DNA from: Brevibacillus agri
Lineage (GTDB): Bacteria; Bacillota; Bacilli; Brevibacillales; Brevibacillaceae
NCBI RefSeq assembly: GCF_004117055.1
Contig: NZ_CP026363.1
Coordinates: forward strand, 788,001-852,000
Direction of reading: 5' to 3'
DNA length: 64,000 bases
In this document: piece by piece, positions 1 to 64,000 of the stretch
How the letters are laid out: each line of letters opens with the position of its first letter
Numbering within the stretch: the stretch's first letter is position 1
The notes under the pieces: model-generated
Told to the model about the DNA's origin: nothing
Seen by the model: the letters and a program-made list of their open reading frames with translations, nothing else
The model's database searches: none
Translations under genes and position numbers: made by a program

Positions 1-261
1 ATTGTTGGTGACAAAGCCTACGGCTCAGAAGGCATTCGGCATTGGATTACGGCTAAGCAGGCAGCGTACACCATCCCGCCTAAAGCGAATAATAAAAATC
101 CTTGGAAAGTGGATTGGTACCGCTATAAAGAACGGCACTTGGTGGAGTGCTTCTTCAATAAAATCAAACATTTTCGACGAATCGCTACTCGTTACGACAA
201 GCTGGCCAAATCATTCCTAGCGTTTGTATATGTCGCGTCCATCTTTAAACTAACTCAATAA
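1..261 (+). CDS. IS5-family transposase, C-terminal part (ORF B product), partial
   Basis: Reading frame 1 is open from the first base and ends with TAA at 259-261. The peptide starts IVGDKAYGSEGIRHWI and contains YKERHLVECFFNKIKHFRRI, the third-acid region (catalytic Glu) of an IS5/IS427 DDE transposase. The N-terminal half is outside the window. It matches the C-terminal half of the minus-strand transposase at 48843-49619. A 72-residue open frame overlapping this stretch in another phase is a shadow. Confidence 0.85.
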   Translation: MVGDKAYGSEGIRHWITAKQAAYTIPPKANNKNPWKVDWYRYKERHLVECFFNKIKHFRRIATRYDKLAKSFLAFVYVASIFKLTQ

Positions 262-280
262 TGAGTTTTCAGACACATCC
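1..280 (+). mobile_element. Right-end remnant of an IS5-family (IS427-group-like) insertion sequence, cut by the window edge
   Basis: The last 280 bases of an IS that begins outside the window. It ends in the inverted repeat AGTTTTCAGACACATCC at 264-280, followed by TA at 281-282, the dinucleotide that is duplicated around the complete copy at 48824-49681. Its coding part is the same as in that copy, so transposition is recent. The two copies lie in opposite orientation about 48.5 kb apart. Confidence 0.85.
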
Positions 281-560
281 TAGTATCGAGGCTCTATACC
301 GTGGGAAGGATTTCAAAAACTTTTGCCGCTTTGTATCATTTTAGAAAAAAGGGTTTTTTTAATGTAATTCCAAGGATTTGGGAGTATATTATCATTTTTT
401 GGAATTAATAGCTGGAATTGGATGAAAAATGCTTTTTTGGAGTTGGAAAAATATTGTATAGCATTGGTACACTTCAAAGTAAGGTCTACGAAAAGAGAGA
501 TAGAAAGAGTAGGAATAAAAGTTGCGTGAGATCATATCGAATCGAAAAGAGGTTATAAAA
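281..560. other. AT-rich intergenic region without a recognised gene
   Basis: About 280 bases between the IS end and the secreted-protein gene. Homopolymer-rich, with no coding frame that looks real. It presumably carries the promoter of the gene at 561, but no convincing -35/-10 pair could be fixed. Confidence 0.5.
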
Positions 561-965
561 ATGAAAAAAGCTTTTAAAAGTACTGCTGCAGTGCTCTCCT
601 TAACCCTTGGAATCACTGGTGTTTTGCCTGTAGCTAATATAGCTAATCAAAGCGCATACGCCGCAAGTAGCGACGAGTACATTGTACTTGGGTCTTATTA
701 TCTTTCAAAAGATCAAGTAAAGTATATGGCCAGTATTATGAGAGGTGCGACAAGTGGAGGTGCGACAATTGCTGAAACTCTGATCGGGTTTTTAGGGCCT
801 GGAGCAACAGTAGCAATGGCGGCTACAGCACTTTCTGCTAATGCACAACTTCAAAATGAAGTATTGTATGCAGCAGATCATAATATGAGGGTTCAGGTTG
901 TGGTTAAAGATAAGAAAGTGCATACTTCATATTCAACTGTTGTAACATTTACAGCGGTAAAATAA
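561..965 (+). CDS. Small secreted protein of unknown function, 134 aa
   Basis: The ATG at 561 is chosen because GAGG lies eight bases upstream and it is followed at once by a classical signal peptide: MKK, a hydrophobic core, then a probable AYAA cleavage site near residue 35. An in-frame TTG at 522 has no ribosome-binding site. The mature part is about 100 residues: a short polar start, a glycine/alanine-rich stretch (around residues 60-95, including FLGPGATVAMAATALSANAQ) that could be a membrane-active helix, and a basic beta-like tail. No cysteines or known catalytic motif were seen. A bacteriocin-like or cell-surface role is possible but not shown. No partner genes; IS remnants lie on both sides. 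Confidence 0.7.
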   Translation: MKKAFKSTAAVLSLTLGITGVLPVANIANQSAYAASSDEYIVLGSYYLSKDQVKYMASIMRGATSGGATIAETLIGFLGPGATVAMAATALSANAQLQNEVLYAADHNMRVQVVVKDKKVHTSYSTVVTFTAVK

Positions 966-1109
966 TAGAGAGAATGTTAGCTGTCGTCGTAGTAACAAAT
1001 CTGGCTTCGACCTTTTTCAAACTATATTCTTCTATCTCTTGATATCCTCATTTTCTAAGACCTGAGATGTTTCTTAAAACCATCAACTCGTTTCGAAGTT
1101 TTCATAGTA

Positions 1110-1176
1110 AAGGAGCCCCTTTTTGCTCCAAGATTTTTCGGAGATAAAAGTGTATTGGGGCTCCTTGCTTTTTTCT
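1110..1176 (+). terminator. Branched rho-independent terminator
   Basis: A perfect ten-base inverted repeat, AAGGAGCCCC at 1110-1119 with GGGGCTCCTT at 1157-1166, is followed by a T-run. The loop holds a second small hairpin (GCTCC/GGAG). It probably ends transcription from the secreted-protein gene at 561-965. Confidence 0.75.
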
Positions 1177-1204
1177 ACAATGGAATAAACATACTACACA
1201 GGAA

Positions 1205-1262
1205 ATTACCTCTGTGGATCGAAGTAATGGAGTAACCATTCCTTGATGAACAGAGGTTTTTA
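1205..1262 (+). other. Stem-loop with T-run just before a transposase start codon
   Basis: CCTCTGT near 1210 pairs with ACAGAGG near 1251, with an inner AATGG/CCATT stem, followed directly by TTTTT and the ATG at 1262. This is terminator-like. Such structures at IS ends are known to block read-through into transposase genes; that role here is inference. Confidence 0.5.
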
Positions 1263-1798
1263 TGCGTCCAAAAAATCGAATTATTCCCCAGAATCACATG
1301 ACCCGACAAGAGATTGCGGAAGAGTTAAACAGACGTGGTGTGAGAACGACAGACCGCAATGTTCAAATGCTTTACGAGCGTTATCTTACTCTCCTTGGAG
1401 CCAGTGTAGACCAACATATACGCGAAGTGTTGCATCATGTAAGTTCACAAAACGGAGGATTGATGCTTTCCATGGATGGTGTGCAACCAAAAAAAGGGAA
1501 TGAAACTTTATATGTCATCCGTGAAGTGTTTAGTGGGACGGTACTAGCTGCCAAGAATCTGAAAAGCGGATCATCAGAGGAACTACAGAACCTGATTCGC
1601 CCTATCGTAGAATTGGGTTACCCTATTATTGGCATTGTAAGTGATGGGCAACAATCCATTCGACTAGCCTTTGAAACATTGCTCCCCGACGTCCCGTATC
1701 AATACTGCCAGTATCATTATCTGAAAGACATCGCTAAACCGGTTATGGACTTGGACCGAAAACTTAATAACTTCGAAGAGCATTACAAAGAAGTATGA
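1262..1798 (+). pseudogene. DDE transposase fragment (MULE/ISNCY-like), lacks the C-terminus
   Basis: 178 codons. The N-terminus has a helix-turn-helix look (TRQEIAEELNRRGVRTTD). Two probable catalytic aspartates are visible in LMLSMDGVQPKKG and GIVSDGQQS, followed by YQYCQYHYLKDIAKPVMD, typical of DDE/MULE-like transposases. The frame stops at 1796 before the third acidic residue that the catalytic triad needs, and no continuation appears in any frame downstream. A dead fragment is therefore the best call. The exact IS family is uncertain. Confidence 0.6.
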
Positions 1799-2080
1799 GC
1801 GTCCAACTCTGAGCGGCTACCTGAATCAACCACTTTTGGACGCGGTTTCGCTTTTTCCCCGGAGCCGGGCAGTCCAACCCCCAGCAGGGAGCCCAAGAAG
1901 CTACAGCGATTTCGCCTCTTTCCTCGCCCACCGAAAGTCCCGATCAAGCGAACTACATCGTAGCAACAACTTACATCATCCTCCCAAGCCCCTACCCCGC
2001 ATCCCACTGCCAGAATTAATCTCTCCCACGCACTCTTTAGATTTTCTTTAAACATTTTTGCTATAGTGGTCAGTAATGAC
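1799..2080. other. Non-coding junction sequence of mixed origin
   Basis: GC-richer than its neighbours. Open frames exist on both strands, but their translations look random. The last part (about 2050-2105) has the look of a promoter region (TATAGT near 2061) leading into the response-regulator stub at 2106. Confidence 0.4.
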
Positions 2081-2376
2081 TCAGATTCGTGCGGAGGTGC
2101 AGCCGATGAGAATATTAATCGTAGACGACGCCCTAAGTATTTTTTTTCGTTCGTTTTTTGAAATATTTTGGGATTTTGATTTTCCGAGACCTTTAATCCT
2201 TCCGTCTTCATAAACTCTTACATCGAGATCGCTGACCTTAACCATGTCAAAACTAACCTCTTCTTCAATCTCTTTAAAGTCTTTGCTGGCAGCACCTACA
2301 GTAAATGGGATCAAGCTAGTCAGTGTAACAGTTGCAACTAGAGAAGCTATGATTTTTTTCTTGAAAAGGGAAACAT
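2081..2376 (-). pseudogene. Secreted-protein gene with a frameshift in an A7 run and a replaced C-terminus
   Basis: An AGGAGG site (2385-2390, read on the minus strand) sits eight bases before an ATG at 2376, but that frame stops after nine codons. Adding one A to the seven-A run (2353-2359) would join the ATG to a long frame with a clear signal peptide (KKIIASLVATVTLTSLIPF, then VGAAS) and an acidic mature part. As it stands the gene cannot give the secreted product from its ribosome-binding site, except by slippage on the A-run. The last codons run into the response-regulator stub near 2134, so the original C-terminus is also lost. The family is not recognised. Confidence 0.6.
2106..2132 (+). 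pseudogene. Response-regulator gene stub, nine codons
   Basis: GGAGG, eight bases, then an ATG encoding MRILIVDDA, the hallmark start of a CheY-type receiver domain with its acidic pair. After codon nine the sequence turns into the AT-rich tail of the opposite-strand secreted-protein gene and the frame loses all receiver features. This marks a recombination junction near 2133. Confidence 0.5.
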
Positions 2377-2464
2377 TTTGAAAACCTCCTAATGTATGGT
2401 ATATTTGGACCGTAACCATATTATGGAAATGTGTCAATATTTGTAAAATGAAGGGGATATGTAA

Positions 2465-2758
2465 ATGAAAAAGAAAAAACTTATTGTTTTTTTGGGTACA
2501 TTGTTTCTTGTAATGATGGGGCTTTTACTAATATGGAGTATTTATTTTAAGGAAAAGACAGTAGCCATCGTAAAAGTAAAAGAGGTTAGCAATGACTTCA
2601 TAGTAATTGAGGATCAGCTCAACGTGAAAACAACTATTGATGTCCCGAAGGTTATTACGAAATTAATTAAAGCGAACGAAGAATATTTTGTAGAGTATGA
2701 GTCTAGCTTTATAGGATTGCCGAAACTTGTTTCTATAGAACCCCTAAACGAAAGATGA
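2465..2758 (+). CDS. Small membrane-anchored protein of unknown function, 97 aa
   Basis: The ATG at 2465 follows a GGGG site. Residues 1-28 are MKKKK plus a strongly hydrophobic stretch, which gives a signal anchor or signal peptide without an obvious cleavage site. The remaining 70 residues look like a small beta-rich extracytoplasmic domain (VKVKEVSNDFIVIEDQLNVK). No family is recognised. It lies next to an IS4-type remnant and has AT-rich codons like the other accessory genes in this region. Confidence 0.6.
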   Translation: MKKKKLIVFLGTLFLVMMGLLLIWSIYFKEKTVAIVKVKEVSNDFIVIEDQLNVKTTIDVPKVITKLIKANEEYFVEYESSFIGLPKLVSIEPLNER

Positions 2759-2766
2759 AACCACTA

Positions 2767-3474
2767 GCGTTGCATTAATGTTGTCGAAATAACCAAAAAA
2801 CTTTGTATTTACGCAGGACACAAAAAAATCCTTTACAGAAAAACCATCCAACTGACTCCAGCGCGTGTTCATGACCGGACTCAACTTGACACGCTTGTAG
2901 ACAAGCCTGGTACGACGTATGTGTTTGATCGGGGATTTGTGGACTACGCCAAGTTTGACGCGTTCTGTGAACGCCGGATCTTCTTCGTTACGCGAGCAAA
3001 GAAGAAGGCAGCGATTCGCTATCTGTTTGATCATCCTGTTTCCGAAGGGAGTTCCATCAAAAGGAATGGTTATGTACAAATAGGGACACAGCAAAATCGC
3101 ATGAACCATGTCCTTCGCCTCATCGAGACAACCGATTCACAGGAAAATCCCTTCTGCTGATTACGAATCGATGGGAGTTATCTGCCCAAGGGATCAGTGA
3201 GATGCATCGAAGTCGCTGGGCCATTGAAATCTTTTTTAAATGGTTGAGGCAGCACGTGAAGATTACTTCGTTTTACGGGAAAAGCCAAGAAGCCGTTCTG
3301 AACCAAGTTTTCATTGTGCTGATCGCCTTTTGCTTACTTTTCTTGGTCAAAATCTTCTCCGCTGGCCAAGCGAGCTTGTTGCAAGCCTACCGGTGGTTAC
3401 GTGTCATGCTCTGGGAGGATAGCCAAATTTGGTGGGAGCGATTAACGTCGAAGCGAAGAAAGCTTGATACATAA
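2767..3474 (+). pseudogene. IS4-family transposase, 5'-truncated and frameshifted
   Basis: Readable protein begins near KKILYRKTIQLTPARVHDRT and continues through YVFDRGFVDYAKFDAFCERR, which contains a catalytic Asp typical of IS4-family DDE enzymes. The frame breaks near 3130-3150. The continuation, LLLITNRWELSAQGISEMHR then RSRWAIEIFFKWLRQH, holds the YREK-like motif with the catalytic Glu, in a different phase, and ends at TAA 3472. The N-terminal third is absent. The element cannot make an active enzyme. Confidence 0.8.
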
Positions 3475-3784
3475 ACGGGAAAGAACCTGTTGTGTAGCAT
3501 CTAGTATAACTGCATATAAATACCAAAATGGACGGAACTACCTTTGTGGGTCACTCCGTTCTTTCGCCATTTGAAAACGAAGAACAAATTCAGAAAAATC
3601 AGATTTTTATCCTGCGCTCCCAGGTGGTTGAAGAAGAAGAGAGTCATATGAAGAGAAAGGCTCTAATTTTAAGGGGTTAAACCGTTTTTCGTGTGCTGTG
3701 CTTCCCCTTGTTTTGTCCCAGCACCTATGTTTACACTAAATAGAATCGATTAAACCAATCTATCGAAAGAGAAGGTGATTCTCT
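3475..3784. other. IS4-type 3' end and recQ upstream region
   Basis: 3528-3590 closely resembles, in inverted orientation, sequence at about 26895-26975 (shared GGAACTACCTTTGT and CAGAAAAATCAG blocks), so both are probably ends of related IS elements. The GGAACTACC...GGTCACTCC part can fold as a hairpin. The last 100 bases precede recQ. A weak promoter (TTGTTT, 18 bases, TACACT, about 3709-3738) is possible. Confidence 0.5.
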
Positions 3785-5560
3785 TTGCTCCATAAAGCAC
3801 AGGAAGTTTTGCAAAAATACTTTGGCTACGAATCATTTCGCGAAGGACAAAAGAAGATTATCGAGAGCCTGCTGGCAGGCCATGACACGATAGGCATCAT
3901 GCCGACCGGCGGTGGAAAATCAATCTGCTATCAAGTACCGGCCATGCTTTTCGACGGCGTAACGATCGTCATTTCGCCGCTCATCTCGCTGATGAAGGAC
4001 CAGGTAGATGTGCTGGTCAACATGGGGATTGCGGCGACACAGATCAACAGCTCGCTCGACTACAGCGAGGTGCGCGAGCGCTTGCGGATGGCGGCGCGCG
4101 GGGAGTACAAGCTGCTTTACATCGCTCCTGAGCGGCTGGAGTCGGAAACGTTTCAAAATTTGATCCGCAATGTGCCGATTTCGTTCGTCGCTGTCGATGA
4201 GGCGCACTGTGTCTCGCAATGGGGCCACGATTTCCGCCCCAGCTACCTGGAGATCGCCCGCTTTTTGCGCACGCTGCCAGAGCGTCCCATCGTCGCAGCC
4301 CTGACAGCGACGGCGACGCCGGAAGTGACCGCCGATATCAAGCGCCAGCTTTCCCTGGAGGATGAGCGTCTCTTTATCACTGGTTTTGGCCGCGACAACC
4401 TCATCCTGTCGGTGCGCAAAGGAGAAAACCGCCGCGGTTTTATCCAGGCGTATTTGAAAGCCAACAGGCAGCATGCCGGAATCATCTACGCCGCCACGCG
4501 AAAAGACGTCGATGCTCTGCACGCCGACCTTGCGAAGCGCGGCTTTTCGGTCACCAAATACCACGCCGGGCTGTCAGAGGAAGAGCGGGCGGCGAATCAG
4601 GAAGCGTTCCTGTTCGATGACGTCCGCACGATGGTCGCGACCAATGCATTCGGGATGGGCATTGACAAGTCCAATGTGCGCTACGTCATCCATTACAACA
4701 TGCCGAAAAACCTGGAGGCGTACTACCAGGAAGCGGGACGCGCCGGGCGCGATGGCGAGCCGAGCGAGTGCATTTTGCTGTACCAGCCGCAGGACATCCA
4801 GACCCAGTCGTTTTTTATCGAGCAAAACCAGTTGACCGACGAACGCAAGGAGCACGAGTACAAAAAGCTGTATGCCATGGTCGACTACTGCCGGACGCCG
4901 CGCTGCCTGCAGCAGTACATCGTGCAGTATTTCGGCGAGGCGGATGCGCCTGAGTGCGGGCGCTGCCACAACTGCACCGATGAAACCGAACTGACCGACA
5001 TCACGCTCGAAGCGCAAAAAATCTTTTCCTGCGTCAAACGGATGCGGGAGCGCTTCGGCGCGGCACTGGTCGCCCAGGTACTCAAAGGCTCGAAAAACAA
5101 GAAGGTCACGCAGTTCCGGTTCGATCAGCTTCCTACCTACGGGTTGATGAAGGAGTACAAGGAAAAAGAAATCGCCGACCTGATCCAACTGCTCATTGCC
5201 GAAGGATACTTGCAGGTGACGGAAAGCCAGTACCCGACTGTGAAGCTGGGAGAGCGGGCGCTGCCAGTGCTCAAGGGCGAGGAGCGCGTCGTGCAAAAAA
5301 TCTCGCTCCGCCCTGTGGCGCTCGCAGAGGACGACGAGCTGTTCGAGCAGTTGCGTGCGCTGCGCAAGGAAATCTCACAGAGCGAAGGCGTGCCGCCATA
5401 CGTCATTTTCCACGACAGCACGTTGAAGGAAATGAGCAGCCTCTGCCCGACCGACAAGCAGGCGATGCTCAAGATCAAAGGTGTGGGCGAAGCCAAGTTC
5501 GACAAGTACGGCCACCTCTTCCTGGAATGTTTGCAAAACTACGCCGCTGTCAAGCCGTGA
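3785..5560 (+). CDS. recQ: ATP-dependent DNA helicase RecQ
   Basis: 591 residues. A 3'-to-5' DNA helicase that acts in recombination and fork repair. It starts at TTG 3785 behind AGAAGGTGAT. Visible in order: Walker A TGGGKS at residues 41-46, the DEAH box (AVDEAH, near 140), motif III ALTATAT, motif [12 protein letters not shown], a RecQ zinc-binding domain with cysteines in CGRCHNC, a winged-helix region (near 410-500), and a C-terminal HRDC domain ([16 protein letters not shown] to the end). Length is normal for Firmicute RecQ. Stand-alone gene followed by two hairpins. Confidence 0.95.
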
Positions 5561-5581
5561 CGGTCACTGTCACGGCTTTTC
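5553..5581 (+). terminator. Terminator at the end of recQ
   Basis: AGCCGTGAC at 5553-5561 pairs with GTCACGGCT at 5569-5577, followed by a short T-run. The stem overlaps the recQ stop codon. Confidence 0.75.
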
Positions 5582-5604
5582 GCTATTGTAGCGGTGGTCA
5601 AAAC

Positions 5605-5635
5605 AAAAGCCGTGACGCTGACTATCACGGCTTTT
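5605..5635. terminator. Second, bidirectional terminator between recQ and lplT
   Basis: AAAAGCCGTGA (5605-5615) pairs with TCACGGCTTTT (5625-5635), with A- and T-runs on both sides, so it can serve both the plus-strand recQ and the minus-strand lplT. The stem repeats the sequence of the hairpin at 5553, which suggests duplication. Confidence 0.75.
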
Positions 5636-5695
5636 GCTACTTTATGCACTGGCGCCATCCACTCACGCACGCAGCAGTCTTCTCTTTCCCCCGCT

Positions 5696-6886
5696 TTAGC
5701 CCGCGATTCGACTGCGATGCTTCATCAGATACAGCAGAAAAGCCAGAAGCAGCAACCCTTGGGCGACGATAGCAACGGAGATGGAGGCGCCCAGGAATAC
5801 GACCAGGTAGTAAATCCCCGACCCGGCAGCCATCAAAAAGTTTTCGATAAAATTTTGAATCGCAATCGTCTTGCCGGAGCCGACCATCTTTTTGCCCTCG
5901 TCCTGCAAGATCGTATTCATCGGAATGATGAACACCCCGCCCATGAACCCGACCAGAAGCAGCAGGCAGATCGCAATGACTGTCACGTGAATCCACGGAA
6001 ACAACACGATGATGAGAAACATGCCGAAGCCGTAGCCGACTGAGCGGGTGAACCGGGACAGCGGAATCAGCCGCGGGGCGAGAAAAGCGCCGATGATGAT
6101 CCCGATTGACGTCGTAGCCAGGATCAGCGAGACGGAAAAGCTTTGCGGGTTAATCCCGAGTGCGGCGGGTATCCAGGCCAGCACGGCGACCCGCAGCACA
6201 GCCGAGCTCATCCAGAAGGCCCCGGTTCCGATCAGCGCAAAGCTCGTTTCCGCACGGTTCATCAGGTGCTGGAAGTCGATGAAAAAGCGGCGTGCTTCCG
6301 TACCGTAACGAATCGAGGCGTTCCCCCGGATGCGCGGGATGAAAAAGGTCATGCCCAGCGACAACAGGTAGAGGGCAAGACAGATGCTCGAAGAGAACAG
6401 CGGCGCTGTCATGGAGGCGATCGCTCCGCCCCCGCCGATTCCGGTCAAGATCGCGACGATCGTGTACGCCTCAATCCGCGCGTTGGCCTGGAACAGCTCC
6501 TGTTCATTGCGAGTCAGCTCCGGCAGGATGCCGTACTTGGCAGGCGAGTAGACAACCGCGCCGACCCCCACCGTAAAGTAGCAGAGCATCAACAGCAAAA
6601 TGCTGGAGTGATCGATGACGAACAGCAGCACGACACCGAGTGCTTTTATCAGGTTGCCGATCACCAGAACGAACGATTTGGCGTGTTTGTCGGCAAAAGG
6701 CCCGACGAGCGGAGCGAGAAAAACGTACGGCAGAAAAAAGGAAATGGAAACGAGTGCGAGCATTGCGGGAGAAAAGCCGTTCTCCCGCAGCAGGTTGGCA
6801 ATGACAAACAAAATCATGTTGTCGGCAAAGGCCGAGAGAAATTGCGTGAAATACAAGGCTTGCAGCGGTTGTAGTCGCATCTTCAC
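5696..6886 (-). CDS. lplT: MFS transporter, lysophospholipid flippase-like (LplT type)
   Basis: About 396 residues and ten to twelve membrane segments. It starts at GTG 6886 (GGAGG eight bases upstream, inside the end of aas); ATG 6880 is an alternative. The N-terminus (LQALYFTQFLSAFADNMILF) and the early loop GPFADKHAKSF are typical of the MFS branch that contains LplT. In proteobacteria LplT moves lysophosphatidylethanolamine inward so that Aas can re-acylate it. Translational coupling to an Aas homologue here supports the same job. The substrate is inferred from family and context. Confidence 0.8.
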   Translation of the reverse strand: MKMRLQPLQALYFTQFLSAFADNMILFVIANLLRENGFSPAMLALVSISFFLPYVFLAPLVGPFADKHAKSFVLVIGNLIKALGVVLLFVIDHSSILLLMLCYFTVGVGAVVYSPAKYGILPELTRNEQELFQANARIEAYTIVAILTGIGGGGAIASMTAPLFSSSICLALYLLSLGMTFFIPRIRGNASIRYGTEARRFFIDFQHLMNRAETSFALIGTGAFWMSSAVLRVAVLAWIPAALGINPQSFSVSLILATTSIGIIIGAFLAPRLIPLSRFTRSVGYGFGMFLIIVLFPWIHVTVIAICLLLLVGFMGGVFIIPMNTILQDEGKKMVGSGKTIAIQNFIENFLMAAGSGIYYLVVFLGASISVAIVAQGLLLLAFLLYLMKHRSRIAG

Positions 6887-6887
6887 A

Positions 6888-8996
6888 TCAGTTTCCTCCA
6901 CTTTCCGCCAGTTGCTTCAGACTGACGTAGTCCGTTTTTCCGCTCCCGAGAAGTGGCAGAGTTTTGATGACCTGCATCGTGCCGGGAATGAGCAGCGGCG
7001 AGTATTGCTTTTCCGTCAAATACGCGCGCAGTTGACTGAGCTGAACGGTTTCATCTGTAGTAAACAACAGGACGCGCTCGCCTTTTCGCTGGTCGTTGAC
7101 GGTGATCGCGGCAAAGCCGGAGTGACCGAAGCATTGCATTGCCAGCTCTTCCACCAGATTGAGCGACACCATCTCGCCGCCGATTTTGGCAAAACGTTTC
7201 AGGCGAGACTGAATGCTGAGAAAGCCTTCCTTGTCAGCCGTCACCAGATCGCCTGTGTGGTACCATTCCCCGGCGGGCACGAAGCCTTTGCCGTGAATCA
7301 GGTAGCCTTTCATGACGTTCGGGCCTTTGACGAGCAGCTCTCCGCCTTCGTCAATGCCTGCGACCGGGTCCAGCCGATAGCTCATGCCGGGCACGAGTCG
7401 ACCTACTGTTCCAGGCTTGTTGGCGAGCGGCGTGTTGAGCGCGAGAATCGGAGCGGTTTCGGTCGCGCCGTAACCTTCGAAAATCCGCACGCCGAACTTA
7501 TCCATCCACAGCTTGCGCACATCGTCCTTCAGCTTTTCTGCGCCTGCAAACACGTAGCGCAAAGAGTAGAAGTTGTACGGGTGCGCCATCCGTCCGTAGC
7601 CAGCCATGAACGTCGAAGTCCCGAACAAAATGGTCGCGTTCTGATCGTACACCAGCTCCGCAATCGCCTTGTAGTGCAGCGGGCTCGGATACAGATACAC
7701 CGGAATGCCCTTGATGATGGGCAAAAGCGTGCCAGCAGTCAGTCCGAAGCTGTGAAACATCGGCAGCGCGTTGAAAAACTTGTCGCGGCTCGTAATGTCG
7801 ATCATGCTGGTCACTTGCTGGATGTTGGCGTACAGATTGGTGTGCGTCAGCACGACGCCTTTTGGCTTGCTTTCGCTGCCGGAGGTGAACAGAATCAGTT
7901 CATTGGCACTCTTCGCGGCTTTTTTCTTTGTCATATACGCGGTGAGGGCAGCCAGCTTGTCAAAAGCGGTGGCCGATGCTTTCAAATCTTCCAGGTAAAT
8001 AATCTGGATGCTCGGCGAAAGGCCCGCGATAATGTGCTCCAGCTTGCCTTTTTCGATGAAGGCGCGCGAGGTCAGGATCGTATCGATACGGGCTGTCTCG
8101 CAGCAGTCGAGCAGCGAACGGATGCCGAGCGAAAAGTTCAGGATTGCAGGTGTTTTCCCGATGCAAAACAGCGCCAGCAAAGTAACCAGGTGCCCGACCG
8201 AGTTGGGGAGTAATACGCCGACGACCGGTTTCCCCATTAAGGGCTGTTGCAGTTTGTTGCCGAGCAGATAGCTGCCGATGAGCAGGGTGCGGTAATTGAT
8301 GGCCGAGGTCAAGTCTTTGGCGATCTCCATTTTCGGCCCGTTAAGGCGGGCGGCTGCCAGCGCTTCATCGAACAGGTTGACGTTTTGCTTCATCCGGCTT
8401 TGGAACAGCTCCTCCTGCATCGTGCGCAGGATCAGGTCGTTGGCGGCCGTCTTTTGTTCACGCATCGAGCGGTTTTCGTCGCGCGGGATGGTGAACGGCG
8501 TGCCGACTGTCATGGTGACGGCAGGAAACAGCGAGCGGCGCAGCTTGCCTTGCAAATAAGAGAAGATCGAGCGCTCCAGGCCGTTGATCGCGATCGGGTA
8601 GACGGTTGCGCCTGTTCTCATGGCGAGGTAGCCGACGCCGCTGTAAATTTTCATCAGGCCGCCCGTTGTGGTGATGCGGCCTTCCGGGAAAATCACCAGC
8701 GTCTCTCCTTTGCGGATGACCCGCAGCATGTGGCGGATCGAGTACGGGTTGAGCGGATCGATCGCGATGTGCTTGCGGAAGCGCAGGAAAAAGGCAAACC
8801 GCTTGGCGATCCCGGTGTTGACGACAAAGGTAGCTCCCGTAGGCAAGCAAAAGGAAAGGAGTACCGCGTCGAGCAGGGAGACGTGATTGGGAATGATAAG
8901 TGACGGCTTCGTCAGGTCGATTTTGTTTACACCGTGAATGCGAGGCCGAAACCACAGCAGCAAAATCATTTTCAGGAAGGCATGAATGAGGACCAT
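6888..8996 (-). CDS. aas: Bifunctional acyltransferase / acyl-ACP synthetase (Aas type)
   Basis: 702 residues from ATG 8996, chosen because AAAAGGTG lies just upstream; GTG 9005 overlaps that site. Residues 1-200 are a PlsC-like acyltransferase with NHVSLLD (37-43; the family usually has NHxxxxD) and FPEGR (103-107). From about 215 on it is an AMP-forming acyl-CoA/ACP synthetase with the P-loop-like FTSGSESKPKG, YGATET and the C-terminal lysine domain (LLGSGKTDY). Known role: uses acyl-ACP to re-acylate lysophospholipids at the inner membrane. Forms an operon with lplT. Confidence 0.85.
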   Translation of the reverse strand: MVLIHAFLKMILLLWFRPRIHGVNKIDLTKPSLIIPNHVSLLDAVLLSFCLPTGATFVVNTGIAKRFAFFLRFRKHIAIDPLNPYSIRHMLRVIRKGETLVIFPEGRITTTGGLMKIYSGVGYLAMRTGATVYPIAINGLERSIFSYLQGKLRRSLFPAVTMTVGTPFTIPRDENRSMREQKTAANDLILRTMQEELFQSRMKQNVNLFDEALAAARLNGPKMEIAKDLTSAINYRTLLIGSYLLGNKLQQPLMGKPVVGVLLPNSVGHLVTLLALFCIGKTPAILNFSLGIRSLLDCCETARIDTILTSRAFIEKGKLEHIIAGLSPSIQIIYLEDLKASATAFDKLAALTAYMTKKKAAKSANELILFTSGSESKPKGVVLTHTNLYANIQQVTSMIDITSRDKFFNALPMFHSFGLTAGTLLPIIKGIPVYLYPSPLHYKAIAELVYDQNATILFGTSTFMAGYGRMAHPYNFYSLRYVFAGAEKLKDDVRKLWMDKFGVRIFEGYGATETAPILALNTPLANKPGTVGRLVPGMSYRLDPVAGIDEGGELLVKGPNVMKGYLIHGKGFVPAGEWYHTGDLVTADKEGFLSIQSRLKRFAKIGGEMVSLNLVEELAMQCFGHSGFAAITVNDQRKGERVLLFTTDETVQLSQLRAYLTEKQYSPLLIPGTMQVIKTLPLLGSGKTDYVSLKQLAESGGN

Positions 8997-9063
8997 GTAG
9001 ACCACACCTTTTCAAAGGATAATGGCGTTGCTTTATAGTCCTCATTGTAAGGAGTGGGGGAAG

Positions 9064-9092
9064 TAAAAAAAGTACCAACATTCATTGGTACC
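9064..9092 (-). terminator. Terminator of the LuxR-type response regulator gene
   Basis: On the minus strand GTACCAA pairs with TTGGTAC (9072-9091), followed by a run of seven T. It lies just after the end of the gene at 9105. Confidence 0.8.
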
Positions 9093-9104
9093 TGGTCATA
9101 ATAC

Positions 9105-9743
9105 CTAGAATAGCTTTTTCTGGCTCGCTTTTGCGGCCGCTTCTTTGCTCGTTTTGACGCCCATTTTTTTCAGGATGCGGTTGATGTGGTTTTTGATGGT
9201 CCGCTTGGTGATGTGCAGGGACTGCTCGATTTGCGTCTGCGTCTTTCCCTGATGGATCAGTTGCAGAATGTCCTTCTCCGCGGGGGAGAGCAGCTTCTGG
9301 TTTTCTTCGTTTTTCAGGCGCAAAAACTCGTTGCGCAAAGCAGCCGCTGCTGTCGGGTGAATCGCCGACTGGCTGTTGTGGGCAGCGCGGATGGCGTCGG
9401 GAATTTCCTTGAAGCTGGACTTGCTGATGTAATTGACGGCGCCAGCAGAGAAGGACTCGACAATCACATCCTCGGCGGTCAAGGACGTGAGCATGATGAT
9501 TTTACAGTCTGCCTCAAGCGCAATCAGCTCCATCGCGGTTTCGATTCCGTCGAGGTTGTTTTCGGTCAGGTTGATGTCCATCAGGACGACGTCGGCTTCT
9601 GCCGCCAAAAAGCGCTCGGTCGCTTCCGCCTTCGTGCCCGCCTCGCCGACGACGGTGAGGTCTGCTTCTTTGTTCAGGTAGTCGACCAGTCCTTTTCGCC
9701 AGACAGGGTCGTCCTCGACGAGAAATACTTTGATAGTCTCCAT
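9105..9743 (-). CDS. Two-component response regulator, NarL/LuxR family
   Basis: 212 residues. The ATG at 9743 is chosen because GGGAGG is eight bases away; another ATG at 9749 would be only two bases from it. The receiver domain has the acidic pair VEDD, the phospho-acceptor Asp in VLMDINL (near 55) and the conserved Lys in YISKSS. The C-terminal HTH (LSPAEKDILQLIHQGKTQTQ to KTSKEAAAKA) is of GerE/LuxR type. It follows its kinase gene directly. Target genes are unknown; the divergent neighbour is the LevR-type activator gene. Confidence 0.9.
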   Translation of the reverse strand: METIKVFLVEDDPVWRKGLVDYLNKEADLTVVGEAGTKAEATERFLAAEADVVLMDINLTENNLDGIETAMELIALEADCKIIMLTSLTAEDVIVESFSAGAVNYISKSSFKEIPDAIRAAHNSQSAIHPTAAAALRNEFLRLKNEENQKLLSPAEKDILQLIHQGKTQTQIEQSLHITKRTIKNHINRILKKMGVKTSKEAAAKASQKKLF

Positions 9744-9745
9744 GT

Positions 9746-11140
9746 TCATATCCTCCCTTCTGTTTGGGCAGAGCTTGTGATGACTCGTTTTTTCGGGAAG
9801 AACAAAAACACCGTCGTTCCTTTTCCTGGCTCGCTGTATATCTCCAGCATTCCCTGATGCTTTTGCATGACGTTATAGCAATAGGAAAGTCCAAGGCCGA
9901 AGTTTTGTCCGGTTCGTTTGGTAGAGAAAAAAGGGTCGAGCACATGCGGCAAATTTTCCTTGGAAATGCCTGTACCCGTATCCGCGACGGCGATGACGAG
10001 GTGACGGTTGGACAAAAACAGTTGCAGGGTGAGCTTGCCGCCGGACTTCATCGCTTCGATCGCGTTCATGCACAAATTGGTGAGAATTTCCCTAAGCTGC
10101 ACGGGATCGCCGTACAGGTGGAGGCTCTCATCCAGCTCGCATTCCACCAGCACCTGCTGCTTTTCCATGTAAGGCTTCAAGTTTTGGATGACTTGCTTGA
10201 TGATCTCGCCAGGCGCGCTGGGGGATTCGCGCAGCTCGACGTCGCGAAGCTGGTTTTGAATCCGGTTCATCATGTCGAGCATGTGCTGGGACGATTGCAG
10301 GAGGACGAGCGCGTCTTCCTTCAGGTTCGGCTGGTTTGTTTCCTCCGCGTACGATTCGATCCGATCGGCGTACAGCGAGATTTTCCCCACTTCGTTTTTG
10401 ATCGTGTGATTAATGATTTGCGCTCCTGACGTGAGAGCGCGCAACGTGCTGTCCAGACGTCTTTTTTCCACGCGGAGCCGGACGCCCAAAAAGCCGTATT
10501 TCAAACTGATGGCAACAATCAAAATGAACTGGATCGCGACGACCAGCATGTTGTAGCGCCATGCTTCGTAGTCATTCTGGATGCGCATGATGTAGATGAA
10601 GATAAAGACGAAAAAGAGCGGGACGATGATTAACACGTTCGTGAAAAAGCTGTTCTTTTTGACCAGTGGGTCTTTCTCGTTCCGGTACTGTACGATCAGC
10701 AGAGTGCAGGCGATCAGAAAAAAAGGAATGACCCATGCCACCATGATCCAGTAATTGAAGGCCAGTACAGGATAAATGGGGGTGATCGCGAGCATTAGCG
10801 CCGGGAGGCAGAGCGCGGCGAACTGGGCAATCAGCTTTGTTCTCCGGGTGAGAAACTCCGCCGAATGGACGGCGAACATGAGAAACGAATAAGGCAACCC
10901 GACCTGGCAAATAAAGGACGAGAGGCGGCTAAGAAAAAGCAAAGTCTGCTCCGTCCCGGCATTCATGGTAAAAGCATCGGCCCAGAGCGGCATGATCGTC
11001 TCGTCAATGACCGCCGAGAGGAAGCCGCCCCCTCCGATACAGGCAGTGGCGCAGGCCCAGCGGATCGACGTGCGTTTCGGGTCCGTGAACAGGACCAATA
11101 GACCTAGCGCCCATATGGTGAATAAGATGAAAACCATCAT
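9746..11140 (-). CDS. Membrane-bound sensor histidine kinase
   Basis: 464 residues. Six or seven hydrophobic segments fill residues 1-215, with no large extracellular domain, so the signal is probably sensed in or near the membrane. The cytoplasmic part has a His box (INHTIKNEVGKI, near 240), N box (LTNLCMNAIEAM), G1 (ADTGTGISKENLPHV) and G2 (FGLGLSY). It is the partner of the response regulator immediately downstream. The His box is not the HisKA_3 type usually paired with NarL-type regulators, which is unusual. Starts at ATG 11140. Confidence 0.88.
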   Translation of the reverse strand: MMVFILFTIWALGLLVLFTDPKRTSIRWACATACIGGGGFLSAVIDETIMPLWADAFTMNAGTEQTLLFLSRLSSFICQVGLPYSFLMFAVHSAEFLTRRTKLIAQFAALCLPALMLAITPIYPVLAFNYWIMVAWVIPFFLIACTLLIVQYRNEKDPLVKKNSFFTNVLIIVPLFFVFIFIYIMRIQNDYEAWRYNMLVVAIQFILIVAISLKYGFLGVRLRVEKRRLDSTLRALTSGAQIINHTIKNEVGKISLYADRIESYAEETNQPNLKEDALVLLQSSQHMLDMMNRIQNQLRDVELRESPSAPGEIIKQVIQNLKPYMEKQQVLVECELDESLHLYGDPVQLREILTNLCMNAIEAMKSGGKLTLQLFLSNRHLVIAVADTGTGISKENLPHVLDPFFSTKRTGQNFGLGLSYCYNVMQKHQGMLEIYSEPGKGTTVFLFFPKKRVITSSAQTEGRI

Positions 11141-11175
11141 GGCAAGCGATCTCCTGTGTCAGTCATGTTACACCC

Positions 11176-11181
11176 ATTATA
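11176..11181 (-). promoter_or_regulatory. Probable -10 box (TATAAT) of the kinase-regulator operon
   Basis: On the minus strand TATAAT lies about 35 bases before the kinase start codon. The matching -35 region is weak. Confidence 0.45.
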
Positions 11182-11232
11182 GCGTACCTGGGAGGCAGAA
11201 AACGAAAATGAATCGGTTTCCAAAAAATAGGC

Positions 11233-11273
11233 AAGCAGCCATCCTTTTCTCAGAGAAGGGTGGCTGTTTATTT
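11233..11273. terminator. Hairpin with T-run between divergent genes
   Basis: CAGCCATCCTT (11236-11246) pairs with AAGGGTGGCTG (11256-11266, one G-U pair), followed by TTTATTTT. It lies upstream of levR and beyond the divergent kinase promoter, so no obvious gene ends here. It may be a leader attenuator of levR or shield levR from read-through. Confidence 0.55.
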
Positions 11274-11373
11274 TGCCGGGATGAGGCATGTCCATCCAGC
11301 ATATTCATAGGTAAGAAGGTTTTTCCAGTGTAGCGTGGAAATGAAAACGAATCAGTTGAGTGGCAGGTGAACA

Positions 11374-14055
11374 GTGGTGAAACGAGTCGATTTCATTTAC
11401 CAGAAGCTGCTTGAGTCCGGTCCCGATAAAAAAATCAGCGCAGGCGAGCTGGCCGAGCTCCTGGGCCTTAGCCGCGCCAATGTCAGCAGCGATTTGAACC
11501 GCTTATGGAAGGAAGGCCGCATTGAAAAAGAAGAGGGGCGTCCTACCTTGTTTTATGTCAAAAAAGCGAATGACTCGCTTTATTTGGCGCAAACGGCATT
11601 GGACAGGCTGGCGAAGACGAACAAAAGCCTGATTACCCGCATCGAGCAGGCAAAGGCAGCGGTGCTGTACCCGCCGCGCGGGATGCACTGCCTGATTTTG
11701 GGCGAAACGGGAGTAGGCAAGTCGTGGTTTGCGGGGATGATTCACGAGTTTGCCGTCGATATTGGCCGGCTGGACAAGGGGGCGCCCTTTGTCGTTTTTA
11801 ACTGCGCCGACTACGCCAACAACCCGCAGCTTTTGATAAGCCAACTGTTCGGCGTCAAAAAAGGGGCGTACACCGGAGCGGAGATGGACCGCAAAGGGCT
11901 GGTGGAAAAGGCGGACGGCGGGATTCTTTTTCTCGATGAGGTTCACCGCTTGCCAGCAGAGGGGCAGGAAATATTTTTTACGTTCATGGACAAAGGGACG
12001 TTCCGCCGGGTCGGAGAAACAGAGGTAGAGCGTTCCGCGCAGGTGCAAATCGTCATGGCAACGACCGAAAACCCGGAATCCAGCCTGCTCAAGACGTTCA
12101 TGCGCCGCATCCCGATGGTCATCAAGCTGCCCTCCCTGGTGGAGCGGGGGATGGAGGAGCGCTTGGGGCTTGTCATGGAAATTTTTCGCGAAGAAGCGTT
12201 TCGGCTGGGACGGGAAATTCAGGTATCGGCAAGCGTGGTGCAAGCGTTTCTCTGCTATCATTGCCCGAACAATATCGGCCAGTTGAAGACGGATATCCAA
12301 CTGACCTGCGCCAGCGCTTATGCCGAGTTTATTTCCTTGAAAAAAAATCTGCTGCACGTCTCGATTCAGGACGTTCCGCATCACGTCAAGCAAGGGCTGC
12401 TTTTGGCAAAAGACTACCGCCAGGAGCTGGAGGAGCTGATTGGCACCGAGCACAAATGCTTTGTGGTGCAGCCGTCCGAGGAAAGCATCTGGTTTGGCGG
12501 CGAGTCGGAGAATGCCGCCGACAGCGTCTACGAAAAGATCGAGCAAAAAATATACGAGTTGCAAAACCAGGGGGTCAGCGAGGAAGAACTGGAATTTGAT
12601 ATCGAGCATTACTTCACCACGTTTATCAAAGGGGTTCATCAGCGCATCAACAAAGGCGACATGGCGCGGATTATTGATCCGATCATCATTCACCTCGTCG
12701 AAGACATCGTGCGCTATGCCGAGGCGAAGCTAGAGAAAATTTTGAGCCAAAAGGTCATCTTCGGCCTGGCGCTGCACATCCAGACGTCCAAGGAGCGGCT
12801 GTCGCAAGGAAAGCAAATCGTCCATCCGCACATCAACAGCGTGCGGCTCAAATACAAAAAGGAGTTTGCCGTAGCGCTGGAGTGCGTGCGCATGATCGAG
12901 GAAGCGCTGCTGATGGACTTGCCCATTGGCGAAGCGGGCTACCTGACCATGTTTTTCGTGCTGGATGACGAGAGCATGCAGGAGGAGCGGGAAACGATCG
13001 GTGTCCTGGTCATCACGCACGGCAGCGGGGGAGCGACGGCGATGGTCGACGTGACCAACCGCCTGCTGGTCACCCAATACGCGCGTGCCATCGACCTGCC
13101 GCTGGAGGAAGACTCGCTGGTCGTCCTGGAGCAAGCGATCAAGACAGCGCGGGAAATCGGGAGCGCAGCCGGGCTGCTTTTGCTCGTCGACATGGGCTCG
13201 CTGCTTGGATTCGGGGAGATCATCGAAAAGGAGCTGGGCATTCCGGTGAAGGTGGTGCCGATGGTGAGCACTCCGCATGTGATCGAGGCGACGCGCAAAG
13301 CGATGCTGGGGCATTCGCTGGACGAAGTGTACCGCGATGTCGTCGGCATTTCGATGGGGCAGCGGGAGGAGTTACCCAAAGAGGTGGCAGACAAGGCGGT
13401 GCCTGCCTTGACGATCGTAGCGGCCTGCCTGTCCGGCGAGGGCAGCGCGCTGTTTTTGAAAAAGCTGCTCGAATCGAAGCTGCGCTACGACGAGAAGCTG
13501 CTGGAATTTGTTCCGCTGCAGCTCATGGACAAAGCGCAGGCGAAAAGCCGGTTGAAAAAGCTCAAGGAAGAGCGGACGGTTCTGTGCGTCGTGAGCAACT
13601 ACATGCTGGATCGCGACTTGCGCTGCCACAGCATGGACGATGTGGTGAACGGCGAGGCGCTGTCCGATATCCAGCAGTTGATCGATCTGGAAGAAGCTTA
13701 TGTGAAGATGAAGGAATCGCTCAGGGAGCACCTGAAAATGGTGAGGGGCCAAGACGTTCTCGACGACGTCAGGACGTGTGTGGCGCGCATGGAGGAGCGG
13801 CTTGGCAACAAGCTGGTTTTCGATACGCGAATCGGGGCGTATTTGCACATCTGCTGCCTGGTGGATCGGCTGAAAGCCGGGGAGCGTTCCGTAGCCTATA
13901 CCGACAAGGTGCCGTTTTTGGCGGAAAACCGCAAGCTGTACAGCCTGATTCGCCATGAGTTGCAGCCGTTGGAGGACAAATACGACGTGGTCTTCAGCGA
14001 GGACGATGTATGCTTCGTCATGAATTTTTTCATACACAACAAAACACTGGCGTAG
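11374..14055 (+). CDS. LevR-type sigma-54 transcriptional activator with PRD and PTS domains
   Basis: 893 residues from GTG 11374 behind GGCAGGTG. Order: N-terminal winged HTH (residues 5-65); AAA+ domain with Walker A GETGVGKS (110-117), sigma-54 contact loop GAYTGA (164-169) and Walker B ILFLDEVHR; PRD1 (about 430-540); EIIA-Man-like domain (VLVITHGSGGATAMV, near 555); a connecting EIIB-like region; PRD2 (about 790-890). By family knowledge such proteins activate sigma-54 promoters of PTS operons and are tuned by HPr- and EII-dependent histidine phosphorylation. The PTS operon at 14261, which has a matching promoter, is the obvious target. Confidence 0.93.
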   Translation: MVKRVDFIYQKLLESGPDKKISAGELAELLGLSRANVSSDLNRLWKEGRIEKEEGRPTLFYVKKANDSLYLAQTALDRLAKTNKSLITRIEQAKAAVLYPPRGMHCLILGETGVGKSWFAGMIHEFAVDIGRLDKGAPFVVFNCADYANNPQLLISQLFGVKKGAYTGAEMDRKGLVEKADGGILFLDEVHRLPAEGQEIFFTFMDKGTFRRVGETEVERSAQVQIVMATTENPESSLLKTFMRRIPMVIKLPSLVERGMEERLGLVMEIFREEAFRLGREIQVSASVVQAFLCYHCPNNIGQLKTDIQLTCASAYAEFISLKKNLLHVSIQDVPHHVKQGLLLAKDYRQELEELIGTEHKCFVVQPSEESIWFGGESENAADSVYEKIEQKIYELQNQGVSEEELEFDIEHYFTTFIKGVHQRINKGDMARIIDPIIIHLVEDIVRYAEAKLEKILSQKVIFGLALHIQTSKERLSQGKQIVHPHINSVRLKYKKEFAVALECVRMIEEALLMDLPIGEAGYLTMFFVLDDESMQEERETIGVLVITHGSGGATAMVDVTNRLLVTQYARAIDLPLEEDSLVVLEQAIKTAREIGSAAGLLLLVDMGSLLGFGEIIEKELGIPVKVVPMVSTPHVIEATRKAMLGHSLDEVYRDVVGISMGQREELPKEVADKAVPALTIVAACLSGEGSALFLKKLLESKLRYDEKLLEFVPLQLMDKAQAKSRLKKLKEERTVLCVVSNYMLDRDLRCHSMDDVVNGEALSDIQQLIDLEEAYVKMKESLREHLKMVRGQDVLDDVRTCVARMEERLGNKLVFDTRIGAYLHICCLVDRLKAGERSVAYTDKVPFLAENRKLYSLIRHELQPLEDKYDVVFSEDDVCFVMNFFIHNKTLA

Positions 14056-14070
14056 CTAGTGTTTTAATTT
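14041..14070 (+). terminator. Terminator / AAAACACT palindrome at the end of levR
   Basis: AAAACACT (14041-14048) pairs with AGTGTTTT (14058-14065), followed by AATTTTTG. The stem contains the levR stop codon. The same AAACACT word recurs twice downstream, so this palindrome may also be an activator-binding site. Confidence 0.65.
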
Positions 14071-14093
14071 TTGCCAATTTGTCCCTGTTAACA

Positions 14094-14124
14094 AAACACT
14101 ACAGCGCTTACATTCAAACACTAC
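14094..14124 (+). promoter_or_regulatory. Candidate upstream activating sequence: AAACACTAC direct repeat
   Basis: AAACACTAC occurs at 14094-14102 and 14116-14124, 22 bases apart (two helical turns). It shares its core with the palindrome at 14041-14065. It lies 80-110 bases before the sigma-54 promoter, the usual distance for enhancers of this class. Confidence 0.5.
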
Positions 14125-14203
14125 TCGCCTGCCCAGAATGCGGCTGCCCGGCAAACGCGATAACGATGCGTTTTGTTTTGAAAGCGCATACAAAAAGGGT
14201 GTT

Positions 14204-14220
14204 TTGGCACGTGACTTGCT
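14204..14220 (+). promoter_or_regulatory. Sigma-54 (-24/-12) promoter of the chitobiose-type PTS operon
   Basis: TTGGCACGTGACTTGCT fits the sigma-54 consensus TGGCACG-N4-TTGC[A/T] at every conserved position, with GG and GC at the correct spacing. It is 40 bases upstream of the IIB gene and directly downstream of a sigma-54 activator gene. Confidence 0.9.
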
Positions 14221-14260
14221 CTAGGAAAAGGACATAACCAACTGAGGGGAGGAAGCTGGA

Positions 14261-14563
14261 TTGAATATTTTGCTATGCTGCGCAGCGGGGATGTCAACGA
14301 GTCTGCTCGTGCAAAAAATGGAGCAGGCGGCACGGGAAAAAGGGCTGGAAGCGAAAATCTGGGCGGTGTCGGCAGATGAGGTGAAGCACCATATTGACCA
14401 GGCACAGGTGCTTCTGCTGGGCCCGCAAGTCCGCTACAAGCTGGCGGAAATGAAAAAAGAAGGGGCGGCGAGAGGGATTCCGGTCGATGTGATTAGCACG
14501 GTTGACTACGGCTCCCTGAACGGGAAAAACGTGCTGGAATTTGCGCTTCGTCTAAAACAGTAG
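14261..14563 (+). CDS. chbB: PTS EIIB component, lactose/cellobiose (chitobiose) family
   Basis: 100 residues, starting at TTG 14261 behind GGGGAGG. The phospho-cysteine lies in [16 protein letters not shown] near residue 6-7 and is followed by the typical small alpha/beta fold. It passes phosphate from EIIA to the sugar held by EIIC. First gene of the operon, directly behind the sigma-54 promoter. The chb name rests on the ChbG and GH4 genes downstream; a cellobiose or lichenan system is the alternative. Confidence 0.9.
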
Positions 14564-14575
14564 AGGGGGATGCGT

Positions 14576-15919
14576 ATGGCAGGGTTTATTTCTTTTCTGG
14601 AAGACCGCGTGATGCCTGTCGCGGGCAGGATCGCGGAGCAGAAGCATTTGCAGGCGATTCGCGACGGAATCATTCTTACCATGCCTTTGCTCATTATCGG
14701 CTCTCTTTTCCTCATCATCGGTTTTATTCCCATCCCTGGTTACAGCGAATTCATGAGCGGAATCTTCGGCGATCAATGGCTGACCAAGCTGTTGTATCCG
14801 GTGAACGCGACGTTTGACATCATGGCGCTCATCGTCAGCTTCGGGGTGGCGTACCGATTGGCGGAAAAGTACAAGGTCGATCCGCTGTCAGCAGGTGCGA
14901 TCTCGGTCGCTTCCTTTTTGCTCGCGACCCCTTACAAGACGATGTTCACCCCGGAAGGTGCAACGGCAGCCCAAGAGGTAGGCGGAGTCATTCCTGTCGC
15001 CTTGATGGGAAGCCAAGGGCTGTTCGTAGCGATGCTTTTGGCCGTGTTGTCCACGGAGATTTACCGCAAAATCATTCAAAAGAAAATCGTCATCACAATG
15101 CCGGACGGGGTTCCGCCTGCTGTCTCCCGTTCTTTCGTGGCGCTGATTCCCGCTTCGGCCGTGCTGCTGGTCGTCTGGTTGCTGCGCATCCTGATTGAAA
15201 ACACCTCGTTTGAAAGCATCCACAACATCGTGTCTGACTTGCTGGTCGGTCCGCTGAGCGCGCTCGGCAGCAGTCTGATCGGAGCGATTGTCTGCGTGCT
15301 GCTCGTCCAACTGCTTTGGTCGCTCGGCCTGCACGGAGCGGCGATTGTCGGCGGTATCATGAGCCCGATCTGGCTCACCTTGATGGACCAAAACCGGGCG
15401 GCGTTCCAGGCGAATCCGAATGCCGAACTGCCCAACGTGATTACCACCCAGTTTTTCGACCTGTGGATTTATGCGGGCGGTTCCGGCGCGACGCTGGCGC
15501 TCGTCGTCCTGATGCTGTTTCGGGCGCGCAGCGAGCAGATGAAAAACATCAGTCGGCTCTCCATCGGCCCTGGCCTGTTCAACATCAACGAGCCTGTCAC
15601 CTTCGGCATGCCGATCGTCATGAACCCGCTTTTGATTATTCCGTTTATCCTCGCCCCAGTCGTGCTGGTCATTGTCAGCTATGTGGCGATGTCGCTGGGA
15701 TGGGTAGCAAAGCCGAGCGGTGTCGCTGTACCGTGGACGACTCCGGTCATTATCAGCGGATATTTGGCTACTGGCGGGAAGCTTTCGGGCAGCGTGCTCC
15801 AACTCGTGAACTTCGTCATCTCGCTGTTGATCTACTACCCGTTCTTCCGTCTGTGGGATAAGCAAAAGTTGAACGAGGAACAGGCGCATGCCGCTTCCGA
15901 CAAAGTCGTAAATATGTAA
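14576..15919 (+). CDS. chbC: PTS EIIC permease, lactose/cellobiose (chitobiose) family
   Basis: 447 residues. ATG 14576 is preferred over 14570 because of its spacing to GAGGGGG. About ten membrane segments. Family landmarks include the N-terminal helix FLEDRVMPVAGRIAEQKHLQ, SLGLHGAAIVGGIMSPIWL with the conserved His, and the NINEPVTFGMPIVMNPLL loop typical of the celB/chbC family. It transports and phosphorylates a beta-linked disaccharide in the membrane. Seven codons separate the IIB stop from this gene. Confidence 0.92.
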   Translation: MAGFISFLEDRVMPVAGRIAEQKHLQAIRDGIILTMPLLIIGSLFLIIGFIPIPGYSEFMSGIFGDQWLTKLLYPVNATFDIMALIVSFGVAYRLAEKYKVDPLSAGAISVASFLLATPYKTMFTPEGATAAQEVGGVIPVALMGSQGLFVAMLLAVLSTEIYRKIIQKKIVITMPDGVPPAVSRSFVALIPASAVLLVVWLLRILIENTSFESIHNIVSDLLVGPLSALGSSLIGAIVCVLLVQLLWSLGLHGAAIVGGIMSPIWLTLMDQNRAAFQANPNAELPNVITTQFFDLWIYAGGSGATLALVVLMLFRARSEQMKNISRLSIGPGLFNINEPVTFGMPIVMNPLLIIPFILAPVVLVIVSYVAMSLGWVAKPSGVAVPWTTPVIISGYLATGGKLSGSVLQLVNFVISLLIYYPFFRLWDKQKLNEEQAHAASDKVVNM

Positions 15920-15941
15920 TTTCCCGGAGGAGAGGCATGAT

Positions 15942-16688
15942 ATGAAGCTGATTGTGAATGCAGATGACTTCGGGTATTCCAAAGGGGTGAATCTGGGGAT
16001 CATCGAGGCGCATCGGGCGGGTGTCGTCACCTCTGCGACGGTCATGGTCAACATGAACGGGTTCGAGCATGCGGTTCAGCTTGCCAAAAAGACGCCCACG
16101 CTCGGGGTAGGCATCCATCTGGTGCTCACTTGCGGCTTCCCGGTCAGCCAAAACGTGCCGTCGCTGACAGATGAGCACGGGCGCTTTCGGCGCGGACACG
16201 ATTATTTGAGCCTGGCGTCGCCGGAGGAAGTGGAAAGGGAGCTGCGCAGCCAACTGGAAAAGTATTTGCAAACAGGTCTTGCTTTGACGCATATCGACAG
16301 CCATCACCACGTTCATGCCCATGCCGCGGTCTTGCCGATTGTGCTTGGCCTGGCAAAAGAATACCAGGTTCCGGTTCGGTATCCGTGGTCGTTTTCGCCC
16401 GAAGCGCGGGCAGAGCATCCGGAGGTGATGACGACAGAAGGCTTTTCCGAACGGTTTTACGGAGACGGCCTGACTACGCAGTCGTTTATCGACGTGGTGG
16501 AGGAGCTTGCGGACTGCGATGTGGCGGAGATAATGACACATCCGGCGTATTTGGACGAAGAGGTGTTGACAGGCAGCTCGTACACGCTGCAACGCGCGCG
16601 GGAGCTGCACATTTTGACCGGACAAGAGATAAAGGAGTACGTGCAAAAGCGCAATGTACGGCTGGTAACTTATAAAGAACTCGGATAG
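15942..16688 (+). CDS. chbG: Carbohydrate deacetylase of the YdjC/ChbG family
   Basis: 248 residues from ATG 15942 behind GGAGG. Metal ligands are visible in VNADDFGYSKG (residues 5-15) and HIDSHHHVHAHA (near 113-124). In E. coli ChbG removes one acetyl group from chitobiose-6-phosphate, which is needed for cleavage by the GH4 enzyme ChbF. A PTS, this deacetylase and a GH4 gene together make a chitobiose route the best reading. The substrate is inferred. Confidence 0.88.
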   Translation: MKLIVNADDFGYSKGVNLGIIEAHRAGVVTSATVMVNMNGFEHAVQLAKKTPTLGVGIHLVLTCGFPVSQNVPSLTDEHGRFRRGHDYLSLASPEEVERELRSQLEKYLQTGLALTHIDSHHHVHAHAAVLPIVLGLAKEYQVPVRYPWSFSPEARAEHPEVMTTEGFSERFYGDGLTTQSFIDVVEELADCDVAEIMTHPAYLDEEVLTGSSYTLQRARELHILTGQEIKEYVQKRNVRLVTYKELG

Positions 16689-16700
16689 GTGGAGATTGAT

Positions 16701-17027
16701 GTGGACCATACAGACGTTATTTTTCAGTTGATTTTGCACGGAGGAAACGCAAGAAGCCTGGCGATGGAAGCAATCGCCCTGGCGAAAAACAAAGACATGG
16801 CAGGCGCACAGGATGCACTGAGGCGAGCTGGCGAAGAACTGAGCCGGGCCCATCATCATCAAACCGCTTTTATTCAAAAGGAAATCGCGGGAGAGAAGCC
16901 TGAGATCAGCATGCTGTTGATCCACGCGCAGGATCATCTGATGAATGCGATGACGATCAAAGATTTGGCCAGCGAGTTCGTCGAACTGTACAGCCATGTC
17001 CACGCAGGGAAGGAGGCAGGAGTGTGA
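16701..17027 (+). CDS. chbA: PTS EIIA component, lactose/cellobiose (chitobiose) family
   Basis: 108 residues from GTG 16701, chosen for GGTGGAG six bases upstream; an earlier GTG at 16689 has no site. All-helical family signature ILHGGNARSLAMEAI, with the phospho-histidine in HAQDHLMNAMTI near residue 74. It takes phosphate from HPr and hands it to EIIB. It overlaps the following gene by four bases (GTGTGA). Confidence 0.9.
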   Translation: MDHTDVIFQLILHGGNARSLAMEAIALAKNKDMAGAQDALRRAGEELSRAHHHQTAFIQKEIAGEKPEISMLLIHAQDHLMNAMTIKDLASEFVELYSHVHAGKEAGV

Positions 17028-18346
17028 GCGGAATCAAAATCGTTACGATTGGCGGAGGATCGAGCTATACGCCGGAGCTGGTAGAGGGCTTCATCAAACG
17101 GTACGACGAGCTGCCCGTGCGCGAGCTGTGGCTCGTGGACATTCCCGAGGGCGAGAAAAAGCTGCAAATCGTCGGGGCGCTGGCAAAGCACATGGTGGAA
17201 AAGGCCGGGGTGCCGATTCAGGTGCACCTGACGCTGGATCGGCGCAAAGCGCTGGCGGGAGCCGATTTTGTCACGACACAAATGCGCGTGGGGCTTTTGG
17301 ACGCGCGGATTAAAGATGAGCGCATCCCGCTGAAGTACGGGGTCATCGGGCAGGAGACAAACGGTCCGGGCGGGCTGTTCAAAGGATTGCGCACGATTCC
17401 GGTCATTATGGATATTTGCCGCGACATGGAGGAGCTGTGCCCGGATGCCTGGCTGATTAACTTCACCAACCCGGCTGGCATGGTGACAGAGGCGGTACTC
17501 CGGCATGCGAACCGCAGCAAGGTCATCGGGCTGTGCAATGTTCCGATCGGGATGAAAATGGGCGTCGCGACGATTTTGGGTGTCGAGCAGTCGCGGGTGC
17601 ACATTGATTTTGCCGGGCTGAACCATATGGTGTTCGGGCTTGGAGTGTACGTGGATGGCGACAATGTCACTTCGCAAGTAATCGACAAGCTGACGGGCGA
17701 GCAATCGGGAATCACGATGCAAAACATACTCGACCTCGGCTGGGAAAAAGACTTCATCAAGGCGCTGGGCATTCTTCCTTGCCCGTACCATCGCTATTAC
17801 TATCAGACCAGCACCATGCTTGCGCACGAGCAGGAAGAAGCGAGCAAAAACGGCACGCGTGCAGAAGTGGTCAAGCGGGTGGAAGCGGAGCTGTTTGCGC
17901 TCTATGAAGATCCCGACCTGAACATCAAGCCGCCGCAGTTGGAAAAGCGCGGGGGAGCGTACTACAGCGAGGCGGCCTGCAATCTGATTCACTCCTTTTA
18001 CAACGACCGCCGGGATATTCAGCCGGTCAACGTCCGCAACAATGGCGCGATTGCCAGTATTCCTGACGATTCGGCGGTAGAAGTGAACTGCGTCATTACG
18101 AAGCAAGGACCGATCCCGCTGGCCGTTGGAGATTTGCCTGTCCCTGTGCGCGGGCTTGTGCAGCAGATCAAGTCGTTCGAACGGGTAGCGGCGGAGGCGG
18201 CTGTCACGGGCGATTACCACAAGGCGCTGCTGGCGATGGCGATTAACCCGCTGGTGCCGTCCGACGTGGTCGCGAAGCAAATTCTCGATGAAATGCTGGA
18301 AGCGCACAAGGAGTATCTGCCGCAGTTTTTCAAGCCGGTGACGTGA
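17024..18346 (+). CDS. chbF: 6-phospho-beta-glucosidase, GH4 family (ChbF/LicH type)
   Basis: 440 residues from GTG 17024, overlapping chbA by four bases. GH4 enzymes need NAD+ and a divalent metal. The N-terminal GGGSSYTPELVEG is the dinucleotide-binding turn, NPAGMVTEA and CNVPIGMK contain conserved substrate- and metal-site residues, and GLNHMVFG follows. It cleaves the phosphorylated disaccharide delivered by the PTS. Length matches the family. No damage seen. Confidence 0.92.
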   Translation: MSGIKIVTIGGGSSYTPELVEGFIKRYDELPVRELWLVDIPEGEKKLQIVGALAKHMVEKAGVPIQVHLTLDRRKALAGADFVTTQMRVGLLDARIKDERIPLKYGVIGQETNGPGGLFKGLRTIPVIMDICRDMEELCPDAWLINFTNPAGMVTEAVLRHANRSKVIGLCNVPIGMKMGVATILGVEQSRVHIDFAGLNHMVFGLGVYVDGDNVTSQVIDKLTGEQSGITMQNILDLGWEKDFIKALGILPCPYHRYYYQTSTMLAHEQEEASKNGTRAEVVKRVEAELFALYEDPDLNIKPPQLEKRGGAYYSEAACNLIHSFYNDRRDIQPVNVRNNGAIASIPDDSAVEVNCVITKQGPIPLAVGDLPVPVRGLVQQIKSFERVAAEAAVTGDYHKALLAMAINPLVPSDVVAKQILDEMLEAHKEYLPQFFKPVT

Positions 18347-18389
18347 AGGTGGGAGACTGGTGGAACGGCGTAGCAGGCGGGGCAGGAGC

Positions 18390-18859
18390 ATGAGATACAA
18401 GCTGCTTGCCCTGAGCAGGATCGGTATCCGCTCAAAATCCAGCCGGCGTCAGCGCTCGCGGAGTACGTCCGGGCCAAGCAAGTGTGCGCCCCCAAAATAT
18501 TCGTTACCGGAGAAGCGGAGCGGATCGCGGCGGCCAGGCGGGAGCTGGAACGCGCCAGTCTGGAAAAAATCAGAGTGACGGCATCCGGCGAGCGCAATCT
18601 GGAGATTTTGCCGGAAGGGGTATCCAAAGCAAGCGGACTCGCGGTACTGACAGAAAAGCTGGGAATCGGTCCGGAAGAAATCGTAGCCGTCGGCGACAAC
18701 TACAACGATGCGGAAATGCTGCAATATGCCGGAATGGGCGTGGCGATGGGCAACGCCCCGGACGATGTGAAGCGGCTGGCCCGCTACGTGACCGACACGA
18801 ACGACCAGCACGGCGTGGCCGCTGTCATCCGCAAGTTTTTCACCATACACGATGCATGA
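18390..18859 (+). pseudogene. Cof-type HAD phosphatase gene with an internal deletion and frameshift
   Basis: An ATG at 18390 begins MRYKLLAL, the normal start of a Cof/YidA-like HAD phosphatase, but the catalytic DxDGT loop that should follow is missing. The sequence jumps, in another phase, to EQDRYPLKIQPASALAEYVR from the cap domain and continues through PKIFVTGEAERI, GVSKASGLAVL and GDNYNDAEML (HAD motif IV) to a proper end at 18857. Roughly 100-150 codons are lost. A GTG at 18482 could start the C-terminal piece, which would be inactive. Confidence 0.75.
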
Positions 18860-18879
18860 GGCAGAAAAGGAGGAGTGCA

Positions 18880-19143
18880 ATGGTCCGTTTTAGCGTCGAA
18901 ATTACCGTAAGTGGCGGCCTTCATGCCCGTCCGGCTTCTGTCCTGGTAAACCTGCTCAACCAATACCGCTCGTCAGTCAAAATGATCTACAACGACAAGC
19001 AGGCCAATGGCAAAAGCATTCTCAGCGTCATGGCGCTGGGCGTGAAGACCGGGGACGAGATGACGTTTGAGGTGGAGGGCGTCGACGAACAGGAGGCGGC
19101 AACGGCTCTGCGGTCGTTGTTTGAGCGAAATTTCGCCATCTAG
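18880..19143 (+). CDS. HPr-like phosphocarrier protein encoded with the chitobiose PTS
   Basis: 87 residues from ATG 18880 behind AGGAGG. It has the HPr active-site motif GGLHARPAS with the phospho-His near residue 15, and the regulatory-serine region NGKSILSVMAL near 46. It is clearly different in sequence from the HPr at 57432. Its position as the last gene of the operon suggests a dedicated carrier for this PTS or a signal for the PRD activator. A Crh-like role is unlikely because the histidine is present. Confidence 0.88.
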   Translation: MVRFSVEITVSGGLHARPASVLVNLLNQYRSSVKMIYNDKQANGKSILSVMALGVKTGDEMTFEVEGVDEQEAATALRSLFERNFAI

Positions 19144-19170
19144 TAGCGTTAAAAGTGCAGGAGCAAATCA

Positions 19171-19209
19171 AAAAAGCCAGTGCCCGAACAAATGGGCATT
19201 GGCTTTTCG
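19171..19209. terminator. Bidirectional terminator between the PTS operon and a kinase gene
   Basis: AAAAGCCAGTGCCC (19172-19185) pairs with GGGCATTGGCTTTT (19194-19207), with A- and T-runs at both ends, between convergent genes. Confidence 0.85.
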
Positions 19210-19291
19210 TCATTTTCGGGCAATGCTTCGCATGCGGGTTTGCCAGTGCAGCGCTGGGGACGACAGGGTCCCGACAAAAGGCAGGCAGGCA

Positions 19292-21481
19292 CTAGGCGTT
19301 TTTGCGAAACACGACCATCACCTTGAAGTAATCGCCGTCAATTTCGATGGAGAGGCGGCCGCCTTGCAGCTCGACGATGCTTTTCGCAATCGCGAGTCCG
19401 AGGCCGGAGCCTTCGGTGTTGCGCGATTGGTCGGCACGCTTGAACCGCTCGAAAAGCTCTTGGGCGTCGAAGTCGATTTCGTAGGCAGAGACGTTTTTGA
19501 TCGTCATGATGACTTCTCCCGGCTTTTCGTACAGATCGATCAGGACACGCGTGTTGGGCAAGGAGTATTTCAAGGCGTTGCCAATCAAATTCTCGAAGAC
19601 GCGCCACGTCTTTTTCCCGTCAAGCGGTGCCACGATTTTCGGCTGCTCGACGTTGACGCGGAAGGTGAGGGACGACTGCTCGATCTTTTCGCTGAACTCC
19701 GCGATGGCCTGGTTGAGCAGGGATGCTACGTTCACCTGCTCGATGTGCAGCTCTACAGCTCCGCTGGACATTTTCGCCGCGTCAAACAGGTCGTCGATGA
19801 GCACCCGCAAGCGGGCCGTTTTGCGGTCCAATACATCGACATAGCTTTTGATCTCGTCTGCTGTCAGGTTTTCCCGTTTAAGCAGATCGACATAGTTGAT
19901 AATCGAGGTGAGCGGCGTTTTCAAATCGTGCGATACATTGGTAATCAGCTCCGATTTCATGCGCTCACTCTTCATTTGTTCCTCCATCGCACTCTTTAAT
20001 CCGAGCTTGATGTTGTTGAGCGAGTGAGCGAGATTGGAGAGGTTTCCTTTACGAATCTTTTCAATCGTTGCATCCAAATTTCCGGCTGACATCTCGGAGG
20101 CTCCCAGCATGATGCGGTTCATGAGCCCCAGGCGACGCAGGACGTAAGGGACGACGGTTGCCAGGTAGAACAAGCCGTATAAAAAAGAGAGGGAGAACAA
20201 TTCCTCAGAGGCCTTTACCATGGCGACCAAGCCGAGCGCTACGCTCATGCCAAAGCCAACGGTCAAAATGAACAGCAGGGAGACTTTGAAAAACAGGCTT
20301 CGGTTGGTGTAGCTTTCCCGCAAGAGCACTTTTTGCCGGACGAACAAGCTTCTTTGCCATTGCTCGCGAAGCGATCCCGGGTGCAGGTACATATGCCATG
20401 CTTCCAGAGCTTGTAGCAGCAAATAGGCAGTGAACAGGGAGATGATCCCGAGTGTAAAGAAATGCTCGGCGTCAATCGGCAAGAAGAAAAAGAAAAAGCG
20501 CAAATTGAAAATCAGAGCCAGGTACGCGACCCCAATCGGGAGCAGCATGATAATCCGAATATCGAGCGGGATGCGCCGGAACAGTGCCAGGCTTTTGACG
20601 ACAATCGGCTGTGCGGCGGCGCGGCTTAGCTTCAAATACCAGAGCAGCAGCGCAGTCACGAGCAGCGTCACCGTGAGCAGGGCGCATTCTCCGAGCAGCC
20701 GCTCCCGTTTGGAATCGAAATAGACGGCATCGGCATGAATCTGGCTGTAGCCTTCCGGGCTTTTCGGAACGTAAAAGATTCCGCTCCATTGACTCAATTG
20801 ATAAGTACGGTTGATATCGGCAAACTCTCCGTATTTCTGATAGGAGTTTTCCGGAAAACGAATTGCATAGCGGGCGTTTTTACTCACTTCTGTTTCGGAA
20901 GGCTCGTGGGACATGTTGGTGTACACTTTGCCCGTCTTGTTGTCTCTGACATAGTATTTGAATGAGCCGGTTCGCAGCGCAAGGCTGTTTTTTCGCTCTT
21001 CGTACTCGGCGTCCTTTTCCGCGACCATCTGTTGGAACTGTCGATCCCAGTTGGCCGTTTCTTTCTCGAGCGCCTTTTTCAGCCTGGCTGCTTGTTCAGT
21101 CGCGAGCCTGTCAAGCTCCTTCGTATCGGAGGCGTTTCTGGCGTTCTCGATCTCGTGGGCGTATTCACTTTCCAGTCTTTCCCTGACTTCCCGCAAGGCA
21201 TCCTCGCGCTCGCGCTGGAATTGCTCCACTGTCGCTTTGCCCAGCTTTTCTTCCGGTGTTTTGCGCTCGTAGCCGGCGAAGTCTACATGAACATCTTTCA
21301 CCAGCTCTACGAACAGCCTGACTTCGCTGTTGAAGTTCTCGCTCTGGAAGTAGGAGTCTTTTTGCAAATACTCGCGGTTTTGGTAAACGTCTGCTGCGGT
21401 CAGCATCAGCAGCGAGAGGCTGACTACCAGGGCGAACAGGGCAGGCAGCGTAAAGCGGCTATTTTTCGATTTTGTATCCAA
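19292..21481 (-). CDS. Large sensor histidine kinase with an extracytoplasmic coiled-coil domain
   Basis: 729 residues. The likely start is TTG 21481, overlapping the regulator gene, with AGGTGG nine bases away. After a first membrane helix (12-30) comes an extracellular region of about 220 residues, highly charged and heptad-like between 75 and 175. Five or six membrane helices follow (near 265-430), then HAMP-like sequence and the kinase core: VSHDLKTPLTSI (His box), LIGNALKYSLP (N box) and GSGLGLAIAKSIVELQGG (G2). It pairs with the OmpR-type regulator upstream. The signal is unknown; the arrangement suggests sensing of the envelope. Confidence 0.9.
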   Translation of the reverse strand: MDTKSKNSRFTLPALFALVVSLSLLMLTAADVYQNREYLQKDSYFQSENFNSEVRLFVELVKDVHVDFAGYERKTPEEKLGKATVEQFQREREDALREVRERLESEYAHEIENARNASDTKELDRLATEQAARLKKALEKETANWDRQFQQMVAEKDAEYEERKNSLALRTGSFKYYVRDNKTGKVYTNMSHEPSETEVSKNARYAIRFPENSYQKYGEFADINRTYQLSQWSGIFYVPKSPEGYSQIHADAVYFDSKRERLLGECALLTVTLLVTALLLWYLKLSRAAAQPIVVKSLALFRRIPLDIRIIMLLPIGVAYLALIFNLRFFFFFLPIDAEHFFTLGIISLFTAYLLLQALEAWHMYLHPGSLREQWQRSLFVRQKVLLRESYTNRSLFFKVSLLFILTVGFGMSVALGLVAMVKASEELFSLSFLYGLFYLATVVPYVLRRLGLMNRIMLGASEMSAGNLDATIEKIRKGNLSNLAHSLNNIKLGLKSAMEEQMKSERMKSELITNVSHDLKTPLTSIINYVDLLKRENLTADEIKSYVDVLDRKTARLRVLIDDLFDAAKMSSGAVELHIEQVNVASLLNQAIAEFSEKIEQSSLTFRVNVEQPKIVAPLDGKKTWRVFENLIGNALKYSLPNTRVLIDLYEKPGEVIMTIKNVSAYEIDFDAQELFERFKRADQSRNTEGSGLGLAIAKSIVELQGGRLSIEIDGDYFKVMVVFRKNA

Positions 21482-22151
21482 TTCCCCATACCACCTTCAA
21501 ATATTTCGGTTCCTTCGGGTTGATCTCGATCTTTTCCCGAATGCGTCGGACGTGGACGGCAACGGTGTTTTCCGCGTTCAAATACGGTTCGCGCCAGACG
21601 CGCTCGTAAATTTCCTCGATGGAAAAGACCCGGCCCTTGTTTTCCATCAACAGCTCCAAAATTTTGTACTCCGTAGCTGTCAGCCGCACCTCGTTGCCGT
21701 CGACAGTGACGGTTTTCGTGCTTTTGTTCAACGACAAGCCGCGGACCTGGATTTCATCCTCGGTCGTTTTGTAGTTGCCGAGGTTGGTGTAGCGCCGCAG
21801 TTGGGATTTGACCCGGGCCACCAGCTCCAGCGGATGAAAAGGCTTGGTCACATAGTCGTCGGCTCCGATGTTCAAGCCCAAAATTTTGTCCGTATCCTCC
21901 GATTTGGCAGAAAGCATGATGATCGGGATGTTTTTGTCCTGGCGGATTTTAAACGTAGCCGTAATCCCGTCCATTTGCGGCATCATGATGTCCAAAATAA
22001 TGAGGTGAATTTCTTCCCGCTCCAAAACGTCCAATGCTTCCACGCCATTGCTTGCTTTATGCACGACTAACGATTCGTTTTTCAAGTAAATTTCGATTGC
22101 GTCTCGGATCTCTTCCTCGTCGTCGACTACGAGGACGTGATAAGTCGTCAT
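21459..22151 (-). CDS. Two-component response regulator, OmpR/PhoB family
   Basis: About 230 residues from ATG 22151 (AAGGTGGG upstream; a GTG/ATG farther up has no site). Receiver with VDDEEE, the phospho-acceptor Asp in LIILDIMMPQMDG and the Lys in DYVTKPF, then a winged-helix C-terminal domain (LTATEYKILELLMENKGRVF to VWGIGYKIEK). Overlaps the kinase gene, so the two are co-translated. Confidence 0.92.
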   Translation of the reverse strand: MTTYHVLVVDDEEEIRDAIEIYLKNESLVVHKASNGVEALDVLEREEIHLIILDIMMPQMDGITATFKIRQDKNIPIIMLSAKSEDTDKILGLNIGADDYVTKPFHPLELVARVKSQLRRYTNLGNYKTTEDEIQVRGLSLNKSTKTVTVDGNEVRLTATEYKILELLMENKGRVFSIEEIYERVWREPYLNAENTVAVHVRRIREKIEINPKEPKYLKVVWGIGYKIEK

Positions 22152-22304
22152 TGTTTTCCCACCTTGTGAATGCATTCATGGTTCTATCTTAACGCCCAGG
22201 TTTGACAAAACAGCATAGAAATCTCTTACAAATTTCTTAATATACGCCCGAGATAGGATCTGGCCCGAAAATAAGGTAAGATGTGAGGAAGTCAAAACGA
22301 GAAA

Positions 22305-22928
22305 ATGGTGATGGCCTTGCTGGAATGGACCGGGGAGAGGATTATCCCCAAGCTGCTGAAGCCGACGAATGGCATGCTGCTGGAACATATTGCCCGCTAT
22401 TATTTTGCCACGCCGTATATCAAAGGTAGAGTGCTCGATATCGCCTGCGGTACGGGTTACGGCTGCCACATGGTGGCAAAGGATCGAAAGCGGGAGCTGA
22501 CCGAGCTGATCGGCGTCGACAACGATGACGACACGATCACTTATGCGAAGCGGGAATACCATCATCAAAAGATTACGTATCAAAAGGGCGATGCCCTCGA
22601 TCCGTTGCTCCCGGAGAAGCTGGGCTTGTTTGATACCATTTTGAGCTTTGAAACGATTGAGCACGTCGCCGACGACCTGCTGTTCATGAACAACCTGTAC
22701 CGCATGCTGAAGCCGGGCGGAACGCTGGTCTTGTCCAGTCCGTTTGGCAGAGGGAGAGGCATGCAGACGAGCGAGCCTTTTCATGTGCATCAATTGACCC
22801 CCGCCGAGTTTGAGGAGCTGTTCGTCCGGTTTTCGCAGGTGGAGATTTACTACCAGCGAGGGCCGACGTTTGAAAAGCCTCGTGACGGCGTGCGTTATTT
22901 TATCGGGATGGCGGTTTGTACGAAATAA
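22305..22928 (+). CDS. SAM-dependent methyltransferase, class I
   Basis: 207 residues; start ATG 22305 or 22311, no strong ribosome site. Motif I VLDIACGTGYGCHMV (near 43) and the acidic residue in IGVDNDDD bind S-adenosylmethionine. FETIEHVADDLLFMNNLYRM and LKPGGTLVLSSPFGRG are further typical class I segments (Methyltransf_11-like). The substrate cannot be told. Monocistronic or read into the helicase gene 27 bases downstream. Confidence 0.82.
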   Translation: MVMALLEWTGERIIPKLLKPTNGMLLEHIARYYFATPYIKGRVLDIACGTGYGCHMVAKDRKRELTELIGVDNDDDTITYAKREYHHQKITYQKGDALDPLLPEKLGLFDTILSFETIEHVADDLLFMNNLYRMLKPGGTLVLSSPFGRGRGMQTSEPFHVHQLTPAEFEELFVRFSQVEIYYQRGPTFEKPRDGVRYFIGMAVCTK

Positions 22929-22955
22929 TCCTGTATGGTTTTGGATACGTAATGA

Positions 22956-24578
22956 ATGGAGATGGCGAAACTGGCTGATTTTTTGAGATTGGGCATACGA
23001 AAAGAATGGATAGACGCTCTGCAGGCGAACGGGATTGCGGAACCGACTCCGATCCAGGAAAAAGCAATTCCTGTCCTCATGACAGGCAAAGATGCGATTT
23101 CCCAGGCACAGACGGGGACGGGCAAAACGCTTGCTTTTCTCCTGCCGATTTTGGAGAAAGTCGATCCCGAGACAAACGACGTTCAGGCGCTGATCCTCAC
23201 GCCTACGCGGGAGCTTGCGCTGCAAATTACGGCAGAGGTGCAAAAGCTGACGGCGGCCGTGGACGAGGTGCATGTGCTTGCCGTATATGGCGGACAAGAC
23301 GTCGATCGGCAACTGCGCAAGCTGGCGGGCAAAAAACAGGTCGTGATCGCTACTCCCGGCAGGTTGCTGGACCATATAAGAAGAGGAACGATTGATTTGT
23401 CGACCGTTTCCATGCTCGTGCTGGATGAGGCGGACCAGATGCTGCACATGGGCTTTTTGCCCGAGGTGGAGGACATTCTCGCGCAGACGCCTGCTGATCG
23501 GCAAACCATGCTGTTTTCCGCGACGATGACGCCACAGGTGCGTGCGCTGGCCAAGCGGTTCATGCAAAACCCGGAGGATATTCACGTGCAAGGCAAGCGG
23601 ATCACGCTGGAGGATATCCGGCAGATCGTCGTGGAGACAACGGACCGGGCGAAGCAGTCTACCTTGCGCAGCTTGCTTGACGAGGAACGCCCGTTTTTGG
23701 CAGTGATCTTTTGCCGGACCAAGCGCAGGGCAAGCACGCTGAACGCCGCACTGCAAGGGTTCGGCTATATTTCTGACGAACTGCACGGCGATTTGTCACA
23801 AGCGAAGCGCGAGGACGTGATGAAGCGTTTCCGCGAAGCCAGAATCCAGTTTCTCGTCGCAACGGACGTGGCGGCTCGCGGACTTGACGTCGAGGGAGTC
23901 ACACACGTATTCAACTACGACATCCCAGAGGACGTAGACAGCTATATTCACCGCATCGGCAGAACGGGCCGGGCCAAGGAGAAGGGCGTGGCCTACACAT
24001 TGGTGGCGGCGAAGGATCGGGCGCAGCTCGCAGAGATTGAAAAAGGGATCGCCAAGACTTTGGAGCGGCGTGCGAGTGAGCGGACGGCGGATTTCGGGGA
24101 GCACGAGGAGCGTAAGCAGCAAAAGAGGCAGCAAAAGAAGCAGCATAAGGGGCAGGAGAGCGCAGGCAGAGGCGAGCATCGCGGGGGCAGGTCGGCCAGA
24201 GCTGGGGACGGGGATCGTGGCGGCAAACCAGCCCGAGCTGGGGACGAGCATCGTAGTGGCAGGCAAGCCCGGGCTGAGGACGAGCATCGTGCGAGCAGAC
24301 CAGCCAAAGCTGAGACTAAGCAACAGGCCAGCCAAGGGAAGCGAGGGAACGGAAAACGCGGGCGGCACGGTGACGATCGCCAGCAGCAAGGCGCTCGCAT
24401 GACCAAACCGGATCGGGATGACCAGCGCAAAGCAGGGCGTGCGACGAAACAAGGGCAGAGCAGCGAGCGGGCAGCAGGCGGAAGCGCACGTTTTGAAGGC
24501 AAAAAAACATCAGGAAAACGGCCAGGCCCGGCGCCAGTAAAACGCGGCAGCACCGCTCGAAGGGCCAAGAAGCGCTGA
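22956..24578 (+). CDS. DEAD-box RNA helicase with a long basic repeat tail
   Basis: 540 residues. Complete DEAD-box core: Q motif ([10 protein letters not shown]), AQTGTGKT (near 50), [12 protein letters not shown] in [21 protein letters not shown]. The final 170 residues are low complexity and very rich in Arg, Lys, Gln and Gly, and include a run of 12-residue units of the type [12 protein letters not shown]. Such tails bind RNA non-specifically in the cold-shock and RNA-decay helicases of Bacilli (CshB and relatives). Starts at ATG 22956 or 22962; no strong ribosome site. A second, different helicase is at 45907. Confidence 0.9.
24175..24320 (+). repeat. In-frame 36-bp tandem repeats in the helicase tail
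   Basis: Roughly four imperfect units, each encoding about 12 residues ([48 protein letters not shown]). The unit length keeps the frame, so copy number could vary between strains without breaking the protein. Confidence 0.7.
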
Positions 24579-24599
24579 GTGAAGCAAAGCGGGGAAAAA

Positions 24600-24643
24600 G
24601 AAAGACCGTTCCGGCCGTGAGACAGGCAGGAACGGTCTTTTGT
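24600..24643. terminator. Bidirectional terminator between convergent genes
   Basis: AAAGACCGTTCC (24601-24612) pairs with GGAACGGTCTTT (24629-24640), with T-rich sequence on both strands. Serves the helicase gene and the ALDH-DUF779 operon. Confidence 0.85.
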
Positions 24644-24650
24644 TGTGCAT

Positions 24651-24992
24651 TTAGCTGTCAGGAAAGACGCGCGAACGCGTAAGGAAGCGCACTCCTTCTG
24701 GCCCCTCAAGCGAGAACATGCCGCCGCGGCCTTCGACTACATCAATAATGAGCTGGGTATGCTTCCAATACTCGTACTGTGCTTTGCCCATGTAAAACGG
24801 GCAGCCGCCGATCTCACCCAAGAGCACATCCTGATCGCCGACGAGAAACTCGCCGAGCGGGTAGCACATGGGAGAGCTGCCGTCGCAGCAGCCCCCTGAC
24901 TGGTGAAACATCAAGTCGCCATGCTTGGCGCGCAGCCGTTCGATCAACTGCAGGGCAGCATCGGTAGCGAGCACTTTCTCAGGCTGGCTCAT
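24651..24992 (-). CDS. DUF779 family protein
   Basis: 113 residues from ATG 24992. Signature FHQSGGCCDGSSPMCYP with clustered cysteines and GCPFYMGKAQYEYWKHTQLI, as in DUF779 proteins that are habitually encoded after acetaldehyde or aliphatic aldehyde dehydrogenases. Biochemical function unknown; the cysteines suggest metal binding or help to the dehydrogenase. Separated from the ALDH gene by three bases, so certainly co-transcribed. Confidence 0.88.
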   Translation of the reverse strand: MSQPEKVLATDAALQLIERLRAKHGDLMFHQSGGCCDGSSPMCYPLGEFLVGDQDVLLGEIGGCPFYMGKAQYEYWKHTQLIIDVVEGRGGMFSLEGPEGVRFLTRSRVFPDS

Positions 24993-24995
24993 CGA

Positions 24996-26516
24996 TCAAA
25001 AGAAGCCCAGTGCCTGGTCGCTGTAGCTGACCAGCAGGTTTTTGGTTTGCTGATAGTGAGAGAGCATCATTTTGTGTGTTTCGCGACCGATACCGGACAT
25101 TTTGTATCCGCCGAACGCAGCGTGCGCAGGGTAAGCGTGGTAGCAGTTGGTCCATACGCGGCCAGCCTGGATTTCGCGGCCCATGCGGTAGGCAGTGTTC
25201 ATATCGCGTGTCCATACGCCGGAGCCGAGACCGTACAAGGTGTCGTTGGCGATGGAGAGCGCTTCTTCCGTGTCTTTGAAGGTCGTCACGGAGACTACCG
25301 GACCAAAGATTTCTTCCTGGAAGATGCGCATTTTGTTGTGGCCCTTGAACACGGTCGGCTGGATGTAGTAGCCGCCTTCGAGATCGCCCTCAAGCTGCGC
25401 ACGCGCGCCGCCGATCAGGCAATCTGCGCCTTCCTGCTTGCCGATGTCGAGGTAGGAGAGAATTTTTTCCACTTGCTCCAGGGAAGCTTGGGCGCCGATC
25501 ATTGTTTCTGTATCGAGCGGGTTGCCCTGCTTGATGCTGGCAACGCGTTTCAGGGCGCGCTCCATGAATTGATCGTAAATGCTTTCGTGAATGAGGGCGC
25601 GGGACGGGCACGTGCAAACCTCGCCCTGGTTGAGCGCAAACAGCACGAAGCCTTCGATGGCTTTGTTGAGGAACGCGTCGTCTTTTGCACACACATCCGG
25701 GAAGAAGATGTTCGGAGATTTTCCGCCCAGCTCCAGCGTCACCGGAATGATGTTTTGGGAAGCGTATTGCATGATGAGACGTCCGGTTGTCGTCTCACCC
25801 GTAAAGGCGATTTTGGCGATGCGGTTGCTCGATGCCAGCGGTTTACCCGCTTCCAGACCGAAGCCGTTTACGACGTTGACGACGCCTGGAGGCAGCAAGT
25901 CGCCAATCAGCTCCATCAGCACCATGATCGAAGCAGGTGTTTGCTCGGCAGGCTTGAGCACGACGCAGTTTCCTGCGGCCAGGGCCGGGGCCAGCTTCCA
26001 CGTCGCCATCAGGAGCGGGAAGTTCCACGGAATGATCTGTCCGACGACTCCGAGCGGCTCATGGAAGTGATAAGCAACCGTGTCGTTGTCGATCTCAGCG
26101 AGAGAGCTTTCTTGTGCGCGGATAGCTCCGGCGAAGTAACGGAAATGGTCGATAGCGAGCGGAATGTCAGCAGCCAGCGTCTCGCGGACGGGCTTGCCGT
26201 TTTCCCATGTCTCGGCAGTCGCTAAAAGCTCCAGGTTGGCTTCCATGCGGTCTGCGATTTTCAGGAGGATGTTGGAGCGTTGTGTAACCGAGGTGCGTCC
26301 CCAAGCAGCTTTTGCCTCGTGGGCGGCGTCCAGTGCGAGCTCGATGTCTTCTGCCGTCGAACGGGCAACCTCGCAAAAGACCTTGCCGTTTACAGGAGAG
26401 ACGTTTTCAAAATATTCACCCTTCACTGGCGGTACCCAATTGCCACCAATGTAGTTGTCGTAGCGAGTCTTGAAAGTCACCTTGGATCCGGCTTGGCCGG
26501 GTTGAGCATAGATCAT
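24996..26516 (-). CDS. NAD-dependent aldehyde dehydrogenase (acetaldehyde DH / AcoD-like)
   Basis: 506 residues. ATG 26516 is chosen for GGAGG eight bases upstream; the open frame runs further but without a site. The catalytic Cys is in [14 protein letters not shown] (near 300), the general base Glu in LELGGKSPN, and [20 protein letters not shown] lines the cofactor channel. It oxidises acetaldehyde or a similar small aldehyde to the acid in the cytoplasm. Followed by DUF779. A sigma-54 promoter with paired activator sites lies upstream, so control by an AcoR-type activator is likely. Confidence 0.92.
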
Positions 26517-26564
26517 GCGAGCGCCTCCTCTTATATCACCTTTTTCTTTACAACCTTCTCTAAA

Positions 26565-26580
26565 AGCAAATCCTGTACCA
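26565..26580 (-). promoter_or_regulatory. Sigma-54 promoter of the ALDH-DUF779 operon
   Basis: Minus strand TGGTACAGGATTTGCT. GG and GC sit at -24/-12 spacing and TTGCT is perfect; one change from TGGCAC. It is about 50 bases upstream of the ALDH start. Confidence 0.8.
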
Positions 26581-26633
26581 AACGCCGGAAGGCTTGAAAT
26601 GACAGCGTTTTCGCAGACGAAACACGCCAAAAA

Positions 26634-26672
26634 TGTTCCAAAATGGAGCAGGCATTGTTCCGTTTTGGGACA
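26634..26672 (-). promoter_or_regulatory. Two tandem activator half-palindromes (TGTTCC-N5-GGRRCA)
   Basis: TGTTCCAAAATGGAGCA (26634-26650) and TGTTCCGTTTTGGGACA (26656-26672) are near-palindromes of one design, with centres 22 bases apart and 55-100 bases upstream of the sigma-54 promoter. They are best explained as binding sites for a sigma-54 enhancer-binding protein, probably the AcoR-like protein at 29030. Confidence 0.7.
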
Positions 26673-26740
26673 GTTTGCAATAATTTTGGGAGCATCTGAC
26701 AAATATCTGCTTTTTGCGCGAGGCTTCGCAGTAATCGCCT

Positions 26741-27205
26741 ATTGAAAGCCTACGGTTTTCAGCGTGGGAGGAAAGACGGCTTTGCCCGAACACCCCTCAT
26801 AGGATGGGCAGGGCAAACACACAGGACCTGTGCGAGTGCTTTTCTTTTTATTTGGCTCTGTTGAATTTTAATGTTGTTTTAAATGCAAAAAAATAAACTG
26901 ATTTTTCTGAGCTGAATTCCGCTTTCAAATGACTAAAGAACGGAATGACCTACAAAGGTAGTTCCATGCGTTAAGCTAACCAGTGAGGCAAGTCATGCAG
27001 CTTATGGCAAACGAGTCGATCCATGTAAAGCCGTTGTCTAACCGTCCATTTTCTCGTAAACGCTATATAAAAAGGCTAACGTTAGACTCTTGTCCTTTCG
27101 CCACTGACTAGTCCCGGACCAATCAACTTACTATTCTTCATAGGAGAAAAGGGGGGACAAGGGACGGAATGAATAGTTTTCCCAACCGAATATGCTTTTC
27201 TATAA
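26741..27205. other. IS debris between the ALDH promoter and the AT-rich island
   Basis: 26750-26830 resembles the hairpin end of an IS200/IS605-type element (GCCTACGGTTTTCAGCGTGG). 26895-26975 matches, inverted, the IS4-type 3' end at 3528-3590. On the minus strand just upstream (about 27040-26974) a frame ends in RQRLYMDRLVCHKLHDLPHW, possibly a transposase C-terminus. No intact gene. Confidence 0.5.
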
Positions 27206-27206
27206 A

Positions 27207-27236
27207 GAAAAAAACGGAATCGCGTACAGGATTCCG
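27207..27236 (-). terminator. Terminator of the 91-aa membrane protein gene
   Basis: On the minus strand CGGAATC pairs with GATTCCG (27215-27236), followed by a T-run (27207-27214). Confidence 0.75.
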
Positions 27237-27255
27237 AATGATTTGTTCTATATAC

Positions 27256-27528
27256 TTAGGGCTCGATTTTCTTCTTTAGGATGTTAATCTGTTTAGATTC
27301 TTTCGGATTATCTATGTAGTAGATCTCCTGAGCACCTGCGTTATAGATCCATAGGTCACCTTGAGCAGTAGTCGTGACGTGGACTAATCCACTCCCGTTC
27401 TCATCCCTAAAAAAGACCCTGTAGTCCTGTAGAGATTCACTTGTTTGTGCCGTAGAAATTATTGCCCAAGTTAAAGACCCAGCAACAAAAGCCGAGACGA
27501 TCAACAAAACTCCTTGCAACTTAGACAT
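27256..27528 (-). CDS. Small membrane-anchored or secreted protein, unknown function, 90 aa
   Basis: ATG 27528 is chosen for AAGGAGG at a good distance. It begins MSKLQGVLLIVSAFVAGSLT, one hydrophobic helix. The rest is a small polar domain with several aromatic residues (DYRVFFRDENGSGLVHVTTT, GDLWIYNAG). No family recognised. AT-rich codons like the rest of this island. Confidence 0.6.
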   Translation of the reverse strand: MSKLQGVLLIVSAFVAGSLTWAIISTAQTSESLQDYRVFFRDENGSGLVHVTTTAQGDLWIYNAGAQEIYYIDNPKESKQINILKKKIEP

Positions 27529-27639
27529 AAACAGCCTCCTTCGTATAGAGCAAGTCATTCATTCAAAACAGAAGCAAAAGGATTTATACAAAAAATTAAA
27601 GAAGAGTAACATTATGCTACTCTTCCATATAATTGTATA

Positions 27640-28328
27640 TTACTTGAAATCTCTAGACCATTCAATATAATGGGTAGGTTCAGTATAAGATCCAGTATAC
27701 GTATTAGTTACTTTTCCAGTAAGCCAGTTAATCTCATCTACTTTCCAAGTTCCTCTGTCATAGAATCCTGTCCAATAATAAATTCTTGAAACATATGATG
27801 AACTTTCGGCTGGTCCAGTCCAAGTTTCTTCTGTTGTGTATGTTGTCGATATCTCTGTAGTCAAAGTGCTTTCTACTTCTTCGCCGACGGATGCTGGGCC
27901 ATTCCCAACAGAAACACTAGCTTTAACTCTTGCTGAGGAATTTACTTTCTTTGCTTGGGTCGTAGTAAGTTTAATTGTCTTCCCTTTGGAACAGAAATAA
28001 TTTGCACTGCTGCTGTAGGGTTATTGGAACTTTCTACCCGCTTAACTACATCAGATAGGTACATTGGTTTTATTTTGTCATCAGTGTTTTTACCAACTTT
28101 ATGAATAGTTATACTTTTAGCATCTCCAGCTTGCTCTACTATTTGTTCGATTTGCTCTTTTGTGACCATGCCTTGGGCTTCTTCGGCGATGTTTACAACG
28201 ACCTCTTGATCTTCGGCGCCAAGGAGTTTCAGTGACTCACTATAATCTTCTTTTGCAAACGAAAGGGATGGCAACATAGCCAGTAGACTTAATGTGCATA
28301 AAATAGCAATTGATTTTTTCTTAAACAC
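27640..28328 (-). pseudogene. Secreted-protein gene split by a one-base deletion
   Basis: The frame from ATG 28328 gives a signal peptide (MFKKKSIAILCTLSLLAMLP, then SFAKE) and about 100 mature residues, but it runs off after SVPKGRQ near 27985. One extra A in GGGAAGACA would restore PKGKTIKLTTTQAKKVNSSA and join it to the frame ending at 27640 (YWTGFYDRGTWKVDEINWLT). The restored protein would be about 229 residues. Family unknown. Sequencing error and true mutation cannot be told apart here. Confidence 0.65.
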
Positions 28329-28449
28329 AGTTCAATCACTCTTATTTTTTGGTATATAACAACATTATATCTTATTGGTAAATTTGTAAATATTTTCTTA
28401 TATTTTGTTTTATGTTCTGTTTAATATGAATTATTTGTATAATCCATCA

Positions 28450-28821
28450 ACCATATCACTAGCTAGTCGTCACATCGTCCATACAGTCATTCAGGAAGGC
28501 GTGTCGATCATCAAACTTGAGCGACTAGAGAATATTCGCAAGACGGCAAGAACAAGCCGTAAAAACGCCAAGAATCTGCATAGTTGGACGTTCTATCAGC
28601 TTCAACAATTCATCTCCAATAAAGCAACCCTTGTAGGCATACAAGTTGTGGAGGTCAATCCTGCCTACACTTCTCAAACTTGTCCTGTCTGCGGGGAGAA
28701 GAATAAAGCGAAAGACAGAAGATACGAATGTTCATGCGGATTCAAAACGCATCGTGATCGGGTTGGAGCGATCAATATCATACGTCAACCTGTGACAGAT
28801 GGTAACAATCTGTCAGCCTAA
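28450..28821 (+). pseudogene. TnpB (IS605/IS607 OrfB) C-terminal fragment
   Basis: Readable from SLASRHIVHTVIQEGVSIIK. It contains the RuvC-like Glu in IKLERLENIR, the zinc finger CPVCG...CSCG and the final RuvC Asp in THRDRVGAINI. The N-terminal two-thirds, with the first catalytic Asp, is missing. Such nucleases are the RNA-guided relatives of Cas12; this fragment is inactive. Confidence 0.85.
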
Positions 28822-28987
28822 GATGCTAGAGGCACTGTCTTAGGACGGGCTGATGAGACAGCCCTGAACTTGGGGGAACTACGGATAGCAGAAATGTACT
28901 TCCGACTACCACCCAAGAATCCACCCAAGAATCCCACTGATACCGAAAGGCTTCAGCTTGCGGCTTTAGCCGTGGGAGTCTCAATCA
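28822..28987 (+). mobile_element. Right-end region of an IS605-type element (possible omega-RNA region)
   Basis: Downstream of the tnpB fragment there is a conserved-looking non-coding stretch that ends in a stem (GCTTGCGGC/GCTTTAGCCGTGGGAG), typical of IS200/IS605 right ends. In active elements this region encodes the guide RNA of TnpB. A 12-bp duplication (CCACCCAAGAAT, twice) lies inside it. The element abuts the promoter region of the next gene. Confidence 0.5.
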
Positions 28988-29029
28988 TGCTATACTGATA
29001 GAGAATGATTTTTGAGGGAGGGAAGAGTG

Positions 29030-30805
29030 TTGTCAACGATTGTCCAGCAATCTTGGAAGCGCTGCCAGGAATCGAACCTCAAAGCTTGGGAGAAAGCCAA
29101 TGACCAGATCATTTCCAGCAAACGAATCAAAGAAATCATTCAGGAAAATCACCCTCTGATTCAAGAAAGCCTCCCGCTCTTCAACAAGCTTGCTCCTTTT
29201 TTGCTGTCGACAGAGCATATCGCTTTGCTGTCGGATCGGGATGGCAATATCATTCACACCGTCGGGGACCCTGTGTTTGCCAATCAGGCGCAAAAGGTGC
29301 AACTGCAGATCGGGGCGAACTGGACGGAGGATTACAAAGGAACCAATGCGATAGGAACGGCGCTGATCGCGCAGCAGCCGATCTCCGTGCAGGGCGACCA
29401 GCATTACTTTTTGGAGAACCGCTTTCTTTCCTGCTCGGCGGCGCCGATTTTTTCACCGACGGGCGAGCTGCTTGGCGTCATCGACATCAGCACGCGCAAG
29501 GAGTACACGCATCCGTTTGCCTTGACGATTGCCTGCATGATTGCGGAAGCCCTGCAAAATCGCTTTCTGTATGCCAACGCCGAGCGGGTCATTGCCCTGC
29601 CCGGCAGCACGGCCGTGAAAAGCAGCCAGGGAAAAGTGCCGCTCGTAGCTCTCGACAGGGACGAGCGGATCGTGGGCTTGAACGAATTGGCCAAGCAGCG
29701 GCTGGGAAAAGACGCTTTGGGAACGCGGCTGTCCCCGGAGCAGGAGCGCGCCGGACGGGATGTGCAGGATAACCGCCAGCGTTTCTGGGGGGCGCAAGCT
29801 GCAACAGACGGTGCTTCCAGGAACGCTGCGGCTGCCCCAAACCAAAAGCCGATGCCTGCACTCAAGCCGTTTCCGCGTCTCGCCGGATCGTGCCCGCTCT
29901 TTTTGCAGGCGAAAATGCTCGGGCAAAAGGCGGCGCAGGTTGATTTTCCCGTGCTGATTCTCGGCGAGAGCGGCACCGGAAAAGAGCTGTTCGCACAGAT
30001 GGTTCACGAGACAGGGCCGCGAGCGCAGGAGCCTTTTATCGCCGTGAACTGCAGTGCAATTTCAGAAAATTTGATCGAAAGCGAATTGTTCGGATACGAA
30101 AGCGGGGCGTTTACCGGGGCCAATCGCGAAGGAAGAATCGGCAAGTTTGAAGCGGCGAAGAAAGGGACGATCTTTTTGGATGAGATCGGGGACATGTCTT
30201 TGCGCGGACAGGCCGCTCTGCTGCGCGTGTTGCAGGAAAAGGTCGTCACGCCTGTAGGCAGCAACCAGTCGCGGCCGATTCATGCGCGGATCATCGCCGC
30301 CACGCACCGCAATTTGCCGGAGGAAATCAGGGCGGGGCGTTTTCGGGCGGATTTGTACTACCGGCTCAAAAGCGTCTCCATCCACCTGCCGCCGCTGCGC
30401 AAGCGAAGCGACATCGTCCAACTGGCCGAACATTTGATGCAGCAAATCGCCATGGGACAGCCATACGTCTTGCTCCCGGAGGCAAAAGCAAAGCTCGCCG
30501 CCTACTCCTGGCCGGGCAACGTTCGCGAGTTGCAGGGCGTGCTGGTGCAGGCTGCCTTTTTGTCCGACGGCGGGGAGATTGGCGAGGAGCACATCCAGCT
30601 TGAAGGCTTGACCGGAGAGGCGGAGCCTGTGCATGCGGTCCCATCCTTGCGGGAAACCGAGCTTGTGGCGATCAAGCGGGCGCTTGATTCGAGCGGAGGC
30701 AATGTGAGCCGGGCCGCCAAGCTGCTGCAAATCGGGCGAAACACCTTGTACCGCAAAATGGCGGAATACCATCTGACAGCGCCCGTCAACCAGGAGGAAC
30801 CATGA
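29030..30805 (+). CDS. Sigma-54-dependent activator, AcoR-like (GAF, AAA+, Fis-HTH)
   Basis: 591 residues. TTG 29030 is chosen because GGAGG ends seven bases upstream; GTG 29027 is the alternative. An N-terminal AcoR-type region with a GAF-like sensor ([16 protein letters not shown] to [10 protein letters not shown], about 70-170), a linker, an AAA+ domain with GESGTGKE (near 320), [15 protein letters not shown] (intact GAFTGA), Walker [12 protein letters not shown], and a Fis-type HTH at the end ([20 protein letters not shown]). AcoR-type proteins switch on aldehyde and acetoin catabolism, which fits the ALDH operon 2.5 kb away. It overlaps the next activator gene by four bases. Confidence 0.9.
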
Positions 30806-32664
30806 TCGCCCTGTACAGGCTGGATAAGGAGCTGGAGCGGAAAATGACCGCGCTGCTGGAAAACAGCGGGCAAAACATCGGATATTTTTACTCGATCAAA
30901 TCCATTCTCGACCAGATGATGAACCCGTTTGTCGCCATCACTACAGAAAAATACAGCGAGGAGCTGGAGGCGCTCTCGTTGCCCGTCGTCAGCCTGTCGA
31001 TAGACATGAATGACGTGCGCCGGGCTATCGCAACGCTTCCGGAGGAAGGGCGGGGCCACAAGGTCGTCGTGGTGTGCGCCACGCAAAAAGAAAAAAGCTG
31101 GTTGCAGCAGGAGTACGCTCTGGAAGAGGGGCAACCGCAGCCAGACTGCACGTTTCTCTGCGCAAAAGAGCTGGCGTATCCGCAGGAGCAGGCCGTCTAT
31201 CTCGTGCCGATCTGGAACCGCCATGCTTTTGCGCTGCACCCGGCCTCGCAGCAGTGGCATCCCGTCGAGCCTTCGCTCGCCACCCTGCGCAAAGCGGTGC
31301 AGCAGGCAGCCTCGCTGGTCACTTACACAAAGGAGCGGCTGCGCGAAAAGCATCAGATGGAAGCCGTCGTAAACTCGGCCCATGACGCGGTGATCGCCGT
31401 CGATCGGCACAGTCAGATTACGCTGGTCAACGAGCATGCCAAAATGCTGCTGGGGCTGTCAGGAGATGTGCTGGGCAAACCGATCACGGACTACATCCCG
31501 CACTCTGACATGCTGCGCGTGCTGAAGACGGGCAGGGAGGAACTGGGCGAAATCGCGACGGTGCGCGACCGTTCCATCGTCATCAATCGCATTCCGGTGA
31601 TCGTCAAGGATCAGGTTGTGGGGGCGGTGTCCAACTTCAAGGAAATCATCGACATTCAGAAGATGGAGATGACGCTGCGCAAAAAGCTGCACGACAACGG
31701 ACTGTCAGCCAGATACCGCCTGGACAGCATCGTCGGCTCCTCGCCTGCCATCCTCGAAACGAAGGAGCAGGCGGCGCTGTTTGCGAAAACGAACGCGACC
31801 GTGCTGATTACAGGGGAATCGGGAACGGGCAAGGAGCTGTTTGCCCAAGGCATCCACCTGGAAAGCGGACGCGCTGTCGGGCCGTTTTTGGCGGTGAACT
31901 GTGCGGCGCTCCCGGAGGGGCTTCTGGAGAGCGAGCTGTTCGGCTACGAGGATGGCGCTTTTACAGGGGCGAAAAAGGGCGGCAAGCCGGGCTTGTTCGA
32001 GCTGGCGCACGGAGGCACGCTGTTTTTGGACGAGATCGGGGAGATGCCGCTGCGCATTCAGGTGCTCTTGCTGCGCGTCCTGCAGGAGAGGCGCGTGCGT
32101 CGCGTCGGCGGCGAAAAAGTGATTCCCGTCGATGTACGGATTGTCGCGGCGACGAATCGCGAGCTGGCCAAGGAGATCGAGAAGGAGCAGTTTCGCGCCG
32201 ATCTCTACTACCGCATCAACATGCTCAGGCTCGATGTCCCTCCGTTGCGGGAGCGCCTGAGCGACATTCCGCTGCTGGTCGAGAGCATGATTCGCGAGAT
32301 GAACGAGCAGCACGAGAAAAAGATCAAGGAAGTCGATGAAGACATCTACCCGCTGTTTCAGAGTTACTCGTGGCCAGGCAATGTGCGGGAGCTGAGAAAT
32401 GTCGTCGAGCGGATGGTGCTGCTGGCAAAAGGGGGAAGAATCGGCAAGGAGGACGCAGGCTTTTTGTTCGCGAGGCAAAAGGGAGGGCACGACGGCAGGC
32501 TGCCCGTGCCGCCGGAAGCAAGCGAAGCAGAGCGGAACCCCGAAGCGCAGCAAATTGCCAGCGCGCTGCAGCAGACGAGATACAACAAGACTCTTGCGGC
32601 AAAGGCATTGGGCATGGATCGAACTACACTGTGGCGGAAAATGAAACAGTATCGTCTGGAGTGA
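30802..32664 (+). CDS. Sigma-54-dependent activator, PrpR-like (PAS, AAA+, Fis-HTH)
   Basis: 620 residues from ATG 30802 (ATGA overlap with the previous gene). The N-terminal 180 residues resemble the PrpR-type sensor; then a PAS domain ([20 protein letters not shown] to [11 protein letters not shown]), AAA+ with GESGTGKE, the GAFTGA loop ([11 protein letters not shown]), [30 protein letters not shown], and a Fis HTH ([20 protein letters not shown]). Likely controls the operon starting 190 bases downstream, whose promoter fits sigma-54. The inducer is unknown; a hydroxy-acid or a product of it is a fair guess. Confidence 0.9.
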
Positions 32665-32665
32665 G

Positions 32666-32698
32666 CAAAGTGTTGCAACGTTGTGTTGCAACACTTTG
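32666..32698 (+). promoter_or_regulatory. Perfect 14-bp inverted repeat, candidate activator site
   Basis: CAAAGTGTTGCAAC (32666-32679), five bases, GTTGCAACACTTTG (32685-32698). It contains the word TGTTGCAAC twice. Just after the activator gene and about 90 bases before the sigma-54 promoter. It could also be a terminator, but no good T-run follows. Confidence 0.65.
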
Positions 32699-32786
32699 TT
32701 GTTTTATGAGGGAGGAAGCATCGAGACGGCGTGGACAGTCGAGACAAAATGTAAGCGTTTTACCGCGTTAACGCGATTGCACCTGC

Positions 32787-32803
32787 TTGGCATCAAACGT
32801 GCA
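32787..32803 (+). promoter_or_regulatory. Sigma-54 promoter of the hydroxy-acid operon
   Basis: TTGGCATCAAACGTGCA has GG and GC at the exact -24/-12 spacing; TTGGCA and TGCA match the consensus. It lies about 55 bases before the first gene. Confidence 0.8.
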
Positions 32804-32857
32804 TTTACTATCTGGTGCATATAGTCAAAAAATTTAGATCATTTAGGGGGGAGTCGA

Positions 32858-33934
32858 TTGCTTCACTATTCGATTGCAGTCATTCCGGGAGACGGTATTG
32901 GTCCAGAGGTGATGGACGAAGGCTTGAAGGTTTTGGCGGCGCTGGAAGAAGCGCACGGCGGGATTCGCTTTACCCGTGACGTCATGGACTGGAACTGCCA
33001 GTACTACCTCACGCATGGCAGGATGATGCCGGAAAATGGACTACATACATTGAAGGACTACGATCTGATCTTGCTGGGAGCTGTCGGGGCGCCGGAAGTA
33101 CCGGATCACGTGTCGGTGTGGGAGCTGATTTTGCCGATTCGCCGTGCCTTCCAGCAGTATGTGAACCTGCGGCCTGTCAAGCTGCTCAAAGGGTTGGAGA
33201 GCCCGCTGCGCTACAAAGGGCACGCCGATCTCGACTTCGTCGTCGTCCGGGAAAATACAGAGGGCGAGTATTCCAACATGGGCGGGCGGATGCACCAGGG
33301 GACGCCGTACGAGATGGCGGTGCAAAACAACGTATTTACTCGCTACGGCACCGAGCGCATTCTCAAATACGCGTACGCGCTGGCGGAAAAGCGGCCGAAA
33401 AAGAGCGTGACGGCGGCGACCAAGTCCAACGGCATCAACCATTCCATGCCTTTCTGGGATGAGATCGTCAAGGAAATCAGCCGGGAGCACCCAGACATTC
33501 AGACCAACCTGTATCATATCGACGCATTGGCCGCTTACTTTATCACGCGCCCGGAGACGTTTGACGTCGTGGTCGCCAGCAACCTGTTCGGAGACATTTT
33601 GACAGACCTTGGGGCAGCGATTGTCGGCGGCTTGGGGCTGGCACCGTCTGCGAACATCAATCCCGAGCGCAAATACCCGTCCATGTTTGAGCCGATTCAT
33701 GGCTCTGCGCCCGATATCGCCGGAAAAGGCATCGCCAACCCGATCGCACAGGTGTGGAGCCTCAGCATGATGATGGACCACCTCGACTTGCCGGATGCAA
33801 GCGCCGTCATTATGAACGCGATCGAACAAGTGCTGCAGGAGGGCAAGGTGCTGACGCCTGACCTCGGGGGCAAGGCGACGACAAAGGAAGTGGGAGACGA
33901 GCTTGTCCGGCACATCTACCTGGCAACCAGATAA
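32858..33934 (+). CDS. Tartrate / D-malate dehydrogenase-like enzyme (isocitrate/isopropylmalate DH family)
   Basis: 358 residues from TTG 32858 behind GGGGGGAG. Family markers: IAVIPGDGIGPEVM at the start, RENTEGEYSNMGGR for the substrate phosphate/carboxylate loop, VVASNLFGDILTDLGAAI with metal-binding aspartates, and EPIHGSAPDIAGKGIANP near the end. The length and the EYSNMGGR form fit the tartrate dehydrogenase/decarboxylase and D-malate dehydrogenase branch better than LeuB. NAD- and Mn/Mg-dependent oxidation of a 2-hydroxy-dicarboxylate. First gene of the operon. Confidence 0.85.
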   Translation: MLHYSIAVIPGDGIGPEVMDEGLKVLAALEEAHGGIRFTRDVMDWNCQYYLTHGRMMPENGLHTLKDYDLILLGAVGAPEVPDHVSVWELILPIRRAFQQYVNLRPVKLLKGLESPLRYKGHADLDFVVVRENTEGEYSNMGGRMHQGTPYEMAVQNNVFTRYGTERILKYAYALAEKRPKKSVTAATKSNGINHSMPFWDEIVKEISREHPDIQTNLYHIDALAAYFITRPETFDVVVASNLFGDILTDLGAAIVGGLGLAPSANINPERKYPSMFEPIHGSAPDIAGKGIANPIAQVWSLSMMMDHLDLPDASAVIMNAIEQVLQEGKVLTPDLGGKATTKEVGDELVRHIYLATR

Positions 33935-33955
33935 AAACAAAGGAGGAAAAGGAGC

Positions 33956-35380
33956 ATGGAACCAAAAACGTATGACCTGTACATCGGCGGAGAATGGATC
34001 AAAACAGAGAGCTACATTCCCGTTTTTCACAAATACAGCGGCGAGTGCATCGCGCATATCGCCCGCGCCGAACAGCAGCACGTCACGACGGCGGTAGAAG
34101 CGGCCTGGCAGACGTTCAAGCAGGATAAGCTGACGCCGTTTCAGCGCTATCAAATTTTGCTGAAGGCTTCCGCGCTGATGGAGGAGCGCCGCGAGGAAAT
34201 GGAGCTGTCGCTGATTCGCGAGGTGGGGAAAACGCGCAAGGACGCGCAGAACGAGCTGGACCGCACGATCAACACGCTGCGCCTGTCGGCGGAGGAAGCG
34301 AAAAAAATTCACGGCGAAATGATTCCGCTGCAATCGACGGAAGGCTCGGAAAATCGCCTGGGCTTTACGATCCGCGTACCTAAAGGCGTCATCGGAGCGA
34401 TTACTCCGTTCAACTACCCGCTTTTGCTCAGCACGCACAAGATCGCTCCTGCGCTCGCCGCGGGAAATACGTTGGTAGTCAAGCCGGCGACGGTCACGCC
34501 GATCGCGACCTTCCTTTTGCTGGACGTATTGGAGGAAGCGGGCCTGCCCAAAGGGTATGTGAACATCGTGACAGGCGCAGGCAGCGAGGTGGGAGAATGG
34601 CTGCTGGATGAGGAACGCATCGCCATGTACACCTTCACCGGGTCGGGCGAGGTGGGCCGCCATATCAAGGAGCGCAGCGGCATGCGTCCGGTGGCGCTGG
34701 AGCTTGGCAACAACTCGCCCAATCTCGTACACCACGATGCAGACCTGGAGCTGGCGGCCCGTCAGACAGCCGCGCGCAGCTTTCATAACGCAGGCCAGGC
34801 GTGCATCGCCGTGCAGCGCATTTACGTACACGAGGACGTGGTGGAAAAGTTCAGCGAGCTGTACATCGCGCACGTCAAGCAGTTGAAAGTAGGCAATCCG
34901 GAAGACCCGGAAACAGACGTAGGGCCGATGATTAGCGAAAAAGAAGCCAAACGCACGGAGGAATGGGTGCAGGAAGCGATCAGCCAGGGGGCGCAGTCGC
35001 TTTTGCCAGTCAAACGGGAAGGCGCTCTTTTCTATCCGGCGGTGCTCGTCAATACGAAGCCGGAGATGAAGGTCGTGTGCCGGGAAGTGTTTGCTCCTGT
35101 CGTGACGATCATTCCGTACAGCGATCTGGAGGACGCTTTTTCCCAGGCCAACGATTCGGAGTACGGCTTGCAGGCGGGAATTTTCACCCGCGATCTGAAT
35201 GTCGCGATGAAAGCGGCGCGTACCTTGGAATACGGCGGTGTCGTCATCAACGACGTCTCGACCTACCGCAACGACGTCATGCCGTATGGCGGCGTGAAAA
35301 ACAGCGGACTGGGCAAGGAAGGCCCGCGCTACGCCGTAGAAGAAATGACCGACGAAAGAATGGTGGTGATTAATCTATGA
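33956..35380 (+). CDS. NAD(P)-dependent aldehyde dehydrogenase
   Basis: 474 residues from ATG 33956 behind AAAGGAGG. Catalytic Cys in NAGQACIAVQR (near 283), general base Glu in VALELGNNSPN (near 250; the usual ELGGN is changed to ELGNN), cofactor site TPFNYPLLLSTHKIAPALAA. Similar in outline to lactaldehyde/glyceraldehyde-type dehydrogenases. In the operon it probably removes a small hydroxy- or keto-aldehyde, such as tartronate or glycolate semialdehyde; the substrate is inferred. The stop overlaps the next start by four bases. Confidence 0.88.
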   Translation: MEPKTYDLYIGGEWIKTESYIPVFHKYSGECIAHIARAEQQHVTTAVEAAWQTFKQDKLTPFQRYQILLKASALMEERREEMELSLIREVGKTRKDAQNELDRTINTLRLSAEEAKKIHGEMIPLQSTEGSENRLGFTIRVPKGVIGAITPFNYPLLLSTHKIAPALAAGNTLVVKPATVTPIATFLLLDVLEEAGLPKGYVNIVTGAGSEVGEWLLDEERIAMYTFTGSGEVGRHIKERSGMRPVALELGNNSPNLVHHDADLELAARQTAARSFHNAGQACIAVQRIYVHEDVVEKFSELYIAHVKQLKVGNPEDPETDVGPMISEKEAKRTEEWVQEAISQGAQSLLPVKREGALFYPAVLVNTKPEMKVVCREVFAPVVTIIPYSDLEDAFSQANDSEYGLQAGIFTRDLNVAMKAARTLEYGGVVINDVSTYRNDVMPYGGVKNSGLGKEGPRYAVEEMTDERMVVINL

Positions 35381-36147
35381 ACGGACAACTGCTGCAAGGA
35401 AAAACCGCGCTGGTAACAGGTGCCGGGTCAGGGATGGGAAAAGCGATCGCCAAGCTGTTTGCCGCAGAAGGAGCCAATGTCATCCTCGCTGATCTAAACG
35501 AAGAAGCCGCTTTGCAGGTGGTCGCCGAATTGCCGGAAGGAAGCGGGCACGCGGTGCAAGCCGATGTAGCTGACGATGAGAGCGTAGCCGCGCTCGTCCG
35601 GGAAACGCTCGATGTCTACGGAGCGCCCGATGTGCTGGTCAATTGCGCCGGAGTGCCACAGGCGTTCACCCCTATCGAGGAGCTGACGCTCGCCCAATGG
35701 GATCGGATCATGTCCGTCAATACCAAATCGATCTATTTGACAACCAGGCATGCGGTTCCGCATATGAAAGCGAAAAACAAAGGAAGCATCATCAACATCG
35801 CCTCGATTGCCGGGATTCGCGCGCGGCCTGGCCTCAACGCCTACTGCGCCTCCAAAGGAGCGGCGATCATGCTGAGCAAGGCTTTGGCGATCGAGCTGGC
35901 CCCTCATCACATCCGGGTCAATGTCATCAATCCGGGCCCGGCCGAGACGCCGATGCTGGGCAAATTCATCAACGGGGACGAAGCAGAGGTAGAAGCCGGG
36001 AAAAAAGATATTTTCATCAGTAGCGTTCCGCTGGGGGAGCTGATTCAGCCGGAGGATATCGCGCAAGCCGCCCTGTACCTGGCATCTGATCTGTCGAAAA
36101 TCGTGACGGGCGAGGTCATGAATGTGGACGGTGGAAGAGGAATCTAG
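35377..36147 (+). CDS. Short-chain dehydrogenase/reductase (SDR)
   Basis: 256 residues from ATG 35377 (ATGA overlap). Cofactor motif VTGAGSGMGKAIA (12-24), an acidic residue in ILADLNEEA that favours NAD(H), the structural NCAG motif, catalytic Ser in INIASIAG, and YCASKGA with the Tyr-Lys pair. C-terminal VTGEVMNVDGG as in classical SDRs. Substrate inferred as a hydroxy-acid or its semialdehyde from operon context. Confidence 0.9.
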   Translation: MNGQLLQGKTALVTGAGSGMGKAIAKLFAAEGANVILADLNEEAALQVVAELPEGSGHAVQADVADDESVAALVRETLDVYGAPDVLVNCAGVPQAFTPIEELTLAQWDRIMSVNTKSIYLTTRHAVPHMKAKNKGSIINIASIAGIRARPGLNAYCASKGAAIMLSKALAIELAPHHIRVNVINPGPAETPMLGKFINGDEAEVEAGKKDIFISSVPLGELIQPEDIAQAALYLASDLSKIVTGEVMNVDGGRGI

Positions 36148-36225
36148 TAGCTAGTCAAATGAGCGGAATTTTCATATTATTAAATAAATTAAAAACAAAC
36201 AAACACAAATAGGGGGTATTGCAAT

Positions 36226-37296
36226 ATGTCTCGAAAGAAGTGGAGTTTCGTGCTATCTGGCATCATGTCTGTTTCGTTATTACTGGCGGCATGCGGAGGC
36301 GGAGGCGGTCAACAGGCCGCCCAGCCTTCCGGACAAGGCGGGGGACAGCCAGCCGCGCAAACGGGAGCGCCGTCGAGCGACGGGCAAAGCTATGTCTTCA
36401 AGGCGGGGCACTCCTTGACCGAAGACCACCCGTACCATCTGGCGCTGAAAAAGATGGCCGAGGATGTAGACAAGCGTTCGAACGGAAAAGTGAAAATCGA
36501 GGTGTATCCATTGAGCCAACTCGGGGCCGAGCGGGAGCTGACAGAGGCACTGACGTTTGGAACGGCAGATATGTCGATTACGTCAACCGCGCCTGTCACG
36601 AATTTTTATGCCAAGCTGGGCGTGCTCGACCTGCCTTTCCTGTTTGAGAGCCGCGAGCAAGCGTACAAGGTGCTCGATGGAAAAGTCGGAGAAGAGATGC
36701 TGAAAAACTTGGAAAGCGCCAACCTCGTTGGCCTGGCTTGGGCTGAAAACGGTTTCCGCCACATCACGAACGGAACGAAAGACATCAAGAAGCCGGAGGA
36801 CGTCTCCGGCATGAAGATTCGTACCCAGGAAAATCCGATTCACCTCGCTGCCTTCGAGACGCTGGGCGCCAAGCCCACGCCGATGGCATGGACAGAGGCG
36901 TTGACCGCTTTGCAGCAAGGAGTGGTAGACGCGCAGGAAAATCCGGCGATCGTCGCACAGACCTACAAGCTGTACGATTCGAAGCAAACGCACATGTCGC
37001 TGACCGGGCACGTGTACTCCGCGGCGATGATTTTGTTCAGCAAGCCGGTGTGGGACAAACTTCCCGCAGACGTTCAGCAACTGATTGCGGAAGAAGCGAA
37101 AAAAGCCGGGCAGTACGAGCGTGAGCTGATGATTAAGATGGAGGAAGAAGCGATTGCCAACCTCAAGACAAAAGGGGTTGTCGTGACAGAGGACGTCGAC
37201 AAGCAGGCTTTCCGCGAGGCCATGAAGCCTGTGTACGACAAGTTTTCCGACCAGTTTGGCAAAGAGCTGGTGGATGAAATCGTCAACACGAAATAA
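36226..37296 (+). CDS. dctP: TRAP transporter substrate-binding lipoprotein (DctP family)
   Basis: 356 residues from ATG 36226 behind GGGGG. Lipoprotein signal ending LLAACGGG (lipid-modified Cys near residue 25), then a low-complexity Gln/Pro/Gly linker that tethers the domain to the membrane. DctP body: GHSLTEDHPYHLALKKMAED, KIEVYPLSQLG, the conserved Arg in GMKIRTQENPIH (usual carboxylate ligand), and VVDAQENP. It binds an acidic substrate outside the cell and delivers it to DctQM. The 78 bases before it hold no clear promoter, so it is probably read from the operon start. Confidence 0.92.
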   Translation: MSRKKWSFVLSGIMSVSLLLAACGGGGGQQAAQPSGQGGGQPAAQTGAPSSDGQSYVFKAGHSLTEDHPYHLALKKMAEDVDKRSNGKVKIEVYPLSQLGAERELTEALTFGTADMSITSTAPVTNFYAKLGVLDLPFLFESREQAYKVLDGKVGEEMLKNLESANLVGLAWAENGFRHITNGTKDIKKPEDVSGMKIRTQENPIHLAAFETLGAKPTPMAWTEALTALQQGVVDAQENPAIVAQTYKLYDSKQTHMSLTGHVYSAAMILFSKPVWDKLPADVQQLIAEEAKKAGQYERELMIKMEEEAIANLKTKGVVVTEDVDKQAFREAMKPVYDKFSDQFGKELVDEIVNTK

Positions 37297-37359
37297 ACGG
37301 CAAAAGGGAGAGGGGCCAGGCGGCTTTTCTCCCCCCTTTTCCACGAAAGGAGAAACTGT

Positions 37360-37827
37360 GTGAGCAATCTCATATCCAAACTAAACAGCGCTCTGCGTCT
37401 AGTCATTATTGCCTTGCTGGCCGTTATGGTCGTCGCCGTCTTCCTGCAAGTCCTTTTCCGCTTTTTCCTTGACCAGCCGCTGGCCTGGACAGAGGAGCTG
37501 GCGCGCTATCTTTTGATCTGGATTACTTTTCTCGGCTCCGCTTATGCCATGGCGATCAAGGCCCATATCGGTACCGAATACATCCAAAAGCATTTGTCGC
37601 CATTCATGAATAAGGTCGTGTTGATCGTGGCGGCTCTGTGCAGCCTTTTCTTTTTTCTCGTGATGGTTCAGCAAGGCTATCTGCTGTCTGCCAGAAGCAT
37701 GGTTCAAAAATCACCCACCCTGCTCATTCCCATGGGCTATGTCTACATGGTGATACCTATCAGCGGTGTTCTGCTCATCATGAACGTGATTCATGTGACA
37801 TGGAAAGACATTACCGGGAAGGAGTGA
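37360..37827 (+). CDS. dctQ: TRAP transporter small membrane subunit (DctQ family)
   Basis: 155 residues from GTG 37360 behind AAAGGAG. Four membrane helices. Family sequence RFFLDQPLAWTEELARYLLI and WITFLGSAYAMAIKAHIGTE between helices 1 and 2. Forms the transporter with DctM. Confidence 0.9.
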   Translation: MSNLISKLNSALRLVIIALLAVMVVAVFLQVLFRFFLDQPLAWTEELARYLLIWITFLGSAYAMAIKAHIGTEYIQKHLSPFMNKVVLIVAALCSLFFFLVMVQQGYLLSARSMVQKSPTLLIPMGYVYMVIPISGVLLIMNVIHVTWKDITGKE

Positions 37828-37833
37828 GCCATC

Positions 37834-39108
37834 GTGGGCACGATATTGTTTTTGACGCTGCTTGTGCTTTTAATCATTAACGTCCCGATTGCGGTTGCGT
37901 TGGGGCTGTCGGTAGTCGTGGCCTTTATAGTCGAAGGTAATATTCCGCTTTTGGTCGTCATTCAAAAAATGTTTAACGGAACTGATTCGTTCCCGCTCAT
38001 GGCGATTCCGTTTTTTCTGCTGGCGGGCAAGCTGATGGAAACGGGCGGGATCTCGGCAAGGCTGATTCGCTTTGCCAATACGATCGTCGGCAATTTGCCC
38101 GGCGGACTGGCTATCGTGGCGGTTCTCGGGTGCACCTTTTTCGCCGCGATCTCGGGCTCGTCGGCTGCGACGACGGCTGCTGTAGGGGGCATTCTGATTC
38201 CGCACATGGTTAAAAAAGGGTACGATGTGCGCTTTTCCTCGGCGCTGCACGCAGCAGGCGGAACGATTGGCGTCATGATTCCTCCCAGCGTGCCGATGGT
38301 GCTGTACGGAGTGGCAGCGAGCACGTCGATTAACGATCTGTTCATCGCGGGCATCGGCCCGGGCATTCTTGTCGCGATCTCGCTCATCATCTACGCGTAC
38401 TGGGTCAGCAAAAAGCAGGGCTGGGGCGGCGGTGAAAAGCATTCGGCAAAAGAAATCTGGCAGGCGTTCAAAGATGCGATTTTGGCGATTCTCATGCCAG
38501 TCATTATTCTGGGCGGGATTTACGGCGGCGTCTTTACATCGACGGAAGCTGCGGTCGTGGCGGTCGTGTACGGGCTTGTCGTCGGCCTGTTCGTTTACCG
38601 GGAAATCAAGTGGCGGGACCTGGGCGAAATTTTCAACAGCGCAGCCAGCATGACGGCTGTCATCATGCTGATTATTGCGACCGCCAACGCGTTCGGGTTT
38701 TTGATGACGAGAGAAAACATTCCCCAGGAGATCGCGCAGTTCATGCTGGGGATTACGGATAGCACGATCATTACGCTGTTGATTATCAATATACTGCTCC
38801 TGATTCTCGGTACGTTCATGGAGACGGCAGTGACCATCATTCTCCTGACCCCGATTCTGTTGCCGATCATTCACACACTGGGGATTGATCCCGTCCTGTT
38901 CGGCGTTATCATGGTCGTCAACTCGGCCATTGGCATGTTGACTCCTCCGGTCGGAATTAATCTGTTGGTAGCGGGAAATATTGCCAAGCTGTCGAATACA
39001 GAAATTGAGAAGGCAGCCATTCCGTTTCTGATCCTGTTGTGTGTAGATTTGATGCTGATTACGTACATTCCGGAAATCAGCCTGTTCCTCGTCAATCTGA
39101 GCAAGTAG
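37834..39108 (+). CDS. dctM: TRAP transporter large permease subunit (DctM family)
   Basis: 424 residues from GTG 37834, six bases after dctQ. About twelve hydrophobic segments and re-entrant loops. Typical stretches are FPLMAIPFFLLAGKLMETGG, GSSAATTAAVGGILIPHM and IPPSVPMVLYGVAASTS. Sodium- or proton-driven uptake of the ligand bound by DctP, by family knowledge. Confidence 0.93.
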   Translation: MGTILFLTLLVLLIINVPIAVALGLSVVVAFIVEGNIPLLVVIQKMFNGTDSFPLMAIPFFLLAGKLMETGGISARLIRFANTIVGNLPGGLAIVAVLGCTFFAAISGSSAATTAAVGGILIPHMVKKGYDVRFSSALHAAGGTIGVMIPPSVPMVLYGVAASTSINDLFIAGIGPGILVAISLIIYAYWVSKKQGWGGGEKHSAKEIWQAFKDAILAILMPVIILGGIYGGVFTSTEAAVVAVVYGLVVGLFVYREIKWRDLGEIFNSAASMTAVIMLIIATANAFGFLMTRENIPQEIAQFMLGITDSTIITLLIINILLLILGTFMETAVTIILLTPILLPIIHTLGIDPVLFGVIMVVNSAIGMLTPPVGINLLVAGNIAKLSNTEIEKAAIPFLILLCVDLMLITYIPEISLFLVNLSK

Positions 39109-39125
39109 CGAAGGAGAGAGTATGC

Positions 39126-40490
39126 GTGGACTATCAACAGCAATTAGTGAGTCTGCTAGGAGAAGACAGGGTGACGACCAACCCGACCGTTCTTGTGCAC
39201 CACAGCCATGACGAATCGTATCACACGCCGCATTTGCCGGACGTAGTCGTGTTTCCGCAGACGGCGGCAGAGGTCAGCGCAATCCTGAAGCTGGCCAATG
39301 AAAAGCGGATTGCGGTGACGCCGTTTGGACTGGGGACCAGCCTGGAAGGGCACGCGATTCCGTACGCGGGTGGCATCAGCATGGACTTTTCGCTGATGAA
39401 CCAGGTGCTGGAGGTGCGGCCGCAAGATTTTCTCGTGCGGGTGCAGCCAGGCGTGACGCGCACCCAGCTAAATCGCGAGCTGAAAAAGCACGGCTTGTTT
39501 TTTTCCGTGGACCCTGGGGCTGACGCGACGCTGGGCGGCATGGCGGCCACCAATGCGAGCGGAACGACCTCGGTACGCTACGGAGTGATGCGCGATCAGG
39601 TTCGCGATCTGGAAGTGGTGCTGGCCGATGGCCGTATCATCCATACGGGCAGCATGACAGCCAAGTCTTCGTCCGGGTATCACCTGACCGGAATGTTCGT
39701 CGGCTCGGAAGGGACATTGGGTGTGTTCACCGAGCTGACGCTGCGCGTGTACGGGATTCCGGAGGTGACGATGGCAGCGCGGGCCAGCTTCCCGACAGTT
39801 CAGGACGCGGTAGATACTGTCGTCGATATTCTCGGAGCCGGGATTCAGGTGGCGCGGATCGAACTGGTTGACGAGCGCTCCATTCGCCAGGTGAATTTGT
39901 ACAAAGAGACGAGCTACCCGGAAAACCCGACGCTTTTTATCGAGTTTCACGGCAGCGAGCAGAGCTTGGCGCACGACATCGAGTTTGCCCAGACGATCGC
40001 GACCGAGCACGGCTGCACGCAGTTTTTGTTCGAGACCGATTCCAAGGCGCGGGCTGTGCTCTGGGATGCCCGCCACAATCTGGCCTACGCCTTCGTGCAT
40101 AAGTCGCCAGGGAAAAAGATGATGGTGACAGACGTATGCGTGCCGTTTTCCGAACTGGCCGGAGCAGTGGTCGACGCCCGACAGGCTATTGACCGCTCGG
40201 GTCTGGACGGAGCCGTACTAGGGCATGTGGGCGACGGAAACTACCACGCGATTGTGATGATAGACGTCCATGATCCCGAGGAAATGGCGCGCGCCGAGGC
40301 GCTGAATGCGCATCTGGTAGAGTACGCGCTCGGCAGAGGCGGGACGTGCACCGGAGAGCACGGCGTCGGAGTCGGCAAGGTCAAATACCAGCGCAAGGAG
40401 CACGGAGCGGCGCTGGACGTGATGCGGTCGATGAAGCAAGTCCTCGATCCGAACGGCATTTTGAACCCGGGAAAAATATTCGACAAATAA
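39126..40490 (+). CDS. FAD-linked D-2-hydroxyacid dehydrogenase (D-lactate/glycolate oxidase family)
   Basis: 454 residues from GTG 39126 behind AAGGAG. FAD-binding PCMH domain (TPFGLGTSLEGHAIPYAG, DATLGGMAATNASGTTSVRY), and a C-terminal cap with HVGDGNYHAIVMID (metal/substrate histidines) and TGEHGVGVGK. Same family as GlcD and mitochondrial LDHD. It passes electrons from a D-hydroxy-acid to the respiratory chain or a flavoprotein. Last gene of the TRAP operon, so it probably acts on the imported acid or a product of it. Confidence 0.88.
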   Translation: MDYQQQLVSLLGEDRVTTNPTVLVHHSHDESYHTPHLPDVVVFPQTAAEVSAILKLANEKRIAVTPFGLGTSLEGHAIPYAGGISMDFSLMNQVLEVRPQDFLVRVQPGVTRTQLNRELKKHGLFFSVDPGADATLGGMAATNASGTTSVRYGVMRDQVRDLEVVLADGRIIHTGSMTAKSSSGYHLTGMFVGSEGTLGVFTELTLRVYGIPEVTMAARASFPTVQDAVDTVVDILGAGIQVARIELVDERSIRQVNLYKETSYPENPTLFIEFHGSEQSLAHDIEFAQTIATEHGCTQFLFETDSKARAVLWDARHNLAYAFVHKSPGKKMMVTDVCVPFSELAGAVVDARQAIDRSGLDGAVLGHVGDGNYHAIVMIDVHDPEEMARAEALNAHLVEYALGRGGTCTGEHGVGVGKVKYQRKEHGAALDVMRSMKQVLDPNGILNPGKIFDK

Positions 40491-40495
40491 TGACA

Positions 40496-40537
40496 GCCTG
40501 CATTCTGAATGCGCAACAGAATGCAGGTTTTCTTTTT
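40496..40537 (+). terminator. Terminator of the hydroxy-acid operon
   Basis: CCTGCATTCTG (40497-40507) pairs with CAGAATGCAGG (40517-40527), followed by TTTTCTTTTT. Confidence 0.88.
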
Positions 40538-40628
40538 GCGAAAAGTGGAGCGCCGGAAAGGAGAACAAACTGCAATGTGGAATGTAGAAGATTGGTAAAT
40601 AAACATTTCGCAAGGCAGGGAGGCAGGT

Positions 40629-42256
40629 ATGAAGTCGATTGTTGAGATTGCCAAGGCAGCAGGTATCGATGAACAGGATCTGGAGCTTTACGGAAAGTAT
40701 AAGGCAAAAATCTCTGATGAGCTGTGGGATAAAATAAAAGACCGACCTGATGGCAAGCTGATTCTCGTTACCGCGATGAATCCCAATCCGGCAGGAGCAG
40801 GCAAGACGCTGACCACGATTGGTTTGTCGCAGTCGCTCAATCTGCTTGGAAAAAGGACGATTGCAGCGCTCCGCGAGCCGTCCCTTGGCCCGTGCATGGG
40901 GATAAAAGGAGGAGCTACCGGAAGCGGCAAGGCGCAAATCCTCCCTGCGGATGAAATCAATCTGCATTTTACTGGCGACATTCACGCCATTACCGCGGCG
41001 CACAATTTGCTTGCGGCGATGATCGACAACCATATTTTCCACGGCAATCCGCGGGGCATCAATCCGAAAAAAATGTCTGGAAACGGGCGATGGACATGAA
41101 CGACCGCGCGCTCAGAAATATCGTGGTCGGGCTGGGAGACGGCAACGGCATGACGCGCGAAGACGGCTTCATGATTACGACCGCATCGGAAATCATGGCG
41201 ATTTTGTGCCTGAGCGAGAACCTCGCCGACTTGCGCGAGCGGCTGAACCACATCATCATCGGCTACGATTTTGAAGACAAGCCAGTCCGGGCGGAAGAAA
41301 TCAATGCGGTCGAGGCGATGTGCGTACTGCTCAAGGAAGCGATCAAGCCAAACCTCGTGCAAACGATTGAGGGCACGCCAGTCATCGTCCACGGTGGTCC
41401 GTTTGCGAATATCGCGCACGGATGCAGCAGCGTGATCGGCACGAAGACAGCCTTGAAGCTGGCCGACTACGTCGTAACGGAAGCGGGCTTCGGCGCTGAC
41501 CTGGGCGCGGAGAAGTTTTTTGACATCAAGTGCAGAAAAGCCGGGCTGACGCCATCGGCAGCAGTCGTGGTCATTACCGTGCGTTCCTTGAAGTACAACG
41601 CCGGAATCAAAGTGCCGGATTTGGCCGAAGAAAACCTCGCCGCATTGGAAAAAGGCTTCGCCAACGTGCGTCGCCATCTGGAAAACTTGCAGAAGTTCGG
41701 CGTGCCGGCGGTTGTAGCGATCAACCATTTTGCCACTGATACCCAAGCGGAGATCGACGCAGTCATGGCGCTGTGCCAGGAGGCAGGTGCCGAGGCGGCG
41801 CTGTCCAAGGCGTGGGCAGAAGGCGGAGAAGGCGCAATCGAACTGGCGAAAAAAGTGACGCGCGCGGCAGAGCGCCCTGGGCAATTCCGCTTTTTGTACG
41901 AAGAAGACCTCGGCGTGAAGGAAAAGATTGAGACGGTGGTCAAAGAAATTTACCGCGGCTCCGGGGTAGTCTTTTCGTCGCTGGCGACAAAAACGATCCA
42001 GAAGGTAGAGGAAATGGGGCTGTCCCATCTGCCTGTGTGCATGGCGAAGACGCCGTACTCCTTTACAGATCGGGCCGATCAGCTTGGCGCCCCTGTCGGT
42101 TTTACCATTCAGGTGAGCGAAGTGCGGATTTCGGCAGGAGCAGGCTTCATCGTCGCCTTGACCGGAAGCCTGGTGACGATGCCGGGACTCCCGAAGAAAC
42201 CTGCGGCCGAATCGCTGTATGTGGATGAGCACGGCCACGTGGAAGGGCTGAGCTAA
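40629..42256 (+). pseudogene. fhs: Formate-tetrahydrofolate ligase gene with a one-base frameshift
   Basis: The frame from ATG 40629 (GGGAGG upstream) is normal FTHFS through the P-loop ([20 protein letters not shown]) and [10 protein letters not shown], then ends at 41099 after a wrong-phase tail. The rest runs in the next phase ([20 protein letters not shown] to the end) up to TAA 42254. One extra base just after the A-run near 41070 would restore the expected I-V-W-K-R. Together the parts cover the full family length. The enzyme makes 10-formyl-THF from formate and ATP. Either a true null mutation or a sequencing error. Confidence 0.85.
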
Positions 42257-42281
42257 ACGAAGAAGTCAAAAGTGGACGACA

Positions 42282-42315
42282 GGCTGACACCAACAACAAG
42301 GTGTCAGCCTTTTTG
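42282..42315 (+). terminator. Terminator of fhs
   Basis: GGCTGACACC (42282-42291) pairs with GGTGTCAGCC (42300-42309), followed by TTTTT. Confidence 0.88.
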
Positions 42316-42436
42316 CGATTTTTTCGCAATTATTTCGCAGAAAGTAGTTTACTTGTCAAACAATTTGGGTAAAGATTTTGTGTGGAAAAAAATCCAAGCC
42401 ATTATTTTAAAGTTAACCCACATTTTTCCGATGTTG

Positions 42437-42445
42437 TGCTATAGT
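42437..42445 (+). promoter_or_regulatory. Probable extended -10 promoter for the riboswitch-chemoreceptor transcript
   Basis: TGCTATAGT is an extended -10 element about 30 bases before the riboswitch aptamer. No strong -35 at 17 bases. Confidence 0.45.
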
Positions 42446-42469
42446 ATTTTTATACAGATAAAACGACAA

Positions 42470-42575
42470 AAAATGACAAAGGCAAACCTGTTGAAAGGCA
42501 GGGACGCAAAGCCACGGGTCTAAGGCAAGCAGAGCGCATCTTCTGCTGCTACGATAGCCGGGTTGCCATGCCGTA
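42470..42575 (+). ncRNA. Cyclic-di-GMP-I riboswitch (GEMM) aptamer
   Basis: The core GGCAAACCTGTTGAAAGGCA (from 42481) is followed by the invariant GGGACGCAAAGCC and, after a variable stem (GCAAGCAGAGC...GCTGCT), by CGATAGCCGGGTTGCC. This is the full GEMM class I consensus, with the tetraloop GAAA docking into the second stem. By family knowledge it binds the second messenger c-di-GMP. It sits in the leader of a methyl-accepting chemotaxis gene, upstream of a terminator-like stem. Confidence 0.93.
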
Positions 42576-42582
42576 CACGTAA

Positions 42583-42612
42583 GAAGGCTGTCCGGGTGGC
42601 AGTCTTTTTTGT
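42583..42612 (+). terminator. Riboswitch expression platform: intrinsic terminator
   Basis: AAGGCTGTCC pairs with GGCAGTCTT (two G-U pairs allowed), with the T-run at 42605-42610. It lies between the aptamer and the chemoreceptor start. Whether ligand turns the gene on or off cannot be told by eye. Confidence 0.7.
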
Positions 42613-42643
42613 TGCCAAAAAAAGATAGGAGGTACAGCGTGAG

Positions 42644-44617
42644 ATGGAATCCAGTTTGAAGAAAAAGCTGATCGTCGTCATGTGCCTGCTCTTGATTGTC
42701 AGCTTGGGTACGGTCTGCGGTGCCAGCTACTACAGCTCGTCGCAGTTGCTGTCGTCCAGCCTGGACAAAGAAGCGGAACTTACGGCCAGCAATCTTTCCA
42801 TCAGAATCGACAGCTTTTTCCAAGAAAAAATCGGAATTGTTGAAACGATCGGAGAGATGATTTCCGCCGACAACAATTTCGACCATGACTTGAAGCTGAT
42901 TCAGGAGGCGCAGAAGAAAAACCCCGAGTTTGAGACGTTTTTCTTTTCCTATGACCTGAGCGGCAAAAAAGTCATCAACTTCAAGGGCGAGGAGACGAAC
43001 CCGTCTGATCGTCCGCATTTTCAGGAGGCAGGACGAGGCGAGGGGAAAATCATCGTTTCCGAGCCGGTCGTGTCGCAGCGGACAGGCAACTACATCGTGA
43101 CGATCATCGTTCCGCTGATGAAGGACAATCGCCAATACGGCTATGTCGGTTCGACCATTCCGATCAACGAGATTCAGAAGACGGTTTCCGAGGAGAAGTT
43201 CGGACATAGTGGCTATGCCTTTTTGGTGAGCAAAAAAGGAACGTATATTTGGCATCCGAACAGCGAAGTCATTTTGAAGCAGTCGGTGCTCGACAGCAAT
43301 ATTCCTGAGTTGAAAACCGCCTTTGAAGCAACGGCACAAGGCGGCCGCGGAGTCATTCAATACGAAGAGGGACAAGCGGCGCAATTCGCCTCCTACGCTT
43401 CGACCAGATTGAACTGGGGAGTGTTCATCACTGCTCCGGCCAAAGACCTGCACGCTCCGGTCAACGAACTGTCGATCAAGCTACTGGCTATTTCCTTGGT
43501 CGTTCTGGCGGTGGGCATCGTCTTCGTGTACTGGCTGTCGGTTCGTTTGGTTCGACCGATCCAGCGTCTGAACCAGGCCGTCAATGTCGTCGCCCAGGGC
43601 AATCTCACAGAGACGGTCACGGTGGCCGGAAAAGATGAGATCGCAGTGCTTTCCCGCGACTTCAACCAGACCGTCTCGCACTTGAAAGGCTTGATCGAAG
43701 GCGTGTCGCAATCGTCGGAGCAGGTGCTGCGCTTTACGCATGAAGTGTCGGCAGGAATTGAACACGCGACCGAAAACGTAAACCGGATCGGGACGTCAAT
43801 CAACCAGATTGCCAGCGGGGCCGAGGCACAGGCTACCAGCTCCAAGGACGTCGCCTTGTCCATGAATGACATGGCGGCGGGGATTGTGAAAATTGCAGAG
43901 ACATCCGCGCATGTGTCCGAAGCGGCGCGCGAGGCATCGGATCAGGCCGAGCAAGGCGCAGCAGTCGTCGAGCAGGCCGTCCGGCAAATGGGCAGCATCG
44001 GAGAGGGCACGACCAGAGCGGCTGAAGCCATTGAGCGCTTGAACAGCCGATCCAAGGAGATCGAAGGGATTCTCGATACGATCAGCCAGTTAACCTCGCA
44101 AATCAACCTGCTTGCGCTCAACGCGTCGATTGAGGCAGCGCGGGCTGGCGAGCACGGCCGCGGCTTTGCCGTCGTGGCGGGAGAAGTGAAAAATCTGGCG
44201 CATCAATCCGAGGAGTCGGCTGCGAAAATCGCGGCGCTGATCGGGGAAATCCAGCAGGATACCCGCCACGCGGTAGAAGTGATGAACACCGGCAATCGCG
44301 AGGCGCAGGAAGGCATTTCGATGATCGAAGAGGTGCGGGATATTTTCGCGCATATTTTGGAATCGTCGCGCAATGTTGCCGCCCATATTTTGGAGGTGTC
44401 GGCGGCATCGGAGGAAATGTCTGCAGGCTCTGAGCAGGTGAGCGCCTCGGTCGACGAAATGTACAACATTGCCAAGCTTGCCTCGGAAGACGCGCAGAAG
44501 GTCGTGGAGGCCACGGCCGAACAGTTGCAAGCCATTCAGGACATTGCCCGTTCGGTCGAGCAGTTGAACACGGTCACGGAGGAGTTGCAGCAGGGCGTAG
44601 GCAAGTTCACCTTGTAA
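42644..44617 (+). CDS. Methyl-accepting chemotaxis protein with an extracellular Cache-type domain
   Basis: 657 residues from ATG 42644 (AGGAGG 11 bases upstream). First membrane helix 8-30, a Cache-type double sensor domain (about 37-280; DRPHFQEAGRGEGKI and WHPNSEVI are typical), second helix near 285-305, HAMP (VRPIQRLNQAVNVVAQGNL), then a long coiled-coil signalling domain with the hairpin tip QINLLALNASIEAARAGEHG that binds CheA/CheW. The ligand is unknown, probably a small acid or amine. Under a c-di-GMP riboswitch, so receptor supply is tied to the motile/sessile state. Confidence 0.93.
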   Translation: MESSLKKKLIVVMCLLLIVSLGTVCGASYYSSSQLLSSSLDKEAELTASNLSIRIDSFFQEKIGIVETIGEMISADNNFDHDLKLIQEAQKKNPEFETFFFSYDLSGKKVINFKGEETNPSDRPHFQEAGRGEGKIIVSEPVVSQRTGNYIVTIIVPLMKDNRQYGYVGSTIPINEIQKTVSEEKFGHSGYAFLVSKKGTYIWHPNSEVILKQSVLDSNIPELKTAFEATAQGGRGVIQYEEGQAAQFASYASTRLNWGVFITAPAKDLHAPVNELSIKLLAISLVVLAVGIVFVYWLSVRLVRPIQRLNQAVNVVAQGNLTETVTVAGKDEIAVLSRDFNQTVSHLKGLIEGVSQSSEQVLRFTHEVSAGIEHATENVNRIGTSINQIASGAEAQATSSKDVALSMNDMAAGIVKIAETSAHVSEAAREASDQAEQGAAVVEQAVRQMGSIGEGTTRAAEAIERLNSRSKEIEGILDTISQLTSQINLLALNASIEAARAGEHGRGFAVVAGEVKNLAHQSEESAAKIAALIGEIQQDTRHAVEVMNTGNREAQEGISMIEEVRDIFAHILESSRNVAAHILEVSAASEEMSAGSEQVSASVDEMYNIAKLASEDAQKVVEATAEQLQAIQDIARSVEQLNTVTEELQQGVGKFTL

Positions 44618-44739
44618 GACCTTGTAAGGCTAAAGCCCGTCCCTGGTTAAAGGGGGGATGCCATGTAAGGGATGAGACAGCTCGAAACAGCAGATGGGCA
44701 TGAGACAGACTGATCGACAATCGGGAGGAGAAGAAACTA

Positions 44740-45597
44740 ATGAAAAAGTGGACAAAAAGAATGATGGCGAGCGCGCTCGCTGCAACGATGCTGATGACTG
44801 GAACCGGAGCGTTTGCTGCTACTACAGGCGCGCAAACCGGGCAGACCGCAGCAGTGGAAGCGGTCAAAAAACAGGAAAACAAACAGTTTGAGTCCCGCCT
44901 CGACGAGATTATCGCACGGGGATACATTCTCGTGGGCACACCGGGCGACTACAAGCCGTTCACATATTTGAACCCGAAAACGAACGAATTTGAAGGCTAC
45001 GACATCGACGCGATGAAAGAGTTTGCGAAAAGCCTTGGAGTAGAAGCGCGCTTCGTGCAAACCTCCTGGCCGACGCTGATGGACGATCTGCTGGCGAACA
45101 AATTTGACATCGCGGTCGGCGGCGTGACCCGCAACACCGATCGCCAGAAAAAAGCGCACATGGGCGATCCGTACATCGAGTTCGGAAAAGCTCCGCTGAT
45201 TCGCGTGCAGGACAAGGACAAGTACAAAAGCCTGGAAGACATCAATAAAAAAGAAGTGCGCATTGGCGTGAATCCGGGCGGTACCAACGAACAGTTCGTG
45301 CGCGACCATTTGAAAAACGCTACCGTTACTGTCGTGCAAAACAACCTGGACATCCCTGGCCTTGTCGCCAACGGCACATACGATGTGATGATTACCGACA
45401 CGATCGAAGCCATGGTGTATTCCAAAGCCGATTCCCGCCTGTACGCGGCTCTGACGGACAAGCCGTTTACCCGCAGCGAAAAAGCGTACATGATTCCGCG
45501 CGGCGACTTTATTTTCGCCAGCTATCTCGATGTCTGGATGGACGAAATGAAGCTGCAAGGGAAATTCGACGAGCTGTTCCATAAATGGGTAAAATAA
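44740..45597 (+). CDS. Secreted solute-binding-fold protein resembling cyclohexadienyl dehydratase (PheC)
   Basis: 285 residues from ATG 44740 behind GGGAGGAG. Type I signal peptide (MKKWTKRMMASALAATMLMT, cut near AFA-AT); no lipobox Cys, unlike most Gram-positive binding proteins. The fold is family 3 solute-binding, with features shared with PheC: VGTPGDYKPFTYLNP, QTSWPTLMDDLLANKFDIAV, VNPGGTNEQFVRDHLKNATV, ITDTIEAMVY and SEKAYMIPRGD. It could be a secreted prephenate/arogenate dehydratase or a soluble binding protein feeding the chemoreceptor. No ABC permease or ATPase genes are near. Confidence 0.75.
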   Translation: MKKWTKRMMASALAATMLMTGTGAFAATTGAQTGQTAAVEAVKKQENKQFESRLDEIIARGYILVGTPGDYKPFTYLNPKTNEFEGYDIDAMKEFAKSLGVEARFVQTSWPTLMDDLLANKFDIAVGGVTRNTDRQKKAHMGDPYIEFGKAPLIRVQDKDKYKSLEDINKKEVRIGVNPGGTNEQFVRDHLKNATVTVVQNNLDIPGLVANGTYDVMITDTIEAMVYSKADSRLYAALTDKPFTRSEKAYMIPRGDFIFASYLDVWMDEMKLQGKFDELFHKWVK

Positions 45598-45631
45598 TCG
45601 CGGTGCCGGGTATGAAAGCGCGATGACGGAA

Positions 45632-45677
45632 GAAAGCAGTCCTGTCTGGATGATCCGGGCAGGGCTGCTTTTGTTTT
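45632..45677 (+). terminator. Terminator of the PheC-like gene
   Basis: AAAGCAGTCCTG (45633-45644) pairs with CAGGGCTGCTTT (45660-45671, one G-U pair), followed by TTGTTTTTG. Confidence 0.85.
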
Positions 45678-45817
45678 TGCAGTTAACGGAGGTATGTTTC
45701 TGCGCCAATCTGTTGAGACTAGAGGAAAATGGGCACAAATGCCGTTTGCAATTTTACAGGATGCATGGTACGATTACAGCTATGTTCTTTGTGGGGTGCT
45801 TATGTACAATCGGAGAT

Positions 45818-45858
45818 AAAAGGGCATGTTCCGGCTGTAAGGAATAGTGCCCTTTTTT
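45818..45858 (+). terminator. Hairpin with T-run upstream of the helicase gene
   Basis: AAAAGGGCA (45818-45826) pairs with TGCCCTTTT (45848-45856), with a run of T. No gene ends here, so it may be a leader attenuator for the cshA-type gene 50 bases downstream, a common arrangement for cold-induced helicases, or a backup terminator. Confidence 0.6.
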
Positions 45859-45906
45859 AGTGAGGATTTTATAGAAGAAGGTAAAGTAAAAGGAGACTGA
45901 CGTTCA

Positions 45907-47418
45907 TTGACTACATTTTATGATTTTGGTTTGCATCATTCTGTTGTAAGAGCGCTTGGCAATATGGGATTCGAAGAGGCGACTGCGATTCAGGAGCAAA
46001 CCGTTCCTGTTGCTCTGCAAGGCCGGGACTTGATCGGACAGGCGCAAACAGGTACAGGGAAAACGGCTGCATTCGGGATTCCGCTGGTGGAACGCCTCGA
46101 TGAAAACAACGGCAACATTCAAGGGGTTGTCCTGACGCCGACTCGCGAGCTGGCTGTGCAGGTAGCAGAAGAAATCAACAAGATCGCCCAGTTCAAAAAC
46201 ATTTCCGCGCTGCCGATCTACGGCGGTCAAGACATTACCCGCCAGATCAAGGCGCTGAAAAAGCGTCCGCAAATCATCGTGGCAACGCCGGGCCGTTTTA
46301 TGGACCATATGCGCAGAAGAACCATCCGCCTCGACGCGATCGAGATCGTCGTCCTGGACGAAGCGGATGAAATGCTGAACATGGGCTTCATTGATGACAT
46401 CAAGGAAATTTTGCAAGAAGTGCCTGACAACCGTCAAACGTTGCTGTTCTCTGCGACTATGCCGAGAGCGATTCAGGAAATCGCGCAGCAGTTCATGACA
46501 GAGCCGGCACTGATTTCCGTCAAGCCGAAGGAAGTCACCGTTCCAAACATCGAACAGCAATATATGGAAGTTGCCGAAAAGCAAAAATTCGACGTGCTCT
46601 GCCGCTTGCTCGATATTCACTCGCCTGAGCTGGCGATTATTTTCGGGCGCACCAAGCGTCGTGTAGATGAGCTGTCGGAAGCGCTGACCAAGCGCGGCTA
46701 CGGCGCTGAAGGAATCCACGGCGATTTGAACCAGGCAAAACGCGACAGCGTGCTGCGCAAGTTCAAGGAAGGCACGATCGAGGTGCTGGTGGCGACGGAC
46801 GTTGCTGCCCGCGGTCTGGATATCAGCGGCGTAACGCACGTATTCAACTTCGACATTCCGCAAGACTCCGAGAGCTACGTTCATCGCATCGGCCGTACGG
46901 GCCGTGCCGGGAAAACAGGTCTGGCGATCACGTTTGTCACTTCCCGCGAAATCGACCATCTGCGTCTGATCGAGCGCGCGACAAACCGCCGCATGGAGCG
47001 CCGCTCGGTGCCGACGATGGCAGAAGCGTTGGAAGGCCAGCAGCGTTTGACCGTGGAGAAAATTTTGGAGGCGTCCGGCCGCGAAGACTTGAGCGCCTAC
47101 AAAACATTGGCGGAGCAATTGCTGGAGGATATTGATTCTGTGACGCTCGTGTCTGCTGCCCTCAAGCTGCTGACCAAAGAGCCGGATATGACTCCGGTTC
47201 GCCTGACCGAAGAAGCGCCTCTGCGCGTAGGCAAGAAAAAGACGTTCCCGAAAGGAAAAGGCGGATACGGCTCTGGCTCCGGCTTCGGCGGCAAACGCCC
47301 ACCTCGCCCGCGCAGCGGCGAGTTCCGTCCTCGCAGTGGCGATTCCCGCCCGCGCGGCGGCGAGTCCCGCTCCCGCAGCAGCGAGTCGGCAGGAAGACCG
47401 TATAACAAGCAGCGGTAA
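45907..47418 (+). CDS. cshA: DEAD-box RNA helicase, CshA type
   Basis: 503 residues from TTG 45907 behind AAAAGGAG. Q motif [40 protein letters not shown] in [37 protein letters not shown], then the CshA-type C-terminal dimerisation region and a short Arg/Gly/Ser-rich tail ([19 protein letters not shown]). Acts in mRNA decay and ribosome assembly in the cold in related bacteria. Stand-alone transcript. Confidence 0.92.
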
Positions 47419-47433
47419 GCGCTGTGGATAAGA

Positions 47434-47484
47434 AAAGGGGCATCTCAAAGTCGAAATCTCGGCTTTTGAGACGGCCCCTTTTTA
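47434..47484. terminator. Bidirectional terminator after the helicase gene
   Basis: GGGGC...CTCAAA pairs with TTTGAG...GCCCC (47437-47478), with flanking A- and T-runs. Between convergent genes. Confidence 0.85.
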
Positions 47485-47516
47485 CGTTTCCATTGAAGCC
47501 TGTATGGAATGGGTTG

Positions 47517-48563
47517 TTATCCATTATGTTTTAGTATACTCGTAATAAATTGATTTTTTTGCGTTTGATATTTTGCATAGCTAATATTACTAGCACTAAT
47601 TTTCATTTCATTAAATTGTTTGGCTAATTGATCGTTTGAATTAATCAGATCTCTAAAATTTAATACAGACTCCCAAAATGAACTATTTATTGTGGTGATA
47701 AAGACATTATAATAGACCTCTTTGGGTGTAGCTTTTGTTAAGTAGAATATAGGCATTGGGCCTGGGAAATCTTCTGTACTGAAGTAGTCATGTTTCAGGT
47801 CGTCATAAACCATTTCTGCTGATAGGGATGTTTGAGTTCCAATGAGTATGTCAACAATTGGGCGAGAAGATACAGCTTGCATAGTAGTGCTTCCAATATG
47901 TTGAATTACTACACCCGGTTCAGTAATGATACTTTCCAAATATTCCCGTTCCTTATCAAACATTTTCATCCAATCGGTAGAATAATTGTATAAGAGGTCA
48001 TTTACCTTTAGATTGCTTTGAGGATAATGGTAATACTTTTCGACAGGAGAAAAATTTTTCATATTGCCTTTTAAGCAGTTAATGAATTGGATGACATCAT
48101 CGTAGGAATCGGTGCGCAATTGTTCTTTAATTCTACCAAAGAACAGGCTGGAACCATCAATTACTGCATGAATAAATTCTTCCTGGGAAGGAATAAAAGC
48201 TCGGTGAGTAATCTCTTGATTAGCAGTAACTGTTAAGCATAATGCATTCTCAGAGAGTGATTCCACAATGATTCTTTTATTAATCGAACCGATTAGCTTA
48301 CTACCGTATCCAAATTTAATAAGTTTTTCAACGATCTCAAGTAATGTAATCCATAAGGCATCGACCCAGCCGTATAGTTGGGAGTTCAAAATTAGAGTAT
48401 TGTCACATTTCATCAAAATGAAGCCTCTAATACCCACCCTTATATCGTTAATAAGGGTAAGCTCATCAGAATCAATATCAAAAAAGAATGTCCCAAGTTC
48501 ATTTTCCGGTGGGAATCTGTCAAATTTTTTATCCGGATATTTGAGATAGGAAATTACCTCCAT
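47517..48563 (-). CDS. GrpB-domain protein, possible immunity protein, 348 aa
   Basis: ATG 48563 is chosen for GGGGGG seven bases upstream. The C-terminal 170 residues are a GrpB/UPF0157 nucleotidyltransferase-like domain (VVIQHIGSTTMQAVSSRPIV, DILIG, FNVFITT-like strands). The N-terminal 180 residues look like a separate globular domain that I do not recognise. AT-rich, foreign-looking codons. It follows directly after the tail of a putative toxin gene in the same direction, the usual place of an immunity gene. That role is inferred from position only. Confidence 0.6.
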   Translation of the reverse strand: MEVISYLKYPDKKFDRFPPENELGTFFFDIDSDELTLINDIRVGIRGFILMKCDNTLILNSQLYGWVDALWITLLEIVEKLIKFGYGSKLIGSINKRIIVESLSENALCLTVTANQEITHRAFIPSQEEFIHAVIDGSSLFFGRIKEQLRTDSYDDVIQFINCLKGNMKNFSPVEKYYHYPQSNLKVNDLLYNYSTDWMKMFDKEREYLESIITEPGVVIQHIGSTTMQAVSSRPIVDILIGTQTSLSAEMVYDDLKHDYFSTEDFPGPMPIFYLTKATPKEVYYNVFITTINSSFWESVLNFRDLINSNDQLAKQFNEMKISASNISYAKYQTQKNQFITSILKHNG

Positions 48564-48585
48564 TAATATCCCCCCTATACAATCC

Positions 48586-48618
48586 AACAAGGAGGAGAAT
48601 TGACTTTTCCTCCTTGTT
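48586..48618 (-). other. Perfect 11-bp inverted repeat before the GrpB-domain gene
   Basis: AACAAGGAGGA (48586-48596) and TCCTCCTTGTT (48608-48618), loop of 11. Between the toxin-remnant stop and the gene start. Lacks a T-run on the minus strand, so it is more likely an RNA stability or uncoupling element than a terminator. Confidence 0.55.
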
Positions 48619-48650
48619 ATCATTTAGATCAAAAATCTTTTATTTCTTTG

Positions 48651-48823
48651 CTATTCAATTTTCGCAATGTTCCAGCCATCTGGATAGAAGGTGATTACCT
48701 TACCACCTTTTATTACAAGTTTATATTTTCTACCGTCACTACCAATAACACTAAATGCTTGTTCACCATTCTTAAATCCATCCTGAGAAATTTTACTTTT
48801 ATATTTTTTAATTACATAATCTA
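48651..48823 (-). pseudogene. C-terminal part of a putative toxin gene, split from its upstream part by an IS
   Basis: From the IS edge the frame reads DYVIKKYKSKISQDGFKNGE and ends KVITFYPDGWNIAKIE with TAG at 48651-48653. Fused across the IS to 49682-49759 it gives one continuous frame of about 80 residues. The lysine-rich, short C-terminal module ahead of a separate gene resembles the tip of a polymorphic toxin. The family is not identified. Confidence 0.5.
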
Positions 48824-49681
48824 GGATGTGTCTGAAAACTCATTATTGAGTTAGTTTAAAGATGGACGCGACATATACAAACGCTAGGAATGATTTGGCC
48901 AGCTTGTCGTAACGAGTAGCGATTCGTCGAAAATGTTTGATTTTATTGAAGAAGCACTCCACCAAGTGCCGTTCTTTATAGCGGTACCAATCCACTTTCC
49001 AAGGATTTTTATTATTCGCTTTAGGCGGGATGGTGTACGCTGCCTGCTTAGCCGTAATCCAATGCCGAATGCCTTCTGAGCCGTAGGCTTTGTCACCAAC
49101 AATATGGCTTCCCGTAAGATCAAACCCTTGAAGCAAATTGATCGCTGGAACGGAATCATAGACGTGCCCCCCCGTGAGAAGAAAAGCGAGGGGATTCCCT
49201 AATCCATCGACGACGGTATGAAGTTTGGTTGTCTTTCCGCCACGGCTGACGCCTATGTGCTGATTTACTTCGTGTCCTTCTGCGTTTTTTTAGCACCCGC
49301 ACTGTGTTGATGAGCTTTGACCGATGTAGAATCGATGCTCAAGTTTTCAAAGTCAGGTTCTACGTGAAGAGCTTGGAAGATGGCGACAAGTAATCCGGTA
49401 TCTCTCCACTTGCAGAAGCGACTGTAGACCGTTTTCCATGAACCATAACGTTCTTCCGGCAAATCTCGCCAAGCCGCACCACTTCGGGCAATCCAAAGAA
49501 TGGCATTAAACATGGTACGATTACTTAATTTGGACGGACGTCCTGTTCGATAGGGGGGGAACATGTCCTGAATTTGTTCCCACTGTTCATCGTTTATTTC
49601 GTACCGTCTTTGAATCATGCTCGTTGCTCCATTCGTTTTTCCTAAATCATACCACATTTTCTTTAGTTTTCAGACACGTCC
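48824..49681 (-). mobile_element. Complete IS5-family (IS427-group-like) insertion sequence, 858 bp
   Basis: Terminal inverted repeats GGATGTGTCTGAAAACT (48824-48840) and AGTTTTCAGACACGTCC (49665-49681), one mismatch. Flanked by a TA duplication (48822-48823 and 49682-49683) within CTAG. It codes for two overlapping frames joined by a frameshift. Removing it with one TA rebuilds an open reading frame in the target. Confidence 0.92.
48843..49619 (-). CDS. IS5-family transposase made by -1 frameshifting (ORF A + ORF B)
   Basis: ORF A starts at ATG 49619 (MIQRRYEINDEQWEQIQDMF) and holds the first catalytic Asp in LSIDSTSVKAHQ; it ends at 49265. ORF B, in the -1 phase, continues from AEGHEVNQHIGVSRGGKTTK through the second Asp (HTVVDGLGNP) and the final Glu region (YKERHLVECFF) to TAA 48843. 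The switch most likely happens on the seven-A run near 49285-49291. Full length about 258 residues, normal for the group. Intact, so probably active. Confidence 0.85.
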
Positions 49682-49759
49682 TAGTATGAATCCTTTCACA
49701 AAATCATCAAAATCGTGCTTAATACGAGTTCGGATAACTTCAAGATAACTATTCAACTT
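49682..49759 (-). pseudogene. Upstream part of the IS-split putative toxin gene
   Basis: The minus-strand frame LNSYLEVIRTRIKHDFDDFV, followed by KGFI(L), runs into the IS. It is closed by a TAG just upstream (49760-49762) without a ribosome site, so the 5' part of the gene was already lost before the IS entered. Confidence 0.5.
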
Positions 49760-49961
49760 CTATTGTTATGTTTGCAGAAGTGCAAATGCCTGGCTTTGAA
49801 AATCCAAAGCTGGACAAGCCAATCCTTCTTGTGGAGTGAACGAGTATCACTTTGTAAAGCTTAGAGTGATGAACAGAGGCTTTCACTTGCATGTAACCGA
49901 GCAGATTGGTCAGACTACTGAATGATTTGTTATGCGATACATCAAAGGAGGAAGCCCATCC

Positions 49962-50270
49962 ATGAAAACCCCAATCCCCTGGACCGCAGCAGTCGCGCTG
50001 GCAGTGGCACTCGGAGCGGCAATACCTGCGCCGATTCACGCAGTAAACACCCAGACAGCAGCAGTAGAGCCGATGCGTATTACGCAGGAGCAGGCAAGGC
50101 AAATCGCCCTGCAGCAAGTGCAAGGCCGCGTGCTGCACGCGGAGCTGGACACGGAAAACGGCGTGCTTGTGTACGAGTTCATCATTTTGACCGACCAGAA
50201 CCAGGTGTACGAAGTAGAGGTCAATGCGGAAACGGGAAAAGTAATGAAGGTGGAAAGAGAAGATTTTTAA
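49962..50270 (+). CDS. Secreted PepSY-domain protein, 102 aa
   Basis: ATG 49962 behind AGGAGG. Signal peptide to about residue 30 (TAAVALAVALGAAIPAPIHA). One PepSY domain follows: ITQEQARQIALQQVQGRVLH, then a strand LVYEFIILTDQNQVYEVEVN ending in TGKVMKVERED. PepSY proteins are small extracellular modules thought to modulate proteases. Own hairpin terminator. Confidence 0.88.
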   Translation: MKTPIPWTAAVALAVALGAAIPAPIHAVNTQTAAVEPMRITQEQARQIALQQVQGRVLHAELDTENGVLVYEFIILTDQNQVYEVEVNAETGKVMKVEREDF

Positions 50271-50275
50271 GGAGA

Positions 50276-50309
50276 AGAGACTTCGGCTTTGGGGGCTGGA
50301 GTCTTTTTT
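50276..50309 (+). terminator. Terminator of the PepSY gene
   Basis: AGACTTC-type arm (50278-50284) pairs with GGAGTCT (50298-50304), followed by TTTTTT. Confidence 0.65.
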
Positions 50310-50370
50310 ATGTGTGCCGGTTATTAAGTTTTGGCAACAATGAGAACGACAAATTCGCGCTTTGATTTTG

Positions 50371-50398
50371 TTGTGACGCTTATGTAAACGCTTTATAT
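50371..50398 (+). promoter_or_regulatory. Probable promoter of the mannitol operon with a weak cre-like site
   Basis: TTGTGA (50371), 16 bases, TTATAT (50393). Overlapped by TGTAAACGCTTTAT, which resembles a catabolite-responsive element but lacks the final CA. Confidence 0.4.
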
Positions 50399-50465
50399 TT
50401 GAGGTGTGCACATTATTAATTTAATCTTGTCAACAATTTATAGAGAGGGTAAAGGAGGGTCCAGT

Positions 50466-51899
50466 ATGGAGAACTTGGCGACAAAGAACCAATCTTCCGG
50501 CGGTGTGCGAGTCTCGGTACAAAAATTTGGGCGGTTTCTCAGTGCGATGGTGATGCCGAACATCGGTGCGTTTATCGCCTGGGGACTGATTACGGCGTTG
50601 TTTATCCCCACGGGGCGATGGCCTAATGAGGAACTGGCCAAGTTGGTTGTTCCAATGATTACGTATCTGCTACCGCTTTTGATCGGATACACGGGTGGGA
50701 AAATGATTCACGATGTACGTGGCGGTGTCATAGGGGCCGTTGCCACAATGGGGATTATAGTTGGATCAGACATCCCGATGTTTTTGGGAGCAATGATAAT
50801 GGGACCTCTCGGTGGTTGGATCATGAAAAAAGTGGACCAACTACTTGAAGGCAGAATTCGTTCTGGTTTTGAAATGCTGATTAACAATTTTTCGGCGGGA
50901 ATAATTGGGGGGGTGCTTGCGATAATAGCATTCCTAGCGATTGGTCCGGTCGTGACTGGTCTTAGCAAAGCACTCGCTTCCGGTGTTCAAGTGATTGTGG
51001 ATGCAGGATTGCTGCCGCTCGCAAGCATTTTAGTCGAGCCGGCGAAGATGCTGTTTTTGAACAATGCAATTAACCACGGTATTTTTAGTCCGATTGGACT
51101 GGAAGAGTCAGTGAGAACAGGGAAATCAATTTTTTTCCTCATGGAGACAAATCCAGGGCCTGGCTTGGGAATCCTATTGGCATATTGGCTGGCAGGGCGC
51201 GGCAACGCCAAGCAGTCGGCGCCAGGTGCGGTTATCATTCACTTTTTCGGTGGTATTCACGAAATTTACTTCCCTTACATCTTGATGAATCCGCGCCTCG
51301 TTTTGGCGGCAATAGGCGGCGGAATGGCAGGGGTCTTCACCTTCACGCTGCTTGGAGCAGGACTGGTGTCATCGCCATCGCCAGGTAGCATTTTCGCTCT
51401 CAGTGCAATGGCTCCGCGGGGCGGCTTGCTGCCAGTGTTGGCAGGGGTTGTTGCAGCGACAGTCGTTTCCTTCGTCATCGCGGCTGCATTGCTGAAAATG
51501 GGCGGCAAGTCTGATGAGGACGAGTTGGAAAAAGCGACGGAAAAAATGCAGGAACTGAAAGGCAAAAAGCAACCAGCAGCAGAAGGAGAAGAGGTAGCGG
51601 CGGCGAAAGCAGTGGTGGCTGCCGATGTGAAAAAAGTAGTCTTTTCTTGCGACGCTGGTATGGGCTCCAGCGCAATGGGGGCGGCATCCCTGCGCAAAAA
51701 GTTCAAGGATGCCGGACTTGGCGAGATCACGGTTATCAACACCGCGATCAACGACATTCCTGACGATGCCGACATCGTCATTACGCACAAGTCGCTGACA
51801 GAGAGAGCGCGGGCAAAAGCACCGTCTGCCGAGCACATCTCCATTGATAACTTCTTGAATAGTCCGGAGTATGACAAGTTGGTCAAACGGCTGGGGTAA
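50466..51899 (+). CDS. mtlA: Mannitol-specific PTS EIICB component
   Basis: 477 residues from ATG 50466 behind AAAGGAGGG. EIIC (about 20-340) with MPNIGAFIAWGLITALFIPT and NNAINHGIFSPIG (conserved sugar-site His), GAVIIHFFGGIHEIYFPYIL; a linker rich in Lys, Glu and Ala; EIIB (about 388-477) with the phospho-Cys in VVFSCDAGMGSSAMGA. EIIA is separate (mtlF), as in Bacillus. Imports mannitol as mannitol-1-phosphate. The stretch 50600-51150 looks more AT-rich than the rest of the gene. Confidence 0.95.
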   Translation: MENLATKNQSSGGVRVSVQKFGRFLSAMVMPNIGAFIAWGLITALFIPTGRWPNEELAKLVVPMITYLLPLLIGYTGGKMIHDVRGGVIGAVATMGIIVGSDIPMFLGAMIMGPLGGWIMKKVDQLLEGRIRSGFEMLINNFSAGIIGGVLAIIAFLAIGPVVTGLSKALASGVQVIVDAGLLPLASILVEPAKMLFLNNAINHGIFSPIGLEESVRTGKSIFFLMETNPGPGLGILLAYWLAGRGNAKQSAPGAVIIHFFGGIHEIYFPYILMNPRLVLAAIGGGMAGVFTFTLLGAGLVSSPSPGSIFALSAMAPRGGLLPVLAGVVAATVVSFVIAAALLKMGGKSDEDELEKATEKMQELKGKKQPAAEGEEVAAAKAVVAADVKKVVFSCDAGMGSSAMGAASLRKKFKDAGLGEITVINTAINDIPDDADIVITHKSLTERARAKAPSAEHISIDNFLNSPEYDKLVKRLG

Positions 51900-51908
51900 A
51901 AGGGGATC

Positions 51909-51934
51909 AACGCTAGTGAAAGCTAGCGTTTTCC
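51909..51934 (+). terminator. Hairpin between mtlA and mtlR
   Basis: AACGCTAG (51909-51916) pairs with CTAGCGTT (51923-51930), then TTCCC: a weak T-run, so probably partial termination that sets mtlA above mtlR. Confidence 0.6.
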
Positions 51935-51963
51935 CTCTTTGGCGTTAAGGAGGGAGCAAGGGC

Positions 51964-54072
51964 ATGCATGTATCCTCACGGCAGCGATCGATCATGGAAA
52001 TTTTATTGCAGGAGAAAAAGGGCATAACCGTAGCGCAGATCGCCGAGCGAATCGGCGTGAGCACGCGAACCGTCCACAGGGAGCTGGACGCCCTCGACCC
52101 GCTGTTTGCCGAAAGCGGTCTGGAACTGGTGCGCAAGACGGGGGCCGGGGTAGAGGTTGTAGGCACACCCGAGCAAAAGCTGGCGCTGAAAATGTCTGTC
52201 CTGCACCAGACGACGACGGAGTTTACCGCCGAGGAACGCAAGGCGATCATCCTCTGCTCCCTGCTGGCAGCCACAGAACCCGTCAAGTTGATTTCGCTGG
52301 CGATTGATCTGAAGGTAACGACCGCCACGATCAGCCACGACCTGGACGATCTCGAGGAACTGCTCGGCCGTTACGACCTGACCTTGCTGAGAAAGCGAGG
52401 ATACGGAGTCGAGCTGCTGGGAAACGAGGCGTCCAAAAGAAAGGCGATCAGCCGTTTGATTGCCGAGCATCTCGATGACCACGAGCTGATCGGGATTATT
52501 AAGGAAAACATTCAAAACAAATCTTCGCGGGACATGGACTCGATTTCCCGGCGGCTTTTGTCACTGATCGACCGGGAAAAGCTGATGAAGGTGGAAAATG
52601 CCCTGAGCCACCTCGAAGCCGAGCTGCCGTATCCGCTCGCGGACAGCGCCTATATCGGCCTGGTCGCGCATTTGGCACTGGCGATGGAGCGGATTGAAAA
52701 AGGCGAAAAGATTCGCTTCGACGAGCATACGCTGAGCGAGCTGGCGGGAACCCCCGAATACGTCGTCGCCAAAAACATCATGGAACGGCTGCAGCACATC
52801 TTTCAGATGGAGATTCCGCAGGATGAAATCGGCTATATTACGATGCATTTGCGTGGAGCGAAGCTGCGGCAGTCCCCCGAGGACGCCGTCTGGCCGGAAA
52901 ATACCGAGCTGGCCGCCTTGACCGCACGCTTCATTGCCCTGTGCGAAGAGCGTCTGGGGCTTTCGCTGCGGGAGGACACGTCTTTGTTTCATGGCCTGCT
53001 GACGCATCTGGAGCCGGCGCTGTACAGGCTCAGGCGTCAGATGGAGATTCACAATCCGATCCTCGGCCAGATCAAGCAAAACTACCCGGAGCTGTTTACG
53101 GTGGCGAAGGAGGTGGTGGCGGTCCTCCTGCCTGAGCTGCAAGTGCCGGAGGAAGAGGTTGGCTATCTGGTCATGCATCTGGGGGCAGCGCTGGAGAGGG
53201 GGCGGCTGGAGCACCATCGCTATCGCGCACTGGTCGTCTGCTCCAGCGGCATCGGCTCGTCGAAGATTTTGGCGACGCGCATCAAAAAGGAAATTCCCGA
53301 GATCGTCAGCTTGCGCAACTTGTCCATGTTTGATCTGGGCAACGTGCCGCGCAGCGACTACGATCTGATTATTTCCACCCTGCCGCTGGCGCTTGACCCG
53401 GCAGAATACGTAGTCGTCAGCCCGCTGCTGCCGCAGGACGACATTCAAAAAATCAAGTTTCATCTGCACAACCGCCCGGTCCAGGTGGGGGCGGCGAAAA
53501 AGGAAAGCAAAATTGTGCCGCCTGGCAGGCAGTCGCAGGAGCAGTTGAAGGCGATGCAGCTCTATGCCACTTACGCCAATCAAATTCTCGATGGCTTATG
53601 GGGACAGCGCGTCAGTAACAGCCAGCACGATATGCCAGCTCTTTTGCGGGACATTTGCACAGAGCTGGAAAAACGGGAAACCGTCCTTGCGGCAGAGGCG
53701 GTCGTCGAGCAATTGATCGCACGCGAAAAGCTCGGCGGGCTAGGCATCCCCGGCACGTCCATGGCGCTGTTCCACGGCAGAAACGAGGCGGTGCAGAAAG
53801 CGTCGTTCACTTTTCACCGCCTGGAGCAGCCCGTATTGCTTCGCTCGATGGATGAAGAGGAGATGCAGGTTGACCTGCTGCTGCTTCTGCTGGGGCCAAA
53901 GGAAGTGCCCAAGGAAGGGCTGGAGGTGCTCAGCGAGGTCAGCTCACTTTTGATCGAGGAAGACATGCAGAACTTGTTGCAGACAGGAGAACCACAGCGC
54001 ATTGCTGATTATATAGCAGGCAGGCTATATGCCTTTTGCCTGAAAAAGACAGGATGGGAGAGAACAAAATGA
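51964..54072 (+). CDS. mtlR: Mannitol operon activator MtlR (PRD, EIIB, EIIA domains)
   Basis: 702 residues from ATG 51964 behind AAGGAGGG. DeoR/Mga-type HTHs (GVSTRTVHRELDALD near 27-41; second near 110), PRD1 and PRD2 (about 200-420), EIIB-Gat-like domain with Cys in LVVCSSGIGSSKI (near 424), EIIA-Mtl-like domain with His in GTSMALFHGRN (near 605). By analogy with Bacillus MtlR it is activated by HPr phosphorylation of PRD2 and held by MtlA/MtlF through the EIIB/EIIA domains. Confidence 0.93.
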   Translation: MHVSSRQRSIMEILLQEKKGITVAQIAERIGVSTRTVHRELDALDPLFAESGLELVRKTGAGVEVVGTPEQKLALKMSVLHQTTTEFTAEERKAIILCSLLAATEPVKLISLAIDLKVTTATISHDLDDLEELLGRYDLTLLRKRGYGVELLGNEASKRKAISRLIAEHLDDHELIGIIKENIQNKSSRDMDSISRRLLSLIDREKLMKVENALSHLEAELPYPLADSAYIGLVAHLALAMERIEKGEKIRFDEHTLSELAGTPEYVVAKNIMERLQHIFQMEIPQDEIGYITMHLRGAKLRQSPEDAVWPENTELAALTARFIALCEERLGLSLREDTSLFHGLLTHLEPALYRLRRQMEIHNPILGQIKQNYPELFTVAKEVVAVLLPELQVPEEEVGYLVMHLGAALERGRLEHHRYRALVVCSSGIGSSKILATRIKKEIPEIVSLRNLSMFDLGNVPRSDYDLIISTLPLALDPAEYVVVSPLLPQDDIQKIKFHLHNRPVQVGAAKKESKIVPPGRQSQEQLKAMQLYATYANQILDGLWGQRVSNSQHDMPALLRDICTELEKRETVLAAEAVVEQLIAREKLGGLGIPGTSMALFHGRNEAVQKASFTFHRLEQPVLLRSMDEEEMQVDLLLLLLGPKEVPKEGLEVLSEVSSLLIEEDMQNLLQTGEPQRIADYIAGRLYAFCLKKTGWERTK

Positions 54073-54503
54073 AAAACATACTGACCACAGAGAAAATCAT
54101 GCTGAATGCAAAGGCAGCGAACAAGGAAGAAGCGATCAGACTGGCAGGCGAGCTGCTGGTTCGCGCCGGACACGTGACGGCTCAATACGTGGAAAAAATG
54201 CTGGAGCGCGAAGAGCTGGCGACCACCTACATCGGCAGCGGCGTAGCGATCCCGCACGGAACGAACGAAGCAAAGGCAGAGATCCAATCCACCGGAATCT
54301 CGGTTGTGCAGGTGCCGGATGGCGTCGATTTTGGCGAAGGGAATACGGCGTACCTATTGGTCGGGATTGCGGCAGTAGGCGATGAGCATCTGGAGGTGCT
54401 GTCCAATATCGCCATCCTTTGCTCTGAGGAAGAAAACGTGAAGCGGATCGTCCAAGCCTCTACAGCAGAAGAAATCATGGCGATGTTCACCGAGGAGGTG
54501 TAG
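54069..54503 (+). CDS. mtlF: Mannitol-specific PTS EIIA component
   Basis: 144 residues. ATG 54069 overlaps the mtlR stop (ATGA). Phospho-histidine in GSGVAIPHGTNEAK near residue 62. It moves phosphate from HPr to the EIIB domain of MtlA and probably also contacts MtlR. Confidence 0.94.
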   Translation: MKNILTTEKIMLNAKAANKEEAIRLAGELLVRAGHVTAQYVEKMLEREELATTYIGSGVAIPHGTNEAKAEIQSTGISVVQVPDGVDFGEGNTAYLLVGIAAVGDEHLEVLSNIAILCSEEENVKRIVQASTAEEIMAMFTEEV

Positions 54504-54509
54504 TCGCTC

Positions 54510-55670
54510 ATGCTGGCAGTCCATTTCGGAGCAGGCAATATCGGGCGCGGTTTCATCGGGCAACTGTTGAGACAGGCAGGCTACGAGGTTGTGTTTGTCG
54601 ATGTGAACACAGCGCTGGTCGACGAGCTGAACCAGAGAAAAATGTATCACGTGCAATTGGCAACAGCAGGAAATCCCCAGTCGGTCGTGGAAGGAGTGCG
54701 GGCGATTCACGGGCAGGATGTCGAAGCTGTCGCTGCTGCTATCGCTTCCGCCGATCTGGTGACTACGGCTGTAGGGCCAAACGTCCTCGGGCAGATTTCG
54801 GGAGCGATTGCGGCAGGCATTGCGAAGCGACTGGCAGACAATCCGCGTCCGCTCAATGTAATCGCCTGCGAAAACATGATTGGCGGGAGCGCCAAGCTGA
54901 AGGAGCACGTTTTCGCGGGGCTCTCCGCAGAGCTGCAGGCACAGGCGACGGAGTTGATCGGTTTCCCGAATGCGGCGGTAGACCGCATCGTGCCGATCCA
55001 GCAGCATGAAGACAAGCTGCTCGTTGTGGTAGAGCCGTTTTTCGAGTGGGTCGTGGACCGTTCGCAGTTAGTAGGAGACGTGCCGCAGATCGAAGGCGTC
55101 ACCTATGTAGACGATTTGGCTCCGTACATCGAGAGAAAGCTGTTTACCGTCAATACCGGCCATGCCGTGATTGCGTATCTCGGCTATCAGTTGGGATTGA
55201 AAACGATTGATGAAGCGATGCAAAACGAGAAGGTGGCGAAGGCTGCGAGAGGCGCCTTGCAGGAGACAGGAGCGCTTTTGGTAGCCAAGTACGGCTTTGA
55301 CGAGCAGGCGCATACGCAGTATATCGAGAAAATATTGGCGCGCTTCACGAATCCGCTGCTCTCGGACGAAGTGGTCCGGGTAGGGCGTTCGCCGCTGCGC
55401 AAGCTGTCCCGCCACGATCGGCTGGTAGGCCCTGCGCTGGAATGCATGGAGAGAGGAATCAGTCCCGAGCATTTGGGGTTGGCGATTGCCGCAGCGCTGT
55501 TGTTCGACTCGCCAGAGGACGAAGAAGCGGTGCGCATCCAGTCAGACTTGAAACTGTTCGGGTGGGAATATGCGTTGCACAACAACACGGGCATTCCGGC
55601 AGGCCATCCGCTGGAGGAAGTGGTGCGCAGACAAGCCCGGCTGATGCAGGAGTGGACCAGTACCAAGTAA
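54510..55670 (+). CDS. mtlD: Mannitol-1-phosphate 5-dehydrogenase
   Basis: 386 residues from ATG 54510 behind GAGGTG. NAD-binding turn [17 protein letters not shown], then [20 protein letters not shown] and [15 protein letters not shown] with the catalytic Lys/His area. It oxidises mannitol-1-phosphate to fructose-6-phosphate. Full length. Confidence 0.95.
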
Positions 55671-55689
55671 AGAAAGGTGGGTGCAAGGA

Positions 55690-57417
55690 ATGTCCCAAAA
55701 AATCGTAGGGGTAAAAGCTTCCGCAGGGGTAGCCATCGGCAAGGCGTTTTTGCTGACCGCTCCTGACATGCAAATCAAGACGGTAGCGGTAGAAGATGCT
55801 GCCAGTGAGATTCATCGTTTCGAGGAAGCGCTGGAACGGGCGAAGGCAGACTTGCAGCAAATTGCGCTGCGCGTGGAAAAAGAGATGGGCGCGGAGCAGG
55901 CCGACATTTTCAGAGCCCACCTGCTTGTCTTGGAGGACCCTGAGCTTGTCGACACCGTAAAAGACAAGATTACACAAGAAATGACGAACGCAGAAAGCGC
56001 CCTGCACGACGTCGCGCAGGCGTTTATCGGCTTGTTCGAACAGATGGACAACGATTACATGCGCGAGCGGGCAGCCGACATTCGCGACGTGACGAAGCGT
56101 GTCCTGGCGTATTTGCTTGGAGTGAACTTTTTTCATCCCGGCTCTTTGACAGAGGAAGTCATCATTGTGGCGGAGGATTTGACTCCGTCGGACACGGCGC
56201 AGCTTGACCGCCGCTATGTAAAAGGCTTCGTGACCGACATTGGCGGACGCACTTCGCACTCCGCGATCATGGCGCGTTCCCTGGAGATTCCGGCCGTGGT
56301 CGGGACGCAGACGATCACAAGCGCGGTTCAGCCGTCTACACTCGTTATTTTGGACGGGCATGAAGGCGTGGTCATCATCGACCCGAGCGAGGAAGAGATC
56401 GCGCTCTATACGAGGAAGCAGGCGGAGTACGCCGAGCAAAAGGCCGAGCTGGAAAAGCTGGTCCACAACCCGACCATTACGGCAGATCAGCATCACGTGG
56501 AGCTGGCGGCCAATATCGGAAGCCCGGCCGATGTGGCAGGCGCGCTCGCAAACGGCGCAGAAGGGGTTGGCCTTTTCCGCACCGAGTTTTTATACATGGG
56601 ACGGGATGATTTCCCGACAGAAGAAGAGCAGTACCTCGCCTACAAGCAGGTGCTCGCGGGCATGGGCGACAAGCCTGTCGTCATCCGCACGCTGGACATC
56701 GGGGGCGACAAGCACCTCTCCTATCTGGACATGCCGGAGGAGATGAATCCGTTCCTCGGCTATCGCGCGATCCGGCTGTGTCTCGACAGACAGGAGCTGT
56801 TCCGCACGCAACTGCGCGCCCTGCTGCGGGCGAGCGCGCATGGCAATCTGAAGATCATGTTTCCGATGATAGCGACGCTGGAGGAGTTCCGCGCGGCCAA
56901 AGCGATCCTGGAAGAAGAGAAGCAGGGCTTGCAAAACAGCGGAGTCGCTGTATCCGATCGCATCGAAGTGGGTATCATGATTGAGATCCCTGCTGCCGCC
57001 ATGATGGCAGATGTATTCGCGCGGGAAGTAGACTTTTTCAGCATCGGAACCAACGACCTGATTCAATATACGATGGCAGCGGATCGAATGAACGAACGGG
57101 TAGCCTACCTGTACCAGCCGTATCACCCTGCGGTCCTGCGGCTGTTGCGCAACGTCATCGAGGCAGGGCACAGCCAAGGCAAATGGGTAGGGATGTGCGG
57201 AGAAATGGCAGGCGATCCTGTTGCCGTACCGATCCTTTTGGGACTCGGCCTCGACGAGTTCAGCATGAGCGCGAGCAGCATTTTGCCAGCCCGCAAGCAG
57301 ATCAGCCAGTTGAGCCGGGAGGAAATGGCAAAGCATATCGACGCGATTTTGCAGATGAGCACATCCGCGCAGGTAGAAGCGTTTGTCAAAGAAACAATTT
57401 TGCAAGAAGACATCTAA
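55690..57417 (+). CDS. ptsI: PTS enzyme I (phosphoenolpyruvate-protein phosphotransferase)
   Basis: 575 residues from ATG 55690; an in-frame GTG at 55681 lies within the probable ribosome site. Phospho-His in [17 protein letters not shown] (near 188), PEP-binding [42 protein letters not shown] and the active-site Cys in GMCGEMAGD. First step of every PTS in the cell. Its place within the mannitol locus, with ptsH after it, is unusual. Confidence 0.95.
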
Positions 57418-57431
57418 GGAGGCACAACAGG

Positions 57432-57692
57432 ATGGTGGAGAAGAAAATTGTAGTCCAATTGCCGCACGGCTTGCATGCGAGACCGGCAGCTAATTTTGTG
57501 AAGATGGCCACGTCCTTTTCCAGCGAGATCAAGATCGTCAAACAGGAAAAGACGGTCAACGGAAAGAGCATCATGGGCATCATGGCTTCGGCGATCGCCA
57601 AAGGGGAGGAAATTACCCTGATTGCCGATGGCGTAGACGAGAACGAAGCGATTGCTGCGCTGGAAAAAGTGTTGCTGTCGCAAGAAGGATAA
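57432..57692 (+). CDS. ptsH: HPr phosphocarrier protein
   Basis: 86 residues from ATG 57432 behind AAGGAGG. PHGLHARPAANFVKMA holds the phospho-His near 15; NGKSIMGIMA has the regulatory Ser46 used by HPr kinase. Probably the general HPr. The paralogue at 18880 belongs to the chitobiose PTS. Confidence 0.95.
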   Translation: MVEKKIVVQLPHGLHARPAANFVKMATSFSSEIKIVKQEKTVNGKSIMGIMASAIAKGEEITLIADGVDENEAIAALEKVLLSQEG

Positions 57693-57699
57693 ATTCCGG

Positions 57700-57733
57700 A
57701 AAAACCCCCTGTCAGAAAGGGGGTTTTTCTTTT
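57700..57733 (+). terminator. Terminator of the mannitol-PTS locus
   Basis: AAAAACCCCCT (57700-57710) pairs with AGGGGGTTTTT (57718-57728), then CTTTT. Confidence 0.9.
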
Positions 57734-57774
57734 GACACAAAGCAAAGCGCTTCGTGACAGCAAGCTTGCTTTCT

Positions 57775-59490
57775 TCAAGAGTGCGCTCCGTTGCCTTGCT
57801 GCCGTGACGCGCGTCGAGGCGTGAGCCGCTTCTGCTCTCGCTGTTCGACCAGCATCCGCTCCATCTGGCGGCGCACAGGCTCTGCGGAAGGATTGGCATA
57901 GGCAGGTGCGGCGAGATTGCGCATTTCAGATGGATCTGTGCTGAGATTGTACAATTCGTATTCGGGTTCGATGGCCGGGGAAGACTCGGCAGGTGATGGG
58001 GGCACCGCGAAGTAACGAGAGTATTTCCACAACTCCCGGTGTCCATGTCCAGCAGACGGCAGGCAGGCTATGACGGTTTCGATTCGGTTCGGCTCGATGA
58101 CGGAGTGATAGGGCTGGCCGAACAGGCTGATCTGGTGCTGTCCTTTTGTCACATCATCCTCCGACATGAAGTATAGCGGCCCGGTATCGCTTGCGTCTGT
58201 TTCGCCGTTGCCGAGAATCAGCGCAGAGAAATCTTTTCCCGCAAGCGGGCGGACTTCGCTGTGAGTCAACTGCAATTCTGCGGAAATGGCCGCCACATCC
58301 GCATGGGCACAGCCGAGCAGGGTCGGGAGGATATCCACATGGCTGGTCAGCATTTCGGTAGACAGAGGCTGTGGAAAAAGCAGCGGATTGTGGATGATGA
58401 GCGGGAGGTGAATCGCTTCCTCGTAGGCGCAATACCATTTTTGATGGAGCCCGCCGTGTGCCCCCAGCAGTTCGCCGTGGTCGGATGTGAACAAAATCAA
58501 TGTTTCCGGGTAAAAGGACGTTGCCGTCAATGCTTGCAGCACGCGCATGATCTGTTGATCGGCATTTTTTTGCAACTGGTAATACAAGCGGCGGTAAAAA
58601 GGCTCGTCTGAGATCGGCTGGAACGCTTGTGGATAAACCTCGCGATAGCTCGCCTGGCAGCGCGGCTTCGTCTCAAGCGATTCGTGCCGGGTCGGAGGCG
58701 GAGCGATTGCGGGCACGGATGGCTCTACTTCAAAGCGAAAAAGCGGAACTTGTGCCGAGATATCCCCATAGAGGGCGATATCGTGTGGATTGACAAAAGA
58801 AGCGACGATGAGCCACGGCTGGTACGTCTCCGGGCGTGTGAGCCGACTTTTTTCCTGATCGAGCCAACCGAGCAGGCTGACAACCTCGCTGCCGTACACC
58901 ACGTCCCGGCCGTTTACGCCGATGGCGGCTGATGAGCCTGAATTGTGCGGGGCTCTGCCGTGCGGCTCAGGGCCGATCCAGCCGGAAAAGCCGTAGTCGT
59001 TTAACCGATTGGCGAGCCAGTACAGGCGCTCCTTTTCCGGGTCGGGCATGCCTGTGCCGGAATCGTAGCTCAGGATGGGCAGGTGCGTGCCCGGTACCCA
59101 AATATCGCGATCGGATATGTGCCATTTGCCTTTGTAATACGTGCGGTAGCCGAGAGCGCGGAAGTAGTCGCCCATGGTAGGCACGGTGTTTGGATCGAGC
59201 CAAAACATGTCGCTGTCAGGGGAGCTTTTGGCGGCGCCGCTCGTCTGGGTGACGCCGTGCAGGGACGGGTACTGCCCGGTAAACAGCGTGGCCCTGCTGG
59301 GACAGCAGGCTGTCGCGCCTGCGTAGTGGCGCTTGAACTCCAGGCCGTGGCTGCGCAAAAAAGAATGAGCGGGAAGCTCTGCATCGCGCCATGCCCGCAC
59401 AGAGGCTTCCTCGTAAGCGGGCGGATAGCGCTCCTGATCGACAATTATCAACAGGATGTTCGGACGGGTTTGAAAAAAGCGACTCAACAT
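57775..59490 (-). CDS. Sulfatase family enzyme (arylsulfatase type)
   Basis: 571 residues from ATG 59490 behind GGAGG. N-terminal PNILLIIVDQERYPPAY with metal-binding Asp; the sulfatase signature ATACCPSRATLFTGQYPSLH, in which the second Cys of CCPSR would become formylglycine; YKGKWHI; SFVNPHDIALY; TLILFTSDHGELLGAHGG with the second metal Asp-His; HVDILPTLLG. No signal peptide, so it looks cytoplasmic. Choline-sulfatase or another small-substrate sulfatase is likely. No formylglycine-generating enzyme gene is near. Confidence 0.88.
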   Translation of the reverse strand: MLSRFFQTRPNILLIIVDQERYPPAYEEASVRAWRDAELPAHSFLRSHGLEFKRHYAGATACCPSRATLFTGQYPSLHGVTQTSGAAKSSPDSDMFWLDPNTVPTMGDYFRALGYRTYYKGKWHISDRDIWVPGTHLPILSYDSGTGMPDPEKERLYWLANRLNDYGFSGWIGPEPHGRAPHNSGSSAAIGVNGRDVVYGSEVVSLLGWLDQEKSRLTRPETYQPWLIVASFVNPHDIALYGDISAQVPLFRFEVEPSVPAIAPPPTRHESLETKPRCQASYREVYPQAFQPISDEPFYRRLYYQLQKNADQQIMRVLQALTATSFYPETLILFTSDHGELLGAHGGLHQKWYCAYEEAIHLPLIIHNPLLFPQPLSTEMLTSHVDILPTLLGCAHADVAAISAELQLTHSEVRPLAGKDFSALILGNGETDASDTGPLYFMSEDDVTKGQHQISLFGQPYHSVIEPNRIETVIACLPSAGHGHRELWKYSRYFAVPPSPAESSPAIEPEYELYNLSTDPSEMRNLAAPAYANPSAEPVRRQMERMLVEQREQKRLTPRRASRQQGNGAHS

Positions 59491-59556
59491 ATGGACGCCT
59501 CCAGGTGAGATGTTCACACTGTTATCAACATATGGGGATAAGCTTTGTCCTTATCC

Positions 59557-59586
59557 ACAAAAAAACGCCTGGCTGCGCACCAGGCG
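59557..59586 (-). terminator. Terminator of the yeiH-type gene
   Basis: On the minus strand CGCCTGG pairs with CCAGGCG (59566-59586), followed by seven T. Confidence 0.85.
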
Positions 59587-59605
59587 ATGATGGGTTCTCC
59601 ACAGG

Positions 59606-60676
59606 CTAGATCAGCATGTAGGACAGCGCGGATAACAGGATCGAGGTAATGGACATGGCGATCAGCGGCTTTGCCGCTTTTGAGCGCAGGGCACGCAGGT
59701 TGACGTTCAGTCCGAGACCGACCATCGCCATGGTCAGCACGAAGGTGGTCAATTGGGCCACTCCGGCGTTGAAGGCGGCGGAGACAGGAATGTGCTTGCC
59801 GAGCACGTAGCTTCCGAACAGGCTCATGACCAGAAAGCCGATCAAAAACCAGGGAAACTCGATTTTGGCTGCGCCTTGCCTTTTCCCGCTGCGCTTCATC
59901 CAGAACATCAAGAGAAAACAGAGCGGGACCAGCAGGAGCACGCGTCCCAACTTGGCCAACAGTCCCATTGCCAGGCCGTCCTGCCCGGCAGGCGCGGCCG
60001 CGAGTGCGACGTGGGCGATTTCATGCAGGCTGATGCCCGACCACATCCCGTAATCGACGGCAGTCATAGGCAGAAAAGGGCGCAGGACGGTGTAGGCGAT
60101 TGCGAAAACGGTTCCGACGAGCGCGATGATGCCTACGCCAATGGCGGTATCTTCGTCTTTGGCCTGGATGATCGGCGAGACGGCAGCGATGGCCGCTGCT
60201 CCGCAGACTCCGGTTCCTACGCCGAGCATGAGCGAGAGCGAGGTGTCGGCTTTCAGCCATTTGGCGATCAGCATGGTGAGCGCGATGGAAAAAACGATGA
60301 CTCCTGCGTCGTAGACAAGCAGTCCAAGTCCTTGATGCAAAACGACGCCCATATTCAGCTTCAGTCCGTACAAAATGATGGCGAGCCGCAGCAAACGCTT
60401 GGCGGAAAATTGAATCCCTGACCGCAGCGGCTCCGGATATCCCCAAAACTGGCGATAGGCCACGGCGATCAGGATGGCACAGGCCAACGGTCCGACCCGG
60501 TCAAAGCCGGGAATGTAAGCTAAGCCGTAACCCAGTAGCGCGATGACAAAGGTGAAGGCGACACCGCCGAGCCAGAAGGAAACAGGGGCAGGTATGTTGT
60601 GAGGCTTGCTTTCAGCTTTGACAGATGCCTGGTCGTTGTCGTTCAATGGCGCGCTTTCATGCAGCGGGGAGGCCAT
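59606..60676 (-). CDS. YeiH/UPF0324 family membrane protein
   Basis: 356 residues from ATG 60676 behind GGAGTG. Ten or more membrane helices. Conserved segments are FSAKRLLRLAIILYGLKLNM, GVGTGVCGAAAIAAVSPIIQ and WSGISLHEIAHVALAA. Family members are thought to export or import sulfite/sulfonate-like anions; the function is not firmly known. Divergent from a LysR-type gene, as yeiH is from yeiE in E. coli. Confidence 0.88.
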   Translation of the reverse strand: MASPLHESAPLNDNDQASVKAESKPHNIPAPVSFWLGGVAFTFVIALLGYGLAYIPGFDRVGPLACAILIAVAYRQFWGYPEPLRSGIQFSAKRLLRLAIILYGLKLNMGVVLHQGLGLLVYDAGVIVFSIALTMLIAKWLKADTSLSLMLGVGTGVCGAAAIAAVSPIIQAKDEDTAIGVGIIALVGTVFAIAYTVLRPFLPMTAVDYGMWSGISLHEIAHVALAAAPAGQDGLAMGLLAKLGRVLLLVPLCFLLMFWMKRSGKRQGAAKIEFPWFLIGFLVMSLFGSYVLGKHIPVSAAFNAGVAQLTTFVLTMAMVGLGLNVNLRALRSKAAKPLIAMSITSILLSALSYMLI

Positions 60677-60807
60677 TGCGATCACTCCTCGAACAGATTT
60701 GACAACCAAAGCATAAAACAACTATAACAATAAGAAAAATAAATCATTGCTATGATGATGATAAGTAAAAGCGTATAGTTGTTGGAAAAAGAAGAGGGGG
60801 ATGCTGC

Positions 60808-61704
60808 ATGGATCAGCAACTGCGCGTATTTGTCACGGTCGCAGACAGGCAAAACTTTTCGCGGGCCGCCGAAGAATTGCACATGACACAGCCAGCCGTC
60901 AGCCAGTACATTCTCTCGCTGGAGCGGGCGATCGGGTCGAAGTTGCTGGAGCGCAGCAACAAGTACGTCAGGTTGAACAAGGCGGGGGAGATCGTTTACC
61001 ATCATGCCCGGGAAATTTTAGGGCTGTACACGCGCATGCAGAGCCTGGTCGACGACTTGATGAACACGCCGAGTGGGCATTTGACGATTGGCGCCAGCTA
61101 CACGTATGGAGAGTATGTCCTGCCTCACGTGATCGCGAGGCTGCGCAAAGACTACCCTTTGATTACGCCGACGATCACGATTCACAATTCGACCGTCATC
61201 GCTGACCTGGTAGCGACCCGGCAACTGGATGTCGGGATCGTGGAGGGGGAGTACGTGAACGAAAAAATGTGCATCGAGCCGTTTGCCGACGATCGCATGT
61301 ACGTGATCGTCTCCCCGCAGCATCGGCTGGCAGGCAAGGAGAAGGTTGCGGTCAGCGAGCTGATGCAGGAGACGTGGATTGTGCGGGAGGAAGGCTCCGG
61401 GACGCGGGAGGCGGCGGAAAAGATGTTTCGCCAGCTCAAATTCCAGCCGCAGAAGCGAATGGAGTTCGGCAGCACACAGGTGATTAAGGAATCGGTAGAA
61501 GCGGGCCTCGGGATCAGTCTCTTGTCCTATTGGGCGATCCGCAAAGAGCGCCAGTTGGGGACGCTCTGTACCTTGAAAGTAGCGGGCACGCCCGTGACGC
61601 GGGATTTTTCGCTGGTGACGAAATCGAACGAGTTCCAGACGAGAGCGTTGGAGATTTTCATGGATCTGATTCGCTCGCACGTGCCGGAGGGATCGCACGT
61701 CTGA
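60808..61704 (+). CDS. LysR-type transcriptional regulator (YeiE/YwfK/CysL-like)
   Basis: 298 residues from ATG 60808 behind AGAGGGGG. N-terminal HTH (FVTVADRQNFSRAAEELHMT, QPAVSQYILSLERAIGSKLL). Effector domain with IGASYTYGEYVLP and GLGISLLSYWAI. It most likely controls the divergent yeiH-type gene from the 130-bp shared region. The effector may be sulfite or another sulfur anion by analogy. Confidence 0.9.
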   Translation: MDQQLRVFVTVADRQNFSRAAEELHMTQPAVSQYILSLERAIGSKLLERSNKYVRLNKAGEIVYHHAREILGLYTRMQSLVDDLMNTPSGHLTIGASYTYGEYVLPHVIARLRKDYPLITPTITIHNSTVIADLVATRQLDVGIVEGEYVNEKMCIEPFADDRMYVIVSPQHRLAGKEKVAVSELMQETWIVREEGSGTREAAEKMFRQLKFQPQKRMEFGSTQVIKESVEAGLGISLLSYWAIRKERQLGTLCTLKVAGTPVTRDFSLVTKSNEFQTRALEIFMDLIRSHVPEGSHV

Positions 61705-61724
61705 AACGCGTCTAAAGCAGGCAA

Positions 61725-61756
61725 GCGGCGCAGTCTGCCAGACGCGCCGCATTTTT
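61725..61756 (+). terminator. Terminator of the LysR gene
   Basis: GCGGCGC (61725-61731) pairs with GCGCCGC (61744-61750), followed by ATTTTT. Confidence 0.85.
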
Positions 61757-61839
61757 GGGAGGTGGGCATTCTCGGTCATGCCAAGATGCGAGTAACGCGC
61801 CTGGCGGTTTGTTTTTGCTTGCTGCCTTGTTGCCTGCGG

Positions 61840-63333
61840 TCATGCTTTCCCGGCAGGGGGCGTGGCGAGCGTCAGGCGGAAGGTAGTGCCCGCCGGACTG
61901 CTCTGCACCAGCTCTACCTCGCCGCCATGCGCCCTGGCGAGCAGGCGGCAAATCGTCAGGCCAAGCCCGAGGCCGTGCTTTTTCTTCCGCTTGCTGTCCC
62001 CCCGGTAGTACCGCTCGAAAATGAACGGGGCTTCTTCAGCGGGAATGCCTTTGCCGTTGTCGATGATGTCGAGGATGAGCTTGTCGGTTTGCCGGGCGAC
62101 CACTTCGATGCGCGTCGCTGCTGCGGCCACGCTGTTGTTGAGCAAATTCAGCAAAATTTGTTTGAAATGCGCGCTGTCTCCGATTCAGACGATTTCCGGC
62201 TGGGGCAGCGTGATTTCGATGGCGGTTTCGGCAAAGGCAGGCAAGGTGCCGACTTGCGCGACGACCTGCTCCAGCAAGCTGGCGAGCTTGATTTCCTGCT
62301 TTTCCGCGTAGACAGCGCCTGCCTCCATCGAGGAAAAGTCGAGCAGGTCGTTAACCATCGTCTGCAGCCGCTTTGCTTCATCCATGCTGATCTGCATGAA
62401 CTCGTCGGCATCGGGGCCTTTGACGACCCCGTCCTTTACAGCCTGTATCATCCCGCGAATCGACGTAACCGGGGTGCGCAACTCGTGGGAGACTCCGGCC
62501 AGCAAGTCTGTGCGCATCCGCTCCAACTGCCCCAGCCGCTTGGCCATGTCAGCGAACGGGGAGACGAGCTGGCTGATCTCGGCTTCTTTGACCCGGGTGG
62601 AGTCGGGCAGGGCTGGCTCGTAGTTGCCGGAAGAGATTTGCTCCGCTGCCAGCGCCAATTGGCGAAGCGGCTGCGTAAGCGAACGCGACAGGACGTAGAC
62701 CAATCGCCCAGCCGCAAAGCGTAATGATCCCGATCGAAACCATGATTGTGATGTACGTATGCACCAGATCGTTGTTGAGGCGGGTGCTGACGTAATACGT
62801 TCCCGCCACTGTGTTTTGCTCGTAGTACGGCACCCCGACCCGCAGCCATGTGGCGTCTTTCAGCGTGATGATCTCGCGCGTTTCTTGGCGGATGTCGGCG
62901 GGCTGGACAGGGGCAGGCAAGGTGACCGCAGTGCTGGCGATAGCGAGATTTTCTTCCAGGCTGATCGCCGGCAACGCCGCGCTGTTTGCGGTAGCGTCCG
63001 CCAGCTTCACCATTTTTACGGCTACAGGCGCTTTGTCAGAGTCCGCCTCTGTCGCGGGAACTGCGAGTGTCAGCGCCGCTTTCATAAACTTGCCTTCTTT
63101 TTCAAGCTGCTTGAGCAGTTCGTCCACGGAGATGCCTTTTTCCTTTGCCATCTGCTCCAGATTAATGACCGGCTGCATTGGCACTTGCATGCCGTCGTTT
63201 TGGACGGTAACGGTTTTGGCAGGGAAAGTCGCGACAGCTTTTTGCACTGTGGATTCATCTGCGGCAAATGCAGAGCCTGCCATTGCGGATACGGCCAGAG
63301 CGATTACGGACATTGCGAGTTTCTTTTTCATGA
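61840..63333 (-). pseudogene. Degraded sensor histidine kinase gene fused to a secreted-protein N-terminus
   Basis: ATG 63333 (GGAGGAA upstream) begins a signal peptide (MKKKLAMSVIALAVSAMAGS, FAADE) and about 120 residues of a secreted protein. Near ADIRQETREIITLKDA the frame passes into the extracellular and second membrane part of a kinase (HTYITIMVSIGIITLCGW). A frameshift near 62703 then separates this from HAMP and the His box (LAGVSHELRTPVTSIRGMI). An in-frame TGA near 62182 cuts off the ATPase domain (LLNLLNNSVAAA, DNGKGIPAEE, HGLGLGLTICRLL). At least two lesions plus a fusion, so no working kinase. Confidence 0.8.
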
Positions 63334-63476
63334 AAAATTCCTCCTTGGGGTTTCGGTTTGTTTTTTGTTTGTGCCAGCTTGCGGGCTTGCCCGTCCCGGC
63401 TACACAACCAAGATAGCCAGGCCGTGTGTCCGTCAAATGACCGGAATATGGAAAAGTCGTGGAATACCGAAAACGC
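63334..63476. other. Intergenic region before the eutL promoter
   Basis: Holds the ribosome site of the broken kinase gene (minus strand) and, at 63468-63481, CGAAAACGCTTGCA, a 12-of-14 match to the Bacillus cre consensus overlapping the -35 of the next promoter. Confidence 0.45.
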
Positions 63477-63505
63477 TTGCATTTTTTCTTGCCTTGTCAT
63501 ACATT
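63477..63505 (+). promoter_or_regulatory. Sigma-A promoter of eutL
   Basis: TTGCAT (63477-63482), 17 bases, TACATT (63500-63505). Overlaps the cre-like sequence, so catabolite repression is plausible. Confidence 0.65.
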
Positions 63506-63570
63506 AGAAGCAGGAATAAGATCGCAGAATTGGCGTGAATCTTATCCGAACAAGTGAATAGACAAAAGGC

Positions 63571-63624
63571 AAAGGTGCCCTTGAACACGAGTCTTGTTCT
63601 TTCGTGTTTAGGCACCTTTTTTTG
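63571..63624 (+). terminator. Leader terminator/attenuator upstream of eutL
   Basis: AAAGGTGCC (63571-63579) pairs with GGCACCTTT (63611-63619), with an inner AACACGA/TCGTGTT stem (63584-63608), then TTTT. It stands between the promoter and the gene, as in eut leaders controlled by antitermination. Confidence 0.75.
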
Positions 63625-63665
63625 CGTTTTGAAAAGGGAAGTTGTCTGAAAGGAGTGTGACACGC

Positions 63666-64000
63666 ATGGAAAAACCAATTCGAGCGACGCCGCTTGCGAT
63701 CCGAATGATTCCCAACGTCGATCCACAATTTGCGGAGAAGCTGAACCTGCCTTCCCATATCCGCAGTGTGGGGATGCTGACATCCACCATTGACGATGTG
63801 GGCTATACAGCCATTGATGAAGCGACGAAAAAGGCAGCAGTCGAAGTGATTTACGCCAAGTCGTTTTACGCAGGCTCTGGGCACGCTTCCGGTCCGTTGT
63901 CCGGCGAGTTCATCGGGATCATCGGGGGAGCGACGCCATCAGAGGTACAGAGCGGTATTGATGCAGCCGTTGCCTTCATGGAAAGCGGAGCATGCTTTTA
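63666..64000 (+). CDS. eutL: Ethanolamine microcompartment shell protein EutL, 5' part
   Basis: ATG 63666 behind AAAGGAG; open to the end of the window (111 codons seen). The start MEKPIRATPLAIRMIPNVDP, then NLPSHIRSVGMLTSTIDDVG, AIDEATKKAAVEVIYAKSFY and HASGPLSGEFIGIIGGATPS matches the EutL family, the pseudohexameric shell protein with a gated pore. It probably opens a eut gene cluster beyond the window. Confidence 0.88.
   Translation, partial: MEKPIRATPLAIRMIPNVDPQFAEKLNLPSHIRSVGMLTSTIDDVGYTAIDEATKKAAVEVIYAKSFYAGSGHASGPLSGEFIGIIGGATPSEVQSGIDAAVAFMESGACF

Follow-up and report, generated by a model that had tools for sequence, protein, structure and literature searches.

The region upstream of an aldehyde dehydrogenase (ALDH)–DUF779 operon in Brevibacillus agri very probably holds the full set of cis-regulatory elements of an operon dependent on sigma-54, in which the product of the activator gene beginning at 29030 is predicted to bind both of two neighboring dyads (Table 1). 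The window analyzed here is a stretch of 64,000 nucleotides (G000:C1:788001-852000) from a 5.37-Mb genome on a single contig. Within it, the ALDH start codon (ATG) is preceded by a GAGGAGG ribosome-binding site, only 3 bp separate the ALDH stop from the DUF779 gene, and this linkage of the two genes was seen in all relatives fetched. The outcome is a defined single-target pair of activator sites for the GAF-type sigma-54 activators of operons that encode an acetaldehyde dehydrogenase of the ExaC type together with DUF779. The control region is real, but it is another example of a switch type that is already known; for ExaC–DUF779 GAF activators specifically, no description of activator sites was found in the literature searched (most subscription journals lay outside it), and the site pair for this activator group is apparently undescribed.

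Table 1. Features of the ALDH–DUF779 control region and adjoining genes, in window positions; functional roles of the sites are predicted.
Feature	Position	Strand	Remarks
DUF779 protein	24651..24992	-	PF05610, 171 bits; operon gene 2
Acetaldehyde dehydrogenase, ExaC type	24996..26516	-	NCBIfam NF050026 equivalog, 990 bits vs cut-off 900; Pfam Aldedh; operon gene 1
Sigma-54 (-24/-12) promoter TGGTACAGGATTTGCT	26565..26580	-	exact consensus TGGTAC-N5-TTGCT
Proximal activator dyad (UAS) TGTTCCAAAATGGAGCA (+ strand reading)	26634..26650	.	TGTTCC-N5-GGAACA, 1 mismatch; centre 26642, ~-88
Distal activator dyad (UAS) TGTTCCGTTTTGGGACA (+ strand reading)	26656..26672	.	TGTTCC-N5-GGAACA, 1 mismatch; centre 26664, ~-110
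Insertion with IS200/IS605-type debris	26730..28978	.	missing at same place in B. gelatini (L031)
Extended -10 TGCTATACT of activator gene	28988..28996	+	same element conserved in relatives
Putative cognate activator	29030..30805	+	Pfam: GAF PF01590, AAA+ sigma-54 interaction PF00158, Fis-type HTH PF02954

The promoter lies 48 bp ahead of the ALDH ATG, and its TGGTAC-N5-TTGCT sequence carries the GG-N10-GC core at -24/-12. Counting the second G of TGG as -24 places the expected transcript start near 26554, with a 5' leader of ~38 nt. One sigma-54 gene was found in the host genome (PF04552, 213 bits; C1:1172557-1173033). Both dyads are upstream of the -24 element, by 62 bp (proximal) and 84 bp (distal), and their centers fall within the ~80–150 bp ahead of the start expected of dyadic sites. 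The dyad itself is a 17-bp palindrome with the consensus TGTTCC-A(T/A)T(A/T)(T/C)-GGAACA over 54 dyads, among which G2, C5, and C16 are invariant; measured against this consensus, each window dyad is a decayed version of the same perfect palindrome. The initial annotation of this DNA had proposed the same elements, and we verified the promoter in sequence, coordinates, and exact spacing, as well as the two near-palindromes with centers 22 bp apart. Two of its details hold for the window only: the half-site GG(A/G)(G/A)CA does occur here, yet the consensus is GGAACA and two half-sites have mutated, while the 22-bp spacing is not fixed but varies from 21 to 24 bp in relatives.

Single elements of this kind occur at chance level in the window. 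Dyads with ≤2 mismatches numbered 15 against 15.7 expected from shuffles, and near-matches to the -24/-12 pattern numbered 4 against 3.9; lone dyads and lone -24/-12 elements were therefore excluded as evidence. The dyad pair behaves differently: when the 403 bp upstream were shuffled 200,000 times, a comparable pair (two dyads with ≤2 mismatches each, within 19–25 bp) never arose. When searched as the pattern TGTTCC-N5-GGNNCA-N3-8-TGNNCC-N5-GGNNCA, the pair had a single match in the host's 5.37 Mb and was present in 17 of the 60 relatives' genomes, always at the ALDH–DUF779 operon; among 398 Bacilli genomes it was confined to the same 17, all of B. agri's family. The initial annotation's description of the site pair as complete and specific thus holds, with one occurrence per genome, genome-wide uniqueness being in each case the result of pattern searches. 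Joining one dyad to the -24/-12 pattern gave 21 matches in the 60 genomes, 20 of them at the ALDH–DUF779 operon. The one extra match (G012:C4:1214713), considered as a further activator target, was taken as chance because its dyad half-sites are poor. A motif scan of viral contigs matched five stretches.

Comparison with relatives ties the sites to the activator gene. DUF779 operons of relatives were fetched, their genes were placed by tblastn, and 40 upstream regions, the window's included, were scored. An orthologue of the activator is divergent from ALDH in 26 loci of relatives, mostly 200–280 bp away, and two dyads plus a -24/-12 promoter were present in 27/27 activator-bearing loci (these 26 and the window); conversely, dyads and promoter were both missing in 12 of the 13 ALDH–DUF779 operons without a divergent activator. 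The association is strong (Fisher p ~2e-9, uncorrected for shared descent), though the 27 loci are not 27 independent observations because many are closely related. It also holds within genomes: three of them (G011, G022, and G032) have two ALDH–DUF779 operons each, with the sites only at the copy adjoining the activator. Geometry is kept as well. Centers are 22 bp apart in 21/27 loci and 21–24 bp apart in the remainder, and the distance from the proximal center to the -24 element (60–63 bp in all 27) is kept as tightly as the center spacing; the stretch from -12 to the ATG ranges from 36 to 62 bp. Across 11 divergent representatives, identity reached 80% in the dyad half-sites and 88% in the -24/-12 core, against 30% between the dyads, 35% from dyad to promoter, and 15% upstream; the combination of elements has been kept across at least four genera despite diverged flanks. 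The initial annotation had suggested looking for the dyads in relatives whose activator and ALDH genes are adjacent, and it is this search that found them in 27/27.

Translation of the activator gene probably begins at TTG 29030, which follows GAGGGAGGGAAG, rather than at the TTG 29012 of the mechanically called open reading frame. The protein has the domain set of a GAF-class (AcoR-like) bacterial enhancer-binding protein, with GESGTGKE (Walker A), a GAFTGA loop, and intact AAA+ and HTH domains, and its reading frame is intact (dN 0.034, dS 0.287 vs B. gelatini).

The initial annotation had the activator cut off from the operon by IS debris, and alignment with the nearest relative, B. gelatini, confirms this as an insertion missing there: the two sequences are collinear to 26729 and again from 28979, with 2,249 bp extra in the window. 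A genome-wide scan for close relatives had named only Brevibacillus, B. gelatini being the nearest. The extra DNA contains a truncated TnpB C-terminus (28405-28821) and two small unassigned ORFs (27256-27558 and 27942-28328), and similar GTGGGAG-type sequences stand at its ends (~26745-26772 and ~28949-28980). On one side of it the dyads survive, and on the other the extended -10 of the activator gene. Separations of a similar kind occur in five relatives' loci (L034, L035, L039, L045, and L050), where gaps near 980 bp include ~740 bp of other DNA between activator and dyads. In these loci, as in the host genome, the dyads remain with the ALDH gene; selection on the sites is therefore apparently tied to the ALDH promoter. 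In the two of these loci examined, a small ORF of ~133–143 aa (MKKFNVIVSSILLLAIAGHGGYRWVRYEML...) lies between activator and dyads (L034:8564-8995 and L045:7471-7872).

How else might the arrangement be explained? Chance matches to a -24/-12 element and to palindromes, ahead of a constitutively expressed gene, would agree with the chance frequency of each element alone in the window, but the comparative data refute this reading: the combination occurs only once in the genome and is kept across genera, which leaves coincidence a negligible probability. It is very unlikely, too, that some other regulator binds the dyads and that the divergent activator is a mere neighbor. Candidates for such a role would be an unrelated palindrome-binding repressor or a paralogue, the host genome having >20 other sigma-54 AAA+ activator genes (the nearest ~40% identical). 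One of these paralogues, a GAF activator at 3.148 Mb (L089; 37–40% identical), has a recognition helix (IGRNTVYRKL) nearly identical to that of the activator studied here and, judging from that helix, could bind the same dyads too. It is divergent from an ALDH–ADH pair (L089:7159-10758), and the intergenic region between them holds everted half-sites (GGAGCA-N2-TGTTCC). Against a foreign regulator, however, the sites are found only beside the divergent activator gene, even between operon copies of one genome, and the host genome has no second TGTTCC-N5-GGAACA pair.

The insertion suggests a different objection, namely that the circuit is broken, with relic sites, poor expression of the activator, and an operon that is uninducible or driven from elsewhere. 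We consider this unlikely. Although 2.25 kb now part the dyads from the activator's -10, the operon retains an undamaged promoter, dyad pair, and ribosome-binding site, the activator gene an intact frame and extended -10, and dN/dS relative to B. gelatini is low—albeit over a divergence that may mostly predate the insertion. Moreover, activators of this type work in trans, so the 2.25-kb insertion should not abolish activation; what it may remove is any feedback that the activator, once bound, exerts on its own promoter. Such natural separations of regulator and site offer material for testing trans action and autoregulation.

We thus favor an operon controlled by its divergent activator. For sigma-54 activators, ring assembly, DNA looping, and ATP-driven opening of the -24/-12 promoter are established, and the present case would follow the same course. 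Specifically, dimers of the activator would sit side by side on the same face of the DNA, at dyads separated by roughly two helical turns, and would thereby raise the local activator concentration at which the AAA+ ring assembles. The ring would then reach SigL-RNA polymerase at TGGTAC-N5-TTGCT by looping out ~60 bp and would open the DNA there at the expense of ATP. As the signal perceived by the GAF domain, acetaldehyde or a similar small carbonyl compound is most likely, in which case the dehydrogenase and DUF779 protein would be made when substrate appears. Binding, SigL use, and co-operativity we infer, and the inducer we infer from other systems only: the EatR and Ralstonia solanacearum ExaC systems discussed below make acetaldehyde, or a compound much like it, the most likely signal. 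In practical terms, the region is predicted to supply a compact SigL promoter, probably acetaldehyde-inducible, for Brevibacillus, a genus employed in protein secretion.

Two further loci in the window have sigma-54 features of their own. Between a PAS-AAA+-HTH activator (30802-32664) and a tartrate-dehydrogenase-like gene (32858-33934), the interval 32664-32858 holds TGGCATCAAACGTGCA and repeated GTTGCAAC palindromes (TGTTGCAACG / TGTTGCAACA, 13 bp apart); all 18 relatives examined likewise have a promoter-like element and one or more TGTTGCAACA-type sites. An exact -24/-12 element, TGGCACGTGACTTGCT, occurs at 14205-14220 (+) between a LevR/CelR-type activator (893 aa, 11374-14055) and a PTS EIIC gene (14570-15919), an arrangement that suggests a PTS operon controlled by sigma-54.

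Beyond the Bacilli, the same genes are carried by betaproteobacterial plasmids, whose operons we scanned for dyads with ≤4 mismatches. Similar dyads were present on a Comamonas plasmid (L111; TGTTCTGTGTTGGAACG, with the -24/-12 promoter TGGCATGGGTCTTGCA) and on a Caballeronia plasmid (L118; TGTTCCGAAACGGAACG, likewise with a -24/-12 promoter), and weaker ones on two further plasmids (L116 and L117). At this tolerance, the plasmid operons without convincing dyads were L109, L112, and L114; by host, convincing dyads were not found in Cupriavidus, a Comamonadaceae isolate, or Variovorax. With so mixed a scan, conservation beyond the Bacilli is suggestive only. Alphaproteobacterial plasmid operons were also scanned, and no dyads were found in them. 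There, ExaC–DUF779 is preceded by GAF or HTH genes (L120:1214-2170, L121:2243-3217, L122:2231-3199, and L125:2307-3275), whose products, at ~320 aa, are too short and so apparently lack an AAA+ domain.

A shortened activator also occurs in one Bacilli genome, at the locus L069. The divergent gene there (6798-7565, +) encodes 255 aa; compared with the sister genome L107, in which the activator frame is open over 677 aa, an in-frame deletion has removed the AAA+ core. Two dyads with a spacing of 19 bp remain at L069, as does a promoter-like element. The site pair might accordingly be imagined as an ancient one-target code for ExaC–DUF779, common to Bacillota and Betaproteobacteria, within which the activator of some lineages turned ATPase-less while using the same dyads. 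The Comamonas and Caballeronia dyads with their promoters, and the dyads kept at L069 beside the AAA+ deletion, hint at this, but as a reading of these sequences we regard it as doubtful.

The name AcoR needs care in this system. The initial annotation called the activator AcoR-like, which is apt for its domains, but the AcoR candidate is a different gene at an acoABCL-type operon. At C1:654.5 kb, a GAF activator (L090) that is 35–37% identical to the one studied here precedes a cluster of lipoyl-ligase, E1-alpha, E1-beta, E2, and E3 genes and is the better candidate. With that gene elsewhere in the genome, the activator at 29030 should not be called AcoR; we rejected the equation, the gene being linked in relatives to ExaC ALDH–DUF779 and not to acoABCL. 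Genes of such activators are readily mislabeled acoR, and the site pair permits their correct annotation.

Comparison with known systems leads to the same distinction. AcoR of Bacillus subtilis and B. thuringiensis resembles the present activator in its GAF-AAA+-HTH architecture, its use of SigL, and a palindrome that serves as its site ahead of a -24/-12 promoter, but its target is acoABCL, whereas here it is ExaC–DUF779. The AcoR sites reported for the two species, CAGTTTGAGAC and GACAAAACGAGACAGATGTCTCATTTTGTC (quoted in PMC12648084), do not match TGTTCC-N5-GGAACA. Clostridial AdhR, AorR, and others serve sigma-54 alcohol/aldehyde genes through palindromic TGT...ACA sites, with TGT and ACA 10–12 bp apart in 15 groups (PMC6615313); compared by site pattern, the dyads described here are TGT-N11-ACA with extended TGTTCC/GGAACA half-sites, and their target is ExaC–DUF779. 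Closer in gene content is R. solanacearum, a betaproteobacterial host, where the AcoR homologue Rsc3129 is predicted to drive the ExaC gene Rsc3128 from an RpoN promoter and where rpoN1 is required for growth on ethanol (PMC4676750); the likeness lies in an AcoR-like activator and ExaC under sigma-54. The closest known system is EatR (PA4021) of Pseudomonas aeruginosa, a sigma-54 activator that serves PA4022-eat-eutBC and is reported to sense acetaldehyde (PMC5821096, citing Lundgren et al., 2016). The EatR operon differs in carrying ethanolamine genes, and the excerpted account does not mention DUF779 (PMC5821096). Yet the gene for EatR, too, is divergent from an operon that has a -24/-12 promoter and begins with an ExaC-like, NAD-dependent acetaldehyde dehydrogenase gene (PMC5821096), and the Brevibacillus locus shares this arrangement, the likeness being one of gene order in relatives and of NF050026 membership.

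What the first reader, a model, noticed from the sequence alone, without database searches (positions are those of the whole stretch)
42470..45597. c-di-GMP riboswitch controlling a chemoreceptor next to a PheC/binding-protein-like gene
The GEMM-I aptamer and a terminator stem precede an MCP gene; the next gene encodes a secreted solute-binding-fold protein without transporter partners. The layout suggests that a periplasm-free Gram-positive cell uses c-di-GMP to set the level of one receptor and possibly of its extracellular ligand-binding or ligand-making partner.
Basis: partly seen in the sequence, partly recalled or inferred. Interest (0 to 1): 0.6.

Follow-up and report, generated by a model that had tools for sequence, protein, structure and literature searches.

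The report
c-di-GMP switch on receptor-enzyme operon
A bacterium seems to use an RNA switch that senses the signal molecule c-di-GMP to control, in one go, a chemotaxis receptor and an exported enzyme that may make the very compound the receptor detects, which would give a testable role to a puzzling class of exported enzymes.

Summary
Window 42472-42571 is a class-I c-di-GMP aptamer (RF01051/RF03167) followed by a terminator hairpin, a dCache-HAMP chemoreceptor gene and, 122 bp on, a secreted SBP-fold protein that keeps all nine active-site residues of cyclohexadienyl dehydratase (CDT, PheC). It is CDT-like rather than a transport SBP. The order aptamer-MCP-CDT recurs in 20 of 119 genomes examined; the MCP-CDT pair also occurs without the aptamer (5 of 25 pairs). 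No aptamer was found at stand-alone CDT genes. Between the genes lies a conserved SD-like element (AAAGGGGGGATGCC), also found upstream of oppA, probably an mRNA stabiliser. In the same bacterial family 70 of 97 c-di-GMP-I aptamers have an MCP among the first two genes, often paired with an enzyme. Best reading: high c-di-GMP shuts off a unit in which exported CDT turns prephenate/arogenate into phenylpyruvate/phenylalanine that the receptor senses. Shown: anatomy and conservation. Inferred: direction of switching, co-transcription, catalysis, ligand. A riboswitch-controlled MCP is known (Bc1-mcpE); I found no paper on the MCP-CDT operon in the open-access library searched.

The parts
42435..42445 (+). 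extended -10-like sequence TGTGCTATAGT, possible promoter of the operon
   Evidence: read by eye (position); a similar TATAGT stands upstream in some relatives; not listed by the promoter scan
42472..42571 (+). c-di-GMP-I riboswitch aptamer
   Evidence: RF03167 70.8 bits; RF01051 81.3 bits; own model R1 94.8 bits; the window is one of the sequences R1 was built from
42553..42559 (+). aptamer 3' strand GATAGCC, complementary to the terminator's 5' arm (predicted antiterminator strand)
42583..42610 (+). intrinsic terminator hairpin plus U-run (expression platform)
   Evidence: sequence kept in relatives
42624..42632 (+). ribosome-binding site of the MCP gene (GATAGGAGG)
   Evidence: read by eye; position
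42644..44617 (+). chemoreceptor (MCP): dCache_1 + HAMP + MCPsignal
   Evidence: sensor-domain fold
44649..44662 (+). conserved SD-like intergenic element AAAGGGGGGATGCC, probable STAB-SD-type mRNA stabiliser
   Evidence: STAB-SD concept from PMC4113751
44740..45597 (+). exported cyclohexadienyl dehydratase-like protein (PheC/CDT, SBP fold)
45632..45672 (+). strong intrinsic terminator closing the operon
   Evidence: 19 pairs, then T-rich tail

Best explanation
A class-I c-di-GMP riboswitch controls a two-gene operon by transcription attenuation. With little c-di-GMP the aptamer's 3' strand (GAUAGCC) pairs with the terminator's 5' arm (GGCUGUC) and transcription runs on; with c-di-GMP bound the aptamer keeps that strand, the terminator forms and the operon is off (direction predicted, about 0.65). 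The read-through message encodes a dCache chemoreceptor and an exported CDT. The CDT part of the message is probably stabilised by an SD-like element, so that the enzyme is made in excess. Outside the cell the CDT converts prephenate and/or arogenate, released by other cells, into phenylpyruvate and/or phenylalanine. The receptor senses the product or a related carboxylate, so swimming cells detect a precursor that their receptor cannot read itself. Shown: parts, order, conservation, active-site residues. Inferred: direction, co-transcription, catalysis, substrate, ligand.
For: Aptamer. G10, A37 and C95 of the aptamer, which I assign to G20, A47 and C92 of Vc2 (the first two by the 27-nt spacing given for Bc1 in PMC11218506; C95 by position in the 3' strand only), are invariant in 20 of 20 aligned aptamers. 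Terminator-like hairpin in 18 of 20 MCP-CDT loci, with a 7-bp match of its 5' arm to the aptamer 3' strand in 13 of the 18; match score 16.7 against 11.7 for shuffled arms. Aptamer-MCP-CDT order in 20 of 119 genomes; aptamer at 20 of 25 MCP-CDT pairs, at 0 of 7 stand-alone CDT loci (one match at E 0.27 not counted) and 0 of 72 loci without an MCP (some loci are the same in both). In G012, G025 and G101 the unit lies elsewhere, yet intact. Nine of nine PaCDT active-site residues (list from PMC10520331) kept in the window protein. The receptor pocket region is strongly conserved among partners. A second aptamer in the genome precedes a gamma-glutamyltranspeptidase-MCP pair, kept in 19 of 39 family genomes.
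Against: Tyr at position 177, as in AncCDT-3, which had very low dehydratase activity (PMC7683729), so the protein may be a poor enzyme. No exported chorismate mutase model hit in this genome, so prephenate must come from elsewhere. The pre-terminator fold pairs 7 or more nt of the arm with the aptamer in only 11 of 18 loci, and 5 of 18 show none; the full-length minimum-energy fold shows the terminator in 4 of 18. No such antiterminator support at GGT-MCP loci. MCP-CDT pairs exist without the aptamer (5 of 25). The related Bc1 did not respond in vivo, and Bc1/Bc2 are described as ON-type.
Confidence: 0.42

Rival explanations
1. The CDT-like protein is not (or hardly) an enzyme but a secreted ligand-binding co-receptor: it binds prephenate, phenylpyruvate or a similar acid and docks on the dCache domain, as SBPs dock on chemoreceptors in other bacteria.
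For: SBP fold; Tyr177 as in the weak ancestor AncCDT-3 (PMC7683729); the element before the gene is shared with an oligopeptide SBP gene.
Against: All nine active-site residues incl. the general acid Glu kept; no lipid anchor, so the protein would diffuse away from a Gram-positive cell (15 of 15 MCP-linked rows without lipobox, duplicates included).
Confidence: 0.25
2. The riboswitch is an ON switch, or is locked and hardly responds, as reported for Bc1-mcpE.
For: Bc1 bound c-di-GMP but expression did not change, and Bc1/Bc2 are described as ON-type (PMC11218506); folding support for the antiterminator is incomplete.
Against: The terminator does not overlap the aptamer, and the conserved alternative pairing competes with the aptamer, which fits OFF.
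Confidence: 0.3
3. The genes are neighbours but work apart: the CDT serves phenylalanine supply or scavenging (overflow pathway) and the receptor senses something unrelated.
For: CDT genes without MCP are common (72 of 80 loci); second CDT copies next to the FTHFS gene lack an MCP (L083, L084).
Against: The pair is kept through relocation and across Brevibacillus, Paenibacillus and G101; an ordinary prephenate dehydratase gene is present, so an exported one is not needed for Phe synthesis.
Confidence: 0.2

Closest known systems
Bc1-mcpE, c-di-GMP-I riboswitch of Bacillus thuringiensis/cereus group (PMC11218506; abstract and passages read)
   Same: c-di-GMP-I aptamer and terminator(s) in the leader of a chemoreceptor gene of a Gram-positive
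   Different: Bc1 has two terminators in a long platform and is described as ON or unresponsive; here one short hairpin 11 nt after the aptamer, and an exported CDT gene follows the receptor; the passages read name no second gene
Cyclohexadienyl dehydratase PaCDT / AncCDT-3 / AncCDT-5 (PMC7683729; passages read)
   Same: SBP fold, nine of nine active-site residues; closest solved sequence is AncCDT-3/L188 (5jos)
   Different: Tyr at 177 and Leu at 188 as in AncCDT-3/L188, not Gln177 as in the later enzymes; Gram-positive secreted protein in a chemoreceptor operon
Exported CM-CDT fusion enzymes (PMC10520331; abstract and passages read)
   Same: exported CDT; those authors suggested a role in chemotaxis or signalling from gene neighbourhoods with transporters and SBPs
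   Different: fusions with chorismate mutase in proteobacteria; no chemoreceptor operon named in the passages read; here no CM domain and no exported CM hit in the genome
STAB-SD of cry3A mRNA (PMC4113751; passages read)
   Same: SD-like sequence in an untranslated region that does not start translation and protects the message
   Different: lies between two genes of an operon, not in a leader; core AAAGGGGGGATG; stabilisation not tested. The close likeness of the letters is from recall

Membership tests
c-di-GMP-I riboswitch (RF01051) | aptamer sequence and structure above the curated score | tested here: met
   81.3 bits against gathering 35
c-di-GMP-I riboswitch (RF01051) | ligand-contacting G20, A47, C92 (Vc2 numbers) | tested here: met
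   G10, A37, C95 invariant in 20 of 20 rows; G/A assigned by 27-nt spacing, C95 by position, so the third is less sure
c-di-GMP-I riboswitch (RF01051) | binds c-di-GMP and changes expression | not testable with these tools
   needs in-line probing and reporter assays
c-di-GMP-I-GGC variant (RF03167) | score above gathering | tested here: met
   70.8 against 59 bits
c-di-GMP-I-GGC variant (RF03167) | G in place of A47 (my reading of the name and of the model consensus) | tested here: not met
   consensus GACGCGAA, window GACGCAAA; so I do not file it as the variant
Chemoreceptor (MCP) | dCache sensor, HAMP and MCPsignal domains | tested here: met
   dCache fold
dCache_1AA amino-acid receptors | Y121, R126, W128, Y129, Y144, D173 (PctA numbers, PMC10104139) | tested here: not met
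   aligned to PctA: only R126 kept (Y129 is F); T, H, V, T replace Y121, W128, Y144, D173; columns
Cyclohexadienyl dehydratase (PheC/CDT) | nine active-site residues | tested here: met
   list from PMC10520331
Cyclohexadienyl dehydratase (PheC/CDT) | Gln177 of the efficient enzyme (second shell, not family-defining) | tested here: not met
   Tyr in the window and in 65 of 94 rows, Gln in 22
Cyclohexadienyl dehydratase (PheC/CDT) | prephenate/arogenate dehydratase activity | not testable with these tools
   needs enzyme assay
ABC-importer solute-binding protein of Gram-positives | lipobox anchor and transporter genes next to it | tested here: not met
   no lipobox; neighbours are MCP and DEAD helicase
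STAB-SD mRNA stabiliser | SD-like sequence in an untranslated region without its own gene start | tested here: met
   core conserved in 22 of 25 MCP-CDT intergenic regions; short frames read from it vary
STAB-SD mRNA stabiliser | blocks 5'-3' decay by binding 30S | not testable with these tools
   needs RNA 5'-end mapping and decay assays

The most novel reading that the evidence does not exclude
Brevibacillus and close kin hold a c-di-GMP riboswitch regulon of 'make-and-sense' units, each pairing a chemoreceptor with an enzyme (exported CDT, gamma-glutamyltranspeptidase, an acetyltransferase, an aldehyde dehydrogenase) that produces or removes the receptor's ligand. c-di-GMP switches whole taste channels, enzyme and receptor together, when cells leave the motile state. 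Exported CDTs then have a sensory, not biosynthetic, role, such as detecting lysed neighbours by leaked prephenate.
Probability: 0.3. Interest if true: 0.78.

Novelty: new variant of a known kind. Interest (0 to 1): 0.58.

Why it matters
What exported cyclohexadienyl dehydratases are for is an open question; a chemotaxis role was proposed from gene neighbourhoods (PMC10520331). A conserved receptor-CDT operon under a c-di-GMP switch makes that directly testable with one receptor domain and one enzyme. It would also show second-messenger control of chemosensory specificity at the RNA level in Gram-positives, and it suggests a general enzyme-plus-receptor operon design.

Tried and rejected
Rejected: (1) altered riboswitch ligand from the Rfam label GGC (A47-equivalent is A). 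(2) Intergenic element as a known RNA family: no Rfam match at E up to 1. (3) Intergenic element as a covarying hairpin: best-stem score 4.22 against 3.67 (sd 0.21) for shuffled partners, 5 of 500 shuffles as high; too weak to claim. (4) Element as a short leader ORF: frames read by eye differ in length and sequence. (5) Receptor as a canonical amino-acid sensor. (6) SigD-type promoter upstream: considered by eye, not kept in relatives. (7) A common antiterminator for all aptamer types: not supported at GGT-MCP loci. Fold comparison of the sensor domain gave dCache domains of mixed ligand classes and did not point to a ligand.

Literature: searches (open-access PMC subset only). Searches returned nothing; no title or abstract start in the listings named a CDT-chemoreceptor operon. 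No paper on the RF03167 subfamily was recognised.

Dropped rows: before the tree I left out L106, L106b, L117 and the duplicates L085, L081, L067, L083, and rows of 200 aa or less. One search does not list its weakest matches. Relatives are close kin, so counts are not independent.
Full report
What is there. The window lies in a 5.37-Mb Brevibacillus-type genome (genus inferred from named relatives). At 42472-42571 (+) Rfam finds a class-I c-di-GMP aptamer: RF03167 70.8 bits and RF01051 81.3 bits. The best-ranked subfamily is labelled GGC, but its consensus has G where this aptamer has A (GACGCGAA against GACGCAAA), so I treat it as an ordinary c-di-GMP-I aptamer. G10, A37 and C95 are invariant in all 20 aptamers I aligned. 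By the 27-nt spacing reported for Bc1 (PMC11218506) the first two correspond to G20 and A47 of Vc2; C95 as C92 rests on position only. The genome has 12 GGDEF matches, so c-di-GMP is presumably made.

Expression platform. A hairpin at 42583-42607 followed by U residues starts 11 nt after the aptamer. Its sequence is much the same in most relatives. A terminator-like hairpin was found by script in 18 of 20 MCP-CDT loci (L066 and L067 fell short). In 13 of these 18 the 5' arm can form 7 pairs with the aptamer's 3' strand (GAYAGCC with GGCUGUC). In the window the transcript up to that arm folds with 7 of 10 arm bases paired to the aptamer. Across the 18, 11 show 7 or more, two show 4, five show none; the full-length minimum-energy fold contains the terminator in 4 of 18. 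Shuffled arms score 11.7 against 16.7 observed, with 4.7% of shuffles at or above the observed mean. The GNAT-MCP aptamers show a weaker version of the same complementarity (13.5 against 11.7, 20% of shuffles), and GGT-MCP loci show none. I infer an OFF switch, with moderate confidence.

The two genes. The first encodes a 657-aa chemoreceptor with dCache_1, HAMP and MCPsignal; the predicted sensor domain (mean pLDDT 88.1) aligns with dCache domains (best Z 24.7, 3li9, rmsd 2.1 over 228 residues). The second, 122 bp on, encodes a 285-aa SBP-fold protein whose best solved relative is 5jos (E 2.6e-91), which PMC7683729 names AncCDT-3/L188. [quoted passage not shown] all nine are present here (Y71, W110, K150, N178, T182, N183, N202, T219, E223) and in 91 of 94 aligned rows (the exceptions are two fragments of one broken gene and one Phe for Tyr). 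Position 177 is Tyr, as in AncCDT-3, where it is reported to keep the general acid from its competent conformation (PMC7683729). Tyr is found in 65 of the 94 rows and Gln in 22, so it is common in this branch and does not by itself show inactivity. The protein has no lipobox or cysteine, and no MCP-linked row of 15 has a lipobox; duplicates are among these 15.

Receptor pocket. Aligned with PctA, the receptor keeps the arginine that binds the carboxylate in amino-acid receptors (R126; PMC10104139) but replaces Y121, W128, Y144 and D173 by T, H, V and T. These columns are almost unchanged among the 14 receptors aligned, so the partners probably share one ligand. The pattern suggests a carboxylate without an alpha-amino group, which fits phenylpyruvate better than phenylalanine. 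This is inference; no ligand was tested, and fold neighbours bind many classes.

Conservation of the unit. A search of 119 relatives found RF03167 hits in 82 and CDT-like matches in 60; the latter number includes distant SBPs. I read 29 loci with the closer CDT matches: the order aptamer-MCP-CDT is present in 20 genomes including our own. Nineteen of these are in the same family and one, G101, in another family of the class. In G012, G025 and G101 the flanking genes differ but the three-part unit is whole. Among 80 loci of named genomes 8 have an MCP just before the CDT: five Brevibacillus and three Paenibacillus (in L098 the MCP is split between frames). Four of the eight carry the aptamer; none of the other 72 do. 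Pooling both sets, 25 distinct MCP-CDT pairs were seen and 20 have the aptamer; those without are B. fulvus (L085/L104), G032 (L086, where my ORF scan found only part of the MCP), and L098, L100, L101. The pair is thus wider than the switch. In a tree of 87 CDT rows the MCP-linked label needs three changes, which could be one gain and two losses.

Intergenic element. The 122 bp contain AAAGGGGGGATGCC (44649-44662). Its core AGGGGGGATG is present in 22 of 25 MCP-CDT intergenic regions, including Paenibacillus. AAAGGGGGGATGC occurs in 26 of 26 genomes of the genus, 46 places against 3 for the reversed control pattern (my count). Of 33 loci read, 20 lie between an OppF-like ATPase gene and an OppA-like SBP gene (in a few the ORF scan named only one of the two), five before the CDT, eight elsewhere. 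No Rfam family matches. It looks like a Shine-Dalgarno sequence with no properly spaced gene start, about 90 nt upstream of genes whose products are presumably needed in quantity. STAB-SD elements, which bind 30S subunits and block RNase J1, are described in PMC4113751. The near identity to the cry3A element is from recall. No promoter-like site on the + strand falls in the gap in the window and no terminator-like hairpin was found there (eight relatives gave marginal 5-6 bp candidates). After the CDT there is a 19-pair terminator.

A wider pattern. In the 39 genomes of the family, RF01051 gives 97 hits in 33 genomes. Nineteen precede MCP-CDT. Of the other 78, 51 have an MCP among the first two open frames downstream, so 70 of 97 in all. 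The types, are: gamma-glutamyltranspeptidase then dCache MCP (19), GNAT-like protein then MCP (17; in three genomes a dCache diguanylate cyclase follows), aldehyde dehydrogenase then soluble MCP-like protein (8), MCP first (7). Our own genome has one each of the first two besides the window. Enzyme names come from Pfam/NCBIfam; the GNAT hit is weak (23.2 bits). Repeated pairing of an enzyme with a receptor behind the same sensor suggests that c-di-GMP controls whole sensing units. These genomes are close kin, so the independent observations are the operon types, not the 70 hits.

Mechanism and rivals. Prephenate dehydratase of the usual type is encoded elsewhere, so an exported CDT is not needed for phenylalanine synthesis; no exported-type chorismate mutase model hit was found. 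I therefore favour a sensory role: prephenate or arogenate from other cells is converted outside, and the receptor reads the product. The main rivals are a secreted binding protein that docks on the receptor, an ON or unresponsive switch as for Bc1, and unrelated functions. Each is testable as listed.

Known or new. c-di-GMP-I switches before MCP genes are known (Bc1-mcpE, PMC11218506). A chemotaxis role of exported CDTs has been proposed in print (PMC10520331, discussion passages). I found no paper on a chemoreceptor-CDT operon or on its c-di-GMP control in the open-access library; subscription papers were not searched. I rate it a new variant of a known kind.

Noticed in passing
L093:4361-8456 (own genome C1:897360-901456, - strand): A second c-di-GMP-I aptamer precedes gamma-glutamyltranspeptidase and a dCache MCP 86 bp apart; the same order is kept in 19 of 39 family genomes.
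   Followed up: partly
L092:3737-7815 (own genome C1:4767735 on): A third aptamer precedes a GNAT-like gene, an MCP and a dCache diguanylate cyclase, which would give feedback of c-di-GMP on its own synthesis.
   Followed up: partly
L198 and seven like loci: An aptamer precedes an aldehyde dehydrogenase and a soluble MCP-like protein in 8 family genomes; it recalls yfmT-yfmS of B. subtilis (recalled, not tested).
   Followed up: partly
window 44649-44662; L254 and 19 other loci: SD-like element AAAGGGGGGATGC shared between the MCP-CDT and OppF-OppA intergenic regions; 46 places against 3 for the reversed control in 26 genus genomes.
   Followed up: partly
window 40629-42256: The formate-tetrahydrofolate ligase gene is split into two frames near 41080, whereas relatives have one 542-aa frame; frameshift or sequencing error.
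   Followed up: partly
window 48843-49657: Two frames of an apparent IS transposase, read by eye.
   Followed up: no
G011:C1:1030625-1031485 (L088, L106): A broken CDT gene without MCP or aptamer.
   Followed up: no
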